Shown: positions 1 through 64,000 of the stretch, piece by piece
Layout of the letters: the number at the start of each line of letters is the position of its first letter
Numbering within the stretch: the first letter of the stretch is position 1
Assembly: GCA_015066805.1 (NCBI GenBank)
Contig: SVNP01000011.1
Span: 1 to 64,000 of the forward strand
DNA from: Ruminococcus sp.
GTDB lineage: Bacteria > Bacillota > Clostridia > Oscillospirales > Ruminococcaceae
DNA: 64,000 nt
Direction of reading: 5' to 3'
The notes under the pieces: model-generated
Database searches by the model: none
Told to the model about the DNA's origin: nothing
The model's input: only the letters and a program-made list of their open reading frames with translations
Translations under genes and position numbers: made by a program

Positions 1-154
1 TCATCAGCTTGTGTTTGATGATGTTCCCGACAGGTATTTTATGGCACGACTGAATGATGCGGTGGACTGTGAACGGCTCGTCCGCTCGGCAGGCAGCTTT
101 GAACTGAAGTTTTTCTGCCCAGACCCATTTGCCTATCGAAAGGAGGGGCTACGC
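1..154 (+). pseudogene. Truncated phage distal tail (Dit-like) gene, 3' piece lost
   Basis: The frame is open from base 2. Its residues (VFDDVPDRYFMARL, then SFELKFFCPDPFAY) resemble the N-terminal half of siphovirus distal tail proteins (SPbeta gp17/YomH type), where a conserved CPDPF motif closes the first domain. The similarity stops right after CPDPFAYR, where the AGGAGG ribosome site of the next gene begins, so the rest of the tail gene is missing. The frame continues without a stop into the ABC ATPase, which I read as a recombination junction rather than a designed fusion. The 5' end lies outside the window. Family assignment is from motif memory only. Confidence 0.6.
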
Positions 155-1033
155 ATGAAGCTGGAATGCAAAGGCATCTCCAAGGCATACGGAAAAAAAC
201 TGGCGCTTTCGCCGCTGAATCTGACTTTCACCGAGGGCGTTTACGGTTTGCTGGGTCCAAACGGTGCAGGCAAAACGACATTGATGCATTTGTTGGTTGG
301 ATTGCTTGCATCGGACAGCGGTGAGATTCTGGCAGACGGTATGGAAATCGGCAAGCTGGGGGCAGCGTATCGCTCCAAGCTGGGGTTTTTACCGCAGGAA
401 CCGGGCTTTTATCCCGGATTTACAGGCGAGGAGATCCTGCGGTATTTTGCAAAGCTGAAAGGGCTCAGGCATCCTCAAAAGAATATTGATACTCTGCTGG
501 AGCTTGTCAATCTCACCGATGACCACAAAAAGAAGGTAGGGCAATACAGCGGCGGTATGAAGCGGCGTTTGGGCATTGCCGCTGCGCTGCTGGGAGATCC
601 CGCACTGCTGATTCTGGATGAGCCTACCGCAGGACTTGATCCCAAAGAGCGTATGCGTTTCCGTAACATCATCGGTCAGATCGGTTTTGGAAAGATCGTC
701 ATTCTTGCGACCCATATTGTTTCCGATGTGGAATACATCTCCGATCACTGCATTCTGCTGAAAGAGGGGCATTGCATCGGTGCAGATACGGCAGATGCTT
801 TGAAAGAAAAGATTCGGGGCAAGGTATGGAACACGCCTTCGGATGAAGCAGAAGCGGAGCGTTATGTCATGGAACACGCCTGCGCCAATCTGATCAAATC
901 CGATACGACATTGATGATTCGTTCCGTTTCGGATGCACCACCTTTTGCCCATTCCGTTGCGGCAGAACCGAATCTGGAGGATGTGTACCTCTACTACTTC
1001 AATCAATCGGGGCGGGACGGTGAAGCTCCATGA
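155..1033 (+). CDS. ABC transporter ATP-binding protein (ABC-2 export type)
   Basis: This is the cytoplasmic ATPase of an ABC-2 type exporter. Walker A is GPNGAGKTT, the signature is YSGGMKRRLG, and Walker B is LLILDEPTAGLD, followed by the His-loop sequence ILATH. The length (292 residues) is normal for the family. I chose ATG 155 because AAAGGAGG lies just before it; a longer open frame reaches upstream only because it reads through the truncated phage tail gene. The stop overlaps the permease start by 4 bp, which indicates translational coupling. The substrate is unknown. The gene sits inside the end of an integrated element and may be cargo of it. Confidence 0.9.
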   Translation: MKLECKGISKAYGKKLALSPLNLTFTEGVYGLLGPNGAGKTTLMHLLVGLLASDSGEILADGMEIGKLGAAYRSKLGFLPQEPGFYPGFTGEEILRYFAKLKGLRHPQKNIDTLLELVNLTDDHKKKVGQYSGGMKRRLGIAAALLGDPALLILDEPTAGLDPKERMRFRNIIGQIGFGKIVILATHIVSDVEYISDHCILLKEGHCIGADTADALKEKIRGKVWNTPSDEAEAERYVMEHACANLIKSDTTLMIRSVSDAPPFAHSVAAEPNLEDVYLYYFNQSGRDGEAP

Positions 1034-2064
1034 GCCTGCTTTGGGATGAATGGCGCAAAATCACACAGCATGGTAAAGCAATGCTGATTCTTTCGGTTGC
1101 CATGATTGCTCAGATCGTACTGCCAAGACTTCTGCCTGATCTCACCGAGCTGCCCTATTCCGATACCCTGTACCGCAAATTCACAGCAGAATACGGTGGT
1201 GCTTATTCGGCAGAGATCAGCGAAAACATCAACAACCATTTGCAGGAGATTCAGACCATCTGCGCCGAATATGGCAGCGTACAACAGGCGTATCTGGATG
1301 GAACACTCACCCTAGAGCAGTTCAAAACGGCTACCGATGCCTACGGCATTGCACAGGCTGAGCTTTCCACCATGCAATATCTCTCGGAAAAATGTGCCTA
1401 TCTGGATGGTGCAGAGGACTTTGCCAAATCCATTTTCTACGATACAAACATCAAGCGGTTTCTGGATGACACCGGGTATCCGTTTTTGTTGGTGCTGGCA
1501 CTGCTCTGTGTCATTGTACCGATTTTTGACAGAGAATACCGTTCCGGCATCTACCGTCTCATTTTAACCACGCCCAACGGACATATCCGTGTTGCACTGT
1601 ATAAGCTGATCCCTGCATTTCTGCTGGCGTTCAGCACGTCCCTGCTGTTCAGCGGCATACAGAGTGCGATTTACCTTGCACAGGCCGGAACGGAACATCT
1701 GCATCAACCACTCAGCAATCTGATGGATTACCCCGATTACGGGCAGACTACCGTTTTGCAGTTTTATCTTACCGATGTACTGTACAAAGCCTGCTGTATG
1801 GGATGTGGTTGTCTGGCGGTTTGTATCGTCACTATGCTTTGTCGGGAAACTACGATCAGCCTGTTTTTTTCCGCAGCGGTGCTGATGCTTCCTGCACTGT
1901 CCGCCGACCTGCTGCCGCAAAATGTAGGACGATATCTCTTTTGCGGCATGGGGCTGACAGCACTGTACCCTGCAAACTGTAATATACCATTGCTGTTTTT
2001 GATTCTTCTGATGAAAACAACGGTGTACACACTGGTTGGCATACGGCTTTGGTGCAGGAATTAA
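1030..2064 (+). CDS. ABC-2 type permease
   Basis: This is the membrane partner of the preceding ATPase, with which it overlaps (ATGA). The protein of 344 residues starts with a membrane segment (residues about 16-35), has a long extracytoplasmic region of about 100 residues between segments one and two, and then several hydrophobic stretches towards the C terminus. This is the usual ABC-2 permease architecture. No substrate can be inferred. It ends 23 bp before the truncated tRNA, so it is the last gene of the integrated element. Confidence 0.8.
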   Translation: MSLLWDEWRKITQHGKAMLILSVAMIAQIVLPRLLPDLTELPYSDTLYRKFTAEYGGAYSAEISENINNHLQEIQTICAEYGSVQQAYLDGTLTLEQFKTATDAYGIAQAELSTMQYLSEKCAYLDGAEDFAKSIFYDTNIKRFLDDTGYPFLLVLALLCVIVPIFDREYRSGIYRLILTTPNGHIRVALYKLIPAFLLAFSTSLLFSGIQSAIYLAQAGTEHLHQPLSNLMDYPDYGQTTVLQFYLTDVLYKACCMGCGCLAVCIVTMLCRETTISLFFSAAVLMLPALSADLLPQNVGRYLFCGMGLTALYPANCNIPLLFLILLMKTTVYTLVGIRLWCRN

Positions 2065-2086
2065 CCCCACTGACGTGACGCTGCCA

Positions 2087-2138
2087 TTAGGTTCTCGCGC
2101 CGCAAGGTGTGCAGGTTCGATTCCTGTTACTCGCACCA
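2087..2138 (+). other. 3' part of a class II tRNA (Leu-type): attachment-site remnant
   Basis: The stretch contains a long variable arm (GCGCC, loop GCAA, GGTGT), a T-arm (GCAGG, loop TTCGATT, CCTGT), a 3' acceptor strand and an encoded CCA at 2136-2138. Bases 2088-2090 (TAG) would fit a Leu anticodon followed by G37. The 5' half of the tRNA (acceptor, D-arm) is absent; the bases before 2087 do not pair with the 3' acceptor strand. Integrases of prophages and ICEs commonly recombine in the anticodon or T-arm of tRNA-Leu and leave such a 3' copy at the distal end. I infer an att site. Confidence 0.75.
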
Positions 2139-2142
2139 ACGA

Positions 2143-2168
2143 AATCCCTCGGAATTCCGAGGGATTTT
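2143..2168 (+). terminator. Rho-independent terminator after the tRNA fragment
   Basis: A stem of AAATCCCTCGG with CCGAGGGATTT around a short AATT centre is followed by TTTC. It directly follows the CCA end, as expected if it was the native terminator of the tRNA gene before integration. Confidence 0.8.
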
Positions 2169-2661
2169 TCATTTCCTTATGCCGATTCCCCCTCCACATA
2201 CACTGCTGATTCGAGTGGGAATAGTTCGCTCTAATACATTACCGCCCGAAAAAAACGAACCACTTTTTCGCACATGGATATTTTGCTGCTTCTGTTTCAT
2301 GACGATTACCATTCCAATTTCAAAATACCAAAACAAAAAGGCTCGTACACATCGCACCAAACCGGACACAACAATCTGTGTCCGGCGAAAGGTATGATAT
2401 GTACGAGCCTTGTGACTCAATATAAATAATTATGTGTTATGAAATATGCGGGATAATCCCCTCTTTATTTGTCATAGCATATTTGTCAATTTTTGTCAAG
2501 TTCGCAGCTGAAGGATCATATCCCTCTACTTAGGTCCGATGATGAGTGTTTCGTCATACCGCTGAACTAAGCTGTTTTAATTGACGGCATCAGATTGCAC
2601 GGGACACGGAACATTCCGGCTTCTGACAATAATTATCATTGCTCAAGGTACACTTTTAAGA
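2169..2661. other. Non-coding stretch between tRNA remnant and agrC
   Basis: I see no credible gene here. It holds the long hairpin at 2340-2409 and a partly self-complementary stretch at 2510-2575 (CTTAG paired with CTAAG around a GATGA/TCAT stem). I cannot assign the latter to a known RNA family. Confidence 0.5.
2340..2409 (-). terminator. Long rod-shaped hairpin, terminator of agrAC transcript
   Basis: On the minus strand the arms GGCTCGTACA and TGTACGAGCC extend to a stem of about 19 bp with two G-U wobbles and one mismatch. A small internal loop follows, then a 9-bp stem CCGGACACA/TGTGTCCGG capped by six bases. The outer stem is followed by five T on the minus strand, so it can end transcription coming from agrC. 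It is unusually long for a simple terminator. Confidence 0.65.
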
Positions 2662-3990
2662 TCATCCTGTGGCCATCAGCAATTCAACTTGTGCCACAAA
2701 CCAACCGTCATCTTCATAAAAATCCACACTGCCGTTGTAGCGGTCGGCAATGCGTCGGATCGTCAGAATACCCAAACCATGTTCGGAAGTATTGCCTTTG
2801 GTGGTTTTCAGCTTTGGATTTGTCCGCAGAATGCTTTCTGCAATACGGTTTTTCACGCAAATCACCAATTGACGGTCAATATACGCAATGTTCACAAGAA
2901 TCGCCGGTGAGGGCTGTTGCAGTTCTGCTTCAATGGCATTGTCCAGCAGATGCCCCAGTAAGCTGCAATAATCAATACCTTGAATATCCGGAAGATCCGC
3001 CGGACAGTGACAAGAACATTGTATCTTCTGTTCTTTGGCATAGCTGAGTTTTGTATTCAGAACTGCATTGACAAATGGTTGATTGGTATGAACGATGCAA
3101 GCGGTTGCATTCAAGGATTCGCAGTAAGAATCTAGATACTGCTCTATTTCTGTGCGGTCATTCTCTTGCAGAAGAGCTCTCAGCGAAGTCACTGTAGCAT
3201 TAAAATCATGCCGCAGAATATGGATGGCTTCTTCCTGCTGCCTGACCGTTTCTGCGTATTGCATCTGATATTGCATCTGCATCTTAAGCTGTTCGTTTTC
3301 CAGTACGGTCTGATGATGCCGATTCAGCACAACGATCAGTCGGATCGCTATAAGATTGATAGCAACGATTGTCATATCCACGCCAAGCAGCAAAATCCTG
3401 CTGTTTTGCGTCATCTCCGATTGCAATACAGAGGATTGCACCATTACGATTGCGCCTACGGAAGCGGCAAAGATGCACAGCAGCAGTAACCATTCTGTTT
3501 TATGCAATCGTACTTTGCCTTTGCCAAGAATCTGAAGCAGTATCTGAAAGATGAGATAATTTGCAAGCTGTACGGATACCATCGTCAGCATCCGCAGCAA
3601 TCCTGATTCCGAATAAAGGCTTTCTAACGGTACATTGGTCACTGAACTGATAAAATTGCAGATGGTTGCAGAATTCAGCAGGATACATCCAAGGAAAAAT
3701 ACCGACACAAATGCTTTGGCGAGTAATTTCCCGGGTAAAACAAACAGCGCATACAAAAATACAACCAGGCAATAGATCACCATCAAAGCCCCTTCATAGT
3801 GGTAAGGTGCCATGATCATGTTCAGGAGCGTTGTTGTAAATGCAAACAAAACGGTCAGAACAAGCCAGTGTTTTCGCCCGTGGCGATCCTGCACATCATC
3901 GCCTAAAAAGGTACACACAAAGTGCATACCGATACTGCTTTCAATCAGGGTAATCAGCAGTTCCCAGCACTGCCACAATAAATCTGTCAT
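2662..3990 (-). CDS. agrC: AgrC-like sensor histidine kinase (GHKL type)
   Basis: This membrane receptor kinase probably senses the cyclic peptide made by the neighbouring agrBD. The N-terminal 200 residues are mostly hydrophobic, with six or so segments. Next come a short coiled region and the phosphoacceptor His in ILRHDFNA. The GHKL ATPase follows, with its N box (HLLDNAIEAE) and G box (EHGLGILTI), ending at residue 442. It lacks a classical HisKA domain, as AgrC proteins do. It overlaps agrA by 4 bp (ATGA) and is co-transcribed with it. Confidence 0.9.
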   Translation of the reverse strand: MTDLLWQCWELLITLIESSIGMHFVCTFLGDDVQDRHGRKHWLVLTVLFAFTTTLLNMIMAPYHYEGALMVIYCLVVFLYALFVLPGKLLAKAFVSVFFLGCILLNSATICNFISSVTNVPLESLYSESGLLRMLTMVSVQLANYLIFQILLQILGKGKVRLHKTEWLLLLCIFAASVGAIVMVQSSVLQSEMTQNSRILLLGVDMTIVAINLIAIRLIVVLNRHHQTVLENEQLKMQMQYQMQYAETVRQQEEAIHILRHDFNATVTSLRALLQENDRTEIEQYLDSYCESLNATACIVHTNQPFVNAVLNTKLSYAKEQKIQCSCHCPADLPDIQGIDYCSLLGHLLDNAIEAELQQPSPAILVNIAYIDRQLVICVKNRIAESILRTNPKLKTTKGNTSEHGLGILTIRRIADRYNGSVDFYEDDGWFVAQVELLMATG

Positions 3991-4718
3991 AAAATCTCTC
4001 GCATCCGATCTCTGTATTTTTGCTCTGTCGCTTCCCTGTAAGTACGTCCAAGGGGCAATGTTACGCCCGAGAATAATTCCACATTGGAAAAGCGCGACAA
4101 ATTCAGCTTTTTTACCGCATGAATATTCACAATAAACCGTCGGTGAATCCGAACAAACGCATATTGCACCATCAGTTCTTCGGCTTCGGTGATGGTTTGC
4201 CGTATCTGGATCAGGCTTTTGTTATTTAAGTGATAATCCGTAAAATGCGAACGGCTTTCCAGATAGAGAATATCACGGACACAAACAGTACGTTGTTCCC
4301 CAACACCCATATCCAGAGTCAGCAGTTCGTTTCGCTTTACATATGCAATAATCTTTCTGGCTACGCTTCTCAAGGATTCCTGCAATATTTGACGATCACC
4401 CTTTTGTACGAAATAAAAGGGGCGGTAATTGAAGCTGTCATACACCAGCTCGCTCTTTGAGGATACAAACAGGATCAATGGCTTATCCGATTGACGGCGG
4501 ATCTCCTTTGCAATATCAAAGCCGTTGCAATCGGGCATATAGATATCCAGAAACAGAATGTCAAAGGGTTCTGCGGAATGTGCATCCAGTAATTCTTTGC
4601 CGCCGGAAAAACAAAAAAGCTTACAGGAGAAGGTTTCATTTGCAAAGGTTTCCGCTACCACTTTTTCCACTTGCTTGAGCATGATGGGGTCATCATCACA
4701 GATCGCAGCACGCATCAT
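3987..4718 (-). CDS. agrA: AgrA-like LytTR response regulator
   Basis: A receiver domain (residues 1-125; acidic ICDDD, phospho-acceptor Asp in FLDIYMPDCNG) is followed by a LytTR DNA-binding domain (about 140-243; LESRSHFTDYH, FVRIHRRFIVN). The partner kinase is agrC downstream. I chose the ATG at 4718 (second Met at 4715) because AAAGGAG lies 11 bp before it; a longer frame upstream only translates the promoter and operator. LytTR proteins bind pairs of direct repeats about two helix turns apart, which is exactly what lies upstream at 4787-4825 and again at 40457-40495. Confidence 0.92.
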   Translation of the reverse strand: MMRAAICDDDPIMLKQVEKVVAETFANETFSCKLFCFSGGKELLDAHSAEPFDILFLDIYMPDCNGFDIAKEIRRQSDKPLILFVSSKSELVYDSFNYRPFYFVQKGDRQILQESLRSVARKIIAYVKRNELLTLDMGVGEQRTVCVRDILYLESRSHFTDYHLNNKSLIQIRQTITEAEELMVQYAFVRIHRRFIVNIHAVKKLNLSRFSNVELFSGVTLPLGRTYREATEQKYRDRMREIL

Positions 4719-4748
4719 TTTTACAAAATCTCCTTTGTCGTTTTTTAC

Positions 4749-4777
4749 ATTATACCAGATATTTTGAAGGACTTCAA
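4749..4777 (-). promoter_or_regulatory. agrA-agrC promoter
   Basis: Minus strand: -35 TTGAAG (4777-4772), 17-bp spacer, -10 TATAAT (4754-4749). The -35 lies 9 bp from the edge of the operator. Confidence 0.8.
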
Positions 4778-4786
4778 GGGGGGTTC

Positions 4787-4825
4787 GTCGTCGTTCGTGC
4801 CAAAGTTGCGTCGTTCGTGCCAAAT
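4787..4825 (+). promoter_or_regulatory. Probable AgrA (LytTR) operator, two 20-bp-spaced direct repeats
   Basis: The unit CGTCGTTCGTGCCAAA occurs twice with a period of 20 bp. The core GTCGTTCGT matches the LytTR half-site pattern (WMMGTTNRK) at seven of nine positions. It sits between divergent -35 boxes, 13 bp before that of agrBD and 9 bp from that of agrAC. All 39 bp recur, inverted, at 40457-40495. Binding by AgrA is inference. Confidence 0.75.
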
Positions 4826-4838
4826 TTTCCAAAAACTC

Positions 4839-4867
4839 TTGACTTTTCATTTTTTCATGATTATAAT
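4839..4867 (+). promoter_or_regulatory. agrB-agrD promoter
   Basis: -35 TTGACT (4839-4844), 17-bp spacer, -10 TATAAT (4862-4867). The operator ends 13 bp upstream of the -35, a position suited to class II-type activation. Confidence 0.88.
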
Positions 4868-4919
4868 GCTGGTAACGATGAAACCGCTCTTATCATCATA
4901 AAACGAAGGGGGAAAAGTG

Positions 4920-5564
4920 ATGTATCATAAGATTGCATGGTGGATGGTCGGGAAGCTGCATCGATGCAACCCGGCATTGGATGACAAGGACGCACAGGAG
5001 ATCTGTGCTTACGGAATCGAGATCACACTCTCCACGATGATGAATTTTGTGTTGCTGCTTGTGATCGGTGCGTTGACTCATACATTGATCCCTGCGGTGC
5101 TGTTTGGTGTAATTTTTGCTATCATCCGGCTGTACATCGGAGGATATCACTGTACCGGCTATTGGCAGTGTAATCTGACGTTCTGCGGCATCTATCTTTT
5201 GGTGATCCTGCTTGGAAAATTACTGACTCCCTATTGCGGAATCGATTATGAAATTCTGATTCTTATGTGGTGCGGTCTGGGCATCTGGTATCTCGGACCC
5301 GTAGAAAACTTGCACAAACCGACAACAGAAGCGCAACGAAAGCAGTGCCATACCATTGCTAAGGGCATTTTCCTTGCAGATTGTGCCATTGCCATCGGCT
5401 GCTATCTCATGGAGCCGTTTTATGGCGTGGTGGCAGCTTTGTCATTGCTTTCGGTTGTGGCATTGTTGCCGATTGGAACACTTACAGAAAGGAGGAGACG
5501 CTATGAAGCTGAAAAACAAGCTGGCACAGAGCCTGACTGCCTGTGCAACAAGCATTGCTCGTAA
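4920..5564 (+). CDS. agrB: AgrB-type autoinducer-processing peptidase
   Basis: This integral membrane cysteine protease should cut the AgrD precursor and close the peptide ring. The protein has 214 residues with several hydrophobic segments. The catalytic pair is visible as His77 in IGGYH and Cys84 seven residues later, which is the same spacing and even the same numbering as Staphylococcus aureus AgrB. I chose ATG 4920 over GTG 4917 because the GAAGGGGG site gives 7-bp spacing. Its 3' end overlaps agrD by 62 bp in another frame, so the two are translationally linked. Confidence 0.92.
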   Translation: MYHKIAWWMVGKLHRCNPALDDKDAQEICAYGIEITLSTMMNFVLLLVIGALTHTLIPAVLFGVIFAIIRLYIGGYHCTGYWQCNLTFCGIYLLVILLGKLLTPYCGIDYEILILMWCGLGIWYLGPVENLHKPTTEAQRKQCHTIAKGIFLADCAIAIGCYLMEPFYGVVAALSLLSVVALLPIGTLTERRRRYEAEKQAGTEPDCLCNKHCS

Positions 5565-5640
5565 GGCTGCCGGTCAGGTATCTGTTGGCTTTACCCATCA
5601 GCCCAAGGAGCCTGCTGCTCTGAAGAAGCAGAGCAAGTAA
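5503..5640 (+). CDS. agrD: AgrD-like autoinducing peptide precursor with Ser in place of ring Cys
   Basis: The protein has 45 residues: an amphipathic N-terminal leader (about 1-22), a core ending QVSVGFT (25-31), and an acidic/basic tail beginning HQPKEP. The tail matches the clostridial AgrD pattern; in Clostridium perfringens the mature peptide TSACLWFT is followed by HQPEEP. By that alignment the ring would be Ser27-Val-Gly-Phe-Thr31. The ring-forming residue is then Ser (lactone) rather than Cys (thiolactone); the only Cys (14) lies in the leader. Serine rings are known in S. intermedius. GGAGG precedes the ATG by 6 bp. Confidence 0.85.
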   Translation: MKLKNKLAQSLTACATSIARKAAGQVSVGFTHQPKEPAALKKQSK

Positions 5641-5700
5641 ACCCAATGTTTGCAGGGTGCCCGTTGTATGACGGGCATCCCAATAACAAACGGTAACACT

Positions 5701-5736
5701 GCACAAATCGCTTGATCCGATTTTGTGCTTTTCTCA
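5701..5736 (+). terminator. agrBD terminator
   Basis: GCACAAATCG pairs with CGATTTTGTGC around CTTGATC, followed by TTTTCTC. A second GC-rich hairpin (GGGTGCCCGT with ACGGGCATCCC) lies just before it at 5655-5681. Confidence 0.75.
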
Positions 5737-5973
5737 AAGACCACAAGAAATTTCGCAACAATCGAAAAGTCAGAACTTGGGGATCATGGATCTGACGAGT
5801 AGGAAAATAACGCCTGTCCCAAGGGGCTGTTTCCATTTCTGTTTGCTTATTTCTTTTTCTCGGCGGTGGTCGTTTCTGCAACTATATCGATCGCCGCAGG
5901 CAGGCTGCCCGTCCACACACCGCGGGCAGCTTGTCACCATAGAGCTTTGATGTTGTATTATTCGGGGATGTGA
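5737..5973. other. Non-coding stretch
   Basis: I see no supported gene. A hairpin with CTGCCCG and CGGGCAG arms lies near 5905-5932. Short open frames on both strands here show no recognisable domain. Confidence 0.5.
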
Positions 5974-6195
5974 GTCCGATGCATTAAGATAATATTGAGT
6001 CACAATGTGAATGGTGATGGTCGAATTAGTAACGAAGACAGAGTTCTCATAACTCAGTTTGTAGCAGAAATGCAAACGCTTACTTATGACCAGTATGTTG
6101 CAGCTGATGTCAATTTTGATAACATTGTTAACAACGTTGATGCTGCGATTATCAATCAGTATGTGGCTGGAACTCGAAATTCGTTCTTTAGCTAA
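5974..6195 (+). pseudogene. Orphan dockerin module, probably the 3' end of a broken gene
   Basis: The frame opened at 5974 encodes two calcium-binding dockerin repeats: VNGDGRISNEDRVLITQFVA and, 22 residues on, ADVNFDNIVNNVDAAIINQY. No enzyme domain, no signal peptide and no ATG start precede them; the first possible start is a TTG at 5995 without a convincing ribosome site. A stop lies in frame at 5971. This looks like a C-terminal remnant of a cellulosomal protein left after deletion. A very short expressed dockerin peptide cannot be excluded. Confidence 0.65.
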
Positions 6196-6249
6196 TACTG
6201 GAGAATGATCGCTAGCTTTCAATCTACTTTATACGGAAGGATGATTATC

Positions 6250-7311
6250 ATGAAGAAATACTGCGTTTGGATGTTATCTCTTGCAGTTCTCGCCAACGCT
6301 ATGGCATCCCCTGTTTACGCCGAAGAAACCCCAACATTCGTAGTGGAAAACGGTGCGCTGGTAATTCCCGATGGCATGACGGAAGAAGATGCAACCATAT
6401 ACTATCAGCAATATTTGCAATATCTGTATGAAAATGGAGATGCCAACTGCATTACGCCCGGCAATATTGTAATTGAGCCGGATGCATCCACATTACTTTC
6501 TGTTTCTTACAGCATGGCAGTGCCTTTTACATCGGTTACGGCAGATCTGTTATTGCCTGACGGAATCGTTCCCGATGTATCCGCAATGCGTGAAACCACA
6601 GTCAGTGCATCTGCAGATCGTGGAGATCTCAATGGTAATGGCGTTTTGGATTTGTCTGATATCCGCTTGGCACAGGATGAGTACAACCATAATCAGATGA
6701 TGAACAGTATCTTAGGTACAAACAGAATGCAAGCCGATATGAACGAAGACGGTAACTTTGACAGTCAGGATGTTTTTATGATGTATGAACAATATTGTTC
6801 CGATATGCTGGCAGCCAACACATTCTATGTATACGGTGGAAACACCGGTTTTGTCGCATATGATTCTGAAAATGGAAAGATCGTCTTTTTGTCATTACCT
6901 TCTTCTACAAGCAGTATTTTGATCCGGTGTCCTATTCTTGCCAACAACGCAAATTTTGTTCGTGGCGAAGTTACTTTACAAAATGTGCACAGCGAATACT
7001 TTACTACGGACCAGTTCCCTGTGGGATTTACAGAGGATGCAGTTGATCTTTCCGCCTACGAATTGATTGGCGAGCAAGTGCCCACAGTAGCAAAAAAGGG
7101 TATCATTTCTGCGTCCGGCTATGGTGATATCAACACCGATGGCAAAATGACCATTTCGGATGCCATTATGCTTTCCCGCTATGTTGCGGAGGATACCACT
7201 GTACCCATTACCGATGCAGGTATTGCAGTTGCCGATCTCAACGAAGACGGCAATGTGAATGCAGATGATACCACGGTATTGCTGAAAATGCTGGCAGGTA
7301 TGGCACAGTAA
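6250..7311 (+). CDS. Secreted protein with two dockerin modules
   Basis: The protein of 353 residues has a signal peptide (about 1-24, ending SPVYA). One dockerin-like module lies in the middle (about 126-185; DLNGNGVLDLSDIRLAQDEY and ADMNEDGNFDSQDVFMMYEQ). A second is at the C terminus (about 292-353; GDINTDGKMTISDAIMLSRY and ADLNEDGNVNADDTTVLLKM). The parts between (25-120 and 190-285) match no enzyme I recognise. ATG 6250 was chosen because GGAAGG at 6235-6240 would be too close to the earlier ATG at 6241. Its role may be linking or modulating scaffoldin binding. Confidence 0.82.
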   Translation: MKKYCVWMLSLAVLANAMASPVYAEETPTFVVENGALVIPDGMTEEDATIYYQQYLQYLYENGDANCITPGNIVIEPDASTLLSVSYSMAVPFTSVTADLLLPDGIVPDVSAMRETTVSASADRGDLNGNGVLDLSDIRLAQDEYNHNQMMNSILGTNRMQADMNEDGNFDSQDVFMMYEQYCSDMLAANTFYVYGGNTGFVAYDSENGKIVFLSLPSSTSSILIRCPILANNANFVRGEVTLQNVHSEYFTTDQFPVGFTEDAVDLSAYELIGEQVPTVAKKGIISASGYGDINTDGKMTISDAIMLSRYVAEDTTVPITDAGIAVADLNEDGNVNADDTTVLLKMLAGMAQ

Positions 7312-7317
7312 ACATAA

Positions 7318-7352
7318 AACCGTCCCGGAAGAACACACTTCCGGGACGTTTG
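7318..7352 (+). terminator. Rho-independent terminator
   Basis: CGTCCCGGAAG pairs with CTTCCGGGACG around AACACA, followed by TTTG. It closes the preceding dockerin gene. Confidence 0.85.
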
Positions 7353-7445
7353 CTTTGCTCAATCAAATGGAAGACGGATATTTCCCGGTCATACAAGATA
7401 GACCGCCCCTCTCCCCTGTTGGGTATACATCTGATTTCATTGCAC

Positions 7446-7474
7446 TTGAATACGCAGACAAAATATGATATAAT
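7446..7474 (+). promoter_or_regulatory. Promoter of the response-regulator operon
   Basis: -35 TTGAAT, 17-bp spacer, -10 TATAAT, about 30 bp before the start codon of the regulator. Confidence 0.8.
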
Positions 7475-7504
7475 AAACAAAGCATTCAAGAAAGGAACCA
7501 CGCC

Positions 7505-8173
7505 ATGCCAAACATATTGATCGTTGACGATGATGTAAGTATCAATGATATGATCTCCGAAGCTCTGATAGCAGAGGGCTATACCGTACAAAAAGCCTAT
7601 TCCGGAACGGAAGCACTGATGCTGTTATCCAACAGCAGGCCTGATCTGGTATTGCTGGATCTGATGCTTCCCGGTCTGACAGGTGAAGCACTTTTGCCGC
7701 AGATCAGTCATATCCCTGTAATTGTGGTCAGTGCAAAAGCAGATATTCCCCATAAGGTAGAGCTGCTGCTGGACGGAGCTGCCGATTATATCACAAAACC
7801 CTTCAATATACAGGAGCTTCTTGCAAGAATCGCGGTACAACTGCGTAAAAATGCAAATGATGTCTGTACAAACTGCATCACCTACCATGATATTACACTG
7901 GATACCGATGCACATACAGTAACAGCAAACGCTGAAAACATCAAGCTTACCAGAACAGAATACGCCATCCTCAAGCTGCTGATGCAAAATCCCGAACAGG
8001 TCGTTGCCAAGCTGACCATCCTTGAAAGCATCAGCATGGATACACCGGATTGCACCGAAGATTCCCTGAAAATACACATTCACAATCTGCGGAAAAAGCT
8101 GAAAACCGCAACGGGGAACGATTATATTTCTGCCGTATGGGGCATCGGCTTTTTGCTTTCCGCAAAATCTTAA
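7505..8173 (+). CDS. OmpR/PhoB-family response regulator
   Basis: A receiver domain (1-115; VDDDVS, phospho-acceptor Asp in LLDLMLPG, switch Lys in ITKPF) is joined to a winged-helix DNA-binding domain (about 125-222; LTRTEYAILKLLMQNP, IHNLRKKL, ending in a typical VWGIGFLL). Its partner kinase is encoded at 9934-10809, after the ABC transporter genes. Direct repeats at 8168-8209, overlapping its own stop codon, are the likely binding site. The order regulator-ABC-ABC-kinase resembles peptide-antibiotic sensing and detoxification modules of Firmicutes. The inducer is unknown. Confidence 0.93.
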   Translation: MPNILIVDDDVSINDMISEALIAEGYTVQKAYSGTEALMLLSNSRPDLVLLDLMLPGLTGEALLPQISHIPVIVVSAKADIPHKVELLLDGAADYITKPFNIQELLARIAVQLRKNANDVCTNCITYHDITLDTDAHTVTANAENIKLTRTEYAILKLLMQNPEQVVAKLTILESISMDTPDCTEDSLKIHIHNLRKKLKTATGNDYISAVWGIGFLLSAKS

Positions 8174-8209
8174 CGGTATCTTAACTCTTTTCTTAACCGT
8201 TTTCTTAAC
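8168..8209 (+). promoter_or_regulatory. Four TCTTAAC direct repeats, probable regulator binding site
   Basis: TCTTAAC occurs at 8168, 8179, 8191 and 8203, with steps of 11, 12 and 12 bp, one helix turn each. OmpR/PhoB-type regulators bind such head-to-tail repeats. A weak -10 (TATCAT, 8219-8224) with no good -35 follows, as expected for an activator-dependent promoter. Confidence 0.75.
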
Positions 8210-8253
8210 TGTTTCATGGTATCATGGTTTCAGAAAGGAAAGGTGATGAACGT

Positions 8254-9168
8254 ATGGACTATGTTCTCAGCACAAAAGATCTTTGCAAGCACTATAAAGG
8301 CTTCAAAGCACTGAACGGACTGACTATGCACGTGCCGAAAGGCTCGATCTATGGCTTTGTGGGCAAAAACGGAGCCGGCAAAACTACACTGATCCGTCTG
8401 ATCTGTGGTTTGCAGCATCCCACAAGCGGAGAATTTACACTGTATGATGTCAAGCACACAGACAGTACCATCTCCAAATCCAGACGCAGAATGGGCGCTG
8501 TGGTGGAAACCCCTTCTATTTATCCGGATATGACTGCGGCGGAGAATCTCAGACAGCAATACCGCATTCTGGGCCTGCCCGGCTTTGATGGCATTGAGGA
8601 ACTGCTGCAGCTTGTAGGTCTTGACAGTACCGATCAGAAGAAGGCAAAAAACTTCTCACTGGGTATGCGGCAGCGGCTTGGTATTGCTGTTGCCCTTTGC
8701 GGAAATCCTGACTTCCTTGTATTGGATGAGCCCATCAACGGACTGGACCCGCAGGGTATTGTGGAGATTCGTGAACTGATCCTCAAGCTCAATCGCGAGA
8801 AGAAGATCACTGTACTGATCTCTTCTCATATTCTCGATGAGCTGTCCCGTCTTGCTACCCATTACGGCTTTATCGACAAAGGACGCATGGTGCGCGAAAT
8901 CAGCGCACAGGAGCTGGATGCTGCCTGCAGAAAATGTATGCGGCTTACTGTTTCGGATACGGCGGCACTGACAAGAGTGCTGGATACACTGGGATACGAA
9001 TACACCATCATTGACGATGCACATGCCGATGTGTATGCCAAGCCCAACATCACACAGCTTACCCTTGCACTGGCCAAGGAAAACTGTGAGGTGCTTTCGG
9101 TGGAAGAACACGATGAGAGTCTGGAGAGCTTTTATATTTCTCTGATGGGAGGCAAGGGTCATGATTAA
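8254..9168 (+). CDS. ABC transporter ATP-binding protein (bacitracin/lantibiotic-immunity type)
   Basis: The protein of 304 residues contains Walker A GKNGAGKTT, signature FSLGMRQRLG, Walker B FLVLDEPINGLD and the switch sequence ISSHIL. The ATPase domain is followed by a 75-residue C-terminal extension, common in BcrA/NisF-like exporters. I chose ATG 8254 because AGGTGA precedes it by about 7 bp. It overlaps the permease gene by 8 bp. Regulation is probably by the TCTTAAC repeats upstream. Confidence 0.9.
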   Translation: MDYVLSTKDLCKHYKGFKALNGLTMHVPKGSIYGFVGKNGAGKTTLIRLICGLQHPTSGEFTLYDVKHTDSTISKSRRRMGAVVETPSIYPDMTAAENLRQQYRILGLPGFDGIEELLQLVGLDSTDQKKAKNFSLGMRQRLGIAVALCGNPDFLVLDEPINGLDPQGIVEIRELILKLNREKKITVLISSHILDELSRLATHYGFIDKGRMVREISAQELDAACRKCMRLTVSDTAALTRVLDTLGYEYTIIDDAHADVYAKPNITQLTLALAKENCEVLSVEEHDESLESFYISLMGGKGHD

Positions 9169-9925
9169 GCTGCTGAATACCAATTTCCACGAACTGTTCA
9201 AATCCAGATATTTTTATCTGGCAATGCTGATCTGTGCAGCCATCGGCGGCGGACTGACTGCGGCGATGTATCTCTTTCCCAATTACAATATGCCTGAAGA
9301 TGCAGGCGTGATCCTGACAAAGGGAACGATTTTGGGTTTTGCACCCGGCTTTTCCACCATTATTCTTCCCTTTGTGGCGGCTGCTACCGTTGCGGTACTG
9401 CTGGATTCACAGTTCCGTCATGGCATCGTCAGAAATATGCTTACCTGCGGGCATAAACGTGCGGAGATCTTTTTGGCAAATCTCATCACCATGAGTGCAG
9501 CAACGGCTATCTACTTTGTATGCTATCAGATTGCCGTTTTTGCCGTGGCGATCTTCGCCTTTGGTTATGAGGGCTACACCCTGAAAGCCGCTTTCGTTTC
9601 TCTTTCCGTTATGCTTGTGATGCTCATTTCCATCAGCACGGTGCTGTCATTGGTGCTAGGTAATTTCCTGCGCAACGGTAAGCCTGCCATCATCATCCTT
9701 GTGGTGCAATATGCGCTGAATCTTTCCATGCTTTTCGGTATGTTCAAGCACGAAAGCAAGGTGCTGAGCGTTCTGGCAAGCGCATTCCCCCAAGGCTGTC
9801 TGTTTGATTTTTCTTACGCTGTGATTCCCGACGGAATTGAAAAAAACCTCATCATATCCGTTGTGATGATCCTTGTTTTTACTGTCATCGGGCTGGTTCA
9901 TTTTCAAAAGTGTGATATAAAGTAG
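9161..9925 (+). CDS. ABC-2 type permease
   Basis: This membrane partner of the preceding ATPase has 254 residues with about six hydrophobic segments (near 20-38, 60-82, 105-130, 140-165, 172-190 and 225-250). The size and pattern match lantibiotic-immunity or bacitracin-export permeases. Operon position between its ATPase and the sensor kinase supports a stress-response role. The substrate cannot be told from sequence. Confidence 0.85.
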   Translation: MIKLLNTNFHELFKSRYFYLAMLICAAIGGGLTAAMYLFPNYNMPEDAGVILTKGTILGFAPGFSTIILPFVAAATVAVLLDSQFRHGIVRNMLTCGHKRAEIFLANLITMSAATAIYFVCYQIAVFAVAIFAFGYEGYTLKAAFVSLSVMLVMLISISTVLSLVLGNFLRNGKPAIIILVVQYALNLSMLFGMFKHESKVLSVLASAFPQGCLFDFSYAVIPDGIEKNLIISVVMILVFTVIGLVHFQKCDIK

Positions 9926-9933
9926 GTGTGTAA

Positions 9934-10809
9934 ATGGAATGGCTGCTTGCTGCAGCGGTCGCTGCGATCATGTTTTTATGGGTAAAGGTGTTTCTGCTGA
10001 AAAAATCGGCAAGAGAAATTGCGGATTCCTTTGAAGAAAAGCTGAAAACCGATACCAATACACTCATTGATATTTCCTCCCGCGATAAAGATATGCGGCA
10101 TCTGGCAGACAGTATCAATGTAAGGCTGAAGGAGCTGCGGCAGGAGCATCTGCAATATCACCAGGGTAATACCGAGCTGAAAAATGCAATCACCAACATC
10201 TCCCACGATATCCGTACACCGCTGACTGCGATTTACGGATATTTGGATATGATCCAACAGACCAACGATCCCGAAAAACAGGCAAAATACATTGCCATCA
10301 TGAAAGACCGTGCAGAGCTGATGAAGCATCTGACAGAGGAATTGTTCCGCTATTCCGTTATCATTGCCGACGAAACCGATATGGAAACAGAAGACGTCTT
10401 TGTCAATCAGGTATTGGCGGAAAGCATCAGCAGCTTTTATCCCGCACTTTCCGAAAAAGGCATTACACCGCAAATCACCATCACGGAAAAGCGCATTATA
10501 CGGAATGTGAATCGGGCGGCATTATCAAGGGTTTTCTCCAATCTGCTGAATAACGCCGTCAAGTACAGTGACGGTGATCTGCAGATCGCACTGTCCGATG
10601 CAGGCGAGATCACATTCTCCAACACGGCAAAGGAACTGTCTGCGGTAGAGGTAGAACAGCTTTTTGACCGATTCTATACCGTAGAGGCCGCACATCATTC
10701 CACAGGGCTTGGGCTTTCCATTGCACGGTCGCTGGTCAAGCGCATGGGCGGAAGCATCCATGCCGCATATCGGGAAGGCAAGCTGATCATTCAAATTACC
10801 ATGCAGTGA
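9934..10809 (+). CDS. Sensor histidine kinase of the ABC operon
   Basis: The protein of 291 residues has one N-terminal membrane segment (about 3-22), a short linker, a HisKA domain with phosphoacceptor His in NISHDIRTPLTAIYGYLD, and a HATPase domain with N box (LLNNAVKYS) and G box (TGLGLSIA). It has almost no extracellular sensor domain, so it resembles intramembrane-sensing kinases that detect their signal through the associated ABC transporter. The ATG follows AGGTG by 6 bp. It should phosphorylate the regulator at 7505. Confidence 0.92.
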   Translation: MEWLLAAAVAAIMFLWVKVFLLKKSAREIADSFEEKLKTDTNTLIDISSRDKDMRHLADSINVRLKELRQEHLQYHQGNTELKNAITNISHDIRTPLTAIYGYLDMIQQTNDPEKQAKYIAIMKDRAELMKHLTEELFRYSVIIADETDMETEDVFVNQVLAESISSFYPALSEKGITPQITITEKRIIRNVNRAALSRVFSNLLNNAVKYSDGDLQIALSDAGEITFSNTAKELSAVEVEQLFDRFYTVEAAHHSTGLGLSIARSLVKRMGGSIHAAYREGKLIIQITMQ

Positions 10810-10848
10810 TTCTCAATTCTCACTGTGGCAAAGGCAAACCTCATATGC

Positions 10849-10877
10849 AAAACGCCCCTCGGCTGAGGGGCGTTTCT
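10849..10877 (+). terminator. Rho-independent terminator
   Basis: AAACGCCCCTC pairs with GAGGGGCGTTT around GGCT, followed by CTT. It ends the regulator-ABC-kinase operon. Confidence 0.85.
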
Positions 10878-10963
10878 TATGACGTTTTATCGTCAGCCGG
10901 GTTTTTTCCTGCTGAAATAATGACAAATAATCGAATACATCATGAATAAAAGACAATCCGTAA

Positions 10964-10992
10964 TTGAAAATCTTTGCCGTTGCGGTTATAAT
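10964..10992 (+). promoter_or_regulatory. Promoter of the GH43 gene
   Basis: -35 TTGAAA, 17-bp spacer, -10 TATAAT. The leader of about 118 nt contains the hairpin at 11030-11061. Confidence 0.8.
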
Positions 10993-11029
10993 AAAATGGA
11001 CGCAAAGTAATTTTGCACTATGGGACAGT

Positions 11030-11061
11030 ACAAAGCTGTGATTCCCCTCTCACAGCTTTGT
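11030..11061 (+). promoter_or_regulatory. Perfect 12-bp hairpin in the 5' leader of the GH43 mRNA
   Basis: ACAAAGCTGTGA pairs fully with TCACAGCTTTGT around TTCCCCTC. No T-run follows, so it is not a standard terminator. It could stabilise the mRNA or be a protein-binding site. Confidence 0.6.
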
Positions 11062-11116
11062 GCGGTCATCGCAGCGCATCTGCTTTGTGATCAGAAAGAC
11101 AAGGGAGGATTTGAAA

Positions 11117-13375
11117 ATGAGAAAAAACAGGTTGATTTCCACTCTGCTTGCTGTGGCTCTGGCAATTACCGGACTGCACGCAGGCACCATTTCCCAACAA
11201 GCCGAAGAAGTTTCGGCAGCAGCCGGCAGAAGAGTTTCGGTACATGATCCCTCTATTATGAAGACCAACGGCACCTATTATGTGTTTGGTTCCCATATTG
11301 AGGCTGCCCGTTCCGATAATCTGCGTGACTGGACCCGCTTTACCAACGGCTATGCAACCGGCAACAATGTGTTGTTCGGCAATCTTTCTTCCAATCTGCG
11401 TTCTCCGTTTGCATGGGCGGGCGAGAATCTGGAAGACTGTGAAGGCGGTTTTTCCGTCTGGGCACCCGATGTGATCTGGAACCCCGATTTTGTCAACAGC
11501 GATGGCTCTAAGGGTGCTTATCTGATGTATTTCTGCACCACTTCCACCTATATTCGTTCTGTGATTGCATTTGCTGCTTCCAAGAATGTGGAAGGCCCCT
11601 ATACCTTTGTGGATAACCTGATCTATTCCGGCTTTACCGCCAACGATCAATGGGTCAGCAGCTCCACAAAGAACGTAAACAAGAAATATACCTCCACCAA
11701 TGTGGATGAACTGATCAATTCCGGTCAGGTAACATACAACGATCAGTGGTTCCGTAACAACAACTTCAACAACCAGTTGTTCCCCAATGCCATTGATCCC
11801 ACGATCTACACCTCTCCCGACGGCAAAATGTACATGACCTACGGTTCCTGGTCAGGCGGTATTTTTACCCTGGAGCTGGATAAGACCACCGGTCGTGTGA
11901 TTCACCCCAAAACCGGCACCACCTCCGACGGCAGAATGGTAGACAGCTACTTCGGCACCAAGATCTCCGGCGGCTACGGCAAGTCCGGTGAGGGTCCCTT
12001 TATTGAGTACAATCCGGATAACGGCTACTACTACCTGTGGGTCACCTATGGCGGACTGGCCTCCAACGGCGGCTACAATATGCGTGTGGGACGTTCCCAA
12101 AGTCCTCTGGGACCGTTTTTGGATCCCGCCGGCAACAACATGGTACTGAATTCTAATTCCAACCTGGACAGCGTGGGCCTGAAGGTAATGGGAAATTACA
12201 AGTTCAGTTGCCTGAACACCGCATACATGGCTCCCGGTCATAACTCTGTTCTCCGTGATGACGACGGCCAATGGTATCTGATCTACCACACCAGATTCGA
12301 TGATGGTGCAGAGTTCCACGAGGTGCGTGTACATTCCATGGCATTCAGCGAAGACGGCTGGCCTGTTGTCATTCCTTTTGAATACTGCATTAAGCCCTGG
12401 TCGGAAACAGGTTATAACCAGAACGATCTGGTCGGTACCTACGAGTATATCAACCACGGTCTTGCTACCAACGGCACAATCATTAATTATCAGAACATCA
12501 CCCTCAATGCCGATGGCACCATCTCCGGTGCAGTTTCCGGCACCTGGGAGCAATCGGAAATCAGCTCCTATGCAACCCTGAGAATCAACAATGTGACCTA
12601 CCGTGGCCATTTTGCCGCTGAGTACGATGAAAGCACGGGCAATCGTGTGATGGTATTTACGGCTGTGGGCAGCAACAACCAGACCATCTGGGGTGCAAAG
12701 ACCGTTGCATGGTCCGGTCAGGAGCGTGTCATCAAACCCATTGAGTACGCAAACGGTAAGTACATCACCAAGCTGGCTGTCAATGATAAGGCAAATGCCG
12801 CACAGTGGTCTGTGGAAACCGCAGGCGTACAGAACGGCAGTGTGGTGTTCGGTGACAGAGAATACACCTTTACCGCAATTCCCGCTGTACTGGATGGCGC
12901 AGAGTGGATCCGTACCGCTTGTGATTCCAAGAGCTATTCCGGCGATCAGGCAACCTTTATTGCAGGCGCAGATGCAACCGCATATGTGGCTCTGGACAGC
13001 CGCATTACCAATGTTCCGGCATGGCTGGGCGGCTGGGAAAAAACCAACGAAACCCTCACCGATAACGGCGATCCCATTGTGACCTATCAGTTGTACAAAA
13101 AGGATTTCGCCACCGGCGAAACCGTAACGCTGGGAGCTGTGAATCAATCCGGCTGTGTGAACTACGCAGTGGCAGTCACCGAGCAGAAGAAGCTCATAAA
13201 CGGTGACATCAATGCAGACGGAAGCTGCAATATGGCAGATCTGGTGCTGATGCAGAAGCATCTGGTGCTGGCCGAAATGCTGACACCCGATCAGGCAGCC
13301 ATTGCCGATATGAACAAGGACGGCAAGATCACCGCTGTTGATCTGACGCTGGTCAAGCGCATTTTGATCCGATAA
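11117..13375 (+). CDS. Cellulosomal GH43 arabinanase-like enzyme with dockerin
   Basis: The protein of 752 residues has a signal peptide (1-35). The GH43 five-bladed propeller (about 38-430) shows three candidate catalytic acids: Asp44 in VHDPS, Asp227 in NAIDPT and Glu292 in SGEGPF. A small beta domain (about 440-530) resembles the C-terminal module of extracellular endo-1,5-alpha-L-arabinanases. A module of about 150 residues (540-690) that I cannot name and a C-terminal dockerin (695-752; GDINADGSCNMADLVLMQKH and ADMNKDGKITAVDLTLVKRI) follow. It probably cuts arabinan side chains of pectin. ATG 11117 follows GGGAGG. Confidence 0.88.
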   Translation: MRKNRLISTLLAVALAITGLHAGTISQQAEEVSAAAGRRVSVHDPSIMKTNGTYYVFGSHIEAARSDNLRDWTRFTNGYATGNNVLFGNLSSNLRSPFAWAGENLEDCEGGFSVWAPDVIWNPDFVNSDGSKGAYLMYFCTTSTYIRSVIAFAASKNVEGPYTFVDNLIYSGFTANDQWVSSSTKNVNKKYTSTNVDELINSGQVTYNDQWFRNNNFNNQLFPNAIDPTIYTSPDGKMYMTYGSWSGGIFTLELDKTTGRVIHPKTGTTSDGRMVDSYFGTKISGGYGKSGEGPFIEYNPDNGYYYLWVTYGGLASNGGYNMRVGRSQSPLGPFLDPAGNNMVLNSNSNLDSVGLKVMGNYKFSCLNTAYMAPGHNSVLRDDDGQWYLIYHTRFDDGAEFHEVRVHSMAFSEDGWPVVIPFEYCIKPWSETGYNQNDLVGTYEYINHGLATNGTIINYQNITLNADGTISGAVSGTWEQSEISSYATLRINNVTYRGHFAAEYDESTGNRVMVFTAVGSNNQTIWGAKTVAWSGQERVIKPIEYANGKYITKLAVNDKANAAQWSVETAGVQNGSVVFGDREYTFTAIPAVLDGAEWIRTACDSKSYSGDQATFIAGADATAYVALDSRITNVPAWLGGWEKTNETLTDNGDPIVTYQLYKKDFATGETVTLGAVNQSGCVNYAVAVTEQKKLINGDINADGSCNMADLVLMQKHLVLAEMLTPDQAAIADMNKDGKITAVDLTLVKRILIR

Positions 13376-13377
13376 AC

Positions 13378-13416
13378 CGAAAAAACCCCGCCCTTCCATT
13401 GAAGAGCGGGGTTTCT
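13378..13416. terminator. Bidirectional terminator between GH43 and GH10 genes
   Basis: AAACCCCGC and GCGGGGTTT arms lie around a loop of about 16 bases, with A- and T-rich flanks on both sides. It lies between two convergent genes. Confidence 0.8.
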
Positions 13417-13432
13417 TGTATTACAAACAGGA

Positions 13433-15298
13433 TCAATCCAAAGCTGCAATGTTTTTCAGCATTGCAACGGCGTCATCACCGTTAATATCGCCATCCTGAT
13501 TGAAGTCTGCATTTGCCATACCCACATCGGTAATGGTAATTGCATCATCCTCTGCCAGGAAACGGTTCAGCAGAATCACATCAGCGATCTTAAACAGATC
13601 GTCGCAGTTGGTATCACCCAGAACAGTATACTCTCCACCGGTTACAGAAGTAACAGTGGTCTCGGTGGTGGTAACAGTAGTCGTGGTGGTGGTTTCGGGC
13701 AGATCAGGCATTTCCAGACCATCCACGATGGAATAGTATGCGGGCTTTGCCTGGAAAGCAGCATCAAACAGCAGCGGCAGTCTGGTTGCTCTCCAGCTCT
13801 GGTCATCGGTTACGCCCCAGAATACAACAGCGGAGATGCTGTCTGCATACTTCACCAGCACATCCATGATATCGCTGTAATACTGTGCCTGTGTTGCCAG
13901 ACCGGATTCGGAGGTATCGGAGGTGGTAGCATCCAGCTCAGTGATCTGTACATCCAGACCGGTTGCTGCAAATGCGGCAATGGCCTTTTCATAGGCAGAG
14001 ATACCGGGGAAGGACACATCCAGGTGAGACTGGCAGCCGATGCCGTCGATCAGACCCTTTTCCTGCAGTGCAGTTGCCATTTTCACGATAGCAGCAGTCT
14101 TTTCGGGCATATACTCGTTGAAATCATTGTAGTACAGCTTGGTGCCTTCGGGTGCATACTTTCTGGCATACTCAAATGCAGGCTCAATAAAGGAATTATC
14201 ACCGAACACCTGCACCCAGGCGGAATTGTTGGAGCCGGAAGAACCCTGCTCACCGGGATTACGGGGAGAACCGTTATCCAGCCAGGCCTCGTTCACTACA
14301 TCCCATGCGTAAATATCAACGGTGGGATATTCACTTTCCAGCGCAGCAAACACATTCTTGATGTAGTTCTCCATACGCACCAGCATTTCATCCTTGGTGA
14401 CCCATGCGCCGTCATCGGCATAGTTCTCCTTAAAGAACCAGTCGGGAGTCTGGCTGTGCCATACCAGAACGTGGCCACGCACAGGCAGATTGTTGTCACG
14501 ACAGTAGTTCAGCAGACCTCTGGAAGCGGAAAGGGTAACCTGCGGGTTGGTGTCATCGCCCTCGGCAGCCATAGCCTGACAAGCAGCCTTATCCAGAACG
14601 GAATCGGGCTTCAGCTCATTGCCGAAGGTGATGCTGTCATCAAAGTGCTTCTGCACCAGATCCATAAAGGAAGGGGAAGACAGATTGGAAGCCATGATAG
14701 CCGTGCCGATATTGTAGTAGGGAGAATACAGATCGGACAGGGAAGGAATATCATCCTGAATGGGGATCACGGGTGCGGGAGCAATGACAAAATCATCCAC
14801 ATACAGCTTGCAGGAAGCATCGGAAGATTCGAAGTACAGATACACATTGGTCATATCCGCAGTAAAGCTGAATTTGATCTCGGAAAACTCATTCCAGGCA
14901 TCACCGGAAAAAGACTTCAGGTTGCTGTAATGCCGCTCGCCTTCGGTATCGGTGTACTCCATGCTCAGGCTGAGGGTGCTGTACCACTCACTTTTTGCCC
15001 AGGCACTGACGGTGTATTCCACATTGGGCTCGCACAGCTCATCCAGCAGGAACTGCGGGCCGTTCCAGGATTTCTCTCTGCCGCTGATGCACATGGAATA
15101 GGATCCGCCGTGAGGCAGCTCGGTGGTAGCCTCAATGACTTCTACACCGCCGCGACCGGTAAACAGGATCTCGCCGTCTTCAAAATCGGTGGCATAGATC
15201 ACGTCATCGGCAGCGGAAGTAGAGATGACCGCAGGCAAGGAAACAATGCCCATTGCCGCAGCGGTCAGTGCAGCAATGTACTTACGGGATGTACGCAT
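13433..15298 (-). CDS. Cellulosomal CBM22-GH10 endo-xylanase with dockerin
   Basis: The protein of 621 residues has a signal peptide (about 1-30), a CBM22-type xylan-binding module (about 33-177), a GH10 barrel (about 190-530), a Thr-rich linker (about 535-555) and a C-terminal dockerin (560-621; GDTNCDDLFKIADVILLNRF and ADFNQDGDINGDDAVAMLKN). The acid/base is Glu337 in DVVNEAW and the nucleophile is Glu454 in VQITELD; the spacing of 117 residues is normal for GH10. It hydrolyses beta-1,4-xylan outside the cell as part of the cellulosome. It has its own strong promoter and shares a terminator with GH43. Confidence 0.95.
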   Translation of the reverse strand: MRTSRKYIAALTAAAMGIVSLPAVISTSAADDVIYATDFEDGEILFTGRGGVEVIEATTELPHGGSYSMCISGREKSWNGPQFLLDELCEPNVEYTVSAWAKSEWYSTLSLSMEYTDTEGERHYSNLKSFSGDAWNEFSEIKFSFTADMTNVYLYFESSDASCKLYVDDFVIAPAPVIPIQDDIPSLSDLYSPYYNIGTAIMASNLSSPSFMDLVQKHFDDSITFGNELKPDSVLDKAACQAMAAEGDDTNPQVTLSASRGLLNYCRDNNLPVRGHVLVWHSQTPDWFFKENYADDGAWVTKDEMLVRMENYIKNVFAALESEYPTVDIYAWDVVNEAWLDNGSPRNPGEQGSSGSNNSAWVQVFGDNSFIEPAFEYARKYAPEGTKLYYNDFNEYMPEKTAAIVKMATALQEKGLIDGIGCQSHLDVSFPGISAYEKAIAAFAATGLDVQITELDATTSDTSESGLATQAQYYSDIMDVLVKYADSISAVVFWGVTDDQSWRATRLPLLFDAAFQAKPAYYSIVDGLEMPDLPETTTTTTVTTTETTVTSVTGGEYTVLGDTNCDDLFKIADVILLNRFLAEDDAITITDVGMANADFNQDGDINGDDAVAMLKNIAALD

Positions 15299-15331
15299 GG
15301 GGAACTCCTCCTCTTTTCAATTTGTGCCATT

Positions 15332-15360
15332 ATTATAGCACAAAAATCCAAAGCTGTCAA
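15332..15360 (-). promoter_or_regulatory. Xylanase promoter
   Basis: Minus strand: -35 TTGACA (15360-15355), 17-bp spacer, -10 TATAAT (15337-15332), a full consensus match. It lies between the end of the SDR gene and the xylanase. Confidence 0.9.
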
Positions 15361-15386
15361 CATCACGCAAAAATATACAAGGAGTA

Positions 15387-16100
15387 TTATACGCCGAATC
15401 CCCCATTTACACCCAGTATCTGTCCCGTAATAAAATCGGCCTCCGGAGCCGCAAAAAACCATACTGCCCTTGCCACATCCTCCGGTGTACCAATTCGCCC
15501 CACGGGGGTTTCCTCTGTCAGAGCAGCCATAGTGTCGGCATCGTAAACACGATTCATGTCCGTGTCAATCACACCGGGCGTAATGCAGTTTACCGTAATG
15601 CCCGAAAGCCCAACCTCCTTGGCAAGTGCCTTGGTAAAGCCGATGAGTGCTGCTTTTGCTGCGGAATAATGCACCTCGCAGGCGGCACCCACCTCTCCCC
15701 ATACAGAGGAAATATTGATGATACGCCCGCAATGCTTGCGCAGCATGGCAGGCAAAAGCCGTTTGGTACAGTGCATGGCACCTTCGGTATTGATGGCAAA
15801 TAAGCGTCGGGCATCCGCATCGGTAATGTCCTGATACAGGCCCTCCATCGCAATGCCTGCGTTATTTACCAGAATATCCACACCACCGCTGTTTTGCAGG
15901 ATCTCCTCCGTCATGCGGTCGATCTGTGCGGGATCAGCCAGATCGGCGCAATACAGCGTGCCGCCGATCTCTTCGGCAAGAGCTTCCGCTGCCTCACGGC
16001 TGTGGTGATAATGGATCAGCACATGACAGCCCTTTGCCGCAAGCTCTCTTGCAATGGCTGCCCCGATCCCACGGGATGCACCCGTTACCAATGCGATCAT
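15387..16100 (-). CDS. Short-chain dehydrogenase/reductase (FabG-like)
   Basis: The protein of 237 residues has the NAD(P) motif TGASRGIG (residues 7-14), NNAG, catalytic Ser in NISSVWG and Tyr-x3-Lys in YSAAK, and a C-terminal GGFGV of the FabG class. It reduces a carbonyl with NAD(P)H; FabG-like 3-oxoacyl-ACP reduction is possible, but no fatty-acid genes lie nearby, so the substrate is open. I chose ATG 16100 because AAAGGAACGG precedes it; the longer frame upstream has no motif. Confidence 0.85.
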   Translation of the reverse strand: MIALVTGASRGIGAAIARELAAKGCHVLIHYHHSREAAEALAEEIGGTLYCADLADPAQIDRMTEEILQNSGGVDILVNNAGIAMEGLYQDITDADARRLFAINTEGAMHCTKRLLPAMLRKHCGRIINISSVWGEVGAACEVHYSAAKAALIGFTKALAKEVGLSGITVNCITPGVIDTDMNRVYDADTMAALTEETPVGRIGTPEDVARAVWFFAAPEADFITGQILGVNGGFGV

Positions 16101-16119
16101 AGATTCCGTTCCTTTCCTC

Positions 16120-16148
16120 TTGCATTTTTTCTTCAAATATGCTATGAT
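16120..16148 (+). promoter_or_regulatory. Promoter of the DUF896 gene
   Basis: -35 TTGCAT, 17-bp spacer, -10 TATGAT, about 50 bp before the start. Confidence 0.65.
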
Positions 16149-16197
16149 AGTATTATATCATGAGAAAACAAGGATTGCAAGCAGGAAGGATAGCATC

Positions 16198-16416
16198 ATG
16201 GATCAAAAAATGATTGACCGTATCAACGAACTGGCACGGAAAGCCAAAACCGAAGGTCTGACCGAAGACGAAAAGCAGGAACAGGCAGACCTGCGGGAAG
16301 CATATCGTGCAGCATTCCGCAGAAATCTTGCGGGGATTCTGGATCACACTACCATTGTGGATGAAAAAGGCAATGTGGTACGCCATGTGGGCGATGCCGC
16401 AAAGCCCAAAAGCTGA
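16198..16416 (+). CDS. DUF896 family small protein (YnzC-like)
   Basis: The protein of 72 residues begins MDQKMIDRINELARKAK and continues LTEDEKQEQADLREAY, which is the helical hairpin signature of the DUF896/YnzC family. The function of the family is not settled; in Bacillus a member is under LexA control with yneA. GGAAGGA precedes the ATG. It is divergent from the SDR gene. Confidence 0.88.
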   Translation: MDQKMIDRINELARKAKTEGLTEDEKQEQADLREAYRAAFRRNLAGILDHTTIVDEKGNVVRHVGDAAKPKS

Positions 16417-16422
16417 ATCATC

Positions 16423-16454
16423 AAAAGGGAACGGGAGACCGTTCCCTTTTTTAT
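16423..16454. terminator. Terminator between DUF896 and sigF
   Basis: AAAAGGGAACGG pairs with CCGTTCCCTTTT around GAGA, with T-runs for the plus strand. It is probably shared with the convergent sigF gene, whose stop lies inside it. Confidence 0.85.
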
Positions 16455-17113
16455 TGCAGAAGCTGCTCCCGCAGGAACAACAACAGCTTTTTCTCCTTGC
16501 GGGAAACCTGCACCTGAGAGATCCCAAGCTCTGCGGCGGTCTGGGTCTGGGTTAGATTGTGGGTATAGCGAAGCTCCAGCAGCATACGATCTTCATCCGG
16601 CAGCAGTGCCATGACCTGATGCAATGCCATTTTCTCCTGAATGGCTGTATCATGGGCTTCCACCGGCAGATCGATCTGCTGTTCTCCAGCCTCAGTACAG
16701 GCGGTCAGAGAAAGCACGGGCTGCATGGCGCACAAGGCTTCCGCCGCATCTGCTTCGGATACACCCAACGCATCCGCCACCATGGAAACGGTCGGCTCGG
16801 TACCGGTCTCTCTGCGGATCCGCTCGCAGACTTGTCCCGCCCGCAGCGAAAGCTCTTTGAGCCGGCGGCTGATTTTTACCGTTCCGCTGTCCCGGAACAA
16901 CCGTCTGATCTCCCCCATGATGACCGGCACCGCATAGGTGGAAAAGCATACACCACGCTGTACATCAAAAGCGTTGGCAGCCTTCACCAACCCCACACAG
17001 CCGGCGGAATACAGTTCTTCATACTCTATGCCCCTGCCGCGCAGCCGGTTGGCACACAAATGCACCAAGCCCAGATGCTCTTCGGCGTTAATCTGCGGCT
17101 TGGTCTGCTGCAT
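16451..17113 (-). CDS. sigF: Sporulation sigma factor SigF
   Basis: The protein of 220 residues has region 2 (EELYSAGCVGLVKAANAFD, RGVCFSTYAVPVIMGEIRR), region 3 and region 4 (LPDEDRMLLELRYTHNLTQ, QTAAELGISQVQVSRKEKK). This is the SigB/SigF/SigG pattern. Its position as third gene after spoIIAA and spoIIAB identifies it as SigF, the first forespore sigma factor, held inactive by SpoIIAB. It overlaps spoIIAB by 26 bp. Confidence 0.93.
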   Translation of the reverse strand: MQQTKPQINAEEHLGLVHLCANRLRGRGIEYEELYSAGCVGLVKAANAFDVQRGVCFSTYAVPVIMGEIRRLFRDSGTVKISRRLKELSLRAGQVCERIRRETGTEPTVSMVADALGVSEADAAEALCAMQPVLSLTACTEAGEQQIDLPVEAHDTAIQEKMALHQVMALLPDEDRMLLELRYTHNLTQTQTAAELGISQVQVSRKEKKLLLFLREQLLQ

Positions 17114-17537
17114 GGCACATTTTCTTTCGCATAGTGATGGTAGTACCCTTGCCCGGTGTACTGCGAACGGTCAGCTTATCGGTAAAGCTCTGCATTACCG
17201 TAAAGCCAAGACCCGCCCGTTCCTCGGCAGGGGCACTGGAATACAAAGGCTCCATCGCCTTGGGAATATCCTCGATTCCGCAGCCTTTGTCCGCAATACG
17301 CACATAGATCACACCTTCGGGCAAAAGCCGCACGGTAACACCTATCACACCATCCCAATGGCGATACCCATGTACAATACTGTTGGTCACCGCCTCGGAA
17401 ACCGCAGTACGAAGATCCGCAAGATCTTCCACCGTGGGATTCAACTGGGCGGCAAAGGCACAAACCATGGTACGGGCAAAGCTCTCGTTTTCGGAACGTG
17501 CCGGAAAGGTACATTTCAATTCATTCAGTGTACGCAT
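17088..17537 (-). CDS. spoIIAB: Anti-sigma F factor SpoIIAB
   Basis: The protein of 149 residues is a GHKL-type Ser kinase that binds SigF and phosphorylates SpoIIAA. N box SEAVTNSIVHGY, G1 box ADKGCGIEDI and G2 box AGLGFTVMQSF are visible. The length is like the Bacillus protein (146). I chose ATG 17537 because AAAGGAGGTG lies before it; the longer open frame upstream belongs to another frame of spoIIAA. It overlaps spoIIAA by 17 bp. Confidence 0.93.
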   Translation of the reverse strand: MRTLNELKCTFPARSENESFARTMVCAFAAQLNPTVEDLADLRTAVSEAVTNSIVHGYRHWDGVIGVTVRLLPEGVIYVRIADKGCGIEDIPKAMEPLYSSAPAEERAGLGFTVMQSFTDKLTVRSTPGKGTTITMRKKMCHAADQAAD

Positions 17538-17871
17538 AGACTGCTGCACCTCCTTTGTTCGTCTTCTGATTTCGGATAGCGGCAAGGCGGTCGGCACCGG
17601 AGATCCGCAGTACCTTGCGGATATGTGCCGATGGATTATGGATCTCCAGCACGCCGCCATACTCCTCCATTAAGCGGGAACGGCCCATAATCAGACCGAT
17701 CCCGGAGCTGTCCATAAAGGTCACACGGGAAAAATCCAGGATCACCAGCGGCGGCAGTTGTTCTCTTACGGCAAAATCCACCGCTTCCCGAATCTCTTTT
17801 ACATGATGATGGTCCAACTCGCCGCACAGATACGCGGTCAGACGCTGCGGCTCCTGCTTCAGCTCCACCAT
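17521..17871 (-). CDS. spoIIAA: Anti-sigma F factor antagonist SpoIIAA
   Basis: The STAS-domain protein of 116 residues has the phosphorylated Ser in FMDSSGIGLIMGR, the hallmark of SpoIIAA. Unphosphorylated it frees SigF from SpoIIAB. First gene of the spoIIA operon. The C-terminal 15 residues extend past the usual family end, through the overlap with spoIIAB. I did not find a clear SigH promoter by eye. Confidence 0.92.
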   Translation of the reverse strand: MVELKQEPQRLTAYLCGELDHHHVKEIREAVDFAVREQLPPLVILDFSRVTFMDSSGIGLIMGRSRLMEEYGGVLEIHNPSAHIRKVLRISGADRLAAIRNQKTNKGGAAVYAYTE

Positions 17872-18044
17872 AGTTGTTGGTTCCTTTCTGTTCTCTGTAT
17901 GTATTCAAGCCCCGCACCGCATACCAAACTTGTCCGTTTTGTACCCGATTTGTAAGCTGCCCCCATTGTATCATATGCTTTTTGAGAAAAATGTCGAAGA
18001 GCATATCCGGCAAAAGGGTTTTTCCTGTTTTCTTTTGGGCGGTC

Positions 18045-18073
18045 TTGCACTTTTTTGGCGGATATGGTATAAT
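18045..18073 (+). promoter_or_regulatory. Promoter of the DUF5662 gene
   Basis: -35 TTGCAC, 17-bp spacer, -10 TATAAT; the start codon lies about 32 bp downstream. Confidence 0.75.
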
Positions 18074-18104
18074 AAGAGCAATCTCATTTACGGAGGTGAC
18101 CGGA

Positions 18105-18638
18105 TTGCATCCCATTCAACATTGTAAAACCATTCTCAAGCACCGCCATGCGGTATGGAAGCACTGCTGCCGAGCCGGTATCCCCCTGCAAGGTCTGCTG
18201 CACGATCTTTCCAAATTTTCCCCTGCGGAATTCTGGGTAGGTGCTTTGTACTGGCAGGGCACCCGCAGCCCCAATGAGGAGGAACGGGAGCAAAAGGGGT
18301 ATTCCTCTGCATGGATGCACCATAAAGGCAGAAACAAACATCACTTTGAATACTGGACAGATTATAACCCTGCAACCAAACGTATGGAGCCTGTTCCCAT
18401 GCCCCTGCGGTATGTAGCGGAAATGTTCTGTGACAGAGTAGCTGCCAGCAAAGTTTATCTGGGGGATGCTTACACCGATGCTGCACCGCTGGAGTATTAT
18501 CTGCGGGGCAAGCAGCGACGTGTGATCCACCCCCGTACCGCAAACGCTCTGGAGCATCTGCTGACTATGCTTGCGGAGCAAGGCGAAGAAAAAACATTTG
18601 CACATCTGCGGCGTGCATTGCGCCGCCACGATTCATAG
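18105..18638 (+). CDS. DUF5662 family protein
   Basis: The protein of 177 residues is rich in His (HCKTILKHRHAVWKHC, LLHDLSKFS, HHKGRNKHHFEYW), which suggests a metal-binding HD-like helical domain as in the DUF5662 family. No function is established that I know of. The start is TTG 18105, set by GGAGGTGA about 7 bp upstream; earlier in-frame starts would lie upstream of the promoter. It is followed after 13 bp by the U32-like gene, probably in one operon. Confidence 0.75.
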   Translation: MHPIQHCKTILKHRHAVWKHCCRAGIPLQGLLHDLSKFSPAEFWVGALYWQGTRSPNEEEREQKGYSSAWMHHKGRNKHHFEYWTDYNPATKRMEPVPMPLRYVAEMFCDRVAASKVYLGDAYTDAAPLEYYLRGKQRRVIHPRTANALEHLLTMLAEQGEEKTFAHLRRALRRHDS

Positions 18639-18651
18639 GGAGGTTTTTACC

Positions 18652-19587
18652 ATGAAGATCCGTTTTCATCTGCCCGGCTTTACCAGAAATTACCATCTGA
18701 ATATGCTGCTGCTCCAACTGATGGAGGCTTTCCCCGATGCATTCCGTGAGGATGTGGAGATCGCATCCTTTTACGGCGATTTTCCGCCCTCTCTCTGGAA
18801 CGGCGGCCGTTGTGTCAACGGCATTTACAGCGAAGATACCATGCGCTACGTCATCAGTACCGTAAACGCAAAAGGGATCTCCCTCCGTTATACCTTTACC
18901 AATCCCCTGATCAATCCTTCCCATCTGGATGACAAGCACTGCAATCGCTGTCTGGAGCTGGCCCAGCGTGAGGATAAGCTCAACGGTGTGATCGTGGTAT
19001 CTCCCACACTGGAAAAATACATCCGCAAGCACTACCCCAACTATCAGTTTGTATCTTCCACCTGCAAACAGATCACCGACCGTGAAGCTTTGCTGGAAGA
19101 GCTGGAAAAGGATTACGCTCTGACCGTTCTGGATTATAACTGGAATAATCAGTGGGATGTGCTGGAGCAGCTCCCCCATAAAGATCGTATTGAGCTGCTG
19201 GTGAATGCAGTATGTCCCCCCAACTGTCAGCGCAGAAAAGCACACTATCAGCATCTTGCCCGCACACAGATCCATTATTGTGAGCATTTGCAGCGCAATG
19301 GTGCTTCGGTACCCTTCCGCAACCCCGAAAGCTTTGTTTGCCCCCATGCCAACGAACAGCACTACGGCACTACCAAGTTCAGCACCCATATCTCCCCTGA
19401 TGACCTGTATGGCCGCTATGTGGAAATGGGCTACCGCAACTTCAAAATTGAAGGCCGTGCGGCACATCTGCTGAATGTAATGGAAAGCTATATGTACTAT
19501 CTGGTCAAGCCCGAACGGCGAGATGAGATCCGTTTGATTTATCTGCTTTCGTTGCAGCAAAGCAAAATCATCAAGATTGATGAATAA
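18652..19587 (+). CDS. Peptidase-U32-like protein with candidate iron-sulfur cysteines
   Basis: The protein of 311 residues resembles U32-family proteins (TIM-barrel, tRNA or rRNA hydroxylation in YegQ/RlhA). FKIEGR near residue 267 is the family's typical motif. Four cysteines in CPPNC, HYC and VCPH could bind a [4Fe-4S] cluster. The N-terminal part (LPGFTRNYHLNMLLLQL) is unlike the classic members. It could act in RNA modification, but this is inference. GGGAGG precedes the ATG at 18652. Confidence 0.6.
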   Translation: MKIRFHLPGFTRNYHLNMLLLQLMEAFPDAFREDVEIASFYGDFPPSLWNGGRCVNGIYSEDTMRYVISTVNAKGISLRYTFTNPLINPSHLDDKHCNRCLELAQREDKLNGVIVVSPTLEKYIRKHYPNYQFVSSTCKQITDREALLEELEKDYALTVLDYNWNNQWDVLEQLPHKDRIELLVNAVCPPNCQRRKAHYQHLARTQIHYCEHLQRNGASVPFRNPESFVCPHANEQHYGTTKFSTHISPDDLYGRYVEMGYRNFKIEGRAAHLLNVMESYMYYLVKPERRDEIRLIYLLSLQQSKIIKIDE

Positions 19588-19620
19588 AACTGTATAAACC
19601 GCCCAAATCCACGGCTTTGC

Positions 19621-19649
19621 TTGACAAATCGGGCAAAACATGGTACAAT
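19621..19649 (+). promoter_or_regulatory. Promoter of the structured RNA/leader
   Basis: -35 TTGACA, 17-bp spacer, -10 TACAAT; the start of transcription would be near 19656. Confidence 0.85.
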
Positions 19650-19655
19650 AATAGT

Positions 19656-19846
19656 GTGAAATTATAGATAAGGGTGGTTTTTTATGAGCGCATTCTCTCT
19701 GCTGCTGTGCGTCCTGCGACTTACGGTCTCTTTATCGTAGGTCTCCTTCGTTGTGCGCGAAAGCAGTTGAAAGGGCTATGTACGCCAAACCGCTTATGTC
19801 AGTCAATCAACGGTGGAGAGCAAAGGCTTTCCACCGTTTTTATTTT
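19656..19846 (+). ncRNA. Structured small RNA or leader of unknown family, with own terminator
   Basis: A strong promoter (19621-19649) and a terminator (CGGTGGA, loop, TCCACCG, T-run; 19811-19846) bracket about 190 nt with no credible gene. The middle folds into a long rod. ATGAGCG pairs with CGCTTAT, enclosing an asymmetric bubble. Inside it CTGCTGTGCG pairs with TGCGC-GAA-AGCAG, and CCTGCGA with TCGTAGG. A small hairpin (GGC/GCC) can form on the 3' side of the bubble. The layout recalls 6S RNA, but the closing stem is short and I do not recognise conserved 6S sequence. It could also be an attenuator for the XRE-cupin gene. Confidence 0.5.
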
Positions 19847-19887
19847 CCCTTCAGTATACTTTATATCATATCCGGGAGGAAACACTT

Positions 19888-20433
19888 ATGCAGAATATCA
19901 GCGATATCGCCGCACGCATCCGTGAGCTGCGTGAGGTATGTGACTACACCGTAGAACAGCTTGCACAGGAGCTGGGGATCTCCCCTGAGGTTTATGCCGC
20001 CTATGAGAAGGACGGCGATTTCCCCATCAGTGTGATCTATGAGATCGCCAATATGTTCCGTGTGGATTTCAATGAACTGGTCACCGGTGAGCCAAGCCGT
20101 CTGGATACCTACCATGTGGTACGCAGCGGCGAAGGCAGAAGTGTCAGCCGTTTTGAAGGCTACCGCTTCAAGGACCTGGCATTCCGTTATGCCGACAAGA
20201 TCATGCAGCCCTTGCTGGTCACCCTCTCCCCCTCCGATGAGGCTGCTGCTCTGGTGTCGCACAGCGGTCAGGAGTTCAACTTTGTACTGCGTGGCACCAT
20301 TGCCCTGACCTTTGATGATCAGGAGATCATCCTGAAGGCCGGCGACAGCATCTACTTTAACCCCAGCCATCCTCACGGTCAGCGCTGCGTCGGCGAAACC
20401 GATGCAACCTTCCTGACCATGATCGCCGAATAA
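19888..20433 (+). CDS. XRE-family regulator with cupin sensor domain
   Basis: The protein of 181 residues has an N-terminal helix-turn-helix (6-62; IRELREVCDYTVEQLAQELG, PEVYAAYEKDGDFP) and a C-terminal cupin_2 barrel (about 100-180; HSGQEFNFVLRGTIALTF, GDSIYFNPSHPHG). Such proteins sense a small ligand in the cupin. It lies 28 bp before two acyl-CoA-ligase-type genes and probably controls them. GGGAGGA precedes ATG 19888. Confidence 0.9.
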   Translation: MQNISDIAARIRELREVCDYTVEQLAQELGISPEVYAAYEKDGDFPISVIYEIANMFRVDFNELVTGEPSRLDTYHVVRSGEGRSVSRFEGYRFKDLAFRYADKIMQPLLVTLSPSDEAAALVSHSGQEFNFVLRGTIALTFDDQEIILKAGDSIYFNPSHPHGQRCVGETDATFLTMIAE

Positions 20434-20461
20434 GTATCCAAAAGACAAGGAGTGTAATCAA

Positions 20462-22132
20462 ATGCTGCTGGACCGATATCTGCCTCGCATTGAATTTGAT
20501 TCTTATGAAGACTTTAAGCAGAATTACCGTGTCAACGTGCCCGAAGATTTTAACTTCGGCTATGACATCGTGGATGCATGGGCAGAGCAGGAGCCCGAGA
20601 AAAAGGCTTTGCTGTGGCTGAGCCACGAGAAGGAAGAAAAAACCTTCACCTTTACCGATATTTCCAAGCTTTCCAACCGTGCCTGCAACTATTTCAAGAG
20701 CATTGGCCTGAAAAAAGGCGATGTGGTGCTGCTGATCCTGCGCCGCCGCTGGGAATACTGGGTCATTGCTACCGCACTGCATAAAATGGGCGTCATTCTC
20801 ATTCCCGGCAACCTGCTGTTCACCAAAAAGGATATCGTCTACCGCGGTGATATGGCAGGTATTTCCGCCATTTTCTGCTGCGAGGATGCCTATGTGCGTT
20901 CTCAGGTATCTGCTGCCGCCCCCGAGATTCTTTCTCTCCGGAAGGTAGTTGCTGTGGGCGAGCCCTTTGAGGGCTGGGATTTCTTCACCGATGAGATCGA
21001 GAAATATCCCGACACCTTCCCCCGCCCCACCGGCGAGGATGCAACCCGTTGGGATGAAACCGCTATCATTTACTTTACTTCCGGTTCCACCGGTATGCCC
21101 AAGATGGTCTGCCACAATCACGCCCACCCGCTGGGTCATATCGTAACGGCAAAATACTGGCATCAGGTGCAGGAAAACAAGCTCCATATGTCTATTTCCG
21201 ATTCCGGCTGGGCAAAGTTCGGCTGGGGTAAGATCTACGGCCAGTGGATCTGCGGTGCTACCATCTTCTGCTATGACTTCATCGGCAGATTTGAACCCAA
21301 GGATATTCTGGAGGTCATCAGCAAATACCGCATTACCACATTCTGTGCGCCGCCCACCATGTATCGCTTTATGCTGCAGGAGGATATGACACAGTACGAT
21401 CTCTCCTCTATCCAGAATTTCTGCAACGCAGGTGAACCCCTCAACCCCGAGGTGTTCAACCGTATGTATGAGCTGACCGGCAAAAAGATGCGGGAAGGCT
21501 TCGGTCAGACCGAAGGTACTGTGCTGCTTGCAAACTTCCCCTGGATCGACCCCAAGCCCGGTTCCACCGGCAAGCCATCTCCTCTGTATAACATCCACCT
21601 GCTGCGCGGCGACGGCACTGTGGCAGAGGACGGCGAAGAAGGCACCATTATGATCTGCGGCATTGATAAGGAACGCCCTGTGGGTCTGTTCACCAGCTAT
21701 TATAAAAACCCCGAAATGACCAGAGATGTGCTGGGCGGTGAAAACTACGATACCGGCGACGTTGCCTGGAGAGATTCCAACGGCTACTACTGGTTTGTGG
21801 GCAGAAACGATGACGTGATCAAATGCTCCGGCTACCGCATCGGACCCTTTGAGGTGGAAAGCGCACTGCTGACACACCCGGCAGTTGTGGAATCCGCCAT
21901 TACCGGTGCCCCCGATCCCGTCCGCGGTCAGGTGGTCAAGGCAACCATCGTGCTGGCAGAGGGCTATACACCTTCCCCCGAACTGACCAAGGAGCTGCAG
22001 AATCATGTGAAAAAGGCCACTGCACCCTACAAGTATCCCCGTGTGATTGAATACGTGGATGAGCTGCCCAAAACTCTGGGCGGCAAGATCAAACGTGCGG
22101 AAATTCGTAAAACAGACGAAACCGCCAAATAA
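20462..22132 (+). CDS. AMP-dependent acyl-CoA synthetase (medium-chain type)
   Basis: The protein of 556 residues of the ANL superfamily activates a carboxylic acid to acyl-AMP and then acyl-CoA. Motif A3 is YFTSGSTGMPKM (about 203-214), A5 is GFGQTEGT, A7 YDTGD, A8 GRNDDVIKCSGYRIGPFEVE, and the C-terminal catalytic Lys lies in LGGKIKR. The family resembles ACSM/benzoate-CoA ligase-type enzymes; the acid is unknown. It forms a set with the regulator before it and the fused ligase after it. Confidence 0.9.
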   Translation: MLLDRYLPRIEFDSYEDFKQNYRVNVPEDFNFGYDIVDAWAEQEPEKKALLWLSHEKEEKTFTFTDISKLSNRACNYFKSIGLKKGDVVLLILRRRWEYWVIATALHKMGVILIPGNLLFTKKDIVYRGDMAGISAIFCCEDAYVRSQVSAAAPEILSLRKVVAVGEPFEGWDFFTDEIEKYPDTFPRPTGEDATRWDETAIIYFTSGSTGMPKMVCHNHAHPLGHIVTAKYWHQVQENKLHMSISDSGWAKFGWGKIYGQWICGATIFCYDFIGRFEPKDILEVISKYRITTFCAPPTMYRFMLQEDMTQYDLSSIQNFCNAGEPLNPEVFNRMYELTGKKMREGFGQTEGTVLLANFPWIDPKPGSTGKPSPLYNIHLLRGDGTVAEDGEEGTIMICGIDKERPVGLFTSYYKNPEMTRDVLGGENYDTGDVAWRDSNGYYWFVGRNDDVIKCSGYRIGPFEVESALLTHPAVVESAITGAPDPVRGQVVKATIVLAEGYTPSPELTKELQNHVKKATAPYKYPRVIEYVDELPKTLGGKIKRAEIRKTDETAK

Positions 22133-22168
22133 CTCCTTCTATATTGCACAGAAAGGATTTACCTGATT

Positions 22169-24691
22169 ATGAAGATTTGTTTCTCTACTTTGGGCTGCCC
22201 TGATTTTGATTGGTCTGATGTTTATTCCATGGCAAAGGATCTGGGCTTTGACGGTATTGAGCTGCGTTCTTTGGGTATGCCTGTGGATCCCTTCCGCAGC
22301 AAGCCCTTTACCGGCGCACAACTTGCCAAAACTGTACAGAAGCTCACTCAACTGCATCTGGAGATCCCCTGTGTCAGCTCCAACTGCTGCCTTGCAGATG
22401 CCGCACACGCCGACAGAACCAAGGAAGAACTGATGGCTTGTATGGAACTGGCACAGGCTCTGGGCTCTCCCTACATCCGTGTGCTGGGTGACCTGAACCC
22501 CGCACCTGCCGGCTATGTGGATGACGATGCCGTTGCTGCTGCCCTGGCTGCACTGATCCCCGAAGCAGAGAAATATAACGTGACCCTGCTGGTAGAAACC
22601 AACGGTGTCTATGCAGATACTGCAAGACTGAAGGCTTTGCTGGAAAAGGTGGGACATCGCCGTGTGGCTGCTCTTTGGGATATTCATCACCCCTACCGCT
22701 ACATGAACGAAGCCCCCGAAACCACCGTTGCCAATCTGGGTGAATACATTAAGTTTGTACACGCCAAGGATAGTGCCACCGAAAACGGCAAGACCGTTTA
22801 TCATCTCACCGGCGAAGGTGATATGCCGCTGAATGCCATGATGGAGGCACTGGGTACCATTCACTACACCGGTTATGTTTCTCTGGAATGGGTCAAGCGT
22901 TGGATGCCTGAACTTTCCGATGCTGCCATTGTATTCCCTTGCTTTGCGGAATACATGGCAAAATATCGCCACAGCCACAAGCACCCCCTGCAGACCAACA
23001 ATGCAGGCACCGGCCAGTATATCTGGCCCAAGGAGCGTCTGATCTCCTATACCTTCCCTGATGTACTGGATCGTATCTGTGAGGAATTTCCCAATCAGTA
23101 TGCTTTCCGCTACACCGAGCTGGATTACACCAGAACCTACCCTCAGTTCCGTGATGATGTGGATACCTTTGCCCGTTCTCTCATTGCCATGGGCGTGGGC
23201 AAGGGCGATCATGTTGCCATCTGGGCTACCAATGTACCTGCATGGTATATCACCTTCTGGGCAACCACCAAAATCGGTGCGGTACTGGTTACCGTAAACA
23301 CCGGCAACAAGATCCACGAAACCGAATATCTGCTGAAGCAGTCCGATACCCACACTCTGGTGATGGTGGACGGCTTCAAGGGTACCGATTACAACGAGAT
23401 CATCCAAACCCTCTGCCCCGAGCTGAAGGATTGCAAGCCCGGTGAGCTGAAATCCAAAAAATTCCCCTTCCTGAAGAATATTGTTACCATCGAAAGCCGT
23501 CAGCCCGGCTGTTATACCTGGGATGAGGCTGTGGCACTCTCCCGCAATGTACCCCTCACCGAGGTGGAAAAGCGTCGTCGTACCATCCACAAGGATGATG
23601 TGGCAAATATGCAGTATACCTCCGGTACCACAGGCTTCCCCAAGGGTGTTATGCTCACCCACTACAATGTGGTCAACAACGGCAAGGCCATCGGTGACTG
23701 TATGGATCTTTCCACCGCAGACCGCATGATGATCCAGGTGCCTATGTTCCATTGTTTCGGCATGGTGCTGGCAATGACTGCCTCCGTGACCCATGGTACC
23801 ACCATGTCCCCCATTACCGCATTTTCTCCCAGAAAGGGTCTTGCCTGCATCAATCAGGAGAAGATCACCTGCTTCCACGGCGTACCTACCATGTTCATCG
23901 CCATGCTGGGTCATGCGGATTTCGACAAAACCGATTTCTCCCATATGCGTACCGGCATTATGGCAGGTTCCCCCTGCCCCATCAAGACCATGGAAGAGGT
24001 CATCGAGAAGATGCATATGTCCGAGATCTGCATTACCTATGGTCAGACAGAAGCTTCTCCCGCCACTACCATGAGCAAGACCACTGATTCCATTGAAACC
24101 CGTGTGAACACCGTAGGCGGACCGATCTTTGGTGTAGAGTGTAAGATCGTTGATCCCGATACCGGCGAGGAGCTGCCCGATAACGTGGATGGCGAGTTCT
24201 GTGCCCGCGGCTACAACATTATGAAGGGCTACTACAAAATGCCCGAGGCCACCGCTGCCGCCATCGACAAGGACGGCTGGCTCCACTCCGGTGACCTTGC
24301 ACGCCGCCTGCCTGACGGCAACTTCAAGATCACCGGCCGTATTAAGGATATGATCATCCGCGGCGGCGAAAACATCTACCCCAAGGAGATCGAAGACTTC
24401 CTGTATACTCATCCCGATGTCAAGGATGTACAGGTCATCGGCGTACCCGATGAACAGTACGGTGAGGAGATCATGGCTTGCGTCATTCCTCAGGAGGGCT
24501 GCAAAACAACCGAGGAAGAGCTGAAGGAATTTGTCCGCACCCACATGGATAAGTGCAAGACCCCCCGCTATGTGGTGTATGTCAAGGAATTCCCCATGAA
24601 TGTTGCCGGCAAAATTCTGAAGTATAAGATGCGTGAATGGGCTGTGGATCTGCTGAATCTGCAGAAGGCCAACAGTATTGAAACTGCCTGA
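22169..24691 (+). CDS. Fusion of a xylose-isomerase-like TIM barrel with an acyl-CoA ligase
   Basis: The protein of 840 residues has residues 1-270 like sugar-phosphate isomerase/epimerase (AP-endonuclease-2 fold): MKICFSTLGCPDFDW, GFDGIELR, LLVETNGVY, ALWDIHHPYR, FVHAKDS, GYVSLEW. Residues about 290-830 form an ANL acyl-CoA ligase: A3 YTSGTTGFPKGVM, A5 ITYGQTEASP, A7 LHSGDLA, A8 GRIKDMIIRGGENIYPKEIE, catalytic Lys in VAGKILK. The frame is continuous with no sign of an assembly error. The barrel may act on a sugar-like or hydroxy-acid substrate linked to the ligase product. The combined function is unknown. Confidence 0.88.
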   Translation: MKICFSTLGCPDFDWSDVYSMAKDLGFDGIELRSLGMPVDPFRSKPFTGAQLAKTVQKLTQLHLEIPCVSSNCCLADAAHADRTKEELMACMELAQALGSPYIRVLGDLNPAPAGYVDDDAVAAALAALIPEAEKYNVTLLVETNGVYADTARLKALLEKVGHRRVAALWDIHHPYRYMNEAPETTVANLGEYIKFVHAKDSATENGKTVYHLTGEGDMPLNAMMEALGTIHYTGYVSLEWVKRWMPELSDAAIVFPCFAEYMAKYRHSHKHPLQTNNAGTGQYIWPKERLISYTFPDVLDRICEEFPNQYAFRYTELDYTRTYPQFRDDVDTFARSLIAMGVGKGDHVAIWATNVPAWYITFWATTKIGAVLVTVNTGNKIHETEYLLKQSDTHTLVMVDGFKGTDYNEIIQTLCPELKDCKPGELKSKKFPFLKNIVTIESRQPGCYTWDEAVALSRNVPLTEVEKRRRTIHKDDVANMQYTSGTTGFPKGVMLTHYNVVNNGKAIGDCMDLSTADRMMIQVPMFHCFGMVLAMTASVTHGTTMSPITAFSPRKGLACINQEKITCFHGVPTMFIAMLGHADFDKTDFSHMRTGIMAGSPCPIKTMEEVIEKMHMSEICITYGQTEASPATTMSKTTDSIETRVNTVGGPIFGVECKIVDPDTGEELPDNVDGEFCARGYNIMKGYYKMPEATAAAIDKDGWLHSGDLARRLPDGNFKITGRIKDMIIRGGENIYPKEIEDFLYTHPDVKDVQVIGVPDEQYGEEIMACVIPQEGCKTTEEELKEFVRTHMDKCKTPRYVVYVKEFPMNVAGKILKYKMREWAVDLLNLQKANSIETA

Positions 24692-24800
24692 TTTCTTTTG
24701 CAATCCTCACAAAACCATGTGAGGATTGCTTGTTTTTACTCGCATACAGAATAGGGAATCCCCTTTCCCTCATTTTCATTATGACAGGAGTATGACTATT

Positions 24801-25940
24801 ATGGTCCAAAACGCACCTGCTGCTGCCGATATCGGCACGACAGCCTCACAAAAACCACGGTTTGTAGGTATTGATATCATCAAGATACTGGCACTATTTC
24901 TGGTGGTGTGTATCCATATTTTCCTATATACGGGCTTTTATTACGAACCCATTACCCCAAGCTTTGGAGCAACACCCATCCCTTTTTTGTGGATCGCATA
25001 CAATTGCGTTCCCCTGTTTATGATCACCACAGGATACCTGATGAAGAACAAGACGCTCTCCAAGGATTATTACAAGGGTCTGATCCGTATTCTGGTGATC
25101 TATCTGATCTGCAGCCTGATCTGTGTACAGTTCAACATATGGCATTTCAAAAAGGAATACACCCTATGGACTTTCCTACGCGGTATGATCATGTTCAACA
25201 ATGCCAACTATGGATGGTATATTGAATACTATGTAACGATATTCCTGCTGATCCCCTTTATCAATGCGGCATTCAATTCGCTGCCCAGCCAAAAACAGAA
25301 GCTGACCATGGTGGTTTCCGTGGTGCTGGTGACCATTGTTGCCCAGAGTCTGTACATTGGCCACGATTTTGCCACGCAGATCAAACTGGTACCCGGTTAT
25401 TTCCAAAGACTTTATCCTGTGGCTTATTATCTCATTGGATGCTATATCCGTGAGTATCCCCCCAAGCGCAATCTGCAGAATAAGCTGCTGGCCATTGCTT
25501 TGTTCCTGATGGCACTGGCATGGCTCTGCACCACCTCTTATAACCAATCTCTGCAGAACGTAGACAACAATAACGTATTTTTCTCCTGGCGGTACAAAGA
25601 TTACGGCTCTTGGCCCATTATGTGCATGAGCCTTGGTATCTTCCTGCTGCTGTTTGATATCACCTGCAAAGCAAAGCCCGTCTGCAAGATCCTGAAGGTA
25701 CTGGGAAATTCCACACTTGCCACATACCTGGTTTCGTATGTGTTTGATTCTATCTGCCATGGAAAAAATTCGGGGGCATACCCCACAGTTGCCGAACGGC
25801 TGCAGCACGCACCGCTGCTTGCGCTGAAGATCTTTGGCTACTCGCTGTGCATCGGTCTTGCCATTCATGGGCTGTATGATCTGTGCGCATGGGGCATCGG
25901 CAAGCTTGCCGCCAAAAGAAAAAAGCCTGCTGCCCAATAA
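24801..25940 (+). CDS. Membrane acyltransferase 3 family protein
   Basis: The protein of 379 residues has about ten hydrophobic segments and the family's N-terminal motif GIDIIKILALFLVVCIHIF, with the His of the first segment. Such proteins (OafA/YrhL, WecH type) O-acetylate surface polysaccharides or peptidoglycan. ATG 24801 is preferred because CAGGAG lies 10 bp upstream, too close to the ATG at 24792. It follows a gap of 109 bp after the ligase gene and may be separate from that operon. Confidence 0.85.
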   Translation: MVQNAPAAADIGTTASQKPRFVGIDIIKILALFLVVCIHIFLYTGFYYEPITPSFGATPIPFLWIAYNCVPLFMITTGYLMKNKTLSKDYYKGLIRILVIYLICSLICVQFNIWHFKKEYTLWTFLRGMIMFNNANYGWYIEYYVTIFLLIPFINAAFNSLPSQKQKLTMVVSVVLVTIVAQSLYIGHDFATQIKLVPGYFQRLYPVAYYLIGCYIREYPPKRNLQNKLLAIALFLMALAWLCTTSYNQSLQNVDNNNVFFSWRYKDYGSWPIMCMSLGIFLLLFDITCKAKPVCKILKVLGNSTLATYLVSYVFDSICHGKNSGAYPTVAERLQHAPLLALKIFGYSLCIGLAIHGLYDLCAWGIGKLAAKRKKPAAQ

Positions 25941-25944
25941 CAAA

Positions 25945-25980
25945 AAGACCTCGGAATCCGCTTCCGAGGCCTTTTTTTAT
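25945..25980. terminator. Bidirectional terminator
   Basis: AAAAAGACCTCGGAA pairs with TTCCGAGGCCTTTTTTT around TCCGC. It lies between convergent acyltransferase and addA genes. Confidence 0.88.
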
Positions 25981-28900
25981 CGTTCAATGGGTACTGCACA
26001 ACCCAGGCTGAGAGAATACAGACAGCATTCCGTAACGGGCTTGCCTGTCAGCAGCTCCAAAGCCGCAGCATACAAGCGTAATTGTTCGCTGTAACGCTCC
26101 TGCAAGATTTGTGCTGTAACATTGCGGTCGGTTTTATAATCTACCAGCACATAACCTTCGCCCTCCGCAAATACCAGATCCATAATGCCAATGAGCAGAC
26201 CCGGTGTACCTGCATATTGTGCGGCGATCTCCTGCATACTTTCGCCAAGCTGCAGATCAGCGATCCGCACCGTGAATTTCTGCTCCCGCAATACCTGCGG
26301 CGATGCGGCAATGCGTGCATACAGCGGTGAGTTGAAAAACTCATGCAGATCCGAAGCTGCCACAGCCTTTGCCTGCTGTGCGGTCAGCTTGCCCCGCTGT
26401 TCCAATGCAGCGATCTCCCCCTGCATATCGGCAGCAGCCTTGGAGAAATCAGCGTACTCCATAAAGGTATGCAAAGCTGTACCACGTTCCGCACCCGTCA
26501 GGCCATGCACATTCCTTGTAAAAGCAGGGCGGCGCAGCGGCATGGAGAAATCCTCCTTTTTTACCAGCTCGGAAACGCCGTATTTGGCAGTCAGCCCTGC
26601 AGTTGCAGAGGTATACCGCCATGCACAGTGTACCTGCATTTTTTCCAGCAGTTCCGCATTACAGCCGATGGCTTGCGCTTCTTCCTCCTGTTTGGTATCC
26701 GCCAGCACCGCTTCGCCATCTATAATTCCAATGCCCAGGGGCTGCATGGAAGTATCTGCGGAACAAGCAATGCCCAAAGCCTTTCGCAGCGCATCACAGG
26801 AGGGATGACGGATCAAAGCCATCAGAAGCCAATCCCGCATAGAATTTGCAAAGCCTGTCAGCATATTGCTTTGTCCCCCAAAGGTTTCCTGCATCACAGC
26901 ATAGGAGGCAGCACGCTCCATAACGGATTTACCATAGCAAATAGGCAGAATCAGATGCTCACGGGCACGGGTAAGAGCCACATACAGCAGGCGCATTTCC
27001 TCGCTGAGGGATTCCTGATGATTCTGAGCGGCAATGACCTCATAGGGTAAGGTCTGTCCAATGGTGTACTGCTGCGGATCCCGCAGACGGAAGCCAAAGC
27101 CAAGATCACTGTGATACCGATAGGGCGGTGCAAGATCGTTGCGGTTGGTGAAGGAGGTTTCGGAATGGGCAAGGATCACAAAGGGAGCCTCCAGACCCTT
27201 GGATTTGTGAATGGTCTTGATGCTGACCACATCGCCGGTACCTGCCAGTACACCGCCGCCATCCAGATCGCTTTTTCTCTGCAAAATGGCATCCAGATAC
27301 CGCAAAAAGGCTGACAATCCGCCGCCGCGGTTGGATTCAAACTGTCGGGCATAGCCAAGCAAAGCACGCAGATTGGCTTTCTTTTTGGCACCATCTCCCG
27401 CAAGCTGCATCATACCCAGAAAATCCGTGTGATGATACAGACGGCGAATGAGCTGTTCGGGCGTTTCCACAGCCGAATACAGCCGCATGGATTCCAAAAA
27501 TGCCAGATAGTCGCTGCAGCGTTTGACAAAATCCGCATCATAGCTTTGCGGTGTTTCGGTGATTTTCCGCAAGCCGCCGAACAAGCTGCCCTTTCGGTCA
27601 GCCAGACGGATCAGGATCAGATCATCGGTGGTAAAGCCCATCATGGGAGAAAGCATTGCCGCCGCCATGGGAACATCCAGCAGCGGATTATCCACCGAGC
27701 GCAGCAGCTCCAGCAGCAAAGTAATCTCGGGAGATTGCAGATAGCCGCCCGACTCCACCGCACAAACAGGAATATGCTCTGCGGTCAGTGCATCGGCAAA
27801 GCGGCCCATACGGGTGTTGGTACGCAGCAAGATCAGGAAATCCTTTGGGGTACAAGGGCGCATAGAGCCATCCCGCTGCTGTACAGGTGTCCCCTGCTCC
27901 AAATGCTGACGGATCCGCTTGGCAACCGCTTCTTCCTCAAAACTCTGTCTGCCGTTGGTGGGCAGCATCAGCAGCTCCACAGGGCGTTCCGCCGGAGCAT
28001 ATTCTGCCCCCATCTCCAGTGCTTCTTCCTTGGTATACCGGATCTCACCCACTTCTTTGGTCATCAGCATACCAAATACATGGTTCACGCAGTCGATCAC
28101 TTCTTGTGCGCTGCGGAAATTCCGATTCAGGTAGATACAGGTATTCTGCTCCAGCATAGGGCCTACATAGGCAGCAGATTCCTCCATGGCCCGCATAAAG
28201 TTTGCGGGATTGGCTGCCCGAAACCGATAAATACACTGCTTGCTGTCACCCACCACAAACAGATTATCTCCGTAACGCTCTGCGGAGCCGTTACGGGAAA
28301 GCATACGGAAGATCAGATCCTGCTGATTGTCCGCATCCTGAAATTCATCAATCATCAGGATATCATACTGCTCCGAAAGCTGCTGTGCAAGAGGCGTTTT
28401 GCTCAGGCTGCCGTCCTCGTTCCGATTGGCAAGCAGCTTAAGCGTCAGTTTCATGGCATCGGCAAAGCCAACCACACTGCGGGCGCATTTTTCCTCCCAC
28501 AGCAGCGCATCAAAGCGCAGCAGCAGCCGATACATGGCCATCAGCAAAGCACCGTGTCTGGGCAGATCCTCCCTTGCAAACCGCAGGGGCAATGCCCAAT
28601 GCTCCAGATCCTTAAGATGCTGCATAGCGGTAGAACGCATGGTCGTTACCACGGCTTTGGCTTCATCTATGCCGGGGCCTTTTTTCCGTACAGTAACCAT
28701 ACGGCTGAAGGGAAGATGATACAGGCAATCTGCCAAGGCTGCCGCATCCTCACGATTCAGAGCGCATAAAGCATCCAAAGCATATTGCAGCTCTGTGGAA
28801 AGCAGTGCATCCAGCTTTTCATTTTCCAGAGTATCCGCTGCATGTATGGCAGCACGGTACATCCGAATGATCCCTTCCAGTTCCTCACGGATAAAGCCAA

Positions 28901-29537
28901 AGGCTTTTTGCGGCAGATCTCCCTGCTCCATCTGCTGTGCGGCCTGAGCAAGCAGCGTCAGCCCAAAAGGTATGGATTCCACATCCCGATACACCGAAAG
29001 CAGCATCCGATCCAAATCCTGATCGTTTTTGTCGCAGAAAGCCCCCAGCAGCAAAGCACGATCTTCCGCTGCCTGTGCATCTCCTGCCAATGCCGCCCCA
29101 TAGAGCTGTTCAATGGCTGCACTCATGCAATCGGTACGCAGACCACCTTCTTCGGCATCTTCTATGATGCGAAAACCCGGAGCAATATCCAGCAGAGAAA
29201 AATGCTCCCGCAGCAGATCAAAGCAAAAGCTGTGGATGGTGGAGATCTTTGCACTTTGCAGCATGGTTTGCTGACGACGCAGCCATACGTTGCCCGCAGA
29301 ATCTTCCAGCTTGGCGGAAAGTGCCATATCCAACCGCTGCCGTACTTCTGCAGCGGCATCGTTCGTAAAGGTCACCACTACTACACGCTCCGCAGGTGTG
29401 GGATGCATCTCATCTGCCAGCAGTTGAATCAGACGTTCAACCAGAACCGAGGTTTTACCGCTGCCTGCTGCCGCACTGACAACCAGTGATGCACCTCTTG
29501 CAAGAATAGCGGCTTCCTGTTGGTCTGTCCAGCCCAT
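25977..29537 (-). CDS. addA: AddA helicase-nuclease subunit
   Basis: The protein of 1186 residues is the UvrD-like helicase and nuclease subunit of AddAB, which resects double-strand breaks for RecA. Walker A is AAAGSGKTSVL (21-31); helicase motifs include MIDEFQDAD, VGDSKQCIYRFRAA, TIHKSKGLEAPFVI and LLYVALTRARE. The RecB-type nuclease motif is VLVDYKTDR near the C terminus. It starts inside the addB stop (TAATG), so the two are tightly coupled. Confidence 0.96.
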   Translation of the reverse strand: MGWTDQQEAAILARGASLVVSAAAGSGKTSVLVERLIQLLADEMHPTPAERVVVVTFTNDAAAEVRQRLDMALSAKLEDSAGNVWLRRQQTMLQSAKISTIHSFCFDLLREHFSLLDIAPGFRIIEDAEEGGLRTDCMSAAIEQLYGAALAGDAQAAEDRALLLGAFCDKNDQDLDRMLLSVYRDVESIPFGLTLLAQAAQQMEQGDLPQKAFGFIREELEGIIRMYRAAIHAADTLENEKLDALLSTELQYALDALCALNREDAAALADCLYHLPFSRMVTVRKKGPGIDEAKAVVTTMRSTAMQHLKDLEHWALPLRFAREDLPRHGALLMAMYRLLLRFDALLWEEKCARSVVGFADAMKLTLKLLANRNEDGSLSKTPLAQQLSEQYDILMIDEFQDADNQQDLIFRMLSRNGSAERYGDNLFVVGDSKQCIYRFRAANPANFMRAMEESAAYVGPMLEQNTCIYLNRNFRSAQEVIDCVNHVFGMLMTKEVGEIRYTKEEALEMGAEYAPAERPVELLMLPTNGRQSFEEEAVAKRIRQHLEQGTPVQQRDGSMRPCTPKDFLILLRTNTRMGRFADALTAEHIPVCAVESGGYLQSPEITLLLELLRSVDNPLLDVPMAAAMLSPMMGFTTDDLILIRLADRKGSLFGGLRKITETPQSYDADFVKRCSDYLAFLESMRLYSAVETPEQLIRRLYHHTDFLGMMQLAGDGAKKKANLRALLGYARQFESNRGGGLSAFLRYLDAILQRKSDLDGGGVLAGTGDVVSIKTIHKSKGLEAPFVILAHSETSFTNRNDLAPPYRYHSDLGFGFRLRDPQQYTIGQTLPYEVIAAQNHQESLSEEMRLLYVALTRAREHLILPICYGKSVMERAASYAVMQETFGGQSNMLTGFANSMRDWLLMALIRHPSCDALRKALGIACSADTSMQPLGIGIIDGEAVLADTKQEEEAQAIGCNAELLEKMQVHCAWRYTSATAGLTAKYGVSELVKKEDFSMPLRRPAFTRNVHGLTGAERGTALHTFMEYADFSKAAADMQGEIAALEQRGKLTAQQAKAVAASDLHEFFNSPLYARIAASPQVLREQKFTVRIADLQLGESMQEIAAQYAGTPGLLIGIMDLVFAEGEGYVLVDYKTDRNVTAQILQERYSEQLRLYAAALELLTGKPVTECCLYSLSLGCAVPIER

Positions 29538-32500
29538 TATACATCCTCCTTTCCGTCAGCCTGTGTGTTGCCGTTCATAATGTCCTCCATGGCTGCCAGC
29601 ACGGTTTTCTCGTTTTCGGGATACCGCGGGACGATCTCATGGGTAATGCCTGCACCGCAGATGCTTGCAAAATCACAATAACGGCAGGCATCGGTGTAAA
29701 AAGGCATTTCACTTTTCTTTTTCATGGGAGAAGGCGCAACGTCACCTTCCAGATAACCTTCAGCGCAGGTTCTGACCATATCCTCAATATACTTCCGCAG
29801 ATTGCCGAGCTGTACGGCGGTAAATACCTGAGAGTCCGCTGTCAGTACAGGCGCACCTGTACCGGTATCCTCTGCGGCAAGAGCTGCGGGAATATAAACT
29901 CCTGCCACATTCTGTTCCATGGCTGTCAGTACACCGCGGTCGCAAAGCACAGTACCGTTCATGCGGAAATGACGATTGAAATACTCTGCAACGGATTGCA
30001 TATCATCCCGCTGACGATCCACCCCCGGTGAGCCCGAAGGCATATACAACACACCGGCCGGCTGCACCTGCGGATATGCTTGTGCATCATCCAGCAGGGC
30101 AAACAGATAAAGCAGCATTTGCAGATTCAGACCGTAATACAGATCTCCCGGATGATATGCCTTGACACCGGTTTTGTAATCCACCACCCGCAGATAGGTC
30201 TGTCCGTTGCTTTCACACAGGTCCACACGGTCAACCTTACCATTAAGATACACCGTCATGCCATTAGACAAGGTAAGAGTAAAGGGCGCAATGCCTTCTT
30301 CCTCGCCCAGCTTGCCAATGACCAGCTCACAGGCATGGGGCGAAAAAGTCGATTGTGCCATTTCTGCTTGGGTATGCAGCAGCAGAGAAAGCATTTTTTC
30401 AGTAACGCCGTGATAATTCTGCAAAAACCTTGCGCTGCGGTTGGTGCCTCCTCCCAGCTCTGTGCGGAGATATTCTGCCGCACACTGCTCTGCGTGCTGC
30501 CGCAGATCGCCTTCGGAAAGGGCAAGAAATGCTTCTCTTGCGGGATATTTCGTAAACAGTCGCTCCATGCAATAATGCACCAGATTACCCACCGAAAGAT
30601 GATTCAGATCCTTCTTTTGGCGTACATACAGCCGCAAACCGTTGGCGCAGAATCCCTTAAAGGGGCATTCCATCAGATTTTCAATTCGGGTGGCAGAAAG
30701 CCGCAGGGCATTGCCTGTCAGCTCACGCATCCGCTGCGGGTCGCTGACACGCAGACGAGCAGGATCGGCAGTGCGGCGCAGGCGTTCCAGACGGAGCCTG
30801 TCCTCGGGCTGCTGCTCCAGCAGAGCCTTTACTGTTTCCGCATCCTGTCGGTTCAGAAGATAATCCTGTACAAAGCTGTAATATGCCGCACTTTTTGTGG
30901 TGACATAAAATTCGGCTCCCAAGGTGTCCGCAAACACCATATCTCGGTTGGGCAGCAGCAATCGGATCTGTGCCAGTACTGCGGCAGGCAGCAGCCGTTT
31001 GCCGTTCTCTTCCGCCAAAGGATAAGAAAGATGCAGGTGATGAGATGCTGCCGAAAGAGTCTTGTAAACGATAAGACGTTCATCGGCACAAAGATCACGC
31101 ACCGATCTTGCCAGATGTACACCCTGCTGCTCCAGCAGGGAACGCTCATGCTCGGTAAACAATCCCCCCGTCTGAATATTGGCCGGAAACTCCCCTTCGA
31201 TCACACCAAGCACAAAAACGATCTTCGGCGCATCAAAACGGGCAGCAGCAGCCGTCTGCACGGTTACCGCATCCAGCGTCTGGGGGGGAATGGGGATCTG
31301 ATTCTGCCGCAGTACTGCGGAAAGCAACTCACTCAACTGTGCAAAGGAAAGCACATCTCCTGCAAGAGCATTGTGCATGGTATCCAGCAGCTCCGTAAAG
31401 CGGTTCCACAACCGCCGCAGATTTCTTCCGCCGCTGACATCACCCTGTTCGTACATATGAGATGCCAGACCACCCACACGCATGGGGATCCCTGCTTCCT
31501 CCATACACTGATACAGTGCAGCACACAAAGCAGAACCATCGGCATTGGCACCCATGCGGCGCAGCTTCAGCACAGGCTCCATGATCTGCATACGCAGGGC
31601 TTCCATTCTGCCGTCGGGATCGGTTTCGGGTACAAAGGGCTGCTCCCACAGGGCACCCTCAATATCCCAGGTATAAGCATAATTTTCCAGATCTGCTGCC
31701 TGTGCGGGATGCAAAGGGGAAAGCTGCGTCTTCAGATACAGCAAAATATGCTCTGTTGAGGTTTTTTCCGCCAATTGCAGCAAGGCAATGGGCAGCTTCA
31801 TCACAGCGGTATGCAGTACGCTGCGCCGCAGATCCATGAAATAAGGGATCTCATAGCGGGCAAAGGCTGCTTCCAGCAAAAAGCCGTAACGCTCCAGATC
31901 ATGGGTCACCACCATGATATCCTTAGCCTGTACCTCCCCCTGATACAGCAGTTCACGGATCTTGGCAGCGGTAAATTCGGCTTCCAGAGTAACATCACGG
32001 GCTTCCACCACAGTTACCGCAACGGATTCACCCTCATAAGCAGGGCGGCTGTCTGTAAAGATATGTCGGCTCAGGTGGGCAAGAGAGGGGCACGCAAAGC
32101 GATGCTGTTCCTGTAGTAAGTGCTGCTCCACAGGCACACACAAAGCATCTGCCATTCGTCTGAGCTGTCTGCAGGTAGTGTTCACCGCATCAAAACGGGA
32201 ATAGTCGGGTGCATCGAGGTCATCGGTTCGCAAAGCCACCCAGACTTCCTCTGCATCCCGCAGCATGACCTCCAAAATAGCATACTGATCCCCTGTAAAA
32301 GATTCAAATTCATCCAAGAACACCGTACAGCCCTTCAGATATCCGCTGCCATCTGCCAGTGCCGCAGCCATCATGGGATCACAAAGGGTATCCCGCAGGC
32401 CGTGGCGTTCCAGCTCCTGCAGATAATCCGCATAAATGCGCGCCATATCCAGTGCTTTTTCACTGAATACGCCATCGGTGCTGCCTGCAGCCAACGCAAG

Positions 32501-32914
32501 CTGTTCGGGGGTATTGCCCGATTGCATCAGCTCGGTCAACTGCTTCTGCATCTCCGGCAGGAAAGTGGGGCGCATGACTTGGGTATCATAAAACCGCAGA
32601 GCATGGCTCTCACCCAACCGATGCAGTACACGGTGCAGCACAATGGTTTTGGTCACGTCATCGGCTGCATCTCCGGGGGCATCGGCAAGATGCTCCAGAA
32701 TTTCCGTGGTAAAGCTACGGAAGCTGCCTGTAACACAACGATTAAACGCAGCAGCCCCAAGCATCTCATACAAATTTTTATCGTAAGTAAAGGCAAATTG
32801 TTCGGGCACCAATGTACGCACCTGTCCGTCTGCATGCAGCCTTTGCGCCAACTGCTGCATCAGCATAGTGGATTTTCCGCAGCCTGCGCCGCCCAGCACC
32901 AGATGTAACTTCAT
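29537..32914 (-). CDS. addB: AddB helicase-nuclease subunit
   Basis: The protein of 1125 residues begins MKLHLVLGGAGCGKST, with Walker A at 8-16. It ends with a RecB-type nuclease (RVVDYKTG) and the cysteines of the AddB iron-sulfur cluster: one in ENLMECPFKGFC, and C-x2-C-x5-C in CRYCDFASIC. It partners AddA. I chose ATG 32914 because AGAGGAAAAG precedes it. The three-gene block M50-addB-addA lies on one strand with only 31 bp between the M50 stop and the addB start. Confidence 0.95.
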   Translation of the reverse strand: MKLHLVLGGAGCGKSTMLMQQLAQRLHADGQVRTLVPEQFAFTYDKNLYEMLGAAAFNRCVTGSFRSFTTEILEHLADAPGDAADDVTKTIVLHRVLHRLGESHALRFYDTQVMRPTFLPEMQKQLTELMQSGNTPEQLALAAGSTDGVFSEKALDMARIYADYLQELERHGLRDTLCDPMMAAALADGSGYLKGCTVFLDEFESFTGDQYAILEVMLRDAEEVWVALRTDDLDAPDYSRFDAVNTTCRQLRRMADALCVPVEQHLLQEQHRFACPSLAHLSRHIFTDSRPAYEGESVAVTVVEARDVTLEAEFTAAKIRELLYQGEVQAKDIMVVTHDLERYGFLLEAAFARYEIPYFMDLRRSVLHTAVMKLPIALLQLAEKTSTEHILLYLKTQLSPLHPAQAADLENYAYTWDIEGALWEQPFVPETDPDGRMEALRMQIMEPVLKLRRMGANADGSALCAALYQCMEEAGIPMRVGGLASHMYEQGDVSGGRNLRRLWNRFTELLDTMHNALAGDVLSFAQLSELLSAVLRQNQIPIPPQTLDAVTVQTAAAARFDAPKIVFVLGVIEGEFPANIQTGGLFTEHERSLLEQQGVHLARSVRDLCADERLIVYKTLSAASHHLHLSYPLAEENGKRLLPAAVLAQIRLLLPNRDMVFADTLGAEFYVTTKSAAYYSFVQDYLLNRQDAETVKALLEQQPEDRLRLERLRRTADPARLRVSDPQRMRELTGNALRLSATRIENLMECPFKGFCANGLRLYVRQKKDLNHLSVGNLVHYCMERLFTKYPAREAFLALSEGDLRQHAEQCAAEYLRTELGGGTNRSARFLQNYHGVTEKMLSLLLHTQAEMAQSTFSPHACELVIGKLGEEEGIAPFTLTLSNGMTVYLNGKVDRVDLCESNGQTYLRVVDYKTGVKAYHPGDLYYGLNLQMLLYLFALLDDAQAYPQVQPAGVLYMPSGSPGVDRQRDDMQSVAEYFNRHFRMNGTVLCDRGVLTAMEQNVAGVYIPAALAAEDTGTGAPVLTADSQVFTAVQLGNLRKYIEDMVRTCAEGYLEGDVAPSPMKKKSEMPFYTDACRYCDFASICGAGITHEIVPRYPENEKTVLAAMEDIMNGNTQADGKEDV

Positions 32915-32945
32915 TTGCTTTTCCTCTTTTCTTTTGATGATTCTG

Positions 32946-33524
32946 TTACCGCAGCCATTCCCAAACAAAAAGGAACAGCAATATCCCCCAAATGCTTATG
33001 GGGCAAGCCGGCAGATGCAGCAACAACAACGAGAGTACAATGGTGACCGTCACCGACCAGACCCGCCATATGCTTCGCAGATGATGACCCTGTGCCGCTC
33101 CCAGAACACCATCCAGCAGCCAGTACAGCAGCGTGCCGCCATCAGTGCAGCGGTACGGCAGCAGATTACACAAGGCAGTGGCGAACTGCCACATGGCGGC
33201 ATCTGCCATGCCCAGAAGCATACACACACAGCCCACCGCCAGATTCATTCCTGCACCTGAAAGCAGCATCACGGCCTGCTGCACAGGCGGATATAACGTC
33301 AGATGCTCCCCGCCCAGTTCCATGCCCAAGGCAGAGATCCGCAGGGTACGGGGATGACAGCCAAAATACCATAAAGCCGCAAAATGTGACCCTTCATGCA
33401 GGATGCAGGCAAGGCACATTTGCAAAACGGCCGGCAGCGGGAGCATCATACATAGCATGGCTCCCAGTGCCGGCGCAGTAAAATCAATGCGGAGCTGCAC
33501 ACCCAAAATCGTTACACAAACCAT
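32946..33524 (-). CDS. M50-family (site-2 protease-like) membrane metallopeptidase
   Basis: The protein of 192 residues has several membrane segments. The zinc site is HEGSH (43-47) inside a membrane segment, with the second-site motif LLPYRCTDGG (Asp128), as in S2P and SpoIVFB proteins. It probably cuts a membrane-bound substrate. A SpoIVFB-like role in sporulation is possible given spore genes nearby, but the sequence alone does not prove it. ATG 33524 follows AGGTGG; an earlier ATG at 33545 has no proper site. Confidence 0.75.
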   Translation of the reverse strand: MVCVTILGVQLRIDFTAPALGAMLCMMLPLPAVLQMCLACILHEGSHFAALWYFGCHPRTLRISALGMELGGEHLTLYPPVQQAVMLLSGAGMNLAVGCVCMLLGMADAAMWQFATALCNLLPYRCTDGGTLLYWLLDGVLGAAQGHHLRSIWRVWSVTVTIVLSLLLLHLPACPISIWGILLFLFVWEWLR

Positions 33525-33724
33525 GAAACAACCACCTGCAGCCATTCTTCCGCAGTAGGCGATGCCTCACAAAGAGAACGCCAACGCTCCAGCAAAAGAA
33601 TGCTATATGTAGGGCAGCACCAATGCATCACCCAGAACAGCAATGCGGCACTGACCGCCAGCAGCCCTTGGGTCGCCATATGATCCTGCAGGTATTGTGA
33701 TGATCTGCTGTTTGCAGCTTCCAT
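33512..33724 (-). CDS. Small membrane protein overlapping the M50 gene
   Basis: The protein of 70 residues has one hydrophobic segment (about 21-45) and a GGGGGAGGG ribosome site 8 bp before the ATG. It overlaps the M50 protease start by 13 bp, which indicates translational coupling. It matches no family I know. It could be a partner or regulator of the protease, as SpoIVFA is for SpoIVFB, though it is much shorter. Confidence 0.5.
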   Translation of the reverse strand: MEAANSRSSQYLQDHMATQGLLAVSAALLFWVMHWCCPTYSILLLERWRSLCEASPTAEEWLQVVVSWFV

Positions 33725-33769
33725 ATTCAAAGCCCTCCCCCATAGGAATATATTGCATCCTATGCGGGA

Positions 33770-34816
33770 TCATCCACCGATATGTACGGGTATTGCGTAT
33801 TCTGCCAAGGCAGCCTGCAACGTATCCGTGACCCGCTGCCGCAGAGGCTCAGGGCTAAGGATCTGCACACTGCTGCAATACTGTACTGCCCAACGGAACA
33901 TATCGTCTTCGTTGACAGAAACCATAACTGTTACATCCGTTTCTGTGGCATCGGAAAACTGTACATCCTCCCCGAAATAATCCATCACATCATTGATAAT
34001 ACTGCGACAGGCACGGAAGCTGACAGGAATGCTCTCACCGGTAAACATATAGATATGTTCTGACATATGCTTGGCAAACACCGCAGCCTCGGATACGTCG
34101 CAAGGGTCTGCGGGGGTTTCTGTTATACGAATATTGCGGATGCGGTCTACCCGATAGTTTGCAAGGCCTTCATACTTTACATTATTGCAGATGAGATAAT
34201 ATCTGCCGTGCATGGCTGCAAGCTGATAGGGATTGACCTGATATTCCCGCACTGTACCGTCTTCGCGGCGGCGGGCATGGAGCTTTTTATCAATATCATA
34301 GCTGCAGTATTCAAACACCACCTGCTGCTGCTGCCTGATGGCCTCATCCAGCACATCAATGGTGTAAAACAACTGCGGATTTGCTGCGGTATTGGGTGTG
34401 GCCGCATAAATATGCTGCAAGCCGGAGCGAAAATGCGTACTGGAAAGCCCTTCCAGCTTGGCGATGAGCTCACAACGCTGAGCTGCGGGAAGCTGTTTGG
34501 AAAACAACAGACTGTCGATCATCAGGCGCAGCTCGCCGGTGCTGAATTCATGCTCCAGATACCAGTCTGTACAAACGATCTCCTCGGTACCGTCGGGATT
34601 CTTTCGTTTGGATTCCGTAAACCCCAAAGGCACGCCTGCCTCCACAAGATCATTGAGATTGCGGCGAATGGATTTTCGATCTGCCTGAACACCATATTTT
34701 CTTTTCAGCAAACGACCAATGTCGCTTTGGGACAACCGATGTTCCTCATCGGAATATTGCTTCATAATTTCCAACATCAGAAGGATCAGTCGGTTTTTAT
34801 GATTGGTTGACTCCAT
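33770..34816 (-). CDS. WYL-domain transcriptional regulator
   Basis: The protein of 348 residues has an N-terminal winged helix (about 8-75; LSQSDIGRLLKRKYGVQADRK) and a WYL domain (about 150-230; VVFEYCSYDIDKK, YQVNPYQLAAMHGRYYLIC, NYRVDRIRNI), followed by a WCX-like C-terminal part. WYL domains bind nucleic acid or nucleotide ligands. It has its own promoter at 34878-34906 with a palindrome just upstream, which suggests autoregulation. Confidence 0.88.
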   Translation of the reverse strand: MESTNHKNRLILLMLEIMKQYSDEEHRLSQSDIGRLLKRKYGVQADRKSIRRNLNDLVEAGVPLGFTESKRKNPDGTEEIVCTDWYLEHEFSTGELRLMIDSLLFSKQLPAAQRCELIAKLEGLSSTHFRSGLQHIYAATPNTAANPQLFYTIDVLDEAIRQQQQVVFEYCSYDIDKKLHARRREDGTVREYQVNPYQLAAMHGRYYLICNNVKYEGLANYRVDRIRNIRITETPADPCDVSEAAVFAKHMSEHIYMFTGESIPVSFRACRSIINDVMDYFGEDVQFSDATETDVTVMVSVNEDDMFRWAVQYCSSVQILSPEPLRQRVTDTLQAALAEYAIPVHIGG

Positions 34817-34877
34817 TGCAGATACTTCCTTTCGTCCTGTTTCCAGATCAAAAACGTCATGTCATACACTTAGTTTT

Positions 34878-34906
34878 ATTATACACCAAAAAGAAAGAAC
34901 TGTCAA
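34878..34906 (-). promoter_or_regulatory. Promoter of the WYL regulator gene
   Basis: Minus strand: -35 TTGACA (34906-34901), 17-bp spacer, -10 TATAAT (34883-34878), full consensus. Confidence 0.88.
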
Positions 34907-34923
34907 TGGATAGCCGAATATTT

Positions 34924-34945
34924 GATGTACCATTTATGGTACATC
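34924..34945. promoter_or_regulatory. 22-bp palindrome upstream of the WYL promoter
   Basis: Arms GATGTACCAT and ATGGTACATC are perfectly complementary with 2 bp between them. It lies 17 bp upstream of the -35. It is a likely operator for the WYL regulator or another dimeric protein; no T-run makes it a terminator. Confidence 0.6.
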
Positions 34946-35003
34946 CTACACATGAAAAAGAATGCTTCAAACAGATGAAACAGTGATTGCTGTTAAGAAA
35001 GCA

Positions 35004-35495
35004 TCACTTATGCAACAAATAATCTTCAAGCAATTGGATACCGATACTGCCCTGCCGCAGCAGCTTTCTTGCTTCCTCCACTGAAAACCAGCAGGCATCC
35101 TCCAGTTCACAGGAAAGGCGTAATGCGCCCTCCCTGACCCGCACGCCAAAGCCAAACATCAACTGATCCCGTTTATCATAGAAATAGCTTTTGACAAAGC
35201 GTACCTGCACTGCCGTCAGGCCGGTTTCCTCCAGCACCTCGCGGCGAGCGGTTTCCTCAATGGTTTCGCCCTGCTTCACATATCCTGCCACGCTGATATA
35301 GCGCCCCTGCACCTCCGGCTGGCGGATCAGCAGCACACGGTCACCGGTTTCGTTCATCACCGTACAGATAACGCAGGGATACGAAAACGAAAACCACGGC
35401 CGATCACACTGCACGCAAAAGGGCACAAGGCCTTCATCACCGATGGGTCTGGGCTCCAGTGCTTCACCGCACATAGGGCAATGCCGAAACTGCAT
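35004..35495 (-). CDS. Nudix hydrolase with N-terminal zinc ribbon (NudC-like)
   Basis: The protein of 163 residues has an N-terminal zinc ribbon (CPMC, then CVQC) and a complete Nudix box (GYVKQGETIEETARREVLEE followed by TGL). It resembles the C-terminal two-thirds of NADH pyrophosphatase NudC, so it may hydrolyse NAD(H) or other nucleoside diphosphates. ATG 35495 is chosen: AGGAGG lies six bases before it and touches the earlier ATG at 35501. The gene starts only 16 bp after a terminator. Confidence 0.88.
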   Translation of the reverse strand: MQFRHCPMCGEALEPRPIGDEGLVPFCVQCDRPWFSFSYPCVICTVMNETGDRVLLIRQPEVQGRYISVAGYVKQGETIEETARREVLEETGLTAVQVRFVKSYFYDKRDQLMFGFGVRVREGALRLSCELEDACWFSVEEARKLLRQGSIGIQLLEDYLLHK

Positions 35496-35511
35496 ACACA
35501 TCCTCCTTTAC

Positions 35512-35543
35512 AAAAAGCACGGCACCACTTCAGGATGCCGTGC
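35512..35543 (-). terminator. Terminator of the divIC-yabR transcript
   Basis: Minus strand: GCACGGCA pairs with TGCCGTGC around TCCTGAAGTGG, followed by five T. It lies between yabR and the Nudix gene. Confidence 0.85.
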
Positions 35544-35551
35544 TGTCCGTT

Positions 35552-36004
35552 TTACTTTCTGCTGCGGGAGCCGCCCTTACGCTCGCTGCCCCGCTTCAGG
35601 TCGCAGATATTTTCCTCACTGTGCTGCTTGAACCGCAGCAGCATATCTTCAAAGGTCATTTCCGATTGCGGCACGCTGCGCTTCGGCTCCCAAACACGGG
35701 GCTTGGGGGCTTCGCGGCGTTTTTTCTGCCGCTGCTCCTGTGCCTGCTCCTCGCCTGCGGCTGCCTGCTTGATGGACATACTGATCTTACCCTGAGGCGT
35801 TACGCCGATGACCTTTACTTTTACGGTATCGTTTTCAGACAGATAATCGTGGATATCCTTGACAAAAGAATTGGTGATCTCGGAGATATGCACCATACCG
35901 GTAACGGCTTTGGGTTCTCCTTCACCGGTTACCTCAACAAATGCGCCATACTGGGTAATACCCTTGACGATACCCTCATAGATCTGTCCGACTTCAAGCT
36001 GCAT
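35552..36004 (-). CDS. yabR: S1-domain RNA-binding protein (YabR-like)
   Basis: The protein of 150 residues has an S1 domain (1-80; EVGQIYEGIVKGITQYGAFV, GMVHISEI, VKVKVIGVTPQGKISMSIK), then a charged, basic tail. Position directly after divIC, as in the Bacillus yabP-yabQ-divIC-yabR cluster, supports the name. It probably binds RNA or ribosomes. Confidence 0.85.
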   Translation of the reverse strand: MQLEVGQIYEGIVKGITQYGAFVEVTGEGEPKAVTGMVHISEITNSFVKDIHDYLSENDTVKVKVIGVTPQGKISMSIKQAAAGEEQAQEQRQKKRREAPKPRVWEPKRSVPQSEMTFEDMLLRFKQHSEENICDLKRGSERKGGSRSRK

Positions 36005-36055
36005 AGCTTTGCTACCTCACTGTTTCAAGTATATGAAGCGTCTGTTTTCAGTGCC

Positions 36056-36382
36056 TCAATCTCTGGAAGCGTCATAGAAACGGCGCTCATTGGGATATGC
36101 GTAATTCAGCTCCTCGATGGCGACCTTTTCCATATAGGCCTTCATGTCGTCATCCTCCAGAATCCGAAGCAGCTCGGCATTTTCGGCCTGTTCCACAGCG
36201 GTGGCTGCTTTGATCTCCTCAAGCTCACGGTTTTTCTGCTGCAAGGTATGGAAGCTGCTGATCATGGAGATCAAGCAAACGACGGCAAAGGTTCCGCCTG
36301 CCACCAAACCGATCACATATTTCAAAATTGCCCGCCGACGCTCTTTTGCGTTTCTGCGGCGCATACCTTTATTTCGTTCCAT
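36056..36382 (-). CDS. divIC: DivIC/FtsB-like septum formation initiator
   Basis: The protein of 108 residues has a basic cytoplasmic N terminus, one membrane segment (about 22-45) and a coiled coil (about 45-75; LQQKNRELEEIKAA), the normal layout of DivIC. It belongs to the FtsL-DivIB-DivIC division complex. Gene order yabP-yabQ-divIC-yabR matches Bacillus. The start has only a weak ribosome site (GAGAG). Confidence 0.85.
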   Translation of the reverse strand: MERNKGMRRRNAKERRRAILKYVIGLVAGGTFAVVCLISMISSFHTLQQKNRELEEIKAATAVEQAENAELLRILEDDDMKAYMEKVAIEELNYAYPNERRFYDASRD

Positions 36383-36459
36383 AACACACTAGCACACTCT
36401 CTTCGCTGATATCATTCGATACATTTCGGCAGTGTTCGACACTGCTCCTTATCTTGTAC

Positions 36460-36488
36460 ATTATAACGCAAAACCGTCTGTTGGTCAA
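36460..36488 (-). promoter_or_regulatory. divIC-yabR promoter
   Basis: Minus strand: -35 TTGACC (36488-36483, overlapping the yabQ stop), 17-bp spacer, -10 TATAAT (36465-36460). A small hairpin CAGTGT/ACACTG lies downstream at 36430-36444. This separates divIC expression from the sporulation genes. Confidence 0.82.
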
Positions 36489-36931
36489 GCATTTTCCGAC
36501 ATTTTTCGCAATTTTTTCTTTTTTTCGGGAGTTCCTACAAAAACCGACCTGATTTTTTGCCAAATCCCACAACAAATTTGATGCGAACATTTGTGCAACA
36601 TAGCTCTACCGTGTCGGATCCTGCTGAAGATCCTGCTCATTACGGATCCCACGGTACAACAATAGATGACAAATCCGCAGAAGCAGCCTAAGGCATCATA
36701 ATAGCGCAATGCGCTGCGAGCGAACACCACTGCGTAGCACTGCACCAGCAAGGCACCTGCAAACACCAGCAGCACATCCTCCAAAAAGACGACGGCAGCA
36801 TGGTGGGGCAGCAAGCATCGCAGCAGCCGCAGACCATCCCACAGCAGACCCAAGGGCAGCCCCAGCAGACAGCTCCCCAAAAACAGCCAAGTTTCCTGAT
36901 GTACGGTAAAAAACTGCTCGGGAATTTCCAT
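36485..36931 (-). CDS. yabQ: Spore cortex protein YabQ
   Basis: The protein of 148 residues has three to four membrane segments; LGLPLGLLWDGLRLLRCL near the N terminus is typical of YabQ. In Bacillus it is needed for cortex formation. It starts in the yabP stop (TGATG, one-base overlap). Confidence 0.82.
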   Translation of the reverse strand: MEIPEQFFTVHQETWLFLGSCLLGLPLGLLWDGLRLLRCLLPHHAAVVFLEDVLLVFAGALLVQCYAVVFARSALRYYDALGCFCGFVIYCCTVGSVMSRIFSRIRHGRAMLHKCSHQICCGIWQKIRSVFVGTPEKKKKLRKMSENA

Positions 36932-37209
36932 CAGCGGAACAACCTCCCCAGCAAATGCACGGGAGCCTGTCTGTCACGGTCGCCGTAGCGCAATGCCCAG
37001 ATCTCTCCTTCCACCGAAACTTCACCCGATTCCACGCTCATACGGTTCATATGCAGATTTTTTCCCAGAATCGTCAGCTCACCCAATTGTGTATACACCA
37101 CCACGGCACGTTCATCAAAGCTGTCGATTTCCGTTACGCCTGTCAGCAGCAGATGATTTCGGTTTTCCAGAATGGCATGGTGAATGCCGCTGTTGCCTTG
37201 TTCTGCCAT
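36931..37209 (-). CDS. yabP: Sporulation protein YabP
   Basis: The protein of 92 residues contains ENRNHLLLTGVTEIDSFDE and LGELTILGKNLHMNRMSVES, the core of the YabP/YqfC family of sporulation proteins. It is co-transcribed with yabQ. ATG 37209 follows AAAGGAGGTG. In Bacillus it is made in the mother cell under SigE. Confidence 0.88.
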   Translation of the reverse strand: MAEQGNSGIHHAILENRNHLLLTGVTEIDSFDERAVVVYTQLGELTILGKNLHMNRMSVESGEVSVEGEIWALRYGDRDRQAPVHLLGRLFR

Positions 37210-37289
37210 AATGCAGCACACCTCCTTTTGATATCTGTATTATTCTATGCTGCCTTGGGAAGTTTCAGAACGCAGATGCTTTCATGCGA

Positions 37290-37329
37290 CAAAAAAACGC
37301 TGCGATCTGTAAAAAGACCGCAGCGTTTG
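37290..37329 (-). terminator. Terminator of the M6 peptidase gene
   Basis: Minus strand: AAACGCTGCG pairs with CGCAGCGTTT around GTCTTTTTACAGAT, followed by TTTTG. Confidence 0.85.
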
Positions 37330-37341
37330 TGCATATGCTGT

Positions 37342-38874
37342 TTATTTTGGAGATACGGTTACGGTGTAGGAATCTCCTGTTACCTCGCCGATGGTAATGG
37401 TCACACCGGGGTCAATGGCTTCGTTGCCGCTGCCATCATACCAGCCAAAGCCGGATACGCTGTTGTTGATGACAGAACCAGTTTTGAACACACCGCCGCC
37501 ATCATTGACCAGACGGATCAGACGAATGCCTTCATCATTGTAATCGGTATAGTAGGAGCCGTTCTGATACTTCAGGTAGCTGCCCCAGTAATCGCTGAAC
37601 ATTTCTGCATGGATATGGAATGCACAGATACCGCTGTCAATGGTCTGCCACCATGAGTTTTTGATCATGGCATTGTTGCCCTGATCGGTACCGTACTCCA
37701 GAATAAAGTATTCGGAGCAATAGTTTTCATTCAATGTGCCATAAGGAATGATCAGGCAATTGCCGTCATCGGTCTGGGCATTGTGCAGCGTAAAGCTCTG
37801 GGTACCCTTGGCAGGATCATACACCTGGATCTGATCCTCACGGAACCAGCCCAGCATCAGCTTGGAGAATGCGGAAAAATCGGACTGGGCATCGGTATCC
37901 ATCAGCTCGGTACCGGCAGAGCCGTGCATACCTTCCGCATCATTAGAATAGTACAAATAATAATCCGGCAGACCCATGCAGTGACCCATCTCATGCAAAT
38001 AAGTTGAATTGAAATCCACAGGATTGGAGGGTACTGCATAACCGGTAATGATATTGCCCACAGCAACACCATCCACACGGTAAGCAGCGTCACCAAAGGC
38101 ACCGGAGCAAGGCCACCAATAATCGTTGCTGGCACTTTCCGGCACACAGATCAGCGTTGCATCAATGCGGCCGTCATTATCGGCATCATACTTGGTGAAA
38201 TCTTCGCTGTCCTTAAAGGCCTCATAGCATTCTTCTACAATGCGAACCTTATCATCATTATATACAGAGATGCTGTTTTGTGCGGTATAGGCAAAGGTTT
38301 TGCCTGTCAGACGGAAGCTGCCCTTGGAAGAACGCTCATAGAATGCGCTCATGCTCTCAAAGGGATAGTTTGCGGAATTGGGATCAGCAGGACCAAAGGC
38401 GATCTGATCGACCTGCTCTGCGGAAAGCTTATTGCCAAACTGACAATCGGGAAAATCAATGTAGAAGATCACCAGATTACCTGTGACATCACTAGGCAGA
38501 GAGCTGTTCACCTGTGCAATGGGCGGTGTAATGAACTTGCTTTCCACATCGGGGATCGTAACCTCCTCATAAATGCCGATCCATTCCATCTGCTGCATCA
38601 CACAACGCTTCAGCAAGGTCAGATCCACGGCATTGAGCATGGCATTTTCGTTCATATCCGCCAAAGCTGCCACATCGGGAGAAATACTCTCCAGCATAGC
38701 AATATGCTTTTGCAGAATGACCGCATCGGCAACGGTAATGGTATCATCTCCATTGAGATCGCCCCGCCAGCCCACACGAACCCATTCGGTGGCAGCCTGC
38801 ACGGGAGCAGGCATGGCACTGACCGCCAGTTGTGCTGCTGCAAGGCAGGCAAGCACTTTGTTTCTTAATTTCAT
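37342..38874 (-). CDS. Secreted M6-like metallopeptidase with N-terminal dockerin
   Basis: The protein of 510 residues has a signal peptide (about 1-28), then a dockerin directly at the N terminus (38-95; GDLNGDDTITVADAVILQKH and ADMNENAMLNAVDLTLLKRC). A catalytic domain follows with the zinc site HEMGHCMGLPDYY (about 294-306), typical of immune-inhibitor-A-type M6 peptidases. It would place a protease on the cellulosome. The second dockerin repeat has lost part of its calcium site (NENAM). Confidence 0.85.
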   Translation of the reverse strand: MKLRNKVLACLAAAQLAVSAMPAPVQAATEWVRVGWRGDLNGDDTITVADAVILQKHIAMLESISPDVAALADMNENAMLNAVDLTLLKRCVMQQMEWIGIYEEVTIPDVESKFITPPIAQVNSSLPSDVTGNLVIFYIDFPDCQFGNKLSAEQVDQIAFGPADPNSANYPFESMSAFYERSSKGSFRLTGKTFAYTAQNSISVYNDDKVRIVEECYEAFKDSEDFTKYDADNDGRIDATLICVPESASNDYWWPCSGAFGDAAYRVDGVAVGNIITGYAVPSNPVDFNSTYLHEMGHCMGLPDYYLYYSNDAEGMHGSAGTELMDTDAQSDFSAFSKLMLGWFREDQIQVYDPAKGTQSFTLHNAQTDDGNCLIIPYGTLNENYCSEYFILEYGTDQGNNAMIKNSWWQTIDSGICAFHIHAEMFSDYWGSYLKYQNGSYYTDYNDEGIRLIRLVNDGGGVFKTGSVINNSVSGFGWYDGSGNEAIDPGVTITIGEVTGDSYTVTVSPK

Positions 38875-38933
38875 ACAGAATCCTCCCAGATCAACTATGT
38901 ATTGTACAATCTATATGTATTTGTACTGATTGT

Positions 38934-38962
38934 ATACTATCATATTTTGATGCCACTGTCAA
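38934..38962 (-). promoter_or_regulatory. Promoter of the M6 peptidase gene
   Basis: Minus strand: -35 TTGACA (38962-38957), 17-bp spacer, -10 TAGTAT (38939-38934). Confidence 0.75.
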
Positions 38963-39015
38963 GGGAATGGAACATTTTGACAATTTTACAGTACGTTCCG
39001 CATGAGAACAAGCAT

Positions 39016-39053
39016 AAAAATCCCCACAGAGGCATAACCCTCTGTGGGGTGAT
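39016..39053 (-). terminator. Terminator of the dockerin/cohesin operon
   Basis: Minus strand: CCCCACAGAG pairs with CTCTGTGGGG around GGTTATGC, followed by ATTTTTA. Confidence 0.85.
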
Positions 39054-39059
39054 TGATAC

Positions 39060-39872
39060 TCAACTTACGCTAATTGTAAAATAAACAGTGACATAATCCA
39101 GCATGGGATCTTCCACAGGATAGCCTGCGATATAGTCTGTAACGATGTCAGCATCCGTATTGGTGAGAACACCATCGCCGTCTGCATCCATCAGAGCAAA
39201 GCAAACGCCCTCGCCCACATTGGTGGTGGTGATATAGTTCATGAAGTTATTCTCCGTAACAGTCACACCGTTGGCATTGGAAACGATCTGACGAATCAGC
39301 GATGCGTCAAAAATACGGATGTTGCCGTCTGCGTTTGCATCACCCACACGGTATACATTGTGCACGGCACACTGGTTGGACATGGAGCAAGAAATGTACT
39401 GTTTGTTATCGTTTGTCATCTGATCTACGATTACCGCTTCCAAAGGAGATACATTTGCTGCACTTCCAGTTTTCCTCAGGTAGAATGAAACGATTGCACC
39501 ATTGGAAGTTATATTGGCTTGAGATATCATTGAAAAGCCCACCGTACCGCTATTATGGTCGGCGTATTTCGCACATAAAATGTTCAAAGGCGTTTGGTGT
39601 ACGGGCTTATTATCGTCATCCACCACAGGCTCAAAGTTTACATTGTCATAATAGAAACAAACACCCAACCCGGCAAATCCGTTGTTTTGAGCAATGGATA
39701 ACGTGACCTTGTAGTCGCCGACTTGTGCGCCTACTTCAGCGGCAGTCAACTTTGTGATGCTGACAGACAAATCATTAGCCGCACTTGCTGCCAATGCATC
39801 TGCATTGTTTGTGAAAGCAAATGCCACAATTGCGATCAGCGAAAATACGAATGTCATGATAATCTTTTTCAT
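39060..39872 (-). CDS. Cohesin-dockerin adaptor scaffoldin (ScaC-like)
   Basis: The protein of 270 residues has a signal peptide (about 1-32), one cohesin-like beta domain (about 35-180; YKVTLSIAQNNGFAGLGVCF, GTVGFSMISQANITSNGAIV) and a divergent C-terminal dockerin (about 185-260; GDANADGNIRIFDASLIRQI and MDADGDGVLTNTDADIVTDY). One cohesin plus one dockerin is the layout of small adaptor scaffoldins such as ScaC of R. flavefaciens, which change the binding specificity of the complex. ATG 39872 follows AAAGGAAA. It is second in an operon with the small dockerin protein. Confidence 0.78.
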   Translation of the reverse strand: MKKIIMTFVFSLIAIVAFAFTNNADALAASAANDLSVSITKLTAAEVGAQVGDYKVTLSIAQNNGFAGLGVCFYYDNVNFEPVVDDDNKPVHQTPLNILCAKYADHNSGTVGFSMISQANITSNGAIVSFYLRKTGSAANVSPLEAVIVDQMTNDNKQYISCSMSNQCAVHNVYRVGDANADGNIRIFDASLIRQIVSNANGVTVTENNFMNYITTTNVGEGVCFALMDADGDGVLTNTDADIVTDYIAGYPVEDPMLDYVTVYFTISVS

Positions 39873-39947
39873 GGTTTTTCCTTTCTGCCCATTGAGAGGG
39901 GCGGTCAATCCGTTGGCGGCCTATAGGCGGCCATAATTACTACATGG

Positions 39948-40277
39948 TCATTGTTTGAAAAACTCCTCGGGAGAAATCGGCTCGTCGGTGGTCAGTGTAT
40001 AAGAATAATACTGTAGGATAAAAAATGCGTCAAGCGTGTCGATAATACCTTCGCCAATTACCTCGGCTAGCACCGTCTGTTCGTCAGTTAGCGGACTTGG
40101 CATATGAAGTACTTCAACGAGGCAGTAATGGTCTAGCACCGCCATTACATCCACCGTATCTACCTTACCATCCATAGTCACATCACCGAGAGAGTAGGTC
40201 TCTTCAGCCGCAGCGGGCATAACGCAGGCACCTGCCAACAGGGCAAGGCTTGCAAGGGTTGCAATCAGTTTCTTCAT
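39948..40277 (-). CDS. Small secreted dockerin protein
   Basis: The protein of 109 residues has a signal peptide (1-23, ending MPAAA) and then little more than one dockerin: GDVTMDGKVDTVDVMAVLDH and a second repeat with a degenerate calcium loop (AEVIGEGIIDTLDAFFILQY). No catalytic part is present. It may plug cohesins or bridge complexes. AAGGAGGAAA precedes ATG 40277. First gene of the operon controlled by the promoter and operator at 40415-40495. Confidence 0.85.
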   Translation of the reverse strand: MKKLIATLASLALLAGACVMPAAAEETYSLGDVTMDGKVDTVDVMAVLDHYCLVEVLHMPSPLTDEQTVLAEVIGEGIIDTLDAFFILQYYSYTLTTDEPISPEEFFKQ

Positions 40278-40414
40278 AGTGGTTTCCTCCTTCATTCAGT
40301 TATAGGTGTGGGTGGGCTTTCGCCCTCGTACATGGTTTTACTAAAGGTTGTGTGCATTTCTTAGTGCATCGGTTTCACCCCCTCGGAACATGGATACATT
40401 TACCTTTCAATTAT

Positions 40415-40443
40415 AGTGTACCATATGTAACGATAATTGTCAA
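40415..40443 (-). promoter_or_regulatory. Promoter of the dockerin/cohesin operon
   Basis: Minus strand: -35 TTGACA (40443-40438), 17-bp spacer, -10 TACACT (40420-40415) with a TG extension. The operator lies 13 bp upstream of the -35. The leader is about 130 nt and holds a GGGC-GAAA-GCCC hairpin. Confidence 0.8.
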
Positions 40444-40456
40444 GTATTTATGTAAT

Positions 40457-40495
40457 ATTTGGCACGAACGACGCAACTTTGGCACGAACGACGAC
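40457..40495 (-). promoter_or_regulatory. Second copy of the AgrA-type operator
   Basis: All 39 bp are identical, in inverted orientation, to 4787-4825. Read towards the dockerin/cohesin operon it has the same direction and the same 13-bp gap to the -35 box as at agrBD. The distance to the trkA -35 on the other side is 26 bp. Control by AgrA is inferred from this match. Confidence 0.78.
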
Positions 40496-40521
40496 CAAAC
40501 AAAAGAAATCTGCGGAAATCA

Positions 40522-40550
40522 TTGACTTTCCCTGAAAAATGGTGTATAGT
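40522..40550 (+). promoter_or_regulatory. trkA-trkH promoter
   Basis: -35 TTGACT, 17-bp spacer, -10 TATAGT, about 54 bp before trkA. Confidence 0.82.
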
Positions 40551-40609
40551 ATGTATGCGTGTATTGACGCAACAATCTGAAGATCCGGCATCTGCCGAAA
40601 GGATAAGGT

Positions 40610-41968
40610 ATGAATATCATCATTGTTGGCTGCGGCAAGGTGGGCGAAGCCCTTGCGGAACAGTTAAATGAAAATGGAAACGACATCACAGTTGTGGATA
40701 TTGACAGTGATCGGGTAGAATACATCGTCAATAAGCATGATGTGTTGGGCGTGGTAGGCAACGGTGCTACCCATGCTACGCTGGAGGAAGCGCGGTCTGA
40801 GGATGCCGACCTGCTGATTGCAGTCACAGGCTCCGATGAACTGAATCTGCTTTGCTGCCTGATCGCACAGAAGGCAGGTAACTGCCAGGTCATCGCCCGT
40901 GTACGCAATCCGGAATACAGCTCGGAGGCTTCTTATCTGAAGCGGGAGCTGGAGCTGGCTATGGTCATCAATCCGGAACAGGCTGCCGCCGCCGAAATGA
41001 CCCGAATCCTGCGGTTTCCTTCCGCCATTAAGATCGAAACCTTTGCCAGAGGCAAAATCGAGCTGCTGAAGTTTATTCTGCCGGAGGATTCGCCGCTGGT
41101 AGGCTGTACGGTCAAAGAGATCACCACCAAGCTGCACTGCGATGTACTGGTCTGCACGGTGGAACGGGATGACGAAGTCTACATTGCAAACGGTGATTTG
41201 CTCTTCCGCAAGCGGGATGTGATCTCCATTATCGCCTCCCCCCAGAATGCGAATCGTTTCTTCCACAAAATCAATTATGTGGCGGATTCCGTCAAGGATG
41301 TTATGATCGTAGGTGGTGGTGAGATCAGCTACTACCTGTGCCAGATGCTTACCAGAGTCGGCATCCGCACTACTATTATAGAGAAGAATCAGGCACGCTG
41401 CGATGAGCTTTCCATTCAACTGCCGGAAACACTGGTGATCCACGGCGATGCTGCCGATCAGGAGATCCTGCTGGAGGAAGGTCTGGAAACCGTGGATGCT
41501 TTTGCGGCATTGACCAATCTGGATGAAGAAAATATACTGCTTTCCCTGTTTGCCAAAAGCAGGAGCAAGGCAAAGCTCATTACCAAAATCAACCGGATTG
41601 ATTTTGATGAAGTCATCAAAAGCCTTACGCTGGATACTATCATCTACCCCAAAAGCGTGACCTGTGAAAGCATCATCCGCTATGTGCGTGCCATGAAGAA
41701 CTCTCTCAATAGCAATATTGAGACCCTCTACCATATTATCAAGGGCAAGGTGGAAGCTGCTGAATTCTTCATCCGCCACGATAATGCCCTGACAGGTACG
41801 CCTCTGTATCAGCTCCGATTCCGCCCCAATGTACTCATCGCCGGTATTCTGCGGGATAATGCAGTCATCACCCCTAAAGGTCAGGATGTAATCCAACCGG
41901 GCGACAGCGTGATCGTGGTTTCCAAGGATCTGGTGCTGAACGATATTACCGATATTCTGCGGGACTGA
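40610..41968 (+). CDS. trkA: TrkA potassium-uptake regulator
   Basis: The protein of 452 residues has two RCK units, each with a Rossmann NAD-binding site (IIIVGCGKVGEALAEQL at 3-19 and MIVGGGEISYYLCQML near 233) and a TrkA_C domain. It binds NAD(H)/ATP and gates TrkH from the cytoplasm. It is followed after 24 bp by trkH. Confidence 0.95.
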   Translation: MNIIIVGCGKVGEALAEQLNENGNDITVVDIDSDRVEYIVNKHDVLGVVGNGATHATLEEARSEDADLLIAVTGSDELNLLCCLIAQKAGNCQVIARVRNPEYSSEASYLKRELELAMVINPEQAAAAEMTRILRFPSAIKIETFARGKIELLKFILPEDSPLVGCTVKEITTKLHCDVLVCTVERDDEVYIANGDLLFRKRDVISIIASPQNANRFFHKINYVADSVKDVMIVGGGEISYYLCQMLTRVGIRTTIIEKNQARCDELSIQLPETLVIHGDAADQEILLEEGLETVDAFAALTNLDEENILLSLFAKSRSKAKLITKINRIDFDEVIKSLTLDTIIYPKSVTCESIIRYVRAMKNSLNSNIETLYHIIKGKVEAAEFFIRHDNALTGTPLYQLRFRPNVLIAGILRDNAVITPKGQDVIQPGDSVIVVSKDLVLNDITDILRD

Positions 41969-41992
41969 TACACGAATACGGAGCATTACAAT

Positions 41993-43426
41993 ATGAATTA
42001 CAGAATGATCCTTTATATACTGGGTATGCTGCTGATGTTTCAGGCGGCATTTCTGGTGATACCCATTCTCACCGCTTTTTTGTATGGAGAAGCTGTGGTG
42101 TGGGTTTATCTGGCAGTAGCTGCCGGATGTCTGGGTGCAGGTTTTCTCATCACCCGATGGAAACCTGCCAAAAAAACGCTGTTTGCCCGTGAAGGCTTTC
42201 TTATCGTGGCATTGAGCTGGATCCTGCTGAGTATTACCGGCGCACTCCCCTTTTTCTTCAGCGGAGAGATCCCTCATTTTACAGATGCCCTTTTTGAATC
42301 CGTTTCCGGATACACCACCACAGGTGCCAGTATTCTTACCGAGGTGGAAAGCCTTTCCCACGCAGCATTGATCTGGCGCAGCTTTACCCACTGGATCGGC
42401 GGTATGGGCGTGCTGGTATTTATTATGGCGTTTCTGCCCCTTTCCGGCGCACAGAATATGCATATCATGAAAGCGGAAAGCCCGGGACCATCTGTGGGTA
42501 AACTGGTACCCAGAGTGCGTACCACCGCATTTCTGCTGTATGCCATCTACTTTGCCCTGACCGTTTTGCAGCTCATCTTACTGCTGTGCGGCGGTATGAG
42601 TTTTTTTGAAGCGATCAATACGGCATTTGCTACGGCAGGCACCGGCGGTTTCGGAATAAAGAACGATAGTTTAGCAGGCTACTCCAACTATATTCAGATC
42701 GTAACGACCGTGTTTATGCTGCTGTTTTCTGTGAATTTCAACTCCTACTATCTGCTGCTGCGCGGCAAATGGAAGGAATCTCTCACCGATGAAGTCAAGC
42801 TGTTCGGCGGCATTGTCCTTGTTACCATCGCCCTGATCACATGGAATATCCACGATCTGTTTGGCTCTTTGGGAGAAGCACTGCGACATGCCGCCTTTAC
42901 GGTAGCTTCCCTCATTTCCACCACAGGCTTTGCCACCGCTGATTTCAACCAGTGGCATGAGCTTTCTCAATCGCTGCTGGTACTGATCATGTTTGTAGGT
43001 GCCTGTGCCGGCAGTACAGGCGGCGGTCTGAAGGTCTCCCGTATTCTGATCCTTCTGAAAAGCTGGAGCCGTGAGCTGAAAAGCACGCTGCACCCCAAGC
43101 AGGTAAAGCCTATTGCCGTAGACGGTCATGCAGTGGATCGTGAAGTCGTACGCTCTGTACATTCCTATGCAGTATGTTATGTCGGAGTCTTTGTGGTTTC
43201 GCTGCTGCTGCTGACGCTGGATGATACCGACCTGATCACCACATTTACAGCCGTAACCGCTACGCTGAACAACATCGGCCCCGGTTTGGAGATGGTTGGT
43301 CCCACAGCCAATTACGCATTTTTCTCCGTACCCGCAAAGCTGGTGCTGATTTTTGATATGCTGGCAGGTCGTCTGGAGCTGCTGCCCTTGCTGCTGCTGT
43401 TCAGACCCTCCACCTGGAAACGATAA
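41993..43426 (+). CDS. trkH: TrkH potassium transporter
   Basis: The protein of 477 residues has four pore-loop repeats; filter-like motifs include TTTGASIL, TAGTGGFG, STTGFATAD and the last TLNNIGPG. Polytopic membrane protein that takes up potassium with TrkA. A terminator follows directly. Confidence 0.94.
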   Translation: MNYRMILYILGMLLMFQAAFLVIPILTAFLYGEAVVWVYLAVAAGCLGAGFLITRWKPAKKTLFAREGFLIVALSWILLSITGALPFFFSGEIPHFTDALFESVSGYTTTGASILTEVESLSHAALIWRSFTHWIGGMGVLVFIMAFLPLSGAQNMHIMKAESPGPSVGKLVPRVRTTAFLLYAIYFALTVLQLILLLCGGMSFFEAINTAFATAGTGGFGIKNDSLAGYSNYIQIVTTVFMLLFSVNFNSYYLLLRGKWKESLTDEVKLFGGIVLVTIALITWNIHDLFGSLGEALRHAAFTVASLISTTGFATADFNQWHELSQSLLVLIMFVGACAGSTGGGLKVSRILILLKSWSRELKSTLHPKQVKPIAVDGHAVDREVVRSVHSYAVCYVGVFVVSLLLLTLDDTDLITTFTAVTATLNNIGPGLEMVGPTANYAFFSVPAKLVLIFDMLAGRLELLPLLLLFRPSTWKR

Positions 43427-43427
43427 C

Positions 43428-43470
43428 AAAAAATCGCCGCTGAATTTTTCCGTTCAGCGGCGATTGATTT
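43428..43470. terminator. Bidirectional terminator
   Basis: AATCGCCGCTGAA pairs with TTCAGCGGCGATT around TTTTTCCG, between the convergent trkH and sulP genes. Confidence 0.85.
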
Positions 43471-43472
43471 TA

Positions 43473-45167
43473 TCAGGCTTTTTCAGTATCCTTCTCAGTG
43501 CCGTCACAGAGGGCGGCGGCACGGGCAAGGGCAGCATCAATATCCGTACAGATATTATCCGCACCTAGCTTAGCTATCAGCCCGGCTTTTTCCATGGCTT
43601 TGGCAGGCTGCTCGTTGAGGTGAGAGAAGATCACAGAGATCTTGCTCTTTTGGCAGGAATGGATCAGCTCAGACAGCGTTTCGATACCTGTTGCATCCAC
43701 CGCAGGCACATTTCGCATACGAATGATCAGCACCTGCACATCCTTGGCACGGAGCGCATAGCTGTATTTATTGGCAGCGGCAAAAAACATGGGTCCGTTG
43801 ATCTCAAAGACCTTGGTGCCCTTGGGCACATGGCGCAGCCGCAGGCTCTGGGGATCATTGATCTCATCGCCAGCCTGCTTCCATTCACGGGATTCGGTCA
43901 CATCTGCCATGCGCTTCATAAACAGCAGAGCAGCAAGCACCATGCCTACGGCAATGGCTACCACCAGATCAAATACAACAGTCAGCACAAGGGTAGTCAC
44001 CAGAACCAGCACATCGCTTTTGGGTGCTGTTTTAATGGTGTGAACGATGCCTCGCCAGCCACTCATATTATATGCTACTATAAATAGTATAGCAGCAATG
44101 GTGGGCATAGGAATCAAAGCGGCATAGGGCATCAGCAAAACCAGAATCAGAAGTACTACCACTGCGTGCACCATACCGGCCACAGGGGTACGTCCGCCAT
44201 TGTTGACATTGGCTGCGGTACGGGCAATGGCTCCCGTTGCGGGAATACCACCGAACAAAGCAGAACCCACATTGGCAATACCCTGTGCGATCAGCTCCAT
44301 ATTGGAGTTGTGACGGGAACCGATCATGCCATCGGATACCACGCAGGAAAGAAGAGATTCCACGGCGGCGAGAATGGCAATGGTGAAGGCATTGGGCAAC
44401 TGGGCACGAATGGACTCCATATGAATAGCGGGCAGGTGCAGAGAAGGCAGCGCAGAGGAGATCTCATACAGATCGCCAATGGTGTTGACCTGCAAACCGG
44501 TCAGCTTGACCAGTGCGGCAGTGACCAGCACCGCAATCAGGGAAGCGGGAATCATTTTCAGCTTTTTGGGCCAGAAGATCAGAATAGCAAGAGCAATGGC
44601 TCCCACCAGCAATGCCTGCCAATTAACGGTATGCAGATGGGAAACTGCGACTGTCAGCTTTTCCATGGTTTCCACAGGTGCCTCGGTATAGCTTAAGCCA
44701 AGAAAATCCTTGATCTGCCCCACCAGAATGGTAACGGCAATGCCAAAGGTAAAGCCTTCGGTGATGGTTGCGGGAATATAACGAATCAAAGCACCCAGAC
44801 GGAATACACCCATCAGCACCAGCATAATACCTGCCAGCACCGTGGAGATAACCAGTCCCTCCATACCATCGGTGGCGACAATGCCTGCTACAATGGTGGC
44901 AAATGCGGCAGTAGGACCTGCGATCTGTACACGGCTGCCGCCGAAAAAGGAAACCAGAAATCCCGCTACAATAGCGGTGTACAAGCCCTGTTCCGGATTC
45001 ACGCCCGATGCAAGTGCCAGCGCAATGGAAAGCGGCAATGCAATGATGGCCACGATCACGCCTGCTACAAGATCCTTCAAAAGCTGTGCCCTGGTCAGCT
45101 CCTTACGAACGGCAAACAGCTTGGGACAAAGTGCGGGCAGCTTCTTTTTTGCGGTTGTTTGTTCCAT
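43473..45167 (-). CDS. SulP-family anion transporter with STAS domain
   Basis: The protein of 564 residues has about 12-14 membrane segments (LLKDLVAGVIVAIIALPLSI at the start; GGSRVQIAGPTAAFA is the family motif) and a C-terminal STAS domain (about 440-560). Substrates of the family are sulfate, bicarbonate or dicarboxylates; none can be chosen from the sequence. ATG 45167 follows AGGACAGGA; the longer frame upstream has no membrane or family motif. Confidence 0.9.
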   Translation of the reverse strand: MEQTTAKKKLPALCPKLFAVRKELTRAQLLKDLVAGVIVAIIALPLSIALALASGVNPEQGLYTAIVAGFLVSFFGGSRVQIAGPTAAFATIVAGIVATDGMEGLVISTVLAGIMLVLMGVFRLGALIRYIPATITEGFTFGIAVTILVGQIKDFLGLSYTEAPVETMEKLTVAVSHLHTVNWQALLVGAIALAILIFWPKKLKMIPASLIAVLVTAALVKLTGLQVNTIGDLYEISSALPSLHLPAIHMESIRAQLPNAFTIAILAAVESLLSCVVSDGMIGSRHNSNMELIAQGIANVGSALFGGIPATGAIARTAANVNNGGRTPVAGMVHAVVVLLILVLLMPYAALIPMPTIAAILFIVAYNMSGWRGIVHTIKTAPKSDVLVLVTTLVLTVVFDLVVAIAVGMVLAALLFMKRMADVTESREWKQAGDEINDPQSLRLRHVPKGTKVFEINGPMFFAAANKYSYALRAKDVQVLIIRMRNVPAVDATGIETLSELIHSCQKSKISVIFSHLNEQPAKAMEKAGLIAKLGADNICTDIDAALARAAALCDGTEKDTEKA

Positions 45168-45234
45168 AAATCCTGTCCTTTCTGCCGTGCGCCCATGCGT
45201 CACGGTATGTTCTGTGATATCCTTCAACCGTGTT

Positions 45235-45263
45235 ATTGTAGCACGGTTTTTTCTTGATTGCAA
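45235..45263 (-). promoter_or_regulatory. Promoter of the SulP gene
   Basis: Minus strand: -35 TTGCAA (45263-45258), 17-bp spacer, -10 TACAAT (45240-45235). Confidence 0.72.
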
Positions 45264-45346
45264 GCGGTTTTTCACGGTTTTCCAATTTTTGTCGGATTGT
45301 TCTGTTTTTTGTTGTAAGGGGCATAACTTTCGGGCGAGATGCCAAA

Positions 45347-45388
45347 CAAAAAAACACACAATACCCCGAAAAGGATACTGTGTGTTTC
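45347..45388 (-). terminator. Terminator of the CotH-dockerin gene
   Basis: Minus strand: AACACACAGTATCC pairs with GGTATTGTGTGTT, followed by seven T. Confidence 0.85.
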
Positions 45389-45405
45389 GTATTACTGTAT
45401 CGTAG

Positions 45406-47739
45406 TCATGTCTGTTCGGATTGCATGAGCTGCTCCACAATATATTGCAGAACGACCACAGCATCCACGGTATCAATTTTGCCATCGGCATTGGTATCGC
45501 AGTTCTGAAGCTGTACAGCGGTCAGTTCAGGTGCATTCTGATTCAGCACCGCAGTATAGTGCTGCAGCATACTGATGACATCAATGGTATCCACCACACC
45601 ATTATCCGTAAAATCACCAAAGCAATATCTTGTGCAGACTGCCTGCAAAGCATCTGCAGCCGCCGCACCTGCTGATGTTACCTCGGAATAGCTTTCTGCT
45701 GCTTCAATGGCAGCGAAACCATCTGCAAGAATGACGGAAAGGGTATCCAGAGCATCTGCATCGTAACGTTCAAAGGGAAGGGCATCATACACAGCTTGCA
45801 GCGATTGCACCGCCTGATTCTTTGCTTCCGGCAGCCAAAGCCCCGAAAGGAAGCCCTGCCGCTTGGTGAGGAACGTATCCAGATACCCGATGCATTCCTC
45901 ATAGGTATAGCCGTTTACAGGACCCAGGGGTTTGTTTTTGCCCAGCATATTCCACAGTGCATTGTTCATGGCAACGGAAGCCGACAAGTTCTGCCCCATG
46001 GCTGCCATGCCTGTGGCAGAGGTTTCATCGCAAAGCTCCAGAAGCATGGGCTCAAACACTTCAAAATAGCACTTGACCATATCGGCGTAGTATTCTTCCT
46101 TCTGATACATGGTACCCAGCCAGCCCAGCGGGACCTCCAGACCGTCATCTGCCACAAACTGCCGATGCACCGGCAAATGGGCAGCATACAGCGTCAGAGG
46201 ATTGCAGCAGCCGTGACCGTCTACCGCACGGGAAAAGTTTGCATAGGCAAGGTCAAAATCCCATACAGGTCCACAATGGAATTTGCCGTCACCGTACAGA
46301 TCGGATTCCTTCCAGAAGAAAAAGCTGGTATAGGAGCCGTCGGCATTGGCAGTGATCTCCTGGATCAGATAGGCTCTCATGAAATCATCCACATCTATGT
46401 ATTGAGAATAATGCTTGCCTGCTGCGTTGTAGCCATCTTCGGCGTAGATAGCATCCTCCATCTCCTGCACGAACTGCCGCACATATAAAACCTGCGCTTT
46501 GGAGGGATTTTCGGGATCCTTGAACTGTACACACTGCCCTCTTGTGGTGACAAAGCCGCAGACATCGGTTTGTGCTTCGTAACGGTTGCTGGTCTGGAAC
46601 TCAATGAGATAACCGCCTGTAATATCCGCAGGATCTGTTGCCACATCACGGTAGCGATAGCTTCCGCGTTCACAGGTTTTCAGCACACCGTTGGAGGAAA
46701 TGATCTTGCAGTCTTCCGGCTTTACGGTGTTAACAGCCTCGGTTTCTTCTTCCAGATCCACAATATCCACACGCTGGCTCTGGATCTGCACACGCTCGAA
46801 CAACTGATAGGTGCCGCGGTATTCGCCATCGGCATACAGATCCACATAAATGGAATCCATGGTGTATTCCAGACCGCTGCCTTGGCTCAACGCCATGGCC
46901 ACACTGTTGCGGATGTGGGTATGATCCAGATAATTGGAAAGCAATGCCCATTTTTTGGCCTTACCCAGCCCAAAAAGATCTATTTTCTTGGGCATTTTCA
47001 GGTTGTAGGATTTCTTTTTGCTGTAATCCCACGAGCTGTTGCCTCTGCCGTCGATCTTATCATAAGAGCCCAGATATTCCACCGTACCGTCTGCGTTGAA
47101 CATCAACGTATCGCCGCTGTCGGAATTGGCTTTACTGGTATCCACAAAATCCAGACCGCCGGTCTGTGTGGAAAGAAAGATACTGCCAAGATCCGATTGC
47201 AGCACCTTCAGCGTACCGCAGTCCGTATCTCCCACACGCACGGAAAACACATCGGCAGTGCTTAACAGGTCGGTGGTTTTTCCCGATTCCACAGCCACAT
47301 CATTCAGATACAGTGTACCTGCGGCAGTATAAGAAATAGTCAGCGCAGCACGGTCTGCCACTGCCGGCAGACACAGATATCGGCATTCTTCATACTCACT
47401 GTAAAACCACCGGGTATAATCCAGAGCAGACACCACATTCTTTGCCAGATCGGAAACCGTAAAATCCGTCACCGGAATGGATTCATACAAATAGCTTGTG
47501 GCTGTAGTGGTAGTCTCGGCAGCGATATACACAGGAGCGGTGGTCACCGAAGGATCCGCAGGGGTATTCATTTCCTCTGCGGAAACGGGCATCATAGGTA
47601 CGGTAAAGGATTCCTTTGCGGCCGAAACCATAAGAAAACCGCCCACCAGCACCAAAGCACCCAGCACACAAAAGCCCACGCTTTCCCGATCTGCCTTGCG
47701 TTTACAGCCTTGCAGCCATTCTTTGATTTGTTTTTTCAT
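45406..47739 (-). CDS. CotH-type kinase protein with dockerin
   Basis: The protein of 777 residues has an N-terminal membrane anchor or uncleaved signal (about 22-41), a Thr-rich stretch, a beta domain (about 105-190) and a CotH domain (about 200-560; DGRGNSSWDYSKKKSYNLKM, LLSNYLDHTHIRNSVA, PVWDFDLAY with the metal-binding Asp). A C-terminal dockerin follows (about 712-772; GDFTDNGVVDTIDVISMLQH and CDTNADGKIDTVDAVVVLQY). CotH proteins of spores are protein kinases; dockerin-bearing versions are known in cellulosomes but their role is unclear. Confidence 0.87.
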   Translation of the reverse strand: MKKQIKEWLQGCKRKADRESVGFCVLGALVLVGGFLMVSAAKESFTVPMMPVSAEEMNTPADPSVTTAPVYIAAETTTTATSYLYESIPVTDFTVSDLAKNVVSALDYTRWFYSEYEECRYLCLPAVADRAALTISYTAAGTLYLNDVAVESGKTTDLLSTADVFSVRVGDTDCGTLKVLQSDLGSIFLSTQTGGLDFVDTSKANSDSGDTLMFNADGTVEYLGSYDKIDGRGNSSWDYSKKKSYNLKMPKKIDLFGLGKAKKWALLSNYLDHTHIRNSVAMALSQGSGLEYTMDSIYVDLYADGEYRGTYQLFERVQIQSQRVDIVDLEEETEAVNTVKPEDCKIISSNGVLKTCERGSYRYRDVATDPADITGGYLIEFQTSNRYEAQTDVCGFVTTRGQCVQFKDPENPSKAQVLYVRQFVQEMEDAIYAEDGYNAAGKHYSQYIDVDDFMRAYLIQEITANADGSYTSFFFWKESDLYGDGKFHCGPVWDFDLAYANFSRAVDGHGCCNPLTLYAAHLPVHRQFVADDGLEVPLGWLGTMYQKEEYYADMVKCYFEVFEPMLLELCDETSATGMAAMGQNLSASVAMNNALWNMLGKNKPLGPVNGYTYEECIGYLDTFLTKRQGFLSGLWLPEAKNQAVQSLQAVYDALPFERYDADALDTLSVILADGFAAIEAAESYSEVTSAGAAAADALQAVCTRYCFGDFTDNGVVDTIDVISMLQHYTAVLNQNAPELTAVQLQNCDTNADGKIDTVDAVVVLQYIVEQLMQSEQT

Positions 47740-47775
47740 GTGCGATACAACACCTCTTTTTTCCTTTTCACTGAT

Positions 47776-49191
47776 TTACATTGCTTCATCCAATGCCCGC
47801 AGCAGTGTACCTGCCAATGCAGCAGGTGTCAGCTCCCCTGCCTTACGCTGCTCAATGACAACGCAAAAGGCAATGGGCAGATCATCATCGGTACAAAATC
47901 CTGCCAGCAGAGCATTTTCGTATTCCTCTCCGTGATCATTGACCTGTGCGGTACCGCTTTTGGCACCGCAGGTGTATGATCCGAAATGGGTACTGTATTG
48001 TGCAGCGGCGTTTTCTATCATAACGGCACGCACTGCCGCAGCGGTTTCCGCCGAGAACATTTCCTTGGTTTTGCCCGGAGTACCGCATACCACCGAGTTT
48101 CCGTTGACATCGGTTTTGGCGGAGATCAGATAGGGCTGCCATGCACTGCCGCTGCCATTGGCAATGGCGGCCTGCCACAGCATAAGCTGCAAGGGACTAA
48201 TGAGCGTATCACCCTGTCCCAGACAAGCCCACTGGGTATCAAAATCGCCGTCATCCTTCAAAGTCAGGGTGGCTGCCGAGGCTTTGATGCCGTTTACGGC
48301 CAGCGGTTGTGCGGATTCTCCGTTGACACCGTAACCCATGCGGGAAAAAACCTCCAGCACACGGGAAAGCGGCAGCTTTTCCCACTGTACCAACTGTGCA
48401 AAATAAGGATTGCAGCTATTGCGGAAGGCCTGTGCCGCAGTCTGGATCCCATGGCCTTCCTCCTTGTGGCAGTTAATGCGCTGTCCGTTTTCATTGAGCC
48501 ATGAACCACTGCATCCGAACTGCAAGCTGTTGACGCTTTCCGCACCGCAGGTTTCATAAGCGGCAATGAGGGTGGAAACCTTCTGGGTAGAGCCGGGTAC
48601 CGTAGGGTAAAATGCCTTGCACAGCAGGCTGCCCTCCGGCATGGATGCAATATTGCCGTAGCCCTCTGCAATATCCACGCAAGGCTTACTGAAGCATACC
48701 AGAATTTCACCTGTCTTCCAGTTGCAGGCGATCACAGTACCCTCCTTGCTGCCCATGGCATCAAACACCTTACGATTTACGGAATGCAGCAAGGTCGTGC
48801 GGATATTGGCGGTGGTCTGTGCATTGCCCTTCATAAAGCTGTAATTGGCAAGGTCTGCACGGTTGCGTGCCACCAATGTGTTGGACATCTGACCGCCGGC
48901 ATCGCCAATGAGGTTGCCCACATCCGCAAAATGCCCTGCGGGATAATCGGACAAAGGATGAGTGCCGTCAAACAGCACATCGCCCTTGCGGTCATATACA
49001 ATGCCGTAGCCCGCCTTGCCGGACATGGCCATGTAATAGGGAGATTCCGTTACAAGCGTGTAAGTCAGATAGCACAACGCCCCCAGAAACAGCAGCAGCA
49101 AAAGCCATGTCATACGTCCGGCACGCAGTACGCTGGCAGGTGCCGCCACGGACAGAGGTGTGCTTTTTTCAGATTTTACCGTTCGTTTCAC
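47776..49191 (-). CDS. Penicillin-binding protein (transpeptidase, PbpA-like)
   Basis: The protein of 471 residues has one N-terminal membrane segment (about 28-48), a short dimer region, and a transpeptidase domain: SxxK as STQK (in PGSTQKVS), SxN as SCN, and KTG as KSG (AKSGTAQ). It crosslinks peptidoglycan outside the membrane, fed by the SEDS glycosyltransferase encoded just before it (4-bp overlap). Its size and partner match class B PbpA-type proteins. Confidence 0.92.
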   Translation of the reverse strand: MKRTVKSEKSTPLSVAAPASVLRAGRMTWLLLLLFLGALCYLTYTLVTESPYYMAMSGKAGYGIVYDRKGDVLFDGTHPLSDYPAGHFADVGNLIGDAGGQMSNTLVARNRADLANYSFMKGNAQTTANIRTTLLHSVNRKVFDAMGSKEGTVIACNWKTGEILVCFSKPCVDIAEGYGNIASMPEGSLLCKAFYPTVPGSTQKVSTLIAAYETCGAESVNSLQFGCSGSWLNENGQRINCHKEEGHGIQTAAQAFRNSCNPYFAQLVQWEKLPLSRVLEVFSRMGYGVNGESAQPLAVNGIKASAATLTLKDDGDFDTQWACLGQGDTLISPLQLMLWQAAIANGSGSAWQPYLISAKTDVNGNSVVCGTPGKTKEMFSAETAAAVRAVMIENAAAQYSTHFGSYTCGAKSGTAQVNDHGEEYENALLAGFCTDDDLPIAFCVVIEQRKAGELTPAALAGTLLRALDEAM

Positions 49192-50471
49192 GCATCTGCC
49201 CTCCTTTGCTTACTCTCGGGCGCACGCAGCACGGGAGCCTGTGCCGCCTTCAGGAATCCCGCAAGAATACCCGAAGAAAGCATGGAGCTGCCGCCCTGCG
49301 AAATCAGCGGAATGGTCACACCCGTAAAGGGGATCAGGTTGCAGGAGCCGAAGATATTCAGGGTCATCTGCACCATAAATACGGCTGCCACCCCTACTGC
49401 CAGTCCTGCATGATAATAGCTGCGCGGCGGTACGGTCAGAACGGCCGCAGGCAAAAACAACACCAGAACAGATGTCATCAGGGCAGAAAACAAACCCCAT
49501 TCCTCGCTGATGGTGGCAAATACGATATCGGTATTGGCTGCCGCCACCGTATGCAGACTGCCGTTGCCTGCACCCTTGCCAAACCAGCCGCCTTCGGCAA
49601 TGGCGGTAAGGGCACGCACCTGCTGATATCCGTTGCCCGACATATCCGACCAGATATCCACATTCAGACGATCCTGCACATAGGCAGGTGCAAAATGCAA
49701 AGCGCCTACCGCCAGCACACAGCAGCAGACCCCCACAAAAACGATCAGCCGCATGGACCATTTTTCACGCAGATAATACATCCGCAGCAGAATACCAAAG
49801 CCTGCAATGGCAAGAAAGGTAGGCAGCGAGCCAAGATCTCTGCACCACCACTGCAAGCCTGCGATCACGGCGGTACAAAACAGCATCCCCAGATTATCGG
49901 GAACAAAATGAATGCCGTGCCACTCTTTTTTCTTCAGCAAGGTCTGCATGGATGTGGCACAGATCAGAACAAACACGGGCTTTACAAACTCCGAAGGCTG
50001 TAAGGTAATAAAGCCCAGATCGATCCAGATGCCGCGGCTGCCCGTAAACAGCAGTATGGAAAGCACCAATCCGCCGAACAATACATACCACAAGGGCTTC
50101 AGCCGTTCGGCACGATATGGGTTACGGGTCAGCAGATAGGAAAGTTGACAGCATACAAAGGCGATCAGACCAAACAGATAATGCTTTGCGGCAAAGGTTA
50201 CGCCGCCAAAACAGGATTGATAAATCGTACTGATGCCGATGGTCAGCAGAAAAACAAAATCCACGGTACAAGCCTGCCGCTGCACCATAGAAAGCACGAC
50301 ACTGCCTACGAAATCCGCAGCCAACACCGCACAGGCAAGCTTGGTAAACTCTGCACTGAGACCCGTTGTCATCAGCACAGCCAGCAGCATGGCGGTATGT
50401 GCCGCCAAGGTCAGCAGCATTAAAAAGGGGTGGGAACGTGACGTTCTGGGATTCAGCACAGCTTTCATCAC
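49188..50471 (-). CDS. SEDS-family peptidoglycan glycosyltransferase (RodA/FtsW-like)
   Basis: The protein of 427 residues has about ten membrane segments. Conserved SEDS motifs are QPSEFVKP, the catalytic-type Asp in WCRDLGS, and SQGGSSML near the C terminus. It polymerises lipid II with the class B PBP downstream. It overlaps both neighbours by 4 bp, so FHA, SEDS and PBP form one translational unit. Confidence 0.92.
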   Translation of the reverse strand: MMKAVLNPRTSRSHPFLMLLTLAAHTAMLLAVLMTTGLSAEFTKLACAVLAADFVGSVVLSMVQRQACTVDFVFLLTIGISTIYQSCFGGVTFAAKHYLFGLIAFVCCQLSYLLTRNPYRAERLKPLWYVLFGGLVLSILLFTGSRGIWIDLGFITLQPSEFVKPVFVLICATSMQTLLKKKEWHGIHFVPDNLGMLFCTAVIAGLQWWCRDLGSLPTFLAIAGFGILLRMYYLREKWSMRLIVFVGVCCCVLAVGALHFAPAYVQDRLNVDIWSDMSGNGYQQVRALTAIAEGGWFGKGAGNGSLHTVAAANTDIVFATISEEWGLFSALMTSVLVLFLPAAVLTVPPRSYYHAGLAVGVAAVFMVQMTLNIFGSCNLIPFTGVTIPLISQGGSSMLSSGILAGFLKAAQAPVLRAPESKQRRADA

Positions 50472-50917
50472 CGCAGCCCCCTTTCGCTGCCTCGTACCAC
50501 AGTAAAGCTGCTTTCGCCAATACGGATCACATCATTGGGATGCAGCACACGGGGCGAACGGATCCTTCTGCCATTGACAAAGGTTCCGTCTGCCGATTGG
50601 AGATCCTCAATGCGCCAGTTGCCATCCTGCAGCACCAGCAGCGCATGGAACCGTGATACACGCCGATCCCACAGGCGGATATCCGCACTCATATGTCTGC
50701 CGATGAGAATTTCCGCAGCCCCCAGAGAAAAAACCTGTTCTCCGTCTGTCAGCATCAGGCAGCGGCTTTCGTTTGCCCATACACGATCTCCGTATTTTCG
50801 CTCTCGCAGAGCAGCCAGCAGGATCATCAGGGCGCAAAAATCCGTAAATATGACCACAAAGGCAGTTACGGCATCCCGCATGACAGATACCTGTGCAAAC
50901 ATAAGCAGAGCATTCAC
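50468..50917 (-). CDS. Membrane-anchored FHA-domain protein
   Basis: The protein of 149 residues has an N-terminal membrane segment (about 16-38) and a C-terminal FHA domain (about 60-145; ILIGRHMSADIRL, VSRFHALLVLQDG, GTFVNGRRI). FHA domains bind phosphothreonine, so a Ser/Thr kinase probably controls the cell-wall pair encoded after it. The kinase is not in this window. The set resembles fha-rodA-pbpA of Actinobacteria. Confidence 0.88.
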   Translation of the reverse strand: MNALLMFAQVSVMRDAVTAFVVIFTDFCALMILLAALRERKYGDRVWANESRCLMLTDGEQVFSLGAAEILIGRHMSADIRLWDRRVSRFHALLVLQDGNWRIEDLQSADGTFVNGRRIRSPRVLHPNDVIRIGESSFTVVRGSERGLR

Positions 50918-50994
50918 GGCATAGTTCTCCTTTCTCTTATGGATACGTTAACGGCAGCGGATTCCTCACATCATTGTTTGCTTTTTTTCGGGAA

Positions 50995-51987
50995 TCATGC
51001 TTCGGCAGGCGGCAAACCCTCCAGATATCGGGCTGCCAGTGCTTCGGCATCGGCATAGCTTTGCAGATTGCAGCAAGCCGCACGAAACGCCGCTGCACCG
51101 GGTCTGCCCCGCAGATACCAGAGTGCGTGCTTACGCACCTCCCGCATAGCAAGAGCCTCGGATTTATCGCTTTCCTCCAGCATCATGCGGATATGCCGCA
51201 GCATCTCCTGCAATTGTTGTTCTATGGTGGGCTTAATAAAGGCTTTTCCCTCTACCGCAGCCGTAATTTCATCAAAGATCCACGGATTGCCGTAGGTTGC
51301 CCTGCCTACCATCACCAGATCGCAGCCGGTCTCCTCATACATCCGCAGACAATCGGCACCGCTTTTCACATCGCCGTTGCCAATCACGGGCACAGACACG
51401 GCACGTTTCACAGCGGTGATCTGTGACCAATCCGCAGTACCGTTATAAAACTGGGAACGGGTTCTGCCATGCACACAAATGGCTGCCGCACCTGCGGCTT
51501 CCACCGTTTTGGCAAACTCCACGGCGTTAATGCTGTTTTCATCCCACCCGACCCGCATTTTTACGGTAACGGGTGTACCCTTGGCATGGGCTACTGCCGC
51601 CCTGACCAGTTCTGCTGCCAGCTTGGGGGTACGCATCAGTGCAGAGCCTGCACCGCCCCCCACGACCTTCGGCACCGGGCAGCCCATATTCAGATCGATC
51701 CACTGCGGGGCATAGGCAAGAAGCATTTCCACCGCCTGCCCTATAAATTCCGGCTCACTGCCGAACAATTGCAAACCCATGGGGTGTTCCCTTTGGGAAA
51801 TGCGGCATAGCTCTGCACTGCCCTTGCTGCCGTAGCATAAGCCCTTTGCGGAAACCAGCTCGCCGGTACACATACAGGCACCATGCTCCATATGCAGGCG
51901 GCGGTAGGCGGTATCTGCCACCGATGCCATAGGTGCCAGTGCAGCGGTTTGAGGAACCGTCACACCTGCAATGGTCACATACTTCAT
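50995..51987 (-). CDS. dusB: tRNA-dihydrouridine synthase (DusB-like)
   Basis: The protein of 330 residues reduces uridines of the tRNA D-loop with FMN and NADPH. Motifs: APMASVADTAYR, the active-site Cys in NMGCPVPKVV, VKMRVGWD, CVHGRTRSQFY, PVIGNGDVKS and VMVGRATYGNPW. The stop of the amidohydrolase gene overlaps its start by 4 bp. Confidence 0.92.
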   Translation of the reverse strand: MKYVTIAGVTVPQTAALAPMASVADTAYRRLHMEHGACMCTGELVSAKGLCYGSKGSAELCRISQREHPMGLQLFGSEPEFIGQAVEMLLAYAPQWIDLNMGCPVPKVVGGGAGSALMRTPKLAAELVRAAVAHAKGTPVTVKMRVGWDENSINAVEFAKTVEAAGAAAICVHGRTRSQFYNGTADWSQITAVKRAVSVPVIGNGDVKSGADCLRMYEETGCDLVMVGRATYGNPWIFDEITAAVEGKAFIKPTIEQQLQEMLRHIRMMLEESDKSEALAMREVRKHALWYLRGRPGAAAFRAACCNLQSYADAEALAARYLEGLPPAEA

Positions 51988-52814
51988 GAATCGGCTCCTT
52001 CCAGAAGCTGCAGCGCATTTTTATGGGTGATCCGATCCATCTGCTCCGCTGTCAGTCCAAGGGACTGCAGAAAAGTCAGCGTGTCCGCAGGTCGCTCCCA
52101 AGGGGAATCGGAACCGAACAGGATCTTTTCCGCACCATGATTTTCAATGATACGCTTTGCCTGTTCGGGTGCCATATGATCCTTGATAAACGCCGTATCC
52201 AGATACACGGGAGTCCCCACCAGAAAGCGTTCCACATCATCCCACATCTGCCAGCCACCCAGATGCGCTGCAATGAGATGGCTGCCTTCAGTATATTCCA
52301 GCACATGGCGGATCTTTTCGGGCGTGGCATACACAGGGGGCGGCAACCCGATATCCACACCTGCATGGAACATCACCAGAAGCCCAAGCTGCTCCGCTTT
52401 ACGGATGATCCGCAGGGATTCCGGCGCATCAATATCACAGAACTGGAACTGAGGGTGCAGCTTGATGCCCCGAAAGCCACGCTCCGCCAAAGATTCCAGC
52501 ACCTGCTCCCAATCCTCCTGCATAGGGTGCAGGCTGCCAAAGGAAAGGGTCTTTTCATTGCGGATGCCCCGGGCAAAGCGGTTGATGCTCTCGGTCTGCG
52601 AGGGCTTTGTGACAATGGGCAGACAAACGCTGCGGTTTACCCCCTGTTCCTCCATGGATGTCAGCAGACCTTGCAGGGTCGCATCGGTAAAATGCAGGGT
52701 TTTCCCCTCCAGATAGGCTTCGCCCTGTTCCTTGACAATGCCGCCTACCAATGCCTGAATGGTACGGGGGGCAATGGCATCGGGAAAAATGTGAGTATGA
52801 AAGTCGATGAGCAC
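51984..52814 (-). CDS. Amidohydrolase-2 family metal hydrolase
   Basis: The protein of 276 residues starts with LIDFHTHIFPD (metal-binding HxH) and has KLHPQFQF, VMFHAGVD, AAHLGGWQMW and LFGSDSPW, the metal and base motifs of the amidohydrolase-2 (ACMSD-like) family. The reaction may be a decarboxylation or hydrolysis; the substrate is unknown. It is in the dnaX-to-dusB run. Confidence 0.85.
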   Translation of the reverse strand: MLIDFHTHIFPDAIAPRTIQALVGGIVKEQGEAYLEGKTLHFTDATLQGLLTSMEEQGVNRSVCLPIVTKPSQTESINRFARGIRNEKTLSFGSLHPMQEDWEQVLESLAERGFRGIKLHPQFQFCDIDAPESLRIIRKAEQLGLLVMFHAGVDIGLPPPVYATPEKIRHVLEYTEGSHLIAAHLGGWQMWDDVERFLVGTPVYLDTAFIKDHMAPEQAKRIIENHGAEKILFGSDSPWERPADTLTFLQSLGLTAEQMDRITHKNALQLLEGADS

Positions 52815-52858
52815 AAAAATGCCTCCTCACAAGAAAACGCCGCTACAATGGGCGGCGT

Positions 52859-53524
52859 TTACTCAAATATACTGTAAAAGGATGGGTCACACAAAGCCTT
52901 CAGGGAACGCTCTGTGCGTTGGCAAAGACTGCAAAGCTTCTGCCAGTCGCCATCTGCCACGGGGTCATAAACGCCAATGGTATAATATCCCGCTATTACA
53001 GCGGTTGCTGCCGCATGGAGAGAATCCTCCACCACAACGGCTTCTGCGGGGGCAATGCCCATACGCTCTGCCGCCCTATGATACAGAAACGGCGTGTGCT
53101 TACCTTCGCCCTCATGGGTAGGTGTCAGATAAAAGTCGATATACTGCCCGATCTGCAAACGCTCCAGTGCCGCTTCGATCAGCGAAGGATAGGTCACACT
53201 GGCAATGCAGCAGGGTATCTCCCTTTGATGCAAAGCCGCAAGCAGCTCGGCCGCACCCTCCTTCAAGGGCAGATGATACCGATACTGTTCATCCGCAAGG
53301 GCTTCGATCCGATCTTCCACCTGCTGCGGAGTCATAGCCAGGGAAAAACGCTCCACAAAATAGGCAGCCGATTGATGTATGGTCATCTTCTTGACGATAT
53401 CGGAGATGCCTTTGGGCGGCTCGATCCCGTTTTCCAGCAAAAAGGTACGGTCAATGCCTGTCCACATTCCCATGGAATCCAGCAAGGTACCGTCAAAATC
53501 GAAGATCACGCCCCGCTTCATCAC
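52859..53524 (-). CDS. HAD-superfamily hydrolase (beta-phosphoglucomutase-like)
   Basis: The protein of 221 residues has motif I DFDGTLLDS, motif II ASVTYPS, Lys in EGKHTP and motif IV VVEDSLHA, with a helical cap, as in phosphatases and beta-phosphoglucomutases of the HAD family. Its start overlaps the recR stop by 4 bp. A GC hairpin (AAACGCCG/CGGCGTTT) follows its stop at 52834-52860 and may attenuate the two genes beyond. Confidence 0.88.
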   Translation of the reverse strand: MMKRGVIFDFDGTLLDSMGMWTGIDRTFLLENGIEPPKGISDIVKKMTIHQSAAYFVERFSLAMTPQQVEDRIEALADEQYRYHLPLKEGAAELLAALHQREIPCCIASVTYPSLIEAALERLQIGQYIDFYLTPTHEGEGKHTPFLYHRAAERMGIAPAEAVVVEDSLHAAATAVIAGYYTIGVYDPVADGDWQKLCSLCQRTERSLKALCDPSFYSIFE

Positions 53525-54123
53525 ATCTCACTCCGATTGGAAAGGGCACGGAACAGGGTGACCTCGTCGGTATATTCAATGACACCGCCCACGGGCAGAC
53601 CGAAGGCAAGCCGTGTCACCTTGACATCCAAGGGCTTAAACAGCCGGGAAAGATACATGGCAGTAGCTTCCCCCTCCACACTGGGATTGGTGGCCATGAT
53701 CAGCTCTTTCACGCCGCCGCTGCGTACTCTTGCCAGCAAAGCATCCACCCGCAACTGCTCAGGGGAAACGCCATCCAGCGGAGAGATCAGGCCATGAAGC
53801 ACATGGTACACGCCATGATATTCGCCCACACGCTCAATAGCAGTCACATCCTTGGGGCCCTCCACCACGCAGATGGTAGAAGCATCCCGCTTCACATTGG
53901 CACAAACGGAACAGACTGTCTGCTCTGTCAGATTGCAGCATTTGCTGCACTCATGCACAGTATTGCGGGCATTGAGGATGGCGGCAGCAAAAGCCTCCGC
54001 CTGCTCTGTCGGCATTTCCATCACGGCATACGCCAGACGCTGCGCAGTTTTCATACCGATCCCCGGCAGCGCGGCGAATTGCTCGGATAAAACGACCAGC
54101 GGCAGTGCGCTGAATTGTTCCAT
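53521..54123 (-). CDS. recR: Recombination protein RecR
   Basis: The protein of 200 residues has the helix-hairpin-helix (LPGIGMKTAQRLA), the four-Cys zinc finger (CSKCCNLTEQTVCSVC) and the Toprim domain (VVEGPKDVTAIE, then GLISPLDGVSPEQ). It works with RecFO to load RecA at gaps. It lies 3 bp after ybaB in the usual dnaX-ybaB-recR order. Confidence 0.96.
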   Translation of the reverse strand: MEQFSALPLVVLSEQFAALPGIGMKTAQRLAYAVMEMPTEQAEAFAAAILNARNTVHECSKCCNLTEQTVCSVCANVKRDASTICVVEGPKDVTAIERVGEYHGVYHVLHGLISPLDGVSPEQLRVDALLARVRSGGVKELIMATNPSVEGEATAMYLSRLFKPLDVKVTRLAFGLPVGGVIEYTDEVTLFRALSNRSEM

Positions 54124-54126
54124 AGA

Positions 54127-54474
54127 TCAGAACAAGCCGGGCAGAGCTACGCCGCCGGTGATCTTGCTCATTTCCTTTTCGGTGGTTTCCTCCACGCTGG
54201 TGATCGCCTCGTTCACGGCACTCATGATGAGATCCTGCAGCATTTCGATATCGGAAGGATCCACCACCTCGGGCTTCAGCTCAATAGACTCGATGGTCTT
54301 CTTACCGTTTACGGTAACCGTTACCATACCGCCGCCTGCGGTTGCGGTAAAGCTGCGCTGCTCAATATCCTCCTGCAGGGTTGCGATCTGATCCTGCATC
54401 TTCTTTGCCTGGTGGATCATGGACTGCATATCCTGGCCACCGCCCTGGAACTGTCTCGGAATTCTGGATTTCAT
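54127..54474 (-). CDS. YbaB/EbfC nucleoid-associated protein
   Basis: The protein of 115 residues has the YbaB core (MIHQAKKMQDQIATLQEDIE, GGGMVTVTVNGKKTIESIEL), a DNA-binding dimer. Genes of this family sit between dnaX and recR in most bacteria, as here. Confidence 0.94.
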   Translation of the reverse strand: MKSRIPRQFQGGGQDMQSMIHQAKKMQDQIATLQEDIEQRSFTATAGGGMVTVTVNGKKTIESIELKPEVVDPSDIEMLQDLIMSAVNEAITSVEETTEKEMSKITGGVALPGLF

Positions 54475-54560
54475 ATGAATTTCTCCTTACATTTTAGTTT
54501 CATTCCGCAGAAAAACTGCGGTATATATACAAACCGTGCATGGCACGATTGTATTGCGGA

Positions 54561-56162
54561 TTAAATTGGGTTCTGTCCTGCATCGGAAACGTCCATGCCG
54601 CTGCTGCGGGCACGCTCCAACAGGCTATCTACCGCAGAGGCCTGCGTCTCACGGGGTTCTTCGCATTTATAGCGGATGGTATAGGTCTTGCCTGTGATCT
54701 CTGCTGCGGCTTTGCCCAGAGCCTTGGCATCCTCGGCGGTAAACAGCCGACGGAACAGCCGATTGCACACGATCATCAGCAGCACGCCCTTGGCATCGCT
54801 GACATAGGCTGTGGAGCCCTGCAGCAGGCCGGATACCGACGGATTGACCGCATCGAACCGTTCCAGTACAGAGGGCCAGCTTTTCAGAATCACAAATTCA
54901 TCGGTAGAAGGGGCAGCATCCACCTGCAAATGCTGGGCAGGAGCATCGTTTCTGGCAGCAGGACGGGATGTCTGGCGGGGTGCCTGACGCACGCCGTTTC
55001 GCATGACCTCCGCAAGCTGTGCTTCCAAAGCGGCAATGCGCTCGCTGAAAGCTTTTTCGTCCCCCTGAGATTGCCTTACATCGCTGCACAGACGGATGAG
55101 AGTCATTTCCAGCTCCATACGGCGGCTGCCCGAGCGCGCCATACGGTCACAACACTGGCGGATGGCATCCAGAGCCGTCAGCACAGTCTGCATGGAATAG
55201 AGCTGTGCGATCTCCTTCAGTTGTGCCAGATCATCGGGCATACATTGCAGAAGCTGCGGTGCATCGGGTGCGGATTTCAGCAGCATAATGCTGCGAAGCT
55301 GCTGGGAAAGCTCATCGGCAAAGCGTGTCATATCCTTGGATTGCCGATACAGACTGTCCACCATCTGCAAGGCAGCAGCGGCATCGTGGGCGGCAATATG
55401 GCGCAGCACCGCAAATACCGATTCTGTACCTGCAATACCGACGGCCAGCTCCACGGTATCCGTATCCACGGTTTCGGAAACAGCCGCACACTGATCCAGC
55501 AGGCTCAGAGCATCACGCATTCCGCCATCGGAAAGCTGTGCGATACGAGCTGCAGCGGCATCGGTAACGGTAAAATCCTCATTGGAAGCCACATACTGCA
55601 ACCGAGCAGCAATATCCACCGGCAGGATCCGACGGAAATCAAACCGCTGGCAGCGGGACAATATAGTAGAAGGGATCTTGTGGATCTCTGTGGTAGCAAA
55701 CAAAAATTTCACATAAGAGGGCGGTTCCTCGATGATCTTCAGCAGCGCATTGAAGGCTGCGGGGGTCATCATGTGCACCTCATCAATAATGTAGATCTTG
55801 TATTTGCAGCGCACGGGCATAAACGCTGCGCTGTCACGCAGATTTCTGACCTCATCCACGCCGTTGTTGGAGGCACCGTCGATCTCGATGATATCGGTGA
55901 GGGTACCGTTTTCCGCTTCTCTGCAAAGCTCACACTCCAGGCAGGGGTTGCCGTTTTGGGGATGCAGGCAATTGACCGCCTTGGCGAAAATACGGGCACT
56001 GGTGGTTTTACCGGTCCCGCGGGAGCCGGTAAACAAATAGGCATGGGCAGTTTTATCCCGCAGGATCTGATTCCGCAGGGTAGTGGTGATATGGGGCTGT
56101 GCCACGATATCATCAAAGGTACGGGGCCGCCACTTGCGATACAAAGCCTCATACACTGCCAT
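54561..56162 (-). CDS. dnaX: DNA polymerase III gamma/tau subunit
   Basis: The protein of 533 residues begins YEALYRKWRPRTFDDIV. Walker A is TGSRGTGKTTSA (about 46-57), a zinc module CLECELCREAE follows, the DExx box is IIDEVHMMT, and the arginine finger region is STILSRCQRFDFR. It loads the sliding clamp. The tau-like C-terminal part is short. The start lies 6 bp after the TPR gene. Confidence 0.95.
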   Translation of the reverse strand: MAVYEALYRKWRPRTFDDIVAQPHITTTLRNQILRDKTAHAYLFTGSRGTGKTTSARIFAKAVNCLHPQNGNPCLECELCREAENGTLTDIIEIDGASNNGVDEVRNLRDSAAFMPVRCKYKIYIIDEVHMMTPAAFNALLKIIEEPPSYVKFLFATTEIHKIPSTILSRCQRFDFRRILPVDIAARLQYVASNEDFTVTDAAAARIAQLSDGGMRDALSLLDQCAAVSETVDTDTVELAVGIAGTESVFAVLRHIAAHDAAAALQMVDSLYRQSKDMTRFADELSQQLRSIMLLKSAPDAPQLLQCMPDDLAQLKEIAQLYSMQTVLTALDAIRQCCDRMARSGSRRMELEMTLIRLCSDVRQSQGDEKAFSERIAALEAQLAEVMRNGVRQAPRQTSRPAARNDAPAQHLQVDAAPSTDEFVILKSWPSVLERFDAVNPSVSGLLQGSTAYVSDAKGVLLMIVCNRLFRRLFTAEDAKALGKAAAEITGKTYTIRYKCEEPRETQASAVDSLLERARSSGMDVSDAGQNPI

Positions 56163-56168
56163 AGCCGT

Positions 56169-57044
56169 TCACTCCTCTCCGGGGGTTGTTGTTTGCTGCG
56201 GATGCTCCCGAAGGACTTCCTCATATACCTCTCGGAAGCCTGCGGCACTTTCCGCATCCATTGCTCGTATTGCCTTCTGATAGTAAACCTTACTTTCCGC
56301 CGCATCGCCAAGCTGCAGCTTTGCCACCGCAATGCCGCCAAGAGCATCGCAATGGGCTTTCCCCTCCTCCAAAGAGTGGGTAAAGCAGGCAAGGGCATCT
56401 GCGGGGCGGTCATTATGGAGATACATCATCCCCATATCCACCTCTGCCACTTCCAGCCTGGGGCAGTTCATATCCAGCAAACGGCGGTACAGGGCTGCGG
56501 ATTCCTCCACATCGCCTGCATGGCCGCGGCTGCGTGCCCAGAACAGCAGGTTGATCTCCGGCACAAAGCCGCCTGCTTCCGCTTCCTCAAAGGCAGCACT
56601 TGCATTGGAAGCACAGCCCATCATATGATAGCAGCGGCCGATATAATGGCAGCAGGTGCTGTATTGCAGGGGCGTGCATTTGCATTCCCTGATCTGCAGC
56701 AGCAGCTCCAGCGCATAGGGGATCTCCTGTTCAAAAAAAGCCTGCATGGCCTTGGAAAACAATCTGTCTTTTCTGCCGCTGCCGCCAAAGATCTTCATCA
56801 CGGCAACGTATTCCGGCGTCCCCTTGGGCGGCTGTACCTTGTGATGCGCCGCCACATTGCCGGCACAGGTAAACCAGATCACAAAAAACAGCATGGTGAA
56901 ATAATACTGCGGATCTTCGGGCATGAGCTTAGGCAGGCACAGCAGAATACACAGCAGCATACCGATGATGACCATGGCGGGTGCTGCGGCTTCTTTCAGC
57001 AGCAGCATCAAATACCTTGCCGCACGGCGGAAGCGTTCTCCCAT
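56169..57044 (-). CDS. TPR-repeat membrane protein
   Basis: The protein of 291 residues has two membrane segments near the N terminus (about 17-36 and 47-63), then helical tetratricopeptide repeats (about 95-275; ALELLLQIRECKCTPLQYST, AAFEEAEAGG, ALACFTHSLEEGKAHCDALG). ATG 57044 is set by AAAGGAG; a longer frame upstream merely runs through the SRP RNA gene. The function is unknown. It separates the SRP RNA from dnaX. Confidence 0.75.
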   Translation of the reverse strand: MGERFRRAARYLMLLLKEAAAPAMVIIGMLLCILLCLPKLMPEDPQYYFTMLFFVIWFTCAGNVAAHHKVQPPKGTPEYVAVMKIFGGSGRKDRLFSKAMQAFFEQEIPYALELLLQIRECKCTPLQYSTCCHYIGRCYHMMGCASNASAAFEEAEAGGFVPEINLLFWARSRGHAGDVEESAALYRRLLDMNCPRLEVAEVDMGMMYLHNDRPADALACFTHSLEEGKAHCDALGGIAVAKLQLGDAAESKVYYQKAIRAMDAESAAGFREVYEEVLREHPQQTTTPGEE

Positions 57045-57072
57045 ACTCACCGCTCCTTTCGCTGTGAGATAC

Positions 57073-57204
57073 AAAAAATTCCGGAGCATAGGTGTGCAGG
57101 CTGACTGCGGCACGCCTAGCGTTCCGCTTAATGCTGCTCGGTTCCCCGCCTGACATGGTTCACGGTGCTTTGCTGCACAGGGCCCGCACACCTATAATCC
57201 GGAA
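57073..57204 (-). ncRNA. ffs: Signal recognition particle RNA
   Basis: On the minus strand, terminal arms TTCCGGA and TCCGGAA and ATAGGTGTGC and GCACACCTAT close a rod. Its tip carries the conserved SRP core: ATGTCAGG, a GGAA tetraloop closed by CGG/CCG, and AGCAGC. A T-run follows the last arm. The position next to dnaX is as in Bacillus (scr-dnaX). The RNA binds Ffh for membrane targeting of proteins. The exact 5' end could lie up to 35 nt earlier, near the promoter's start point. Confidence 0.88.
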
Positions 57205-57244
57205 TTTGACCGAATCTGAATACGGCATACTCTTGACTGTAATC

Positions 57245-57273
57245 ATTATACCACATTCGATTTGAAATTTCAA
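57245..57273 (-). promoter_or_regulatory. SRP RNA promoter
   Basis: Minus strand: -35 TTGAAA (57273-57268), 17-bp spacer, -10 TATAAT (57250-57245). Confidence 0.82.
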
Positions 57274-57323
57274 GGGGTAAATTGTGATTTCTGATAATTT
57301 TTCCGAAATTGCAAAATTTCCTC

Positions 57324-57352
57324 TTTACAACCCTGTTGGTTTGTGGTATAAT
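57324..57352 (+). promoter_or_regulatory. tRNA-Pro promoter
   Basis: -35 TTTACA, 17-bp spacer, -10 TATAAT, about 45 bp before the tRNA. Confidence 0.82.
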
Positions 57353-57396
57353 GTTTAAGTCGCAGGCGAAATATGCCTTGACGACGGCATTGATAC

Positions 57397-57470
57397 CGAG
57401 ATGTGGCTCAGTTTGGTAGAGCGCTGCGTTCGGGACGCAGAGGCCGCAGGTTCGAATCCTGTCATCTCGA
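57397..57470 (+). tRNA. tRNA-Pro (anticodon CGG)
   Basis: Acceptor arms CGAGATG and CATCTCG pair; the anticodon stem CTGCG/CGCAG holds loop TTCGGGA, giving anticodon CGG for codon CCG. The T-arm is GCAGG-TTCGAAT-CCTGT. CCA is not encoded. Confidence 0.95.
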
Positions 57471-57473
57471 TCG

Positions 57474-57512
57474 AACCCCTCCGATGCTTTTCATCGGAGG
57501 GGTTTTTTATAA
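57474..57512 (+). terminator. tRNA-Pro terminator
   Basis: AACCCCTCCGATG pairs with CATCGGAGGGGTT around CTTTT, followed by a T-run. Confidence 0.9.
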
Positions 57513-57563
57513 AAGAACCTGCGGCTGACAGCATGATACAGAAAAAGTGCAGCGCAGAAAAAA

Positions 57564-57687
57564 GTGTAGTTAGTGTAGGTGTTTTCAATTTTTTGAGAGA
57601 ATTTTTGAAAGAGAGCATATAGAATACGAAAAACAGAATCTCTGAAAAAAATATAGAGAAACTTCAAATCACCTACACTAACTACAC
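57564..57687. repeat. 124-bp palindromic element with 18-bp perfect inverted ends (MITE-like)
   Basis: GTGTAGTTAGTGTAGGTG (57564-57581) and its exact complement (57670-57687) enclose 88 bp of AT-rich DNA. The inner arms continue the symmetry imperfectly (TTTTCAA / TTTGAA, GAGAGA / TCTCT). It carries no gene. It could be a small non-autonomous mobile element or a long RNA hairpin. Clear target duplications are not visible by eye. Confidence 0.6.
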
Positions 57688-57857
57688 CAACTGTGCGATC
57701 TGCATCCGACGGCGTGATGCCCCCAAAATCTGCAAAATCAGTATGATACACAGCCGTTCCTCCAGGGCGGAACGTTCCGCAAGTGAGAGCTTTTGCCAAT
57801 TTCTCCGTCTAAGTATAAAATGACAATTATGTCAGACTACTGCAGAGGAGGGTCGCA

Positions 57858-58418
57858 ATGTCCGGAAATACCGATATGGGCACGGATGCCTATACCCGTT
57901 ATATCAACGGCGAGGATACCGCCATGACAGAGCTGCTCTCCTGCTATTGGGACGGTCTGCTGTGGTACCTTAACAGTATCCTGGGCAATCTGCATCTGGC
58001 AGAGGAAGCCGCCGAGGAAGCTTTTGTGAAGCTGGCAGTACAAAAGCCTGTCTTCCACAAAAAAAGCAGCTTCCGTACATGGCTGTACGCCATCGGGCGC
58101 AATGCTGCCATGGATCTGCTGCGGAAGCACAAACGGGAACAGGAGCTGCTCTCGCAGCAGAATCTTACGGCAATGGAATCTGCCGAGGCGGCATTCTTCC
58201 GTGAGGAGCAAAAGCTTCAGCTTCATCATGCTATGACCCAACTGAAGCCTGAGTACCGTCAGGTGCTTTATCTGCGGTATTTTGCTTTGTTTGATCACAA
58301 GGAAACAGCCAAGGTGATGCATAAAACCACAAGGCAGATCGAAAATCTGCTGTACCGTGCCAAAATCTCACTGCGGAAGCATTTGGAAAAGGAGGGGTTT
58401 GTGTATGAAGAACTATGA
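57858..58418 (+). CDS. ECF-type RNA polymerase sigma factor
   Basis: The protein of 186 residues has sigma region 2 (AEEAAEEAFVKL, SFRTWLYAIGRNAAMDLLRK) and region 4 (LKPEYRQVLYLRYFALFDHK, TTRQIENLLYRAKISLRKHL). GGAGGG precedes the ATG. The next gene overlaps it by 14 bp and is the probable membrane anti-sigma factor. The target promoters are unknown. Confidence 0.93.
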   Translation: MSGNTDMGTDAYTRYINGEDTAMTELLSCYWDGLLWYLNSILGNLHLAEEAAEEAFVKLAVQKPVFHKKSSFRTWLYAIGRNAAMDLLRKHKREQELLSQQNLTAMESAEAAFFREEQKLQLHHAMTQLKPEYRQVLYLRYFALFDHKETAKVMHKTTRQIENLLYRAKISLRKHLEKEGFVYEEL

Positions 58419-59211
58419 GGACATTGCAAAGCGTGTGCTGGAACGCCGTGATGCCTGCTTGCAGCAGCAGCAGAAACGACGGCAGATCATCATGCGCGGT
58501 ATGACGGCCGCAGGCAGCCTATGCGCCTGTCTGGTGATCGGTGCGGGGATCTATATGGGGATCAACCGCCTGCCCAAGCCGCACACACAACCACCGGTTG
58601 CCACCACGACCACCACAGTCACTACAACCGTCACCTCATCTACAGATATCACTGCTGCCATCACCACACAGCCCATGCAAAGTACTTCCACCGAAAGCAC
58701 TGCAAGCACCACGCAAAGCTGCACCACCGCCACAACACTGACTACACAGACTACTACCGCAACTGCGGAAAGTACTGTGCATACGGAAACCACCACATCT
58801 TATATCATACCGGAGGGTACCTCTACGCCGGAGATGACCACAACGCCCATCAGCAGCAGCTCCATAGAGGAAACTACCGCATCGGTGCCGGCTACGGGTA
58901 CCACCACGGAACCCTTTGTGCCGGAAAGCACAAGCACCACCACAACCACCACACGACCCATTTATCAGATCTATGATATCGTTACCGTGGAAAATCTTTC
59001 CACATACCGTATTACCGGCTACGAGATCGAGCCGCTGTGGATCAACAGGCATCTGCCTAGGTCCTTTGCCATCAACAGCGGCGGCACCGAAGAAGAACAC
59101 ACCATTGAGGTTCAGCCCTATGGCTTGCTGGATCAGGATCCCCAACTGGTTATTGCCGTCAAATTCGATACCGACGACGGTTACTATATTGCAAGAAAAA
59201 CCACAGAATAA
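58405..59211 (+). CDS. Thr-rich membrane protein, probable anti-sigma partner
   Basis: The protein of 268 residues has a short charged cytoplasmic part (1-28), one membrane segment (about 31-52), an extracellular Thr/Ser-rich linker of about 130 residues (60-190) and a C-terminal domain of about 70 residues (200-268) I do not recognise. The ATG (58405) follows AAGGAGGGG and overlaps the sigma gene. The layout parallels membrane sensors that hold a sigma factor inside and probe the outside. The linker is like those of cellulosomal enzymes. The cytoplasmic part is too short for a classical ZAS domain. Confidence 0.7.
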   Translation: MKNYEDIAKRVLERRDACLQQQQKRRQIIMRGMTAAGSLCACLVIGAGIYMGINRLPKPHTQPPVATTTTTVTTTVTSSTDITAAITTQPMQSTSTESTASTTQSCTTATTLTTQTTTATAESTVHTETTTSYIIPEGTSTPEMTTTPISSSSIEETTASVPATGTTTEPFVPESTSTTTTTTRPIYQIYDIVTVENLSTYRITGYEIEPLWINRHLPRSFAINSGGTEEEHTIEVQPYGLLDQDPQLVIAVKFDTDDGYYIARKTTE

Positions 59212-59304
59212 TATCAAAGCCCGCAACCAAAAGCATTGCTTTGCGAGCAGATGAGTAACAATTGCATTCTGTGCAATGCTTTTGAGTTTGGAGGAGATTA
59301 CATC

Positions 59305-60870
59305 ATGAAAACAGTTGTCATCATCGGCGCAGGCCCCGCAGGACTGACCGCCGCCTATGAGCTGCTGACACAGGCAGGAGAGGATTATCGCGTGATCCTG
59401 CTGGAAGAAAGCAATGCCATCGGCGGTATCTCCAGAACCGTACGCTATCACGGGCATCGTATGGATATCGGCGGTCATCGGTTCTTTTCCAAGGATGACC
59501 GCGTCATGCAGTGGTGGCAGAAGATGATGCCGCTGCAGGGTAAGCCTTCTTTTGATGATATCCGTTTGCAGCGAAAGAAAAAACTGGCAAAGCATGGCCC
59601 CGATCCGCAGAAAAGTGACCGTGTGATGCTGGTACGCAACCGTGTATCCCGAATTTATTACCGCAAAAAGTTCTTTGATTATCCCGTATCCCTGAAATGG
59701 CAGACCCTGAAAAACATGGGCTTTCTCACCACCATGGAGGCAGGGTGCAGCTATCTGAAGGGTACGATGATGAAAAAAACAGAGGATTCTCTGGAGAATT
59801 TTTACATCAACCGCTTTGGCAAAAAGCTCTATTCCATGTTTTTTGAGGGCTATACCGAGAAGCTGTGGGGCAGACACCCCAGAGAGATCTCCGCTGACTG
59901 GGGCTCTCAGCGGGTCAAGGGGCTTTCCGTGACCGCTGTACTGAAGGATATGATGCGTAAGCTGCTCCCCCAAAAGGAAAATGCTGCGGTGGAAACCTCA
60001 CTGATTGAGGAGTTCTATTACCCGAAATTCGGCCCGGGGCAGCTTTGGGAAACCACCGCTGAGGAGATCCGCAAAATGGGTGGTATCATCCGCATGGAAT
60101 GCAGCGTGCGAGCCTTTGAAACAGAAAACGGACAGATCACCGCTGTCAGCTACACCGATGCGGAAGGCTGTGAAAATCGGCTGGAAGGCGATATTTTCAT
60201 CTCCTCCATGCCTCTGAAGGATCTGGCAGCAGGTATGCCGCATATCCCCGATGATGTGGCTGCCATTGCCAAGGGGCTGCCCTACCGTGATTTTGTAACG
60301 GTTGGTCTGCTGGTGGACAAGCTGCAGCTCAAAAACGAAACAGACATTCCAACCCTTGGCAACATTGTACCCGATTGCTGGATCTATGTTCAGGATACGG
60401 GAGTCAAGCTTGGGCGCATTCAGATCTTTAACAACTGGTCGCCCTATATGGTTGCCGATCCCGAACACACCGTATGGATCGGGTTGGAGTATTTTTGCAG
60501 CGAGGGCGATGATTTCTGGAATCTTTCCGACAGAGACTGCATTGACTTTGCCATTACCGAGCTGATCCGCATGGGTGTGATCCGTTCGGCGGCGGATGTG
60601 AAAGACTCCCACAGAGAAAAGGTGAAAAAGGCTTACCCCGCCTACTTTGATACCTACGACAGCATCGACACCCTCATTGACTATCTCAACGGCTTTGAAA
60701 ACCTCTACTGTGTGGGAAGAAACGGTCAGCATCGCTACAACAACATGGATCACTCCATGGCCACTGCCTTTGAAGCAGTCGCACATATTCTGCATGGCGG
60801 TACGGATAAAACCCACATCTGGCAGGTCAACACCGAAAAAGAATACCACGAGGAAAAATCCGCCAACTGA
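59305..60870 (+). CDS. FAD-dependent oxidoreductase (amine-oxidase/UDP-galactopyranose-mutase-like)
   Basis: The protein of 521 residues starts with the dinucleotide motif [17 protein letters not shown], followed by [15 protein letters not shown] and a [14 protein letters not shown] stretch. The C-terminal FAD motif is [18 protein letters not shown]. Such proteins are often found in polysaccharide gene sets; the reaction is unknown. GGAGGAG precedes ATG 59305. A perfect 11-bp inverted repeat (AAAAGCATTGC at 59229 with GCAATGCTTTT at 59273) lies in the gap before it. Confidence 0.82.
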
Positions 60871-60891
60871 CCGCAGCTTTTCTATCACACG

Positions 60892-60942
60892 CAAAACGCC
60901 TTGCCGCATCGGGAAAAACTCCCGTTGCAGCAAGGCGTTTGC
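60892..60942. terminator. Terminator between convergent genes
   Basis: AAACGCCTTGC pairs with GCAAGGCGTTT, enclosing a second small hairpin (CGGGA/TCCCG). Confidence 0.8.
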
Positions 60943-60962
60943 TCTGCCACCTGTATGCCCCC

Positions 60963-62732
60963 TCAGGCAGATTGAGAAGTATACAATTGATAATACAGCC
61001 CACCCTTGGCCATCAGCTCTTCGTGGGTGCCGCTTTCCAGGATCCCCTTTTCACCGATATACATGATACGGTCGCAATTGCGGATGGTGGAAAGCCGATG
61101 GGCGATAATAAACGAGGTTCTGCCCTTCAGCAGCTCTGCGATACCCTTTTGCAGCAGAGCCTCGGTACGGGCATCAATGGAAGAAGTCGCTTCATCCAGA
61201 ATCAGGATCCTGGGGTCACTGAGCAAGGTCCTTGCAAAGCTGATGAGCTGTTTTTCACCGCCCGAGAGCTTGGAACCACGCTCATTCACCTGGGTATAGT
61301 AGCCTTCCTCCATCTCGCTGATAAATCCGTGTGCATAGACCGTTTTGGCCGCTGCCATCACTTCTTCCTCGGTGGCATCCAGCTTGCCGTAACGGATGTT
61401 ATCCAGAATACTGCCGCTGAAGATGAAGCTGTCCTGCAGCATAATACCCATATGGGAACGCAGAGAATGCAGCGTGACCTCCGAAATATCCTTGCCGTCC
61501 AGCAGAATGGCACCTTCATTCAGGTTGTAGAAACGGGAAAGCAGGGACACAATGGTGGATTTACCTGCACCGGTAGGGCCTACCAGAGCAATGCTTTCAC
61601 CGGGCTTTACATCAAAGGAAACATCTTCCAGCACGGTAATGTCTTTTTCATAGCCAAAGGTCACGTTGCGGAAGCTGACCTGCCCTGTGATCTCACCAAT
61701 GGGCTGTGCATCGGGACGGTCATCCACGGTCACAGGCTCATCCAGAGTTTCAAAAATACGCTCCAGATACGCTATGTTGTTGATGAAGTTGTTCATGATG
61801 TTGGAGAGGTTCATGATCGGCTGCCAAAAACGGGAAGCATAGCCTGTCATGGCGGCCAGCACGCCCAGCGATACTGTTGCGGGCTCCAGCACCAGCAGAC
61901 CCACCACAAACATTGCCGCACGCACCAGGGTGGAAATGTTATCGGTTGCGGGCCACACCAGGTTGGAAAAAATCACGGCATGCATCCAGCTTTTGCGGTA
62001 TTTCTCATTCAGGCGGTCATAGATCTCTGCATTTTCCTCCTCACGGTGGAATACCTGGGTGATCCTTGCGCCCACAATATTCTCCTGCAGGTAGGCGTTC
62101 ATGTTGGAGCTTTTGTTGGAAACGCTCTGCCATGCTCTGCGCTGGTGCTTTTTGATGGAGAACATCACCAGCATAAACAAAGGCAGGCCCGAAAGAGCAA
62201 CCAGCGTCAGGCGAACATCCACGATGAGCATAAATACCAGGATGAACACCATGTTCAGGATCTCCATGATGAAATTGATGATGCCGTTGGAAAGCATATC
62301 GGAGACACTGTTCACATAATTGATGACACGAATGAGGATCTTGCCGTGGGGACGATCATCATAATAGGAAAAAGGCAGCTTTTGCAGATGGGCAAACAGA
62401 TCCTCACGAATATCAAAGATAATATGCTGACCCACAATGGTCAGAATACGGGAACGTATGGTGGAAAGCACCACGCTCAGACCCGTACAGAGCAGCAGCA
62501 GCAGCGCAAGCAGCACAAGCTGACGGCCGTTTTTTTCGGGGATGGTCACATCCAGTGCATGCTGTGTGATCAGCGGTCCGATCAGACCTGCCACAGCAGA
62601 GATCATACTCAGCAGCAGAGCCAGCAGCATTTTGCCACGATATCGCTTGATATACACAAAGGAACGCTTCAGATGGGTAAAATCAAAGGGGGTTTCCAGC
62701 ACTTCATCCACATCATATTTATTTCGTGCCAT
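60963..62732 (-). CDS. ABC exporter half-transporter, canonical ATP site
   Basis: The protein of 589 residues has a six-helix exporter domain (about 25-320) and an ATPase: Walker A GPTGAGKST, signature KLSGGEKQL, Walker B ILILDEATSSID and switch His in IIAHRLST. Its start overlaps the preceding gene by 14 bp; AGGAGG fixes ATG 62732. With the upstream half it forms a heterodimeric drug- or peptide-type exporter (LmrCD/BmrCD class). The substrate is unknown. Confidence 0.92.
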   Translation of the reverse strand: MARNKYDVDEVLETPFDFTHLKRSFVYIKRYRGKMLLALLLSMISAVAGLIGPLITQHALDVTIPEKNGRQLVLLALLLLLCTGLSVVLSTIRSRILTIVGQHIIFDIREDLFAHLQKLPFSYYDDRPHGKILIRVINYVNSVSDMLSNGIINFIMEILNMVFILVFMLIVDVRLTLVALSGLPLFMLVMFSIKKHQRRAWQSVSNKSSNMNAYLQENIVGARITQVFHREEENAEIYDRLNEKYRKSWMHAVIFSNLVWPATDNISTLVRAAMFVVGLLVLEPATVSLGVLAAMTGYASRFWQPIMNLSNIMNNFINNIAYLERIFETLDEPVTVDDRPDAQPIGEITGQVSFRNVTFGYEKDITVLEDVSFDVKPGESIALVGPTGAGKSTIVSLLSRFYNLNEGAILLDGKDISEVTLHSLRSHMGIMLQDSFIFSGSILDNIRYGKLDATEEEVMAAAKTVYAHGFISEMEEGYYTQVNERGSKLSGGEKQLISFARTLLSDPRILILDEATSSIDARTEALLQKGIAELLKGRTSFIIAHRLSTIRNCDRIMYIGEKGILESGTHEELMAKGGLYYQLYTSQSA

Positions 62733-64000
62733 GCTGTTTCGCCTCCTCTCCGTTCTCCGCCGCACAATGCAGACCGCTTTGCAGCTCGTAGATCTCACGG
62801 TAATAGCCTGCCTGCCCGATCAGCTCCTCATGGGTACCCACAGCAGATACCATGCCATCCTCCAGAATGATGATCTGATCGGCATTTTTGGTAGAGGAGA
62901 TCCGCTGGGCGATGATGATCTTGGTGCAGGGGAAATCCAACTGACGGGAAAGACTGTTCTGGATAAAGGCTTCCGTTTCCATATCCACCGCAGAGGTGGT
63001 ATCGTCCAGGATCAGAACAGAAGGACGCACAGCCAAGGCTCTGGCAAGGGAAATACGCTGCTTCTGACCGCCGGAAAGACCCACGCCCCGCTCACCCACA
63101 ATGGTATCATAGCCCTCGGGGAGCTGCTCTATAAAGCCATCTGCGGCAGAAAGACGGGCACATTGCTTTACATAATCCTCATCCATTTTGCTGTCGCCAA
63201 AGGCGATGTTGCTGTCAATGGTATCGGAATACAGCAGCACATCCTGGGTTGCCACACTGATGCTTTTCCGCAGGGTTTCCAACCGGTGCAGGCGCACGTT
63301 GATGCCATCCACCAGCACTTCGCCGGAGGTAGCATCAAAAAAGCGGGGAATGAGATTGACCAGTGAGGTTTTTCCGCTGCCCGTTGCGCCCATAATGGCA
63401 ACGGTCTGCCCCGGCTTGATGTGAAAGCTCACATTCTTCAGGATCTGCTTATCACCAATGGAAAAGCTGACATTGACAAACTCCACCTCGCCCTGCAGGC
63501 GGGTTTCGTTTTCAGGGGCATCGGCTCGGTCAACGATCATGGGAGCGGCATAATAGATCTCGATGATCTTGCCCGCAGATGCCATAAAACGGTTGCAGTC
63601 ATTGACATAATGGCCCAGATTCCGCATGGGGTTGCTGACTGCCCAAAGCAGACCGGAAATGGCCACATACTGACCCATCGTCAGATGTTGTCTGATCATA
63701 AACCAGCCGCCGCAAAGCAGCAGCACCACCGAAAGGGCTCCTGCCAGAAAGTCGATCCAAGGCTGATACTTCAGCCAGTTCATGGAGGCATGGATATTCG
63801 CCTCACGGTATTCCAGATTGCGTGCATGGAATTTTTCGATCTCGTAGTCCTCACGGGCAAAGGCCTTAACCACACGGTTGCCGGAGATATTCTCCTGCGC
63901 TGCGGTATTCAGTGCGGATTGTTTTTCGCGCACCTGACGGTATGCGGGACCTGCCTTTTTGGAAAACAATCGGGTAATGACAAAAATACAGGGGGTCATG
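62719..64000 (-). CDS. ABC exporter half-transporter, degenerate ATP site (partial)
   Basis: The gene runs off the right edge, so its start is missing. About 426 residues are visible: the last exporter helices and an ATPase with Walker A GATGSGKTS and signature GLSGGQKQR. Walker B is VLILDDTTSAVD, with Asp in place of the catalytic Glu. Such a substitution marks the non-catalytic half of heterodimeric exporters; the partner downstream has the normal Glu. Confidence 0.92.
   Translation of the reverse strand, partial: MTPCIFVITRLFSKKAGPAYRQVREKQSALNTAAQENISGNRVVKAFAREDYEIEKFHARNLEYREANIHASMNWLKYQPWIDFLAGALSVVLLLCGGWFMIRQHLTMGQYVAISGLLWAVSNPMRNLGHYVNDCNRFMASAGKIIEIYYAAPMIVDRADAPENETRLQGEVEFVNVSFSIGDKQILKNVSFHIKPGQTVAIMGATGSGKTSLVNLIPRFFDATSGEVLVDGINVRLHRLETLRKSISVATQDVLLYSDTIDSNIAFGDSKMDEDYVKQCARLSAADGFIEQLPEGYDTIVGERGVGLSGGQKQRISLARALAVRPSVLILDDTTSAVDMETEAFIQNSLSRQLDFPCTKIIIAQRISSTKNADQIIILEDGMVSAVGTHEELIGQAGYYREIYELQSGLHCAAENGEEAKQHGTK

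Follow-up and report, generated by a model that had tools for sequence, protein, structure and literature searches.

The agr locus and the dockerin operon

The window, a stretch of 64,000 nucleotides from a Ruminococcus sp. genome (G000), holds a complete agr locus with agrB, agrD, agrC and agrA as well as an operon that encodes dockerin proteins, and the same 39-bp operator stands at each of them (Table 1). AgrC and AgrA scored far under the cut-offs of the staphylococcal equivalog models. Promoter-like sites in positions 4700-6300 numbered two, against 2.7 expected from shuffles. The core of AgrD has no cysteine, the sole one in the protein being residue 14. By register, the ring of the signal is predicted to be a Ser-lactone pentapeptide, SVGFT, because counting back from the conserved proline gives S27 to P37 here and S25 to P35 in Clostridium thermocellum (PMC5322536, excerpt). 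The C. thermocellum protein Clo1313_2818 likewise pairs a Ser-lactone pentapeptide with a cellulosome producer; in contrast to the gene set described here, it does not lie in an apparent agr operon, and the excerpt of that paper describes no link to cellulosome genes (PMC5322536).

Two further dockerin stretches follow agrD on the same strand: a remnant with no visible start about 370 bp downstream (6007-6165) and a 368-aa protein with two dockerin stretches about 560 bp downstream (6205-7311). Neither a promoter-like nor a terminator-like site was picked up by a simple scan of the plus strand from agrD to these stretches, so read-through from the agrBD promoter into 6007-7311 is possible.

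The initial annotation had read the second operon as encoding a small dockerin protein and a cohesin-dockerin adaptor, and the first half of this description stands. The best solved match of gene 1 is a ScaH dockerin (8ajy_B, E 7.9e-8), with a Pfam dockerin score that falls under the cut-off (E 0.0069). The cohesin label of gene 2 was not confirmed, as its N-terminal domain has no Pfam cohesin and matches the cohesin-like stretches of the same genome only weakly in a profile comparison (E 7e-4, probability 26%). The best PDB matches of the gene 2 family profile fall in the dockerin part, and a structure model had a pLDDT of 37.6, too low to use. It is possible that this domain is cohesin-like. 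An inverted repeat after gene 2 may mark the end of the operon. Directly downstream of the operon is an M6-type peptidase-like protein with an N-terminal dockerin (37342-38874).

Table 1. Positions of the agr genes, the dockerin operon and the operator copies, numbered within the window unless a contig is named
Feature	Position	Strand	Description
agrC	2662..3990	-	GHKL sensor kinase, 442 aa; Pfam PF14501
agrA	3987..4718	-	Receiver and LytTR response regulator, 243 aa; Pfam PF00072, PF04397
agrA(C) promoter-like site	4749..4777	-	TTGAAG-17-TATAAT; on the operator's other side
Operator copy 1	4787..4825	+	Between divergent agrA and agrB
agrBD promoter-like site	4839..4867	+	TTGACT-17-TATAAT; 13 bp from operator
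agrB	4917..5564	+	AgrD-processing protease, 215 aa; Pfam PF04647, E 5.5e-33
agrD	5503..5640	+	45 aa; TIGR04223, 37.7 bits (cut-off 19)
Inverted repeat	39022..39049	-	CCCCACAGAGG..CCTCTGTGGGG; after gene 2, read by eye
Gene 2	39060..39908	-	Signal peptide (by eye); dockerin at the C-terminus, N-terminal domain possibly cohesin-like; probable ATG start at 39872
Gene 1, small protein	39948..40295	-	115 aa; signal peptide (by eye) and single ScaH-like dockerin
5' leader	40296..40414	-	80% identity with site-3 counterpart (134/167, counted from operator edge)
Dockerin operon promoter-like site	40415..40443	-	TTGACA-17-TACACT; 13 bp from operator
Operator copy 2	40457..40495	-	Oriented towards dockerin operon
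trkA	40610..41968	+	Divergent neighbour of copy 2, promoter-like site at 40522-40550; alternative target
Operator copy 3	G000:C4:5866-5904		Perfect copy outside the window, on contig C4 of the same assembly

Three perfect operator copies in one genome

The operator is built from two perfect 16-bp direct repeats with a 20-bp period, each half reading TTTGGCACGAACGACG and carrying the motif CGTTCGTGCC; in copy 1 the halves lie at 4789-4804 and 4809-4824 and are read on the minus strand. As the initial annotation had claimed, the element between agrA and agrB recurs without a mismatch before the dockerin operon: copy 1 on the plus strand is the reverse complement of copy 2 at every letter (39/39), and these 39 bp are the longest string common to both stretches. 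Its observation that the two share their orientation, the 13-bp gap to the -35 box and the 17-bp spacer was also confirmed, the boxes being TTGACT at 4839 for agrBD and TTGACA at 40443 (minus strand) for the operon.

In the window the half-site has four matches at up to three mismatches, where 0.48 are expected. The genome-wide half-site search that had been proposed covered the assembly of this genome (2.07 Mb, 39 contigs, 79.6% complete) and yielded 14 half-sites at the same threshold, namely six exact ones in three pairs, the third pair being new, and eight single ones with three mismatches each. Since the reversed half-site pattern gave 42 matches in the assembly, the number of single half-sites, none paired with another listed one, is not above chance. 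At up to three mismatches the assembly contains no pair besides the three perfect copies, and with such a count the idea of a common dispersed repeat was rejected.

The third copy, on contig C4, precedes the gene of a 370-aa protein (L015:4578-5690) whose C-terminal dockerin again has the ScaH dockerin 8ajy_B as its best solved match (E 2.7e-5). It stands 13 bp from a TTGACA box with a 17-bp spacer, so that gap and spacer are the same at all three copies. Each of the two copies outside agr is thus followed by a dockerin gene, and the third copy strengthens the link that had been proposed from the second. Dockerin matches in this genome number 69 and cohesin matches 12. No divergent gene was seen at site 3 among frames of at least 90 aa: the sole plus-strand frame of this size, 122 aa long, has its start within the operator, and a permease-like gene, encoded on the opposite strand and running towards the operator, overlaps it. 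Elsewhere in the genome, a protein at L144:1327-2199 (G000:C22:117756 region) is a likely paralogue of the site-3 protein that lacks an operator; the two have TLEEAIALCE in common (by eye) and their dockerins fall in the same clade.

Sites 2 and 3 resemble each other beyond the operator, with 134 of 167 aligned bases (80%) identical from the operator edge into the leader, and they probably arose by copying of one promoter-leader unit and are not independent. Such a likeness over about 170 bp would also be expected if the operator belonged to a mobile cassette or were a repeat without function that was copied recently. We regard this as highly improbable and largely refuted already, given that there are three copies only, each at a promoter of the same geometry, and that the copy at agr has little in common with sites 2 and 3 beyond the operator and the promoter boxes. 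Further, the operator is better conserved than its flank, as at 80% per-base identity the probability of 39 unchanged bases is about 2 in 10,000 (0.8 to the 39th power), and the same motif stands at agr in a congener described below. With an identical operator in an 80% identical flank at two sites and an unlike flank at agr, the operator seems to be kept for its own sake, which is as expected of selection.

The leader common to sites 2 and 3 was considered as an RNA element and rejected. It had no Rfam family above the gathering score, its folds were not unusually stable (z of 0.57 and -0.29), and no match longer than 33 bases was found in 29 congeners.

A probable LytTR-type operator and its distribution

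Staphylococcal agr consists of AgrBDCA, with the LytTR domain of AgrA bound to paired direct repeats. The locus described here shares with the staphylococcal type the complete gene set, a LytTR response regulator and a direct-repeat site at the agrBD promoter, but it differs in the core CGTTCGTGCC, the 20-bp period, the predicted Ser-lactone peptide and the predicted dockerin-protein targets. Described LytTR sites are repeats of 9 bp near the -35 box, separated by 11-13 bp and most commonly by 12 bp (PMC6193735, excerpt). The operator fits this arrangement, its direct repeats lying upstream of -35 and separated by roughly two turns of the helix, although its period of 20 is a minority spacing among the described sites. 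The LytTR Regulatory Systems HdrRM and BrsRM are similar in their direct repeats directly upstream of -35, their 11-13 bp separation and their positive feedback; in them the partner of the LytTR regulator is a membrane inhibitor protein (PMC6193735, excerpt), and here it is a sensor kinase and a peptide. The AlgR-type site of Pseudomonas, CCGTTCGTC, has the core CGTTCGT, the same as that of the half-site here (PMC4064291, excerpt).

We searched for the operator type in other genomes. AgrA matches at E 1e-20 or better occur in 5 of 30 genus genomes (own included), and apart from the genome's own no score comes near that of congener G026, whose AgrA is 43% identical to the one described here. 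The gap between agrA and agrB of G026 contains TGGCACGAATG twice with a 21-bp period. No second site was found in the G026 assembly (82% complete, about 570 contigs). In a further scan of the genus genomes one forward match stood against five of the reversed control, so that only the perfect G026 match is meaningful. Among 396 family genomes (own included), matches at up to two mismatches were found in G000, G304 and G398 only, with none for the reversed control, and the G304 site adjoins the gene of its LytTR regulator. At the G398 site (L043:1501-1531), GTGCC lies 7 bp before a -35-like TTGATT, and the 3-kb locus showed no regulator gene.

When the exact core pair, spaced by gaps of 8-10, was sought in 257 Gb of genome contigs, five stretches matched, against about 0.1 expected by chance with equal base frequencies. 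Two of these adjoin genes of LytTR response regulators. The one in the Lachnospiraceae MAG L040 lies just upstream of the response regulator and reads towards the gene opposite it, while that in Olsenella intestinalis (L037) follows a pair of regulator and kinase-like genes and reads away from any start codon seen. No LytTR neighbour was present among the frames read at L038, from the same Olsenella genome, and none was seen at L039 and L041, where both sites fall in repetitive coding sequence. LytTR domains pass the Pfam cut-off in all four of the neighbouring regulators, from G026, G304, L040 and L037. We found no relatives of AgrA in viral contigs.

Because the motif recurs in the agrA/agrB gap of G026 and beside LytTR regulators in L040, Olsenella and G304, the 39-bp element is very probably a LytTR operator and here that of AgrA. 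The assignment made by the initial annotation, from direct repeats upstream of -35, is supported by the position of the motif beside LytTR regulator genes in other lineages. A different LytTR protein could use the operator, either a second regulator whose gene is present in the genome (contig C34) or one encoded in the missing fifth of an assembly that is 79.6% complete, but we consider this quite improbable as the operator sits between agrA and agrB and a similar motif is likewise placed in G026. As a hint only, one alignment position has R in each of the five motif-linked regulators (QIRQT, RVRQS, RSRMT, RCRMT and RVRAT) and Y in the C34 regulator (TIYKK).

Reading towards agrB, the distance from GTGCC to -35 is 7 bp in G026 (TTGACT) and 17 bp at the three sites of our genome. 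It is also 7 bp in G398 and G304, as counted by hand, with a poor -35 of TTTATT in the latter. The 10-bp difference from G026 is one helical turn, and the same face of the DNA would be kept. This longer distance speaks for a doubtful alternative in which AgrA occupies all three sites and yet acts as a repressor at sites 2 and 3, or serves mainly trkA at site 2. So does the separate promoter-like site of trkA, 26 bp past the operator. Against this alternative, orientation and the 13-bp gap at the dockerin promoter are those seen at agrBD, site 3 shows no divergent gene, and direct repeats directly upstream of -35 go with activation in described LytTR systems (PMC6193735, excerpt).

The link between operator and dockerin genes rests on one genome, G000. 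No further dockerin-linked site was found in 100 genomes, the 396 family genomes or the 30 genus genomes (own included each time), and the co-occurrence of operator and dockerin genes across species that the initial annotation had looked to for support was not seen, only the agr site having been found in G026. Homologues of gene 2 are present in 4 of 29 congeners (G003, G007, G027 and G028); the G007 one (L080) was not included in alignment A1. Among the loci looked at in G003, G027 and G028, a small dockerin gene stands directly upstream of the homologue in G003 and at both G027 loci, and none was seen beside that of G028. The pair in G003 and G027 indicates that small dockerin and gene 2 form an old unit. 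Both the operator pattern and a close AgrA are absent from these four congeners, and the readable upstream regions (two G027 loci and one of G028) have no phased direct repeat at 12 of 14 bases. Given this occurrence of the pair without the operator, the operator would have been added in this lineage or lost in others. In another congener, G019, a fragment of an agrA-like gene (L033:2545-2898) with 49% identity over 85 residues seems truncated and adjoins a dockerin-like protein (by eye).

Putative anchor-type dockerins and a proposed agr switch

To place the operator-linked dockerins, we aligned 71 rows comprising 66 of the 69 Pfam matches (C4:34605, C1:45306 and C22:33131 were left out), the small dockerin and four dockerins of relatives. 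In the resulting tree the dockerins of gene 1 and the site-3 protein fall in a group of 15 rows (support 100/99) that includes 11 of 67 own rows, with the dockerin of gene 2 outside it. For a second tree, of 66 dockerins, we removed seven rows that were long or short (the dockerin of gene 2, W6622, L127, L098, L138, W6007 and REL_L079s) and added two scaffoldin dockerins. The dockerins of gene 1 and the site-3 protein again fall in a clade of 15 rows with support of 100/100, from few columns and with an unsettled bootstrap; since the clade label was given after the first tree, this agreement is no independent test. Two large scaffoldin-like proteins also have their terminal dockerins in this clade. 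One of these proteins (L150:2554-7224) has four Pfam cohesins in a whole-protein scan, and the other (L151:143-3586), where that scan found no cohesin, has two cohesin matches in the genome search (E 2.1e-9 and 9.1e-4, one below the cut-off). A CotH-kinase protein of the window (45406-47739) has a dockerin of the same clade.

In R. flavefaciens, group-4 dockerins, which include those of ScaB, CttA and ScaH, bind the cell-surface anchor ScaE (PMC5301203, excerpt). Since both operator-linked dockerins are matched best by a ScaH dockerin among solved structures and have scaffoldin dockerins in their clade, we infer that those of gene 1 and the site-3 protein are of the anchor-binding type. They differ from ScaH in that one of the dockerins here stands alone, without enzyme or cohesin.

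Together, the same switch before the peptide-signalling genes of this fibre-degrading bacterium and before dockerin genes suggests that cell-to-cell signalling controls part of cellulosome attachment or assembly. AgrA binding, activation, the cohesin partner and the dependence on density we infer as follows. AgrC would sense the AgrD peptide and give rise to phosphorylated AgrA, two LytTR domains of which would occupy the two direct-repeat halves, two helical turns apart and upstream of RNA polymerase. Judging from the shared operator and promoter geometry, we think it likely that AgrA binds the 39-bp element and that its phosphorylated form activates agrBD and the two dockerin promoters. Activation of agrBD would constitute positive feedback, and the identical sites and spacing would bring the dockerin operon (39.1-40.3 kb) and the 370-aa dockerin protein of contig C4 under the same signal. 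In this way the agr signal may alter the set of proteins docked on the cellulosome's anchor-type cohesins.

Once made, the dockerin proteins could bring new proteins to the surface of the cell. The product of gene 1 could instead block the anchor and release the complex, which is conceivable because it is a lone dockerin of the kind that the scaffoldins carry. A version in which the agr signal detaches or re-docks the cellulosome, with the lone dockerin (39948-40295) competing with the same-clade scaffoldin dockerins for the anchor cohesin, appears unlikely. In staphylococci, agr drives biofilm dispersal, and if this version were true, the freeing of cells or cellulosomes from the fibre would be its counterpart.

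Cellulosome regulation is usually accounted for by substrate sensing, as in a review in which up-regulation of quorum-sensing genes on plant biomass is also mentioned (PMC12484212, excerpt). A LytTR gene has been linked with cellulase genes in Cellulosilyticum ruminicola (PMC5733062, excerpt), and agrA and agrB have been counted in 199 rumen genomes (PMC10838665, excerpt). In the open-licence literature searched we found no description of agr control of cellulosome genes and saw none of agr control of ScaH, and the excerpts of PMC2721979 and PMC12817449 had no agr-cellulosome content, in keeping with the statement of the initial annotation that no described link of this kind is known in Ruminococcus. 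The regulon seen is tiny, with three operators. If the proposed activation by AgrA is true, a peptide signal acting on anchor-type dockerins would couple attachment to fibre to cell density.
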